Below, one piece after another: positions 1 through 23,113 of a DNA stretch of 23,113 nucleotides. The stretch comes from a virus. Position numbers and translations under genes: made by a program. Numbering within the stretch: position 1 is the first letter of the stretch; each line of letters begins with the position of its first letter. The notes beneath the pieces were generated by a model. The model ran no database searches. It had not been told where the DNA came from and saw only the letters and a list, made by a program, of their open reading frames with translations. Where the stretch lies: the IMG/VR virus record IMGVR_UViG_3300031977_000587, positions 1 through 23,113 of that record; one strand, 5' to 3'.

Positions 1-1664
1 ACACCCTGAAGGAGTACTTCAAGCAGGGTTACTCTGTACGTGACATTCCACATGCAGAGTTGTCAGAGTACCTCTCCCACGACTTACATGCCACTCAACA
101 GTTGTACCTGCGTTTGCAGACATCATACGAGGAATGCAGTTCACTGGCAGCAACGGTCAACCTGACCAACCAGTTAGCTGTACACCTTGCAAAGATATAC
201 CAACGTGGGTTCACTGTTGATATGGCAGCACTTGAAGATGTACGTAAGGAGTTCCAACAGGAACGTGACCAGTTGGTTGTTGATCTTGAGGAACAGGTAC
301 GTGAACTGATGGGAGACAGACCCATCAACTTGAACAGTCCAGAGCAATTGTCTTGGGTTATCTACAGCAAGAAGCCAAAGGACAAGAAGGTATGGGCAGA
401 TTTGTTTGATGACTTTCGTATGACTGACACAGAGTATCGTAGCACGGTACGTCAGAACAGTGAAACGTTGTACAAACAAAAGGCTAAACAGTGCAGTACC
501 TGCAACGGTACAGGACATACGTACAAAACAAGAAAGGACGGTACACGATATGCAAGACCAAACAAATGCACAACATGTAATGCTACAGGGTATATCTTCA
601 TGGATATGCGCAGCACAGTTGCAGGATTAAAGTTCAATGCGCCTACAGCAAAATGGACCTCAGCTAACGGTTTCGCCACAAGCAAGGATAAGCTTGAGTA
701 CCTTGAAGGTGTTGCTAGACAACGTGATATGCAGAACGCAGTGTTGTTCTTACAACGAGTACGCCGTTTGTCTGCCGTTGATACATATCTCTCAAGCTTT
801 GTGGAAGGTATATCGACTCATGTAAAACAGGACGGTAAGCTTCATGTACGTTTGCTACAGCATCGTACTGCTACTGGACGTTTGTCTGGTGCCGATCCTA
901 ACATGCAGAACATGCCACGTGGTGGTACGTTCCCAGTGAAACGTGTGTTCAAGTCACGTTGGGATGGCGGCGAAATCATGGAAGCCGACTTTGCACAGTT
1001 GGAATTTCGTGTTGCTGCGTTCCTATCACAGGACAAGACTGCCATTGACGAGGTGACCACTGGCTTTGACGTACACTCGTACACTGCAAAGGTTATCACT
1101 GATGCAGGACAGAGCATGTCACGTCAAGAAGCCAAGGCACATACATTTGCTCCGTTGTATGGTGCCAGTGGGTTTGGTCGTACACCTGCAGAGGCTGCGT
1201 ACTACGAGCAGTTTACCAAGAAGTACTCTGGCATTGGCAAATGGCATAAGGAGCTTGCACGTGAGGCACTAGCTACGGGTAAGATAAAGACACCATCTGG
1301 TCGTGAGTTCTCTTTCCCTGATGTTACTCGACGTGCTAATGGTACTGTGACATTTTTCACACAGATTAAAAACTTTCCTGTACAATCGTTTGCCACTGCT
1401 GACATTGTACCCATATCCCTGATATACATCGACAAGCTATTAGGGGCAAATCAAATGCAATCATGCATCGTCAATACCGTACACGACTCCATCGTGATTG
1501 ACGTGCATCCCAACGAGAAGGATAAAGTATTACGGATTATTCATGCAGCCAATGACCGACTGCTTACTATCGTCAATAAGAAGTGGAAGCTTGACTTTAA
1601 TGTTCCATTATTATTAGAGGCAAAGATTGGTCCAAACTGGCTTGACACAAAAGATGTGTCGTGA
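1..1664 (+). CDS. Family A DNA polymerase with 3'-5' exonuclease remnant and DnaJ-type zinc insert (5' partial)
   Basis: Replicative phage DNA polymerase of the Pol I/T7 type. The frame is open from base 3 to the left edge, so the true start lies outside the window and the TTG at 60 is not the start. Seen in the sequence: an exonuclease motif III (Y at 69-71, D at 81-83, YxxxD); four cysteines at 492-578 in a C-x2-C-x21-C-x2-C pattern; a TGR...PNMQNMPR segment near 870-925; motif A DFAQLEFRVAA near 987-1019; motif B R-x3-K-x3-F-x3-YG near 1122-1163, with Phe (1146-1148) at the position equal to E. coli Phe762; motif C VHDSIVIDV near 1479-1505, where the usual Glu after the catalytic Asp is Ser. 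The family copies DNA and proofreads. The zinc insert between exonuclease and polymerase parts matches what is described for HMO-2011 phage. A promoter for the next gene lies in its last codons. Confidence 0.95.
   Translation, partial: TLKEYFKQGYSVRDIPHAELSEYLSHDLHATQQLYLRLQTSYEECSSLAATVNLTNQLAVHLAKIYQRGFTVDMAALEDVRKEFQQERDQLVVDLEEQVRELMGDRPINLNSPEQLSWVIYSKKPKDKKVWADLFDDFRMTDTEYRSTVRQNSETLYKQKAKQCSTCNGTGHTYKTRKDGTRYARPNKCTTCNATGYIFMDMRSTVAGLKFNAPTAKWTSANGFATSKDKLEYLEGVARQRDMQNAVLFLQRVRRLSAVDTYLSSFVEGISTHVKQDGKLHVRLLQHRTATGRLSGADPNMQNMPRGGTFPVKRVFKSRWDGGEIMEADFAQLEFRVAAFLSQDKTAIDEVTTGFDVHSYTAKVITDAGQSMSRQEAKAHTFAPLYGASGFGRTPAEAAYYEQFTKKYSGIGKWHKELAREALATGKIKTPSGREFSFPDVTRRANGTVTFFTQIKNFPVQSFATADIVPISLIYIDKLLGANQMQSCIVNTVHDSIVIDVHPNEKDKVLRIIHAANDRLLTIVNKKWKLDFNVPLLLEAKIGPNWLDTKDVS
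492..590 (+). other. DnaJ-type zinc-finger module inside the DNA polymerase
   Basis: The encoded segment reads CSTCNGTG, then about 17 mostly basic and polar residues, then CTTCNATG. The first half is an exact CxxCxGxG unit as in the DnaJ central domain; in the second half the first glycine of the motif is replaced by alanine. Four cysteines fit one zinc ion, that is, one half of the two-zinc DnaJ domain. It sits after the exonuclease motif III and before the polymerase fingers and palm motifs. Its role is not known; binding DNA or a processivity partner is inference. Confidence 0.8.
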
Positions 1665-1670
1665 TATAAC
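1642..1670 (+). promoter_or_regulatory. Sigma70-type promoter inside the 3' end of the polymerase gene
   Basis: A perfect -35 box TTGACA (1642-1647), a 17-base spacer, and a -10 box TATAAC (1665-1670, five of six consensus bases) preceded by TG plus one base (1662-1664), the extended -10 form. The polymerase stop codon TGA is exactly 1662-1664. Transcription would start near 1677, leaving a leader of about 26 bases with an AAGGAG ribosome site before the ATG at 1703. Read by eye; it fits a separate, strong supply of the following DNA-binding protein. Confidence 0.65.
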
Positions 1671-1702
1671 TATAGACTCGCAAACAGAAAAGGAGATTTT
1701 GT

Positions 1703-2593
1703 ATGAATCAAGTAGCAACAATTAACACAAGTAACTTCAATGCAATGGCAGAAGCAATGGGCATGTCTGTTGACAACAACCAGAAGTCACAGGCAAGCAC
1801 ACTTGCACGTTTACGTATCAATCACTCAGCTATCATGGGTGAGGAAACAGTGAACGGTAAGAAGGTAAAGATGGAAGTTGTATCGGGTGGTACGTACAAG
1901 TTGGAAATCCCTGATGGGCCAACCTACTATGCACCTACTGCGACTATCCGTCCTTACCTACAACGTTTCATGTACAAACGTTTCATCAAGGGTAACGACA
2001 CAACACCTAACCGTTATGTCAAAACTTTGATGGCTAACGATTTGAACAATGACATGAAGGACAATGATGGTGGCTTCAACTGCGGTAAACCTGCAGGGTA
2101 CATTGAAGACTTCGCAGCATTGCCTGAGAAAACACAAGAGCTGATTCGTCAGATCAAACGTGTTCGTGTCATGTTTGGTACAGTAGAACTGCATGACGTT
2201 ACAGATGCACAGGGTAACCCAGTTGATCTTGAGCCACAGGCATTCATCTGGGAGATTGAAAACCGTGATGCATTTAAAACTGCAGGTACACTGTTCAACA
2301 AGCTAGGCAAGATGCGCCGTTTGCCAGTGCAGCACAACATCAAAGCTGCAACTGAAGAACGTGCATTACCTAATGGTAGTAAGTTCTACCTGCCTACGTT
2401 GGCTCTTGATCTGAACGAGACACTTGATGTGGCAGACGCAGAGCAAGAAACATTCGCCAACTTCCTAGCATGGGTGGAGAATTACAACGAGTACATCAAG
2501 GGTGCTTGGAATGACAATGCGTACAAGAATGATGATACAGACACAGATACTGTTGAGTCATTCGTAGACATTGACGCAGAGGATTTCGTGTAA
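1703..2593 (+). CDS. Probable single-stranded DNA-binding protein (acidic C-tail)
   Basis: No named family is certain. The 296-residue protein is mixed in charge over most of its length and ends in a strongly acidic tail (about residues 277-296, rich in D, E and T, ending DFV). Such a tail with a near-terminal Phe is the mark of phage and bacterial SSBs (T7 gp2.5, E. coli SSB), where it recruits polymerase and other replication partners. It lies between the DNA polymerase and a Cas4-like nuclease, the usual place for an SSB in phage replication arms, and has its own promoter just upstream, which fits a protein needed in many copies. The start ATG has AAGGAG about 8 bases before it. The stop codon overlaps the next start by one base (TAATG). 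The SSB role is inference from tail, position and promoter; no OB-fold motif can be read by eye. Confidence 0.6.
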   Translation: MNQVATINTSNFNAMAEAMGMSVDNNQKSQASTLARLRINHSAIMGEETVNGKKVKMEVVSGGTYKLEIPDGPTYYAPTATIRPYLQRFMYKRFIKGNDTTPNRYVKTLMANDLNNDMKDNDGGFNCGKPAGYIEDFAALPEKTQELIRQIKRVRVMFGTVELHDVTDAQGNPVDLEPQAFIWEIENRDAFKTAGTLFNKLGKMRRLPVQHNIKAATEERALPNGSKFYLPTLALDLNETLDVADAEQETFANFLAWVENYNEYIKGAWNDNAYKNDDTDTDTVESFVDIDAEDFV

Positions 2594-3444
2594 TGAACCA
2601 CCCTGCTGAACTAAAGCTGCACCAGTTTATGACTGATGCTGCCAATGGCAAGACAACGTTCACTGATGAACAAGCCTTTGACATTGGGGTTGATGTTGCA
2701 AACGCAGTGCTTCGTCAGTTCGGTAGTGGTAAGTCACGGGAAGAGTTTACATTAAGGATGTCCAACATTGGGCGTCCTACCTGTCAACTGTGGTTTCAAA
2801 AGAACCATCCTGATAAGGCATTACCTAAGCCGACGACATTCGTAATGAACATGATGATAGGAGATATTGTTGAGGCTGTTTTTAAAGGTCTGCTTAAAGC
2901 TGCTAACGTGGAGTTTGAAGACACTGATAAAGTTAGCCTTACAGTGGGAGATAGTAATGATACTAGGGTTTCTGGCTCTTATGATCTTGTCATAGATGGT
3001 GCTGTTGATGACGTGAAGTCAGCATCACCTTGGTCCTACCAGAACAAGTTTGATTCCTTTGCTACCCTAGCTAAGGGTGACGGGTTCGGTTACGTAGGGC
3101 AGCTTGCAGGTTATGCCAAAGCATCTGGCAAACGTGTAGGTGGATGGTGGGTCGTGAACAAAGGCAATGGTGAGTTTAAATACGTACCTGCTGATGGTCT
3201 TGACCTAGATAAAGAACTTGATAAAATCAAGTCTACTGTAGAGACTGTAAACAACAATGAATTTAAACGTTGCTTCAGTCCAGTACCTGAAATGTTTCGT
3301 GGTAAACCCACAGGCAATAAGGTACTAAACGAAAACTGTCGTTTCTGTGATTTCAGATACGAGTGTTGGCCCAACATGGTTGAAGAACCATCACGGGTAA
3401 GTAAAGCAAAAGACCCCAAGACGGTGGCATACATAGAGGATTGA
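2593..3444 (+). CDS. Cas4/RecB-like PD-(D/E)XK nuclease with Fe-S cysteine set
   Basis: A 283-residue nuclease. Seen: D131 in GSYD, D140-x-K142 in DDVKS, and Q170-x3-Y174 in QLAGY, which are motifs II, III and QxxxY of the RecB/Cas4 branch of the PD-(D/E)XK fold. Four cysteines are placed as in Cas4 and AddB: C64 alone near the N-terminus and C249-x2-C252-x5-C258 near the C-terminus, which in that family hold a 4Fe-4S cluster. In known members this arrangement gives single-strand exonuclease activity. No cas genes or repeats are present, so a role in phage recombination or DNA end processing is more likely than in CRISPR adaptation. The start ATG overlaps the stop of the SSB-like gene by one base, pointing to translational coupling, and endonuclease I follows closely, forming a small recombination cluster. 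The length is somewhat above that of typical Cas4 proteins. Confidence 0.85.
   Translation: MNHPAELKLHQFMTDAANGKTTFTDEQAFDIGVDVANAVLRQFGSGKSREEFTLRMSNIGRPTCQLWFQKNHPDKALPKPTTFVMNMMIGDIVEAVFKGLLKAANVEFEDTDKVSLTVGDSNDTRVSGSYDLVIDGAVDDVKSASPWSYQNKFDSFATLAKGDGFGYVGQLAGYAKASGKRVGGWWVVNKGNGEFKYVPADGLDLDKELDKIKSTVETVNNNEFKRCFSPVPEMFRGKPTGNKVLNENCRFCDFRYECWPNMVEEPSRVSKAKDPKTVAYIED
3435..3440 (+). promoter_or_regulatory. Ribosome binding site deciding the start at 3447
   Basis: AGAGGA lies six bases before ATG 3447. The in-frame TTG at 3441 directly follows this site with no spacer, so the ATG is the better start of the small coiled-coil gene. Confidence 0.6.
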
Positions 3445-3446
3445 TT

Positions 3447-3656
3447 ATGTTAGGTGATGATGAACTAAAAGAACTTCAAGATGAAATTAAAATGCTTGAA
3501 GAACAACTGCGTGAACGAAAACGTGAACTCAGTGAGAAACGATATGCAGGTTTACGTGCAGCAATGGAAGCACGTAAGGAAGCAGATCAGCTACTGAGTG
3601 AAGAGCTTAGGGCATTAGGTGTACGCCGTGTGAACTGGCATCCGTTTCTCGGATGA
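3447..3656 (+). CDS. Small coiled-coil protein, function unknown
   Basis: A protein of about 69 residues, made almost wholly of charged residues with leucines spaced as in a coiled coil (ELKELQDEIKMLEEQLRERK and onward). It has no cysteines, signal peptide or membrane segment. The start chosen is ATG 3447, with AGAGGA six bases upstream; an in-frame TTG at 3441 would add two residues. Its stop overlaps the start of endonuclease I (ATGA at 3653-3656), so the two are probably translated together. It could be a small partner of the neighbouring nuclease genes, but nothing in the sequence proves this. Confidence 0.7.
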   Translation: MLGDDELKELQDEIKMLEEQLRERKRELSEKRYAGLRAAMEARKEADQLLSEELRALGVRRVNWHPFLG

Positions 3657-4105
3657 ACGGTAAGCAGTTTAAGGCTGCACTAAAGCATGGGTATAGGAGT
3701 GGGTTAGAAATCAAAGTCAAAGATTACTTGAAGGAGAAGAAAGTCAAGTTCAAGTATGAAGCCATCAAGATTGAATGGGAAGATTTGATGTACCGCACCT
3801 ATACCCCTGACTTTATATTGCAGAACGGTATCATCGTAGAGGTGAAAGGAAGGTTCACATCAGATGATAGACGTAAGCACGTAGCAATAAAGAAACAACA
3901 CCCAGACCTAGACATACGGTTCGTGTTTGAAAACAGTAGACGTAAGCTAAGTAAGGGTGCCAAAAGTACATATGCTACATGGTGCGAGAGAAATAAATTC
4001 TTGTATGCAGATAGGGTTATTCCAGAAGAATGGTTGAAAGAGAAAGGTATTGACAATCATCCAGACTTAGTAGTATTTCCTTATGACAAAATAAAAAGGA
4101 GCTAA
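3653..4105 (+). CDS. Endonuclease I, T7 gp3-like Holliday junction resolvase
   Basis: A 150-residue protein, close to the 149 of T7 endonuclease I, with clear similarity along its length (RSGLE, YTPDF, GIIVEVKG, SDDRRKH, HPDLDIRFVF, IPEEWLKE). The catalytic set of the T7 enzyme (E20, D55, E65, K67) is present as E19, D53, E63 and K65. The family forms a domain-swapped dimer that cuts four-way DNA junctions and branched replication intermediates, and helps break down host DNA and resolve concatemers before packaging. It starts within the stop of the preceding small gene and follows the Cas4-like nuclease, giving a recombination group next to the polymerase. Confidence 0.95.
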   Translation: MNGKQFKAALKHGYRSGLEIKVKDYLKEKKVKFKYEAIKIEWEDLMYRTYTPDFILQNGIIVEVKGRFTSDDRRKHVAIKKQHPDLDIRFVFENSRRKLSKGAKSTYATWCERNKFLYADRVIPEEWLKEKGIDNHPDLVVFPYDKIKRS

Positions 4106-4109
4106 ACAT

Positions 4110-4430
4110 ATGCTAAATTCACTAATTAACTTTAACCCTAATGATTTCGTTATCCGTATCTCACCAGAAGTAGATGACAGTGGAGATTGGACAGGTGACC
4201 TTACAGTCGGTATGCTAACAACCGACGACAACACAATGAAAGCAGAGGACTTTGCACATCTAAAGATGTTGACGGACATGTTGATAGCTGCTATACCTTT
4301 AATGGAGCAGGATCATGATGTAAGGCGTAAACTGTTCAAGCTAGTTGATCAGATTGATGCTGATGAAATGGCAGAAGACAAACCGTTAATAGAAGAACGT
4401 GACGGTAACGTAGTTAAAGTAAACTTTTAG
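4110..4430 (+). CDS. Hypothetical phage protein, 106 residues
   Basis: Not recognised. The protein is acidic, with an N-terminal part that looks like beta strands (FVIRISPEVDDSGDWTG) and a middle helix (about residues 45-80), and no cysteines, signal peptide or membrane segment that can be trusted. The ATG at 4110 has AAGGAG at 4096-4101. It lies between endonuclease I and a DUF3310 gene, so an early or DNA-metabolism role is likely by position only. Confidence 0.75.
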   Translation: MLNSLINFNPNDFVIRISPEVDDSGDWTGDLTVGMLTTDDNTMKAEDFAHLKMLTDMLIAAIPLMEQDHDVRRKLFKLVDQIDADEMAEDKPLIEERDGNVVKVNF

Positions 4431-4443
4431 AAAGGAGATACGA

Positions 4444-4659
4444 ATGGTAGACAATGTAAACAGCCCACCACACTATAATCAAGCAGGTATTGAATGCATT
4501 GATGCCATTCGTGCCGCCACTGGTGATGGATACGAGTACTATCTACAAGGAAACATTCTTAAATACATGTGGAGATACCGATATAAGAATGGTGCAGAGG
4601 ACTTGAAGAAGGCACAGTGGTATTTGACCAAGCTTATTGAGGAAGTAGATGATAGTTAA
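4444..4659 (+). CDS. DUF3310 family protein (T7 gp1.7 C-terminal-like)
   Basis: A 71-residue protein that matches the DUF3310 pattern almost end to end: VNSPPHY near the start, GIECIDAI, LQGNILKYMWRYRYKNG, EDLKKAQWYL and a closing helix. The domain is common in phages alone or fused to other parts, and forms the conserved region of the T7 gp1.7 nucleotide kinase; the exact activity of stand-alone copies is not established. A strong ribosome site AAAGGAG precedes the ATG. It overlaps the start of the next small gene (ATG at 4649) and leads into ribonucleotide reductase, so a nucleotide-metabolism role fits the position. Confidence 0.9.
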   Translation: MVDNVNSPPHYNQAGIECIDAIRAATGDGYEYYLQGNILKYMWRYRYKNGAEDLKKAQWYLTKLIEEVDDS

Positions 4660-4807
4660 AGTATTCTTAACCTTGAACATAGATGAAGATGAATACCCAG
4701 TTCCTGTAGACGGAGAAGTTGATGAAGAAATTGACCAGAGTTTGCAGGAATTTATTTATGACATTGATGGAATGTCGATCAAAGCAATTAAAATAATAAC
4801 GGAGTGA
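4649..4807 (+). CDS. Small acidic phage protein, 52 residues
   Basis: A short frame from ATG 4649 to TGA 4805-4807, coding for MIVKVFLTLNIDEDEYPVPV and onward, ending IKAIKIITE. The pattern of a beta strand, an acidic loop with EYPVP, a helix (EEIDQSLQEFIYDIDG) and a closing strand looks like a small folded domain; short proteins of this kind are familiar from other phage replication arms. It overlaps the end of the DUF3310 gene by 11 bases, and its stop lies three bases before the reductase ATG. It fills what would otherwise be the only sizeable gap in this arm. Its function is unknown. Confidence 0.75.
   Translation: MIVKVFLTLNIDEDEYPVPVDGEVDEEIDQSLQEFIYDIDGMSIKAIKIITE
4801..4804 (+). promoter_or_regulatory. 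Ribosome binding site deciding the reductase start
   Basis: GGAG lies five bases before ATG 4810. The in-frame GTG at 4804 shares a base with this site and so cannot be served by it, which supports the ATG as start. Confidence 0.65.
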
Positions 4808-4809
4808 AC

Positions 4810-6723
4810 ATGAACAATTTTTTACCTACAGACTATCAATCATTCATTCACACATCACGGTATGCACGGTGGTTGGATGATGAACAACGGCGTGAGTCAT
4901 GGCCTGAAACAGTGACTCGTTATATGGAAAATATTGTAGCACCCCTACTGGATGATGGTTCAGATTGGAGTGTATACGGTGAGATTGAAAATGCAATCCT
5001 TAACCTAGAGATTATGCCAAGCATGAGAGCTATGATGACTGCAGGTGCAGCAGCAGCACGTGATAACATTTGTATGTACAACTGTTCGTACATTCACGTA
5101 GATCATCCGTTTGCTTTTGACGAAGCAATGTTTGTGCTGTTGTGTGGTACAGGCGTAGGCTTCAGTGTTGAACGTCAGTTCGTATCTAAACTACCTGAAG
5201 TACCTCAACTGTACGACAGTGAAACAACCATCGTAGTGAAAGACAGTAAAGAGGGTTGGGCTAAGGCTTACCGTCAAGTGTTGTCACTGTTGTGGGCAGG
5301 AGAGATTCCTAAGTGGGATGTCAGCAAGGTACGCCCTGCAGGTTCACGACTAAAGACATTCGGTGGACGTGCCAGTGGTCCTGCACCACTAGTTGATCTA
5401 TTCAACTTCACTGTACAGACATTCAAGAATGCACAAGGCCGTAAGCTATCATCAATTGAATGCCATGACATTATGTGTTTCATCGGACAGATTGTCGTAG
5501 TCGGTGGGGTACGCCGTTCAGCAATGATCAGTCTTTCCAACCTAAGTGATGATCGTATGCGTCATGCTAAGTCAGGACAGTGGTGGAACGAAGCAGCTTA
5601 TCGTGCACTAGCAAACAACAGTGTGTCGTACACAGAGAAGCCAGATGCAGAGACATTCATGCGTGAATGGTTGTCACTGGTGGAGAGTAAGTCAGGTGAA
5701 CGAGGAGTGTTTAACCGTGAAGCATCTAAGAACCAAGCTAAGAAGTATGGCAGACGTGATCCTAACCATGAGTTCGGGACGAACCCGTGCAGTGAAATCA
5801 TATTGCGATCTGGGCAGGTGTGCAACCTTACAGAAATTGTTGTACGTGCCACGGATGATATTGAAAGTCTGGAACGAAAGGTCCGTCTGGCAACAATTCT
5901 GGGTACTATCCAGTCCACCTACACTAAGTTCCCATATCTGCGAAAGATGTGGCGAGACAATACTGAGGAAGAACGATTGCTCGGTGTGTCTCTCACGGGG
6001 GTAATGGACAATCCGTTAATGACACTAAAGAATAAAGGACTAAATGCAACACTTTCTCACCTTCGCCAAGTGGCTGTTGATACTAATGCTGAGTGGGCTG
6101 ATCGTCTTGGAATTAATCCTAGTACTGCAATTACTTGTAATAAACCATCGGGAACTGTTTCCCAACTCGTTGACTCAGCCAGTGGAATCCACGCACGACA
6201 TAACGATTATTACATTAGAACCGTTAGAGGAGATAACAACGATCCCCTTACCACCATGATGAAAGATCAGGGTATTCCTGCTGAACCATGTGTATTCAAT
6301 CCTGAAACCACTACAGTGTTCAGCTTCCCTGTGAAGTCACCACGTGCTGCGGTTACACGTAACGACATGTCAGCTATTGAACAGCTAGAGACATGGCTTG
6401 CGTATCAACGACACTGGTGTGAGCACAAACCATCGGTGACTTGCACAGTACGGGAATCTGAATGGCTAGAAGTGGGTGCCTTTGTGTACAAACACTTTGA
6501 TGAAATGTCAGGTGTGTCATTCTTGCCACACTCAGATCATACTTATCAGCAAGCACCTTATCAGGATTGCACTGCTGACGAGTATAAGGCATTACTAAAG
6601 GAGATGCCGAAGAAGATTGATTGGACTAAGCTATCCGCATACGAAAAAGAAGATAGCACAAAGTCAAGTCAGACATTTGCTTGCACTGGTGACGCATGCG
6701 AAATCGTGGACATCGGAGCATAG
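4810..6723 (+). CDS. nrdJ: Adenosylcobalamin-dependent (class II, monomeric) ribonucleoside-triphosphate reductase
   Basis: Makes deoxyribonucleotides from ribonucleotides with vitamin B12 coenzyme, feeding phage DNA synthesis. From ATG 4810 the protein has 637 residues, shorter than the roughly 739 of the Lactobacillus leichmannii enzyme. Seen: N325-P-C327-S-E329 (NPCSEIIL), matching Asn406, the thiyl Cys408 and Glu410; C338 exactly 11 residues later, matching Cys419; C88 and C92 in ICMYNCSY, one of which matches Cys119; a PSGTVSQLVDSASGIH stretch at about 446-461; and C625/C630 at the C-terminus, five apart like Cys731/Cys736, which pass electrons to the active site. All redox residues are therefore present. 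No small subunit gene is nearby, as expected for class II. The neighbours DUF3310 and MazG also point to nucleotide supply. Confidence 0.95.
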   Translation: MNNFLPTDYQSFIHTSRYARWLDDEQRRESWPETVTRYMENIVAPLLDDGSDWSVYGEIENAILNLEIMPSMRAMMTAGAAAARDNICMYNCSYIHVDHPFAFDEAMFVLLCGTGVGFSVERQFVSKLPEVPQLYDSETTIVVKDSKEGWAKAYRQVLSLLWAGEIPKWDVSKVRPAGSRLKTFGGRASGPAPLVDLFNFTVQTFKNAQGRKLSSIECHDIMCFIGQIVVVGGVRRSAMISLSNLSDDRMRHAKSGQWWNEAAYRALANNSVSYTEKPDAETFMREWLSLVESKSGERGVFNREASKNQAKKYGRRDPNHEFGTNPCSEIILRSGQVCNLTEIVVRATDDIESLERKVRLATILGTIQSTYTKFPYLRKMWRDNTEEERLLGVSLTGVMDNPLMTLKNKGLNATLSHLRQVAVDTNAEWADRLGINPSTAITCNKPSGTVSQLVDSASGIHARHNDYYIRTVRGDNNDPLTTMMKDQGIPAEPCVFNPETTTVFSFPVKSPRAAVTRNDMSAIEQLETWLAYQRHWCEHKPSVTCTVRESEWLEVGAFVYKHFDEMSGVSFLPHSDHTYQQAPYQDCTADEYKALLKEMPKKIDWTKLSAYEKEDSTKSSQTFACTGDACEIVDIGA

Positions 6724-6893
6724 GCACTATACCTTCACCCTGTGTAAAGGTCTGTCGGATTGGTAACGATGGATACTGCACAGGGTGTCATCGCACTATT
6801 GACGAAATACGTGATTGGTGTATAATGTCAGAGTATGAACAACAGAAACTTTTATTTGAACTAATATGGAGAAAGGAGCATCGTAATGATTAA
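6696..6893 (+). CDS. DUF1289 family cysteine-rich small protein
   Basis: A 65-residue protein with the DUF1289 signature: SPCVKVC, a short loop, CTGCHRTIDEIRDW, then a helix. Four cysteines (C16, C20, C28, C31) probably bind a metal. The family is common in Proteobacteria, often as a tiny stand-alone protein, with no firmly assigned role. The ATG at 6696 overlaps the reductase gene by 28 bases in another frame and has only a weak ribosome site (GGTGA); the family match begins near residue 13, so the start is unsure, but no ATG, GTG or TTG lies closer to it. A good promoter for the next gene lies within this reading frame. Confidence 0.85.
   Translation: MRNRGHRSIGTIPSPCVKVCRIGNDGYCTGCHRTIDEIRDWCIMSEYEQQKLLFELIWRKEHRND
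6799..6826 (+). promoter_or_regulatory. Sigma70-type promoter inside the DUF1289 gene
   Basis: TTGACG (6799-6804, five of six consensus bases), a 16-base spacer, and a perfect TATAAT (6821-6826). Transcription would start near 6833, ahead of the strong AAAGGAG and ATG at 6886. It is within coding sequence, so chance cannot be ruled out, but both boxes are close to consensus. Confidence 0.5.
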
Positions 6894-7329
6894 GCATCCC
6901 TTTAACAAAACTTGGTATGACCAGTTTGACAATGTGGCAAAGAAAACCCTTGCGAAGTATTTACTAGGCAAGGGGCATGAAGTTAACAATGTCAAAGAAG
7001 ATTACAATGTAGATGTCGTATCAACCAAAGAGGACTACACCTACTTCAATGAGGCAGAAGTTAAACGTGCATGGAAAGGTGATTGGCCTACTGATTGGGC
7101 AGAGATACGTATCCCTGAACGTAAGAAACGTTTGGTTGAAATGTACAAAGAGAAGAACGGAGTACTTAACTTCTATGTATTTCGTAATGATCTAAAGCAA
7201 GTGTTTCGCATCAAAGATACATCACTGACAGAGGATCGTTTGAAGGAAGCAAAAGGACGTTACATCCGTGCAGGTGAAAAGTTCTTTCACGTACCATATC
7301 AAGAAGCAGAATTAATTAACTTAGCATAA
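6886..7329 (+). CDS. Hypothetical protein, possible PD-(D/E)XK nuclease
   Basis: A 147-residue protein. The segment from about 37 to 62 reads as a strand with D43, then a strand with E58-V-K60 (FNEAEVKR), the spacing of a PD-(D/E)XK metal site, followed by a WPTDW and RIPERKKRL stretch and a further strand (LNFYVFRND). The rest is helical and basic. The family name is not certain and the nuclease role is inference from the D...ExK pattern. The ATG has an ideal AAAGGAG at 6872-6878 and overlaps the end of the DUF1289 gene by eight bases; a promoter lies about 60 bases upstream. If active it might act in DNA repair, host DNA breakdown or processing of phage DNA. Confidence 0.7.
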   Translation: MIKHPFNKTWYDQFDNVAKKTLAKYLLGKGHEVNNVKEDYNVDVVSTKEDYTYFNEAEVKRAWKGDWPTDWAEIRIPERKKRLVEMYKEKNGVLNFYVFRNDLKQVFRIKDTSLTEDRLKEAKGRYIRAGEKFFHVPYQEAELINLA

Positions 7330-7340
7330 GGAGAGTTTAC

Positions 7341-7568
7341 ATGGCACAACAACAACTAACTCGTAAGCAACGTGGTCTTGGCAAATATGATGCACCGTTA
7401 AAATTTCAACACGAGAAAGGCTACAAAGATTTTCGACGGGGAGTCGTCGTTAATCCATTCCCTGATGATACAATGCAATACAGGGAGTGGGAACGTGGGT
7501 TTAACAAAGCCTATTACGAGCAGTTAAAACGGGTGAAGGAGTATGAACAAGCTACAGGACGAGGCTAG
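7341..7568 (+). CDS. RMF-like small basic protein
   Basis: A 75-residue basic protein. The middle matches the layout of ribosome modulation factor: G27-Y28, G34, N38-P39-F40-P41, then W50-x2-G53-F54 and an alanine in the closing helix; the E. coli protein has GYQAG, CPY and WLGGW in the same order. RMF binds the 30S subunit and helps pair idle ribosomes. Related short proteins occur in phages, where the role is largely open. A strong AAGGAGAG (7327-7334) precedes the ATG. It overlaps the MazG gene by 26 bases. The family call rests on a short pattern and could be a lookalike. Confidence 0.7.
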   Translation: MAQQQLTRKQRGLGKYDAPLKFQHEKGYKDFRRGVVVNPFPDDTMQYREWERGFNKAYYEQLKRVKEYEQATGRG

Positions 7569-7908
7569 AGCATTTATGGAAACTAAATACGAGAACTTGA
7601 ACTTCAGGTCATACCAAGACATGGCATCAGAAACTGCGATCTATAAATCTGAACATCAAGTAATCTACCCTGCACTAGGTTTGGCAGCAGAGGCAGGTGA
7701 GGTTGCTAATAAAGTCAAAAAGATTTTACGTGATGGGAAGTTTGATCGTGAAGCAATAGCAGACGAGGTAGGGGATTGTCTGTGGTACATTGCAGCACTG
7801 TGTCGTGATCTAAATGTAGACATGACAGAACTTGCAAAGAATAATCTTCGTAAGTTGCATGACCGAAAGGCTAGGGGTGTACTGCAAGGGAGTGGTGACA
7901 AACGATAA
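7543..7908 (+). CDS. mazG: MazG-like nucleotide pyrophosphohydrolase
   Basis: A single-domain protein of 121 residues, typical for phage MazG. It carries the metal-binding motifs E50-x2-E53 (LAAEAGEVANK) and E75-x2-D78 (ADEVGDCLWY), the EXXE...EXXD set of all-alpha NTP pyrophosphatases. The family turns (d)NTPs into monophosphates; in marine phages it has been proposed to alter ppGpp or to recycle host nucleotides, and it fits here downstream of ribonucleotide reductase. The start is unsure: ATG 7543 has AGGAG only one base upstream, while ATG 7576, in the same frame, would give a 110-residue protein and lies nearer to the usual start of the domain. It is the last gene of the rightward arm; its stop codon lies in the A-run that forms the T-run of the opposing terminator. 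Confidence 0.93.
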   Translation: MNKLQDEARAFMETKYENLNFRSYQDMASETAIYKSEHQVIYPALGLAAEAGEVANKVKKILRDGKFDREAIADEVGDCLWYIAALCRDLNVDMTELAKNNLRKLHDRKARGVLQGSGDKR

Positions 7909-7936
7909 AAAAGAGGGGGCTGTAATGGCCCCCTTA
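7905..7936 (-). terminator. Rho-independent terminator of the virion operon at the convergent junction
   Basis: Arms AGGGGGC (7914-7920) and GCCCCCT (7928-7934) form a seven-pair stem with a seven-base loop; a G-T pair can add one more. On the minus strand the stem is followed after one base by six T (A at 7907-7912 on the plus strand), a classic intrinsic terminator. On the plus strand the hairpin is followed by only a weak T-run (TTATCGT), so it should stop the leftward virion transcript better than the rightward one. The hairpin uses the end of the 1307-residue gene: the stop codon TAA (7936-7934) is partly in the stem. Confidence 0.85.
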
Positions 7937-10900
7937 TCGTATCTGATTACCGTATAATGTTATCTCTCTGACTGTATCAATGTCGTTAAGGTCTGCAGGT
8001 CCATTCTGTGTTTCCCACAATACCTGTGCTCTTCGTCGTACCTTCTTAGGTAGTTTGTTAAAGCCTAAGTATACTTTGGTTTCATCCTCTAGTTCAGCCA
8101 TAGATATTTTACGAAACTTGTTTTTCTTTTCTATTAGGTCTTCTTCAAACTTACGCATGACTACAGCATCAAAGTAGTCATCAAAGGTACGTCCACCTTT
8201 TTCTTTTTCATCCATAAACTCCCAACGATTACGCAGTTGTTCTTCTTTGTTTTGCAGTTTAGGAACGTAAGTCTTTAACCATTCACGTAGGTGTCTATTC
8301 ATTACACGTTTCTGTGTTGGTGATTTAGAATAAGCACTAATTTTAAACTCATTGTATCCTTTACCTTTTAAGTACGCAGCATACTCAGGGTCAGCTTGAT
8401 AGAAGTTTAGACCACCAAACAGTTTCCATGCAACACGTTGACGTTCTGATGTTTCAGACAGTACAAATTCACGTGAAGGTAGGTCTTGTTCAAATGAATA
8501 ACGTTGTCTGAAAGGACGTTCAAAGTTATCAATAAAGGTGGCTTTTCTATTTAACGTAGGCTCTTCTGCGTTGTCTAGGTACTCGTTATTCATAAACCCT
8601 GTAACACGTGCAGCATCTAAGACTTGTGCATAAGGAACTAAGAACGTAGAGAAATAGTTACCTAGTGCAGCACCTGCATCTTTAACTGTGCTTTCATTAA
8701 CAGGTTTACCTGCAAACACAGTAGACACAATGTCATTTAGTATGTATCCAGAAGGTCCAGTTCTAAAGTTTGTGCCCGTAAAAACTTCTACAATTTCATT
8801 AGCATTATTATCTAGCCAATTGCTAAATGTATTTTTTCCTTTATTTATTTGTTTTGTTATTTCTCCTATTAACAGGATAGGACGTAGAGGAAATAATGGA
8901 GTAGCATCTATTACATAACCATCGTCAGCATTTAGTTTTGTGTAATCTTCAGGTGCATCCTCTGAAGAACGATACATAATACCTGCACCTATAAGCATAG
9001 CACCTTGTAGGTTTTTACCTATCATGTCACGTTCTTTACGTGTAAAGGCACGGCGTTCACGTTTAATCATTTCGTCCGTAACTTGTTCAGCTTTTATTCC
9101 GTTTGATTCAGCAATAAGTTGTCTGATATTGTTGTCTGATTGAAATGCTTTACCAACAAAACGTGTAACAGGTATAAGACTACCTGCACCGTACTGTGCT
9201 AGTAGTTCCATACTCTTAAACATGAACCGTGGGAATGGAAGTACAGTAGTCAAACCATTACGAACAATAAACGTGTTTAACTGTCTAAACAATTTGATGT
9301 CTGGTTCGTTTGCATAGGTTAAGTCGAGGGCATTGTACATAGCTTCATCGGCTATATCAATAAAAGAACGTGCACCTTCTGGTCTGACACTAGAAGCATC
9401 TGTCATAATGTCACGTATCTTACCTTCGTTAATAGCTTCAATAAGATCAATGTCCCAATCACGTTTAACTAGACGTTCTACATCTGCAAGGAACATACCA
9501 TTACGCAACATAAATTCTTGCCATCTGTTTGGTGTGTTTAATATTGCTGATACATCTTCGCCACGTGAGATAGCAAAGTCTACTACTTTACCTGCTGTTG
9601 ACTTGGCATTACCCCTACCCATTTTCTTTTGTAGGTCTGCCATTTGATTATAGAAACGGTCAAGGTTGTCTATCAGTTCAGGCTGATTCATTATCAGTTG
9701 GGTATATTCTTTTGCTGCTTTTGGATTTGCAAACATTAACCCCATGTGACGGAAAGAACCTTTCCAACTTTCACGAGATACCATTGATTTACCTAAACCT
9801 GCAAAACCACCATTCTCAAAACCAACAAGAGCATTATCTACTAGTTTACCAATACCTTCCATTGGAGCACGGATAACGCCTGACAATAAGTTTCGTTGTG
9901 CAGTAGCAAGCTGAGAAACCATCATACCACGACGAATGTTTTCAATACGCATCATTGTGTCACGTATTCTGTCTTGGCTTTCCAATAGTTTCTTTTGTTT
10001 GTATGCTTCTTTTTGTGTTAGTGGACGGGCACGTTTAATCTGTGATAGTTTGTTCAATGCTCTACCTGCTTCAGATGCAGAGCCAACAACTGTCATTACA
10101 TAGTCTTCAAAACTAAGGCCGTACTTAGCTAGTGTATCTAGTAGTTCTTGTCCACCAATTAGTTCTTTATCAACTGTAAGATTAAACAGGTTGTCAATAA
10201 CTTTATTGTTATCGTCCCATATACCCATACCAAGAGCTTGCTCTTTATCACGCAAGTCTGCAGCTACAGCTACAATGGCATCAAACTTTTCAGGCTTTAG
10301 TACGGCAGAGAACATCTCTCCTTCTGACATTGACAGGTTAACCGCATCAGAAATATCAATAGAGTCTTCACCTCTGCCAAGTACAACGTCTTGTATGGTA
10401 CGTTTCTTTGCACCTGATACCTGTTCTAGTTTTTCTTTTGAAGCTTTACGTGCAAGCTCTGGATCAATCTCTAGCTTACCATCTACCATACGAGATATTT
10501 TAGTGGTCTGCATACCACTCTCTTTTAATCCTTCTTCAAACTCTAAGATTAACTGAGCAGATACCTCTTGACTTGTACGTGCTCTAGCAGAGGCACGTTC
10601 TTTTTGTTCTTGTGCTTCAATCTCTGTGTTTGCTTTAGCACGATTGATGTCATACTTTTTACGCCAAGCAACACGTTCTTTCTTCACCATCTCTTCGTCA
10701 GGTTTACTAGACTCTACTTGAGCAGTTTTGCTTTTACCTGCTTTGAACTCTTCTGCTTCTTTACGTAGTGACTCTTCCCAACTTTCAAGTTCAGACACTG
10801 CATTGTCCATTTCTTGAAGTGTTTCTTCTTTAACTTCACCTTCAAGTGCTAGTTCTGCTTTAGCATTATTGTGTCCACGAATGTATCTATATGCTTTGGC

Positions 10901-11857
10901 AGCACCCTCAAGTGCGCCACCTATAATAAAACCCTCACCTGCATTACGTAAACGGTTTTTGAAAGCAGTATCGTCTTCATCCATTGCTAAAGATTCAGTA
11001 ACAATGTTTTTCATCCAAGGGTAAGTTTTGTATAAACTAGAAATGTTTTCTTCATAAGGGTCAAAGGCGGTAGCATCTGCAATAGCACCGTTTATAAAAC
11101 CACCTTTAACTCCACCAATACCCGTAGCTCTACGTGTAAGGGCAAAGCTAGTAGCAAACTGTGCCATTCCCTCTACAAAGGTACCTACAACTGTTTCGGT
11201 ATCTGGTATGGCTTCCTCGACAGTCTCAGACACATATTCAGTTGCACCAATAATGCTGTCTTTCAAACCTGCTTTACGTACACGTTCACGGTTCCAGTAT
11301 TCTACTGTTGGTAAAAAGCTATCTGGGTTATCTTTAAATACTACACGGCCTACGTTAAAGTAATCTTCAATTGCTTCGCCTGTCTCTTCAAAGAACTGAG
11401 CAGTTTCACCTACAGCTTTTGCTGCACCTTCACCCATTGCAGTAAACAATTCTTGTGGACGATCACGAAAACGGTATCCGATTACAGCACCGACACCTTG
11501 TTCTTTAATTTGATTATCAATAAGGTTGTTTGCAACTTCCCATGCTTTTTGACTATTAGCATCAGGATTATCTTTTAGATATTGTTTCCATACTTGATCT
11601 TTGTACGTATTAACTTCTTCTTCTCTACCATTATAAATATCTTCTTCCACAGTAATAATATTTTCCTGTGGGTCTTTGGGATTACCTTTAAGTATTGTCT
11701 GTTCAGGTGGTGTTGTAGGTGGACGAGTTACTTCTACATCTTCATTTATTAGAAGTTTAAACTCTTCCTCTTCCTCGTCTTCTTCAGGCATACCTGTCAT
11801 AGGTGCAGGGGCACTGCCTCCAGATACAAGCAATTCATAAGTTTCTTCTTGTTCCAT
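7934..11857 (-). CDS. Very large virion protein, probable internal/ejection protein
   Basis: A 1307-residue protein, the last gene of the virion operon. It has an acidic, proline-rich N-terminus (to about 75), two glycine/alanine-rich hydrophobic stretches (about 225-265 and 305-322) around an FDPYEEN segment, a highly charged helical region (about 340-440), further amphipathic or hydrophobic stretches (about 640-675 with NLLSGVIRAP, and 869-900 with VLPFPRFMF), and a basic, helical C-terminus. There is no signal peptide, and no lysozyme or transglycosylase motif was seen. Size, composition and position after other virion genes resemble the large ejected proteins of short-tailed phages such as T7 gp16, which cross the cell envelope with the DNA; this is inference, not sequence identity. 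The ATG has AAGGGG upstream, overlapping the stop of the 405-residue gene (gap nine bases). Confidence 0.85.
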   Translation of the reverse strand: MEQEETYELLVSGGSAPAPMTGMPEEDEEEEEFKLLINEDVEVTRPPTTPPEQTILKGNPKDPQENIITVEEDIYNGREEEVNTYKDQVWKQYLKDNPDANSQKAWEVANNLIDNQIKEQGVGAVIGYRFRDRPQELFTAMGEGAAKAVGETAQFFEETGEAIEDYFNVGRVVFKDNPDSFLPTVEYWNRERVRKAGLKDSIIGATEYVSETVEEAIPDTETVVGTFVEGMAQFATSFALTRRATGIGGVKGGFINGAIADATAFDPYEENISSLYKTYPWMKNIVTESLAMDEDDTAFKNRLRNAGEGFIIGGALEGAAKAYRYIRGHNNAKAELALEGEVKEETLQEMDNAVSELESWEESLRKEAEEFKAGKSKTAQVESSKPDEEMVKKERVAWRKKYDINRAKANTEIEAQEQKERASARARTSQEVSAQLILEFEEGLKESGMQTTKISRMVDGKLEIDPELARKASKEKLEQVSGAKKRTIQDVVLGRGEDSIDISDAVNLSMSEGEMFSAVLKPEKFDAIVAVAADLRDKEQALGMGIWDDNNKVIDNLFNLTVDKELIGGQELLDTLAKYGLSFEDYVMTVVGSASEAGRALNKLSQIKRARPLTQKEAYKQKKLLESQDRIRDTMMRIENIRRGMMVSQLATAQRNLLSGVIRAPMEGIGKLVDNALVGFENGGFAGLGKSMVSRESWKGSFRHMGLMFANPKAAKEYTQLIMNQPELIDNLDRFYNQMADLQKKMGRGNAKSTAGKVVDFAISRGEDVSAILNTPNRWQEFMLRNGMFLADVERLVKRDWDIDLIEAINEGKIRDIMTDASSVRPEGARSFIDIADEAMYNALDLTYANEPDIKLFRQLNTFIVRNGLTTVLPFPRFMFKSMELLAQYGAGSLIPVTRFVGKAFQSDNNIRQLIAESNGIKAEQVTDEMIKRERRAFTRKERDMIGKNLQGAMLIGAGIMYRSSEDAPEDYTKLNADDGYVIDATPLFPLRPILLIGEITKQINKGKNTFSNWLDNNANEIVEVFTGTNFRTGPSGYILNDIVSTVFAGKPVNESTVKDAGAALGNYFSTFLVPYAQVLDAARVTGFMNNEYLDNAEEPTLNRKATFIDNFERPFRQRYSFEQDLPSREFVLSETSERQRVAWKLFGGLNFYQADPEYAAYLKGKGYNEFKISAYSKSPTQKRVMNRHLREWLKTYVPKLQNKEEQLRNRWEFMDEKEKGGRTFDDYFDAVVMRKFEEDLIEKKNKFRKISMAELEDETKVYLGFNKLPKKVRRRAQVLWETQNGPADLNDIDTVREITLYGNQIR

Positions 11858-11866
11858 TATTACCCC

Positions 11867-13084
11867 TTAGTAATCAGATACTAGATAAGGTGCTCCACCT
11901 AATTTAGGATTTGGTATACCTGTATATATAGCAACCCGAATATTATTTTGTTCATCTTGTAAAATTACAACACCAGCATCTGTAGGTTTTTTAATTGTTT
12001 GATTTAATAGATTGCCTGTTTTTTCTAAAGAAGGTAACTGTGCATATTTTCCATAACGAATGTTGTCTTCTGCACCTGCAACTACACCGCCTGTTGAAAC
12101 TTTACCTTTTGCAAATTCACCATCTGGATTTGCCATAAATTCTTGAGCAACATCCTTGGCATAATCTATTAGTTCTGCTTCTGCTGCTGCTTGAGTACCT
12201 TTTGCTGCAGCAGTCACATTGGCTACTTGTTCAGGTTTAAATTCTTTTACAAAGTTTAACATTCTATCTGCTGCACCGTAGTCCATTAATGCACCAAAAT
12301 ACGGAGCACCTTCAATGTCTGCTACAACAGCCCCTATTTCACCTGCTTCTTTAGTTTTATTACCCGCATACTGTGCTCTCATATTATTAAACAACAAACG
12401 TGGGTCATCTATTATTTGATCAATAGCATCTTCATCTTCTGTTAAAGCAATTGTTTTTAAAATAGTAGCTTGATTCTGCAATGCTGCATTTAAAGCATCT
12501 GTATCGTTTTTGCTAGTGGCTTCCATAATATCTTGTGTATTCATGGCAAGCAAAGCATCTAAAGAACTGGCAGTTTTATTTGGTTTAAGTGCTTTACGAA
12601 TACCTGCAAAGTCAAACCCTGCTACAGGCGCAGGTGCACTAGGTGCATCAGCAGTTGGAATAGCTGCAGTTGTTGCATCTGTAGTTTTAATATTTGTTTG
12701 TACTTTTTTAGCTGTGTCTAACGTATTGCCACCTGCAGTATAAAATGTTTTTGCATCATACCCTGCTTCATTTAATTGATTGCCAATAGTAACTGCTTCA
12801 GTTAAATAACCAAGTCCTTGTGTAGCCATAGCTGCAGCATTATCTTTGCCATAAATAAATGCAGCACGACTAGTAAGGTCTTCAATGTCTTGATTACGTC
12901 TACGTCTTTCACTGGCTGCTGCTGCACCTGCAGATAAAGAGGCACGGCGTTCCATCATTTCACGTTGAAATTTACGTTCAGATGCTAAACGTTCTTCTTC
13001 ACGGATTTCTTCTTCTTTCTCTTCAATTGACTTAACAATTTGTTGAGAAGCACCTGCTAAGAACCCACCAAAATTAAATGCCAT
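11867..13084 (-). CDS. Virion protein with N-terminal coiled coil, putative internal protein
   Basis: A 405-residue protein, not recognised by family. It begins with a glycine-rich hydrophobic patch (FGGFLAGAS), then a very charged coiled coil (about residues 18-70, rich in E, R and K), an alanine/proline linker (about 135-155), and a mostly helical, acidic body. The small hydrophobic head plus coiled coil is a pattern common in phage proteins packed in the capsid or ejected with DNA. The gene overlaps its upstream neighbour by one base (TAATG) with GGAGG before its ATG, and is followed after nine bases by the 1307-residue gene, so it is probably made and used with it. The ejection role is inferred from context. 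Confidence 0.8.
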   Translation of the reverse strand: MAFNFGGFLAGASQQIVKSIEEKEEEIREEERLASERKFQREMMERRASLSAGAAAASERRRRNQDIEDLTSRAAFIYGKDNAAAMATQGLGYLTEAVTIGNQLNEAGYDAKTFYTAGGNTLDTAKKVQTNIKTTDATTAAIPTADAPSAPAPVAGFDFAGIRKALKPNKTASSLDALLAMNTQDIMEATSKNDTDALNAALQNQATILKTIALTEDEDAIDQIIDDPRLLFNNMRAQYAGNKTKEAGEIGAVVADIEGAPYFGALMDYGAADRMLNFVKEFKPEQVANVTAAAKGTQAAAEAELIDYAKDVAQEFMANPDGEFAKGKVSTGGVVAGAEDNIRYGKYAQLPSLEKTGNLLNQTIKKPTDAGVVILQDEQNNIRVAIYTGIPNPKLGGAPYLVSDY

Positions 13085-13599
13085 TACTGCCTCCGTGCCA
13101 TAAGACCCATTGGTTCAGCCTCTTGTGGTTCTGTAGGCTCTTCCATTGGTTCTTCTTTTTTACTCATTTCTTCCTCAGTACTTTCCATTACGTCTGGAAT
13201 TTTTTGTAGTGCTAGTCCTATTTCACTTTCACTAATTGCATCTTTATCTTTACCACCTGCAAGACCAGTATTGTACTCCACTCCTGCTTCGTCACCTATA
13301 TAAGCAAGCATTTCAATAATAACAGGCGTGACTAAAACACCCACATCAATTGTATGTTTGCCTTGCATTACACCGCCAATTTGTAATGCTTGTGCAATAG
13401 TTGTAAGGGGGATACCCATTTCCATTACGTTAAGCAAATCATCCTTAGTATCTGGATTAAGTACTCGTGGTGCATAAAACTCTAAGGCTTCATCCACGGT
13501 TGTATACTGTGGTGGATGCTGCCAAGGTGTCGATCCAAGTTCAGCAGTTAATCCCATGCCTGGGATAGGTGCCATAAACATTCCTTCTTGATTAGCCAT
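13084..13599 (-). CDS. Hypothetical virion-operon protein, 171 residues
   Basis: Not recognised. The N-terminal third is rich in proline and methionine (APIPGMGL), the middle (about 30-110) has a helix-forming core with VLVTPVIIEMLAYIGDEAG that is hydrophobic but short for a membrane span, and the C-terminal 35 residues are very acidic and rich in E, P and M. It overlaps the preceding small gene by eight bases and the next by one, so it is tightly coupled in the operon. It is probably a minor structural or assembly protein. Confidence 0.75.
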   Translation of the reverse strand: MANQEGMFMAPIPGMGLTAELGSTPWQHPPQYTTVDEALEFYAPRVLNPDTKDDLLNVMEMGIPLTTIAQALQIGGVMQGKHTIDVGVLVTPVIIEMLAYIGDEAGVEYNTGLAGGKDKDAISESEIGLALQKIPDVMESTEEEMSKKEEPMEEPTEPQEAEPMGLMARRQ

Positions 13600-13807
13600 T
13601 TAACAATGCCTTTCGTTGTTTACGAACCTGATCTAGTGCATCTAGCACAGAGTCATATGGTTCTGGATTTTTCTTTTCTTCAACTACTTTTTTAGGCATG
13701 TTACGTTGTAACAATCCACCTGTTTTTTGTGCAGGTTTCTTGTCACGGTCAATCAAATCTTTAAGTGCTTTAGTGTAAGCAAGTGAAGAAGCATTATATA
13801 CTGACAT
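13592..13807 (-). CDS. Small basic hypothetical protein, 71 residues
   Basis: Not recognised. A lysine-rich protein with two predicted helices separated by a proline/lysine linker and no cysteines or membrane segment. Its ATG overlaps the stop of the 962-residue gene by one base (TAATG), and AGGGGG lies about nine bases upstream. It overlaps the following gene by eight bases. The position among internal-protein genes suggests a minor virion or assembly role. Confidence 0.7.
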   Translation of the reverse strand: MSVYNASSLAYTKALKDLIDRDKKPAQKTGGLLQRNMPKKVVEEKKNPEPYDSVLDALDQVRKQRKALLNG

Positions 13808-16695
13808 TAAAATAGACCCCCTAGTACTGTGTTGGTTAAGTCTGATGTTAACATTTTTACAATAGCACCACCAAATGCTGCAGATGAATTGTAATCGTTT
13901 TTCATGTTTTGCAAATCAAAGCTTGCATCATTTGCAAGTTGTTGTAATGCAATGCTGTTAAGTCTTTGTGCTTCACTTTCAGATGCATCAAATGCAAACT
14001 TCATTTGGTCACTGTACATTTGCCACAGGTTATTGTAGGCAGTGTTAGAAATGTCCAGTGTATTGATAGCATTTAATTCGTTTGCACGGTTAATGGCAGC
14101 AGTATCTGCAGTTGCAATCTCTCTACGCCACTGAGCATTTGACTGATCAACTACCAACTGGTTCTGTGCATTGAACTGTTCACGTTGGTTTTTCATCTCA
14201 GCATTGAACTGAGACATTGCATTAACTTGACCCGCATTAAAACGTTCCTGTGCATTCTGTTGTTCTGCATTAAACATGTTAATGGTAGAGTTCAGATTGT
14301 CATAGAACTGATTAGCTTGATTTTCTGACTGAGCATTAAACTGCATTGCTGCGTTACGTGCAGCTTGGTCAGTCAACATAGAGTTGATAATCTGTTGTGA
14401 CTTAAATATCTCTGTTTGTTGCTCGTTAGACAAGTTAGCCATGTCTAGTTGCAAGAAGTTCTGAGCATTCTGTACTGCAGTCTGTTGACGGTTGTTTAGG
14501 TTACCCATGTCTAGGTTAGCTAGTGCAGACGCCTCTGCAAGAACCATAGCTTGACGGTTAGACAAGTTCTCTAAGTTCATTGTCTGTACTGCACGAGCAT
14601 TCTCTAACTGAACCTGTTGGTCAGCAGTGAAGTTCATATTAGCAATGTCACTAATCTTACTTGCATTTAGTACACGTGTCTGGAACTCTTGGTCAAACTC
14701 TTGTCCAATAAATGCTGCACGTTGTTCTGCTGCAAGCATAGCACGTTGTTGACGATTTGACAAGTTCTGTGCTTCAAACTGTGCCTGTGTAGCTGCATCA
14801 GCTTGTGCAATTGGTAGTGCACTTTCCATAGCTGCTTGCATAATGGCTTGTCCTGCCATTGACGAAGCACTAAGACCACGAGCAGCCATCTGTTGGTTTG
14901 CTAAACGTACAGCACCTGCAGCCCACGGTGGGGGTGTAGTGCCTTCAAACTGTTCCATCAAGCCTACAAGCTGACCTTGTACTGTGGCTTTCTCTGAAGG
15001 TGTAGCAGTTGCTGCATCAATCTGTTCAGTAAACTTAGCTGCTTTAGTTGCATCTGCAGCAGCACCAGATACTAGCTCACCGTCTTGTATCTCACGTTGT
15101 ACTTCATTTTCAAATTGATATGCAGTACCTTGTGCAGCATCCAGATCACCCACCATACTTGCTGTAGCAGTAGCAGCAGCCACTTTAGCACGAGCATCGT
15201 CTTCGTCTGTCTGTGCTGCGTTTAGTGCCTGTGTCTGTGCAGCCACTTGGTCTGCTTGCACATCTGCTTCGTACTTAGCTGTATCAGGTTGATCTACATT
15301 TGCAGATAGATATGTATCAGCTAATGCAACTTCACTTACACCAAACTCACCAGATACTTGACCACTACCTGCTTCAATAAACTGACCCTGTTGTTGTTTA
15401 ATCATTGTAGGATCAACACGAGCACCTGTAGGCAACGTAGGATCAGTTGCACGTTCAGTCATTACATCTTTAATTGTAGTTTGTGTGGATTGATAAAGTG
15501 GCTGAAGCTGTTGCAGACGGGAGTATGTGTCTGACACTTCTTTGCCCTTAGCTTCTACAAGTTCTTTCAGATATGGATCATCTGGATTGGCTGCAGCTTG
15601 TTGTTGCAGACGTTGTAGTTCTAAGTTTTGTTGTGTGTAGTTAGACTGTGCATTGGTATACTCTTGTTCAATGTTTTCAATGTCACCAGTTACACCACCA
15701 GTAGTTGTTTCAGTGAGATAGCTACGGTAAGCATCTTGTTGTGCTTTATTTTGTGTATATTCTTTACTGCCTTTAAAGTTATTAATGTAAGTAGGAATAG
15801 TATTTTCAGCATCATTCTTTACACTGTTAGGGTTTTTTGCCCTGTTTTTTATTGTAGTACCATCACCATATGTGATTGTCCAATCACCCGATTTACCTGA
15901 AATAGTGTAGTCAGTAGGATCAGCAGGAAGTTTACCCGAAGTAAACATTTCTTTAAGTTCTTTATTAAAGTGACTAGGAACATCAGCAGTGTATTGATTG
16001 ATTACATCTTCGCCTAGTGGTTCAGGCATACCTTTTGTAGGATCGTAATCACCTAAGTCAGGAATAGGCATCGTAGTAACGGGCCTACCTGTCATGTCTG
16101 AGAAGGGAATAAAGTTACCCATAGGGTCTACATAACCCTGTTTTCCATCTTGTGTAGGTATAAACGGTTCTTGTTGAAGTGTTCCATTTTGCTGTTGAGC
16201 ATAGTCTTGTGCTTGTTTATAGTCATCAAGATTAGTCTTTACAACTTTACCTGATTGATCAAGTACCTGAAAACCTGTGCCTGTTTGTTGTGTAGTGTAC
16301 AAAGGTTGAGGTGTTGATGTTTGTGTCTGAGTTACATTAGGACCAAGACCATACGTTTGCATTTTAGGAGTAACTGTTGTTGGAGATGTTTGTCCTATAT
16401 TAGGCAGTGCCATACCACTGTCATCGTTTTTAACTCCTGTTAGTTCTGCATTTGGATCGCCTCTCTGTCCAAACTGAGGTGTTCCACCTACCTGAAACTT
16501 TTGTACTGAACCACCACGTGCCATCATCATAGCTGCTTGTTTAAACTGATCCATCTGTGCTTGTTTGTCAGGATTGTTAGCAAGATACTGCTGAAAGCCA
16601 GACATGTCACCACTGTACCCTAACGTACCTGCAATTCGTTGCATGGCATCTGGCTTAAAACCACCGAATGTAGGATTTTTAAATTGATTAATCAT
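13807..16695 (-). CDS. Large repeat-rich helical virion protein, putative internal/ejection protein
   Basis: A 962-residue protein very rich in Q, N and A. Residues 1-70 hold a helical segment and an ARGGSVQKFQVGG stretch. Residues 70-250 are low in structure and rich in P, T, G and Q. From about 320 the protein is helical. Residues 644-775 repeat every 22 residues (NLSNRQQ, NLSNRQA, NLNNRQQ, NLSNEQQ), and 786-851 repeat every 11 (six units, four of them beginning FNA). The last 25 residues are hydrophobic and glycine-containing (AAFGGAIVKML, VLGGLF). Such 11-residue periodicity gives right-handed coiled coils or long amphipathic helices. Its place before the 405- and 1307-residue genes suggests an internal protein that lines or extends the DNA channel; a scaffold or tape-measure-like role is the alternative. 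AAGG precedes the ATG. Confidence 0.85.
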   Translation of the reverse strand: MINQFKNPTFGGFKPDAMQRIAGTLGYSGDMSGFQQYLANNPDKQAQMDQFKQAAMMMARGGSVQKFQVGGTPQFGQRGDPNAELTGVKNDDSGMALPNIGQTSPTTVTPKMQTYGLGPNVTQTQTSTPQPLYTTQQTGTGFQVLDQSGKVVKTNLDDYKQAQDYAQQQNGTLQQEPFIPTQDGKQGYVDPMGNFIPFSDMTGRPVTTMPIPDLGDYDPTKGMPEPLGEDVINQYTADVPSHFNKELKEMFTSGKLPADPTDYTISGKSGDWTITYGDGTTIKNRAKNPNSVKNDAENTIPTYINNFKGSKEYTQNKAQQDAYRSYLTETTTGGVTGDIENIEQEYTNAQSNYTQQNLELQRLQQQAAANPDDPYLKELVEAKGKEVSDTYSRLQQLQPLYQSTQTTIKDVMTERATDPTLPTGARVDPTMIKQQQGQFIEAGSGQVSGEFGVSEVALADTYLSANVDQPDTAKYEADVQADQVAAQTQALNAAQTDEDDARAKVAAATATASMVGDLDAAQGTAYQFENEVQREIQDGELVSGAAADATKAAKFTEQIDAATATPSEKATVQGQLVGLMEQFEGTTPPPWAAGAVRLANQQMAARGLSASSMAGQAIMQAAMESALPIAQADAATQAQFEAQNLSNRQQRAMLAAEQRAAFIGQEFDQEFQTRVLNASKISDIANMNFTADQQVQLENARAVQTMNLENLSNRQAMVLAEASALANLDMGNLNNRQQTAVQNAQNFLQLDMANLSNEQQTEIFKSQQIINSMLTDQAARNAAMQFNAQSENQANQFYDNLNSTINMFNAEQQNAQERFNAGQVNAMSQFNAEMKNQREQFNAQNQLVVDQSNAQWRREIATADTAAINRANELNAINTLDISNTAYNNLWQMYSDQMKFAFDASESEAQRLNSIALQQLANDASFDLQNMKNDYNSSAAFGGAIVKMLTSDLTNTVLGGLF
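14110..14766 (-). repeat. 11/22-residue helical repeats inside the 962-residue protein
   Basis: In the protein, repeat units begin at residues 644, 666, 688, 710, 732 and 754 (exactly 22 apart), with the core N-L-x-N-R-Q kept in four of them. After a one-residue phase shift, 11-residue units begin at 786, 797, 808, 819, 830 and 841, with FNA at the head of 786, 808, 819, 830 and 841, and a weaker SNA unit at 852. The DNA repeats are diverged, so this is an old, selected protein periodicity rather than a recent tandem duplication. Confidence 0.85.
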
Positions 16696-16707
16696 ATCTA
16701 TGCCTTA

Positions 16708-16959
16708 TTATTTTAATGTCATCCAGACTGCACCTGCTATAAAAGTCAGTACGCCTACTGTTGTTATCTTTACAATGGTATTCCATATACCCTTACGTGT
16801 GTCACGCCATGCTTCTAGTAAGCTACGCATCTCACTGATGTCTTTGTGTGCATCATCATCTAGTAGTCCAATAGAACGCAGGGCTTCCTTTGCCCCACGC
16901 CTAGCTGCACGATCTAGCATAGCTTCTAGCTCTTCTGATGTTAGCTTAATGTCAGACAT
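16708..16959 (-). CDS. Small one-span membrane protein (DUF6127-like), holin candidate
   Basis: An 83-residue protein: a charged helix (about 7-30, with EAMLDRAARRGAKEAL), an acidic turn LLDDDAHKD, a second helix with EMRSLLEAWRDTRKG, and one C-terminal membrane span (about 60-81, VKITTVGVLTFIAGAVWM). This layout is like DUF6127 proteins that occur near tail genes of phages and prophages of Alphaproteobacteria. One C-terminal span with a cytoplasmic helical head would suit a holin or another membrane-acting lysis helper, but no endolysin lies beside it in the window. It sits ten bases after the fibre chaperone gene and twelve before the 962-residue gene. A plus-strand frame covers the same DNA but has no family resemblance. 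Confidence 0.75.
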   Translation of the reverse strand: MSDIKLTSEELEAMLDRAARRGAKEALRSIGLLDDDAHKDISEMRSLLEAWRDTRKGIWNTIVKITTVGVLTFIAGAVWMTLK

Positions 16960-16969
16960 GGCCTAGCTC

Positions 16970-17464
16970 TTATGGTTTAGTAGGCCAATCTTCCTCACTT
17001 AAATGAGGCCAGTTAGCATGTGTAGTGATGTCACGTAGTGCTTGACGGTAAGCTGTTTGTTCAGCAGTCATAGTCAAGTCGGATGATGCCCACCAATCGG
17101 TTTCAGCCATATAGTCATTTCGTACTGCACGATTAGCAATTGCTGCATTGTTATCAAGACCTTCTTGATATGCTGCTTCTTGTTCAGCTTTTGTGCCTAA
17201 GTCGGGATCATCACTGAACATGTCAACAATCTGCCATGCTTGCTCCCAATCCCCGTTTGAGTTTTGCGTCACCCCATTGCGAACAACTGTCTGATATTCG
17301 CCTATACCTTCAGTAGGTTTTGGTCCTGCAAGTACAAGGTCCACGTTTAGTGCATCTAATACATTATTATTCCATACCTTTGGCATAGACATATTTAAAT
17401 TTTCTTTGCGCAACTGTCCTTGTGATTTTATCTCACCAGTTGTGCGATCACGATATTCAGCCAT
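16970..17464 (-). CDS. Tail fibre assembly chaperone (phage tail APC-like domain)
   Basis: A 164-residue protein. The C-terminal part reads NDYMAETDWWASSDLTMT, AYRQALRDIT and ends HLSEEDWPTKP, the pattern of the phage tail assembly chaperone domain (R/N-D-x-L-x3-DW...YRQALRD...WP-x-P). The N-terminal part (about 1-85, with GDWEQAWQIVDM) matches the region that often comes before it. Such proteins help fold or trimerise the tail fibre encoded just upstream and are usually not kept in the virion. Here it directly follows the LamG-containing adhesin, the likely client. An AAGGAG ribosome site lies about nine bases before the ATG. Confidence 0.85.
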   Translation of the reverse strand: MAEYRDRTTGEIKSQGQLRKENLNMSMPKVWNNNVLDALNVDLVLAGPKPTEGIGEYQTVVRNGVTQNSNGDWEQAWQIVDMFSDDPDLGTKAEQEAAYQEGLDNNAAIANRAVRNDYMAETDWWASSDLTMTAEQTAYRQALRDITTHANWPHLSEEDWPTKP

Positions 17465-17492
17465 TAGTTGATTCTCCTTTTATGACCTTGAG

Positions 17493-20201
17493 TTATTTTG
17501 CGATAGCATAATAAATATAACTTGCACCATTTTCATTAAGTTCATCATAGGAGGTGTTCATAGAAAAACCTGAACTTGTTGGTGCGATTTGAATAGTACT
17601 TGCTGTTGTTGTGCCTGTTACGTTATCAAGTCTAAAGGCAGGGTCTGTCCCAGAAGTAATGCCTAGATATTCATCAAACACCCACCAAGAACCTGTACGA
17701 GATACAGCTTTAATCATCACCCATGCAGGGCCATTGCTAAAGCCACAATCAATACTTAAGCTACCACCGTTTCCAGTGTAGCCACCTGCCTTACTAACTC
17801 CATCCAAGCTCCCAAATAGCCACGCCATGTAACTATTATTGCTGTCGTTAGTTGCAGCATAGGTGCTTCCAAGGCTGTAGTTTTCATCAGTAAAGTTTAA
17901 GTTGCCTGAATATGACCAATAGTTACTAGTCAAGGTTGCGGCATGTGTTGTATCTAATCTAGCATAAGCCTTGTTGCTAACATATGGGTCACTACCTGAC
18001 GCAAGATTGTAGTTCATATCCTTGTGCCAAACTACCCAATCATTAGTAGTATTGACCGACTTAACCCAGATCATGTCTGGTTTAGCTCTCAGATTATGAG
18101 GCTTTATGTTTGTGGCTACATTACTTCCTGAACCCCTATGCCAAGCTACATCAAAAAAGCTAGGGGCATTCCTCCACATTGAAGAGTAGGCGTCTGTCGT
18201 TTGACCACCTATGAAATGTCCATAACCTTTTGGAAACCAATCGGCAGCCCCCAAACCAGAGGCAGCACCGTTAGTGTTAGTAGTTATATATTTTTCACCG
18301 AAAGTACGGGCAAATGCCATAGGGTATGCACTACTTCCTGGGGTGAAGTATCTTATTGCAGCATCAGGTTTAAAGGATGATTTGTAGTTAGGCCAACCAC
18401 TCCATTGCTGACTTGTTGTAAATACATCGGAAGCCTTTGTTGGAGTGCTTGGGCTGTCTTTACGAATAGCCATGTAGAAATATCTGTTTGACGACGAGTT
18501 AGTATTTGCATAACTACCAGAGACACTAAAACCATCTGCTCTTGGGTTCACGAAACGACCTGTTTCCGTAGTAAGACTAATTTCAATAATATCAGCATTG
18601 AAAGTGTGATCACCATTAAAGACCCTTGAACTGTCTACAATAACCCAATCTCCAGAACCTGACACATTTTTGATAAGAACATATTGAGGCTCAAAACCAA
18701 GGTCTATGTGGTTTTCATTTGTTGAACCTGTGCCTACATATGATCCACACTTAATGATGTCTTGGTCACCAGTTTCGCCAAATGTACCGTCACCGTCATT
18801 GTTTGCGAATAGGTAGGCAACATAGGTGCCACCAGATGCATTAAGATCAGCACTAGAGCCTACGGTAAACTCTGTTGATGTGGGTGCTACATAAGATGTT
18901 CCATTACCAAAGATAACAGCTTGTGGTGGAGAAGTTCCCGCACTAGTGCCATTCAAAAACATTGCATAATCATTTGAACCTGTATCCACCCATACACGCC
19001 AATTTCCAGTAGCATCAGTACGTTTCACAAGTATCATACCGACAGCACTACCTAAATTGTGACTTATAGTACGCCCTGCCGTGCCGTTACCCGTCCATGT
19101 GACCACATCGTGAAATTTAGGGCACTTCCTAAAACACCAAGCAACGTAATCATTACTACTGTTGTTTACACGGCTTTGTGTACCTAACTCAAATCCGTTA
19201 GATAAAAAACCTGTGATATAACCTGATGCAGGATCGTTATCTTGAGTGCTGTTAGGTTTTAAGTGATTGTTTGCACCTTGCTCAGTGCTACCAATAATAT
19301 GATCTACGGATGAAGTACGAGATTTTATCCATACAGTGCCACCTTGACCATAACCACTTTGATACTCAGTGCCATTATTAACAATGACAGGTAACCCATT
19401 AGAAGTAAAGTCACCTCCAGTGCCTAAGTTTTCACCTATAGAGTAGTCTTCTGTCATAGGTAAGTATATAATAGGATTTAGTGCAGACAACGTAGAAGGT
19501 GAAGTAGAACCACCATTAGCATCAATAAATAAACGTCTGTTAGAAGTAGTACTTAGATTTCTATAAGTATAATCTAGGTAAACATGAGCCTTTTTATTTC
19601 TGTCAGCATACGTAGCAAAAGGGTTTTTTCCAACGTTTAAAATAGTAGAAGTAAAATCAAGATTTTGATTATTATAAAGAGCATAAGTTGTAGATACAGC
19701 AGTATCATTTAAGTAAACATGCCTATTTGAAGAGTTAGACAAATCTACACTGATAACAATATGTGACCATCTATGTAACGGAACCGTATAATTAGCACTG
19801 TAGCCATAAAGTATTTCTGTGTTTCCTGTGTTGTATCCACCAAAACTAATCATGCCTGTGTCGTTTACTCTCACATAGAAATTACCAGAGCCATCACTAC
19901 TGTCTTGTCTAAAATATATAGGCCAGTTTTGCTCATTTGCTTCTCTATAAATCCAAAAGCTAGCCGTAAAAGTTTTACCATCAGTATTACCTGAAAGATC
20001 AGTACTACGACTTAGATAACTAGACCCATCAAACTCTGTGCTTGTACCACCGCCAAGCCCATCAGCTAAAGCAATGTTGTTATCAATAACTGTTCCATCT
20101 ATCTCATAACCTCTATATGTATATGCATTAAATACATCTTCAACGTGGGTTATATCACCGCCACCTGCTGCAGTCATCATTAACTTTTTAACGTTACTCA
20201 T
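17493..20201 (-). CDS. Tail adhesin with LamG-type lectin domain and repeated beta modules, putative receptor-binding protein
   Basis: A 902-residue protein with low charge, rich in G, S, T, N and aromatics. Residues about 52-225 form a LamG/concanavalin A-like domain (STEFDGSSYL, FTASFWIY, WSHIVISVD, VYLND, LNVGKN, a pattern of 12-14 strands). After it come five copies of a module built on a W/V-I-K-x(n)-W-x-V core and an aromatic YxAxxF end: about 287-358, 363-467, 479-581, 681-796 and 801-902. The order lectin plus modules, with a fibre gene before and a chaperone after, points to a host-recognition protein at the virion tip; the ligand is probably a surface glycan (inference). The protein ends at the last module (YIYYAIAK), as common for such adhesins. 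The ribosome site is modest (AGGA about ten bases upstream). Confidence 0.85.
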   Translation of the reverse strand: MSNVKKLMMTAAGGGDITHVEDVFNAYTYRGYEIDGTVIDNNIALADGLGGGTSTEFDGSSYLSRSTDLSGNTDGKTFTASFWIYREANEQNWPIYFRQDSSDGSGNFYVRVNDTGMISFGGYNTGNTEILYGYSANYTVPLHRWSHIVISVDLSNSSNRHVYLNDTAVSTTYALYNNQNLDFTSTILNVGKNPFATYADRNKKAHVYLDYTYRNLSTTSNRRLFIDANGGSTSPSTLSALNPIIYLPMTEDYSIGENLGTGGDFTSNGLPVIVNNGTEYQSGYGQGGTVWIKSRTSSVDHIIGSTEQGANNHLKPNSTQDNDPASGYITGFLSNGFELGTQSRVNNSSNDYVAWCFRKCPKFHDVVTWTGNGTAGRTISHNLGSAVGMILVKRTDATGNWRVWVDTGSNDYAMFLNGTSAGTSPPQAVIFGNGTSYVAPTSTEFTVGSSADLNASGGTYVAYLFANNDGDGTFGETGDQDIIKCGSYVGTGSTNENHIDLGFEPQYVLIKNVSGSGDWVIVDSSRVFNGDHTFNADIIEISLTTETGRFVNPRADGFSVSGSYANTNSSSNRYFYMAIRKDSPSTPTKASDVFTTSQQWSGWPNYKSSFKPDAAIRYFTPGSSAYPMAFARTFGEKYITTNTNGAASGLGAADWFPKGYGHFIGGQTTDAYSSMWRNAPSFFDVAWHRGSGSNVATNIKPHNLRAKPDMIWVKSVNTTNDWVVWHKDMNYNLASGSDPYVSNKAYARLDTTHAATLTSNYWSYSGNLNFTDENYSLGSTYAATNDSNNSYMAWLFGSLDGVSKAGGYTGNGGSLSIDCGFSNGPAWVMIKAVSRTGSWWVFDEYLGITSGTDPAFRLDNVTGTTTASTIQIAPTSSGFSMNTSYDELNENGASYIYYAIAK
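17496..19343 (-). repeat. Five diverged modules in the adhesin
   Basis: Shared features along the modules: a GNG or GTG turn with a hydrophobic strand (TGNGTAGRTISHNLG, GTGSTNENHIDLGF, TGNGGSLSIDCGF), a hydrophobic-VK strand (MILVKR, YVLIKN, MIWVKS, WVMIKA), a W-x-V strand, and an end strand YVAYLFA, YFYMAIR, YMAWLFG or YIYYAIA. Copies 1 and 4 have lost or altered the first turn. About 100 residues per unit. The match is at protein level; the DNA copies are too diverged for recent duplication. Confidence 0.7.
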
Positions 20202-20207
20202 TATATG

Positions 20208-21584
20208 TTATCCTAAGTTTAATCCTGCTGTAAAGCCATACCAAGTAGTGCCGCCATCATGTGTGTAGAACACAAACTGATCTACTGCAGAGGCAGTGCT
20301 TGTAAGGCGTGGTGCACCAGTAGTTAAATACTGATCTGCTTGAGGCCAAACAATAGCACTAGGCCACGTTACAACATAACCACTAGCACTTGCATCTTGT
20401 ACAATCTTCAGTGAAAAACCATAAGCTGTACCACTAGAAGGTGGATTGCTAAATGTAAACGTTGTATTCTCACTTAATGTATGGCTGAATACATTACCTG
20501 CTTCACAGTCAATAGTAGATGCTAAACTTGATGATGTAACAGCAACATATGTTTCATTATAAGATGTTACCACAAGTTCGCCATCAATGTCAACATCACC
20601 TGTGTAACTTTGTAATGAGAAGTCAGTAAGCTTACCATCAAGTTGTGTTTGGATGTTTGACGTTACACCGTCTAAATAGTTAATCTCTGTAGTGCTTGCA
20701 GTGACACCATCAAGTGTGTTTAGTTCTGCCGTTGATAAAGTTGCTCCATCAAGAATGTTTAGCTCTGCACCTGTAGCTGTTACTGCTGTACCGCCTAATG
20801 TAAGACCAGTTGTCGTAATAGTAATGTTAGATGAACCATCAAAGTTAGCTGCACCTGATGTTGTACCTGCAATTGTAATAGTACGAGGTGTAGTAAGAGC
20901 ATCGGCTGTAGCAGCAACACCACTAATAGATGCGTTAATAGTACCACCTACTGTAAGGTTACCTACTACATCAGTATTACCTGAGACATTTAGAGTTGCC
21001 ACATTTGCAGTATCAATAGAGCCAGTATCAATGTAAGCAGTACCATCAATATATGCATTACGCCATTCAGAACCAACAGCCCCCAGATCGTAAGAATCAT
21101 CAACAGAAGGAATAAGATTTGAAGCAATATCCGCATTTACTGTTACCGTGTCTGTAGCTGCATCACCAAGAGTTGTGTTACCATTAACTGCAAGAGTACC
21201 CGTAAGTGTTGTATTAGTTGATACAGACAGTGTACCTGTAATAGCAGTTGAACCTAAACTAACAGCACCTGTGGATGTAATGGAACCACCAAGGCTAAGA
21301 TCACCTGCTAGATAAGCATCTTTGTATTTCAGGCTAGATGTACCAAGGTCTACAGTGTTTGTTGTTTTAGGACGTAGTGCAGTGGCTGTAGCTACTACGT
21401 CTTGACTTGGACCAATGACTTCAATAGGTGCACCTTCTGATGTAGTGCCATCGTGAGTATGGCCCGTACTAGCATTAAATGCTGCCTCAACAGCATTAAA
21501 CTCGTTATCTAGGTCATCAGCATCAATAACATTACCATTAGCAATGTTGTTGGCTGTATCTGCTCTTACGTAACCTGTACCCAT
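20208..21584 (-). CDS. Repeat-rich tail fibre protein
   Basis: A 458-residue protein rich in T, S, A, G and V with almost no aromatic core until the C-terminus. Seen: an N-terminal anchor-like segment (VIDADDLDNEFNAVEAAFN, then GHTHDG at 41-46); two LG-x(5)-Y/W-x2-AY units (about 80-94 and 167-181), a motif frequent in phage fibres; many short beta repeats of the LTG/TLAVNGNTTL kind (110-220); three 13-residue LNxLDG units (272-310); and a C-terminal beta domain ending GGTTWYGFTAGLNLG. These features point to a trimeric fibre shaft with a small C-terminal head. It lies between the P22 gp10-like tail gene and the adhesin and could connect the adhesin to the tail; this link is inference. AAGGA lies six bases before the ATG. 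Confidence 0.8.
   Translation of the reverse strand: MGTGYVRADTANNIANGNVIDADDLDNEFNAVEAAFNASTGHTHDGTTSEGAPIEVIGPSQDVVATATALRPKTTNTVDLGTSSLKYKDAYLAGDLSLGGSITSTGAVSLGSTAITGTLSVSTNTTLTGTLAVNGNTTLGDAATDTVTVNADIASNLIPSVDDSYDLGAVGSEWRNAYIDGTAYIDTGSIDTANVATLNVSGNTDVVGNLTVGGTINASISGVAATADALTTPRTITIAGTTSGAANFDGSSNITITTTGLTLGGTAVTATGAELNILDGATLSTAELNTLDGVTASTTEINYLDGVTSNIQTQLDGKLTDFSLQSYTGDVDIDGELVVTSYNETYVAVTSSSLASTIDCEAGNVFSHTLSENTTFTFSNPPSSGTAYGFSLKIVQDASASGYVVTWPSAIVWPQADQYLTTGAPRLTSTASAVDQFVFYTHDGGTTWYGFTAGLNLG
20655..20771 (-). repeat. Three 13-residue LNxLDG repeats in the fibre
   Basis: Units AELNILDGATLST, AELNTLDGVTAST and TEINYLDGVTSN follow each other with a strict period of 13 residues (Glu at 274, 287, 300). 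The motif is widespread in marine phage fibres, where copy number varies. Confidence 0.85.
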
Positions 21585-21593
21585 AAGTTTTCC

Positions 21594-23113
21594 TTACTTC
21601 CTATTGTTTTCAGCAAATTCAAGTATTGCTGTATCTAACAAAAATGCTGAATTAGAACTATCGTCTTCTATTCTTAGTGCCACTGTATTACCTGAACCTA
21701 CAATATTTTTATTAAATGCTTGTGTACGAGGTTCACCGTATGTAGTACTTCCAAATATTGCAGTGTTATTTCCGTAGAAACCACCACCACCTGCATCTGA
21801 TATTAGTGAAAATGTAGCAGGTTGTATTTTATTTCTGTCGTTTTGATTATACCTAATGTTACAGTCAATGTTGATTGCACCAAATGGTTTAATATACAAA
21901 TCTAGCTTATAAAATGTTTTACGTTTCTGTGGATCAGTGATCGGCATAAACGGTGATTCATAGATAGCTACAACGTTATCTCCATCACGTGATGTTCCAC
22001 TTTCCATACGGTAAATGTAACCATCGTTATTGGAAAACACTACAAACTCATTATCACCAATGTACTGCGAGTCAGCAATATAAACTTTGTAGCCTTTTGT
22101 TTCAGCCCACTGAAAACCTGTACCACCTTGGTCAACAAACTTAGTGCCTAATACACCTTTAGCTATACCAACCTTTTCACCATTGACGTAACCAAACATA
22201 CGATACTGTGCTTTACCACGAATTACTGTACTAGAAAAACTTCCTGCATAAGACTGTAGTTCATTTACAGTTGGACGTATATTCTTAGATGCAACGTCAA
22301 TGCCAAAGTCACCAATACGTTCTGTTGAGCTTAGTGTACGTAGTCCATCTGGACCAAGGAACATAATGTCAGAACCAATCTCTTGTATTGTGTCTGCACT
22401 TAAACAACCAAGGTCTTCTGTGATTGCACTAAGAGTAAAGTCAGCAGCACTGTTACCTGTTAGTCGCATAATCTTATCACGACAGAATATGATTAGTGCA
22501 TCACGATAAACTTTAAGTCCAGTAATCTCTGAGTTAAGACCAATGCTACCTGCACCGTTAGCAGGATCAAAGTCTGTGTCTGAGTATGGTGCTGTAAAGA
22601 TTAACTCAGAACCATTACCAAAGAACAGTGTACTCTTAAACAGTTCTACTGTGCTTGCACCCTCGACTGCAGTATTGCCTACACCACTGCTAGTTATATA
22701 AGTCATACCCTGTGTACTATCCGTGTAATATGCAGGATAGTTTACACCATCAACAAACACAATCTTTAGAGCATTGTTAAAGTTATAGCTTACGTGTCTT
22801 GCTTTAGTAAACCCAGTATCACTTGCTGTTACAAGAGATGTCCAAGCAGGTGTAGCATCTGTTGTGTTAATTAAATAATATACACCACTACGTGCGGCAA
22901 TAAATCTTTCTTCATCTGCATTTTCTACAACTGCCAATGCTTGTGTTACACCACTACCAGTTAACTGTGCATCATCTAGTTTAGTGTATCCTGCTACTTT
23001 ACGATACCCACCATCAAGAGAAGGTTCAAAGTTTTGCAGAATAAATGCAGAGCCTACAGCATTAATACCCTGTTGCAATGGGCTGATGTTAGTAACCAAA
23101 CCACCTGTAAACT
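21594..23113 (-). CDS. P22 gp10-like tail/stabilisation protein (5' partial)
   Basis: At least 506 residues; the frame is open to the right edge (codons for FTGGL precede the TTG at 23099), so the true start is outside the window. The first visible residues, GG-x-VTNISPLQQGINAVGS...LQNFEPSLDGGYRKVAGYTK, match the opening of the P22 gp10-type stabilisation protein and related tail hub proteins (GG-x-N-x3-SPL...A-x-L-x-N...GGYRKR-x-GY). The body is made of repeated beta strands (for example ALIIFCRDKIMRLTG, DIMFLGPDGLRTLSS, YIYRMESG), in line with a beta-propeller. In P22 this protein closes the portal and seats the tail needle and tailspikes. It is followed after nine bases by the fibre gene, which fits a tail part to which the fibre binds. 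The family link is by eye; a T7 gp12-like nozzle is the near alternative. Confidence 0.75.
   Translation of the reverse strand, partial: FTGGLVTNISPLQQGINAVGSAFILQNFEPSLDGGYRKVAGYTKLDDAQLTGSGVTQALAVVENADEERFIAARSGVYYLINTTDATPAWTSLVTASDTGFTKARHVSYNFNNALKIVFVDGVNYPAYYTDSTQGMTYITSSGVGNTAVEGASTVELFKSTLFFGNGSELIFTAPYSDTDFDPANGAGSIGLNSEITGLKVYRDALIIFCRDKIMRLTGNSAADFTLSAITEDLGCLSADTIQEIGSDIMFLGPDGLRTLSSTERIGDFGIDVASKNIRPTVNELQSYAGSFSSTVIRGKAQYRMFGYVNGEKVGIAKGVLGTKFVDQGGTGFQWAETKGYKVYIADSQYIGDNEFVVFSNNDGYIYRMESGTSRDGDNVVAIYESPFMPITDPQKRKTFYKLDLYIKPFGAINIDCNIRYNQNDRNKIQPATFSLISDAGGGGFYGNNTAIFGSTTYGEPRTQAFNKNIVGSGNTVALRIEDDSSNSAFLLDTAILEFAENNRK

Follow-up and report, generated by a model that had tools for sequence, protein, structure and literature searches.

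Whole-hendecad length steps in a late protein of HMO-2011-type phages suggest a measured helical rod in the DNA delivery machinery

Genomic context of the array gene

The stretch of DNA analyzed here (the window) comprises the 23,113 nucleotides of IMG/VR record IMGVR_UViG_3300031977_000587 and is, on sequence grounds, assigned to a podophage of the HMO-2011 type with marine bacterial hosts. Its relative Roseobacter phage CRP-1 shares 89% identity with it in the matching parts. Phages of this type infect SAR116, RCA Roseobacter and SAR11 bacteria and have been described as short-tailed; in HMO-2011 itself the coat is of the P22 type, and an Hc3-like head-closure match is present. The family A DNA polymerase encoded at window 60-1664 carries a DnaJ CXXCXGXG zinc-finger-like insertion that is already known in HMO-2011-type phages. 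The late genes are located on the minus strand, where amidase/hub-like and tail fibre genes are followed by a gene for a 962-residue protein and then by genes of 71, 171, 405 and 1307 codons:

13807..16695, minus strand: open reading frame for the 962-residue predicted rod protein (HMO-2011 gp25/CRP-1 gp35 family), the family being present in 27 phage records according to tblastn
13592..13807, minus strand: 71-residue module gene; peptidoglycan hydrolase genes stand at the same place in some relatives
13084..13599, minus strand: 171-residue module gene; of 149 testable loci, 145 have a relative no more than 2.2 kb downstream of the array gene
11867..13084, minus strand: 405-residue module gene; the AF2 model is mostly helical
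7934..11857, minus strand: 1307-residue module gene; of 122 testable loci, 116 have an open reading frame of at least 600 residues at this place, no further than 4.2 kb away

The 962-residue gene thus heads a conserved module with the order array gene, small gene, ~171-residue gene, ~405-residue gene and giant gene. The 171-residue family (window 13084-13599) is conserved and nearly universal beside the array gene, and its window member gave no match in PHROGs (E ≤ 0.01) or in Pfam (E ≤ 0.1). Between the array and 171-residue genes, CRP-603 encodes a PF07486 cell wall hydrolase, CRP-13 an SLT transglycosylase and CRP-207 LysM together with a weak GH19 match, and in CRP-235 LysM is found on the array protein itself. 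This content is as expected for an envelope-penetration module.

Hosts among the 27 records include Puniceispirillum, Pelagibacter, Roseobacter, Rhizobium, Sinorhizobium, Vibrio, Aeromonas and Pseudoalteromonas. Comparison of the 962-residue protein with Pfam and PHROGs yielded nothing informative, and sequence searches of the PDB returned chance hits only. The papers surveyed contained no virion proteomics of homologues; that the protein belongs to the virion and is ejected, as assumed in the preliminary description, is what we infer. The protein can be divided as follows:

15076..16695, minus strand: N-terminal region, residues 1-540, differing greatly in length and content among relatives (LysM in CRP-235)
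14776..15018, minus strand: conserved helical domain preceding the array, residues 560-640, with near-invariant columns, AF2 helices and the motif PxWAAG...RGLxxSSxA...SALPIAQxDA
14128..14814, minus strand: hendecad array of ~21 hendecads, residues 628-856, with P628 and W856 as anchors, defined by periodicity and the homologue lattice
14368..14766, minus strand: array block 1, residues 644-776, 22-residue NLxNxQQ units, defined by autocorrelation and register
14128..14367, minus strand: array block 2, residues 777-856, 11-residue QFNA units, defined by register and lying within a predicted continuous helix
13810..14127, minus strand: C-terminal region, residues 857-962, in which a fixed spacer of 35 residues from W856 to W891 precedes a Gly-rich hydrophobic tail at about residues 938-962

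Periodicity and register of the array

Exact periodicities of 22 and 11 residues had been proposed for 14110-14766, i.e., residues 644-862. Autocorrelation of residues 641-900 gave z-scores against shuffles of 8.3 at lag 22, 5.9 at lag 44, 4.8 at lag 11, 4.1 at lag 33 and 3.5 at lag 55. The periodicity is real and stronger than first noted. The six units spaced by 22 residues are represented by NLxN-type sequences at residues 644, 688, 710, 732 and 754 together with a degenerate one at 666, and the six units spaced by 11 residues by FNA at 786, 808, 819, 830 and 841 together with a degenerate FYD at 797; SNA at 852 comes after the last FNA unit.

What did not stand is the extent of about 200 residues in two blocks, as the periodic region constitutes a single longer array from P628 to W856 (about 14128-14814). 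Written as 11-mers from P628, its register continues without slip as far as W856. The asparagines of NLxN and of FNA both fall on phase 5 from P628, such that the one-residue shift reported between the blocks is absent; it arose because an N landmark had been compared with an F landmark, and the hinge that had been placed there is an artefact of this choice. Asparagine occupies phase 5 in 65-82% of cases, glutamine is found at phases 0 and 21 in block 1 and phenylalanine at phase 4 (71%) in block 2. TRF detected no tandem repeat at the DNA level in the array of this genome, and for that reason no recent slippage is visible here.

Array length among homologues

Lag 11 or 22 was among the leading lags in all 22 phage homologues examined. 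Array length was measured in 190 sequences including viral contigs as the distance between two non-repeat anchors, the proline of SALPIAQ and the tryptophan of NLWQ, which were found by separate profiles. The distances took 15 values (175, 186, 197, 208, 219, 252, 263, 318, 351, 373, 483, 571, 593, 681 and 703), with 189 of the 190 sequences giving 10 modulo 11. The sole off-lattice array, L158 (array ORF at 6041), has a distance of 352, one residue too many, an excess that a sequencing error or a tolerated skip could explain. Under no modulus other than 11 do all 15 values fall into one class, and N-terminal regions and C-terminal tails have lengths in all classes modulo 11. Thus, the question whether homologues vary in steps of 11, raised in the preliminary description as its own test, is answered in the affirmative, and apart from L158 no irregular insertion that would break the register was seen.

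On a tree built from the anchor regions, Fitch parsimony indicated 19 length changes, with a single observed length class off the lattice. The bigger jumps often amount to 110 residues, as in the series 263, 373, 483, 593 and 703 and in the series 571 and 681. L140 exhibits 45% identity at lag 110, from which it follows that ten-hendecad segments were duplicated. Very long arrays, with 571-703 residues between the anchors and apparently grown by 110-residue duplications, occur in L140, L143, L145, L126 and L123. If fully helical, the rods of the relatives range from ~21 to 100 nm in length, the longest arrays, such as that of L140, having 668 residues from the proline to W856 (~100 nm); the same span is 151 residues in phiM6 and 228 in the window protein. 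The lattice shows which lengths are tolerated and, because recombination between repeats itself yields whole-unit changes, may partly reflect this process rather than selection on register.

Predicted helix type

Proline is absent from the arrays and glycine makes up 1.4%, with alanine at 17%, glutamine at 16% and asparagine at 15%. AF2, supplied with an alignment of viral-contig homologues, predicts helix nearly throughout, including one 123-residue helix (residues 757-879), with block means of pLDDT mostly between 66 and 81; confidence is low in array block 1 and the prediction applies to a single chain. The hydrophobic moment at 98.2 degrees, the first harmonic, is close to zero (median 0.17 per 100 residues vs. 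3.84 for the second harmonic), the second harmonic exceeding the first in 190 of 190 arrays. No heptad signal (102.9 degrees) was present in the tabulated arrays, so that 11-residue periodicity without a heptad phase, the mark of an 11/3 hendecad, was found. On these grounds, the array is predicted to be a hendecad coiled-coil rod and not a membrane-lying helix; of the two structures originally suggested, the straight 11/3 coiled-coil-type rod is supported, also by the length steps of 11 in 189 of 190 homologues, and the helix of the apolipoprotein type is not.

The two hydrophobic stripes of such a bifacial helix were considered as evidence for an alpha-barrel tube and rejected, since a control, the trimeric coil of the P22 needle, shows the same dominance of the second harmonic while phiX174 H does not clearly do so; given the behavior of the needle, the harmonics cannot separate a trimer from a tube. 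By analogy, the S74-type ends of 17 relatives hint at trimers. Foldseek and VIA-align searches with the AF2 models of the 962- and 405-residue proteins gave generic helical matches only in the PDB, and matches to viral models at E ≤ 0.001 were unannotated phage proteins, one of which is named DUF4214.

Comparison with known phage proteins

In 17 relatives the Gly-rich tail is followed by a Peptidase_S74-type domain, identified by Pfam in four isolates (CRP-3, CRP-212, CRP-235 and CRP-738, all above the cut-off) and by the SDxxLK motif in 13 contigs; the 962-residue protein from the window has no S74 domain above the Pfam cut-off. S74 cleavage falls before the serine of SDxxLK. The mature protein would then have a C-terminus similar to that of members without S74. 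The S74 domain of the relatives is homologous (99.3% probability) to the C-terminus of gp20 from Salmonella phage 7-11, annotated as a DNA ejection protein, and the 7-11 gp20 family includes SU10 gp22. In SU10, gp20-24 are part of the virions and are missing from genome-release intermediates (PMC9509320).

By inspection, P22 gp7, SU10 gp22 and 7-11 gp20 seem to resemble the window protein and its relatives in the order of a GxxGS-like motif, an A/Q/N-rich helix and a Gly-rich hydrophobic tail, although these motifs are weak; the location in a podovirus late module and the optional S74 domain are shared. Unlike the rod protein, 7-11 gp20 is devoid of hendecad periodicity. Outside S74, homology to the ejection proteins of 7-11, SU10 and P22 was not detectable, with hhalign E-values of 0.16 and 0.28 vs. 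0.18 and 0.24 for reversed controls. As profile comparison does not bear out homology, the rod protein is said to work like these proteins and is not classed with them.

The pilot protein H of phiX174 forms a decameric DNA-translocating tube whose coiled-coil domain contains Q-rich hendecads (PMC7354561). Their best register against block 1 places Q on Q, but the match as assessed by PSSM is not significant (p ~0.09), HMM scores for homology were no better than chance and, unlike the rod protein, H has just three hendecads which are then followed by heptads.

Proposed function and alternatives

The unbroken register and the quantised length suggest a measured helical rod in the machinery by which viral DNA crosses the bacterial envelope. 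Of the explanations considered, the best, though unproven and with an assigned probability of roughly 0.5, is a pilot protein that serves DNA ejection in a short-tailed phage, working like P22 gp7 or SU10 gp22, and whose middle helix has expanded to a hendecad rod. This reading is favored by the 11-residue lattice in 189 of 190 arrays, the lack of proline and the predicted helix, by the conserved module order with peptidoglycan hydrolases inside the module in some relatives, and by the homology of S74 to 7-11 gp20 combined with the loss of SU10 gp20-24 after genome release. By this expansion the A/Q/N-rich helix would have become a single hendecad (11/3) coiled coil free of interruptions. Carried in the virion, the protein would leave early, and the array may assemble as trimers or higher oligomers into a straight rod or conduit measuring ~34 nm from anchor to anchor in the window protein. 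Its Gly-rich hydrophobic C-terminus would enter a membrane, and the 171-, 405- and 1307-residue partners would complete a trans-envelope complex. Only whole hendecads would survive because, as we propose, indels other than multiples of 11 break the register along the whole rod.

On the other hand, homology to ejection proteins is detectable in S74 alone, the lattice could stem in part from the manner in which repeats recombine, and the longest arrays (~100 nm) would fit neither the periplasm nor, when straight, a capsid of roughly 55-60 nm. Outside the capsid, very long arrays pose no problem, and the main and serious rival, possible though held with less conviction, is an external trimeric tail needle or central tail fibre, i.e., a hendecad coiled coil plugging or hanging from a P22-like tail hub with S74 as trimerisation chaperone. 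A needle is expected given the P22-type coat and Hc3-like match of HMO-2011, and the array gene occupies a relative position like that of the P22 tail needle gene 26, directly before the ejection genes, which also counts against an ejection role. S74 chaperones are reported to fold trimers in the T5 L-shaped fibre (PMC4690869) and in MYRF (PMC6972908). The needle gp26 is a long coiled coil with the harmonic signature of the arrays, but it is heptad-based, has 233 residues and lacks the Gly-rich hydrophobic C-terminal tail; with this tail and 42% A+Q+N the rod protein is closer to ejection proteins of the gp7/gp22 type than to gp26, which has 26% A+Q+N and is most hydrophobic close to its N-terminus. 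Moreover, sequence similarity to gp26 was absent (HMM scores near 0), and the hydrolases in the module of some relatives argue against a needle.

A length-setting rod of the particle, either a tape-measure-like ruler or an inner core, appears unlikely. Tape measure proteins of some phages do vary in the number of 11-residue repeats (PMC3271669), and array length likewise changes by 11, including the 110-residue duplications. However, the HMO-2011-type isolates that carry the rod protein are described as short-tailed, with no long tail to measure, the siphophage units bear W/F markers in place of the N/Q/F markers found here, and none of the tape-measure families matched the 962-residue protein. 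A membrane-lying amphipathic 11-mer helix of the apolipoprotein or synuclein type, for which the 11-residue repeats and the moderately hydrophobic tail could speak, is highly improbable in view of the near-zero first harmonic and the very polar array.

The 11-residue length units, until now reported for long-tailed phages in their tape measure proteins, are extended to short-tailed phages, and a rod quantised in 11-residue steps in nearly 200 relatives allows a direct test of whether the ejection parts of podoviruses serve as rulers and of how they span the envelope. A tentative and rather doubtful proposal is that short-tailed phages use the array as a molecular ruler, the hendecad count setting the length of a trans-envelope conduit or tail extension; if true, related phages would offer at least 15 natural lengths (~21-100 nm) for matching to the envelope depth of the hosts.

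Additional genes near the array gene in relatives

Some relatives carry further genes next to the array gene. In Pelagibacter phage HTVC033P two genes for 2OG-Fe(II) oxygenases and one for a putative ferrochelatase (positions 400-2514 of its locus) are located just upstream of it, an unusual cargo for a late module. Genes annotated as toxin-activating lysine-acyltransferase lie beside or near the array gene in HTVC115P (4405-4854 of its locus) and CRP-235 (3572-3994), perhaps a sign that a virion or ejected protein is acylated.
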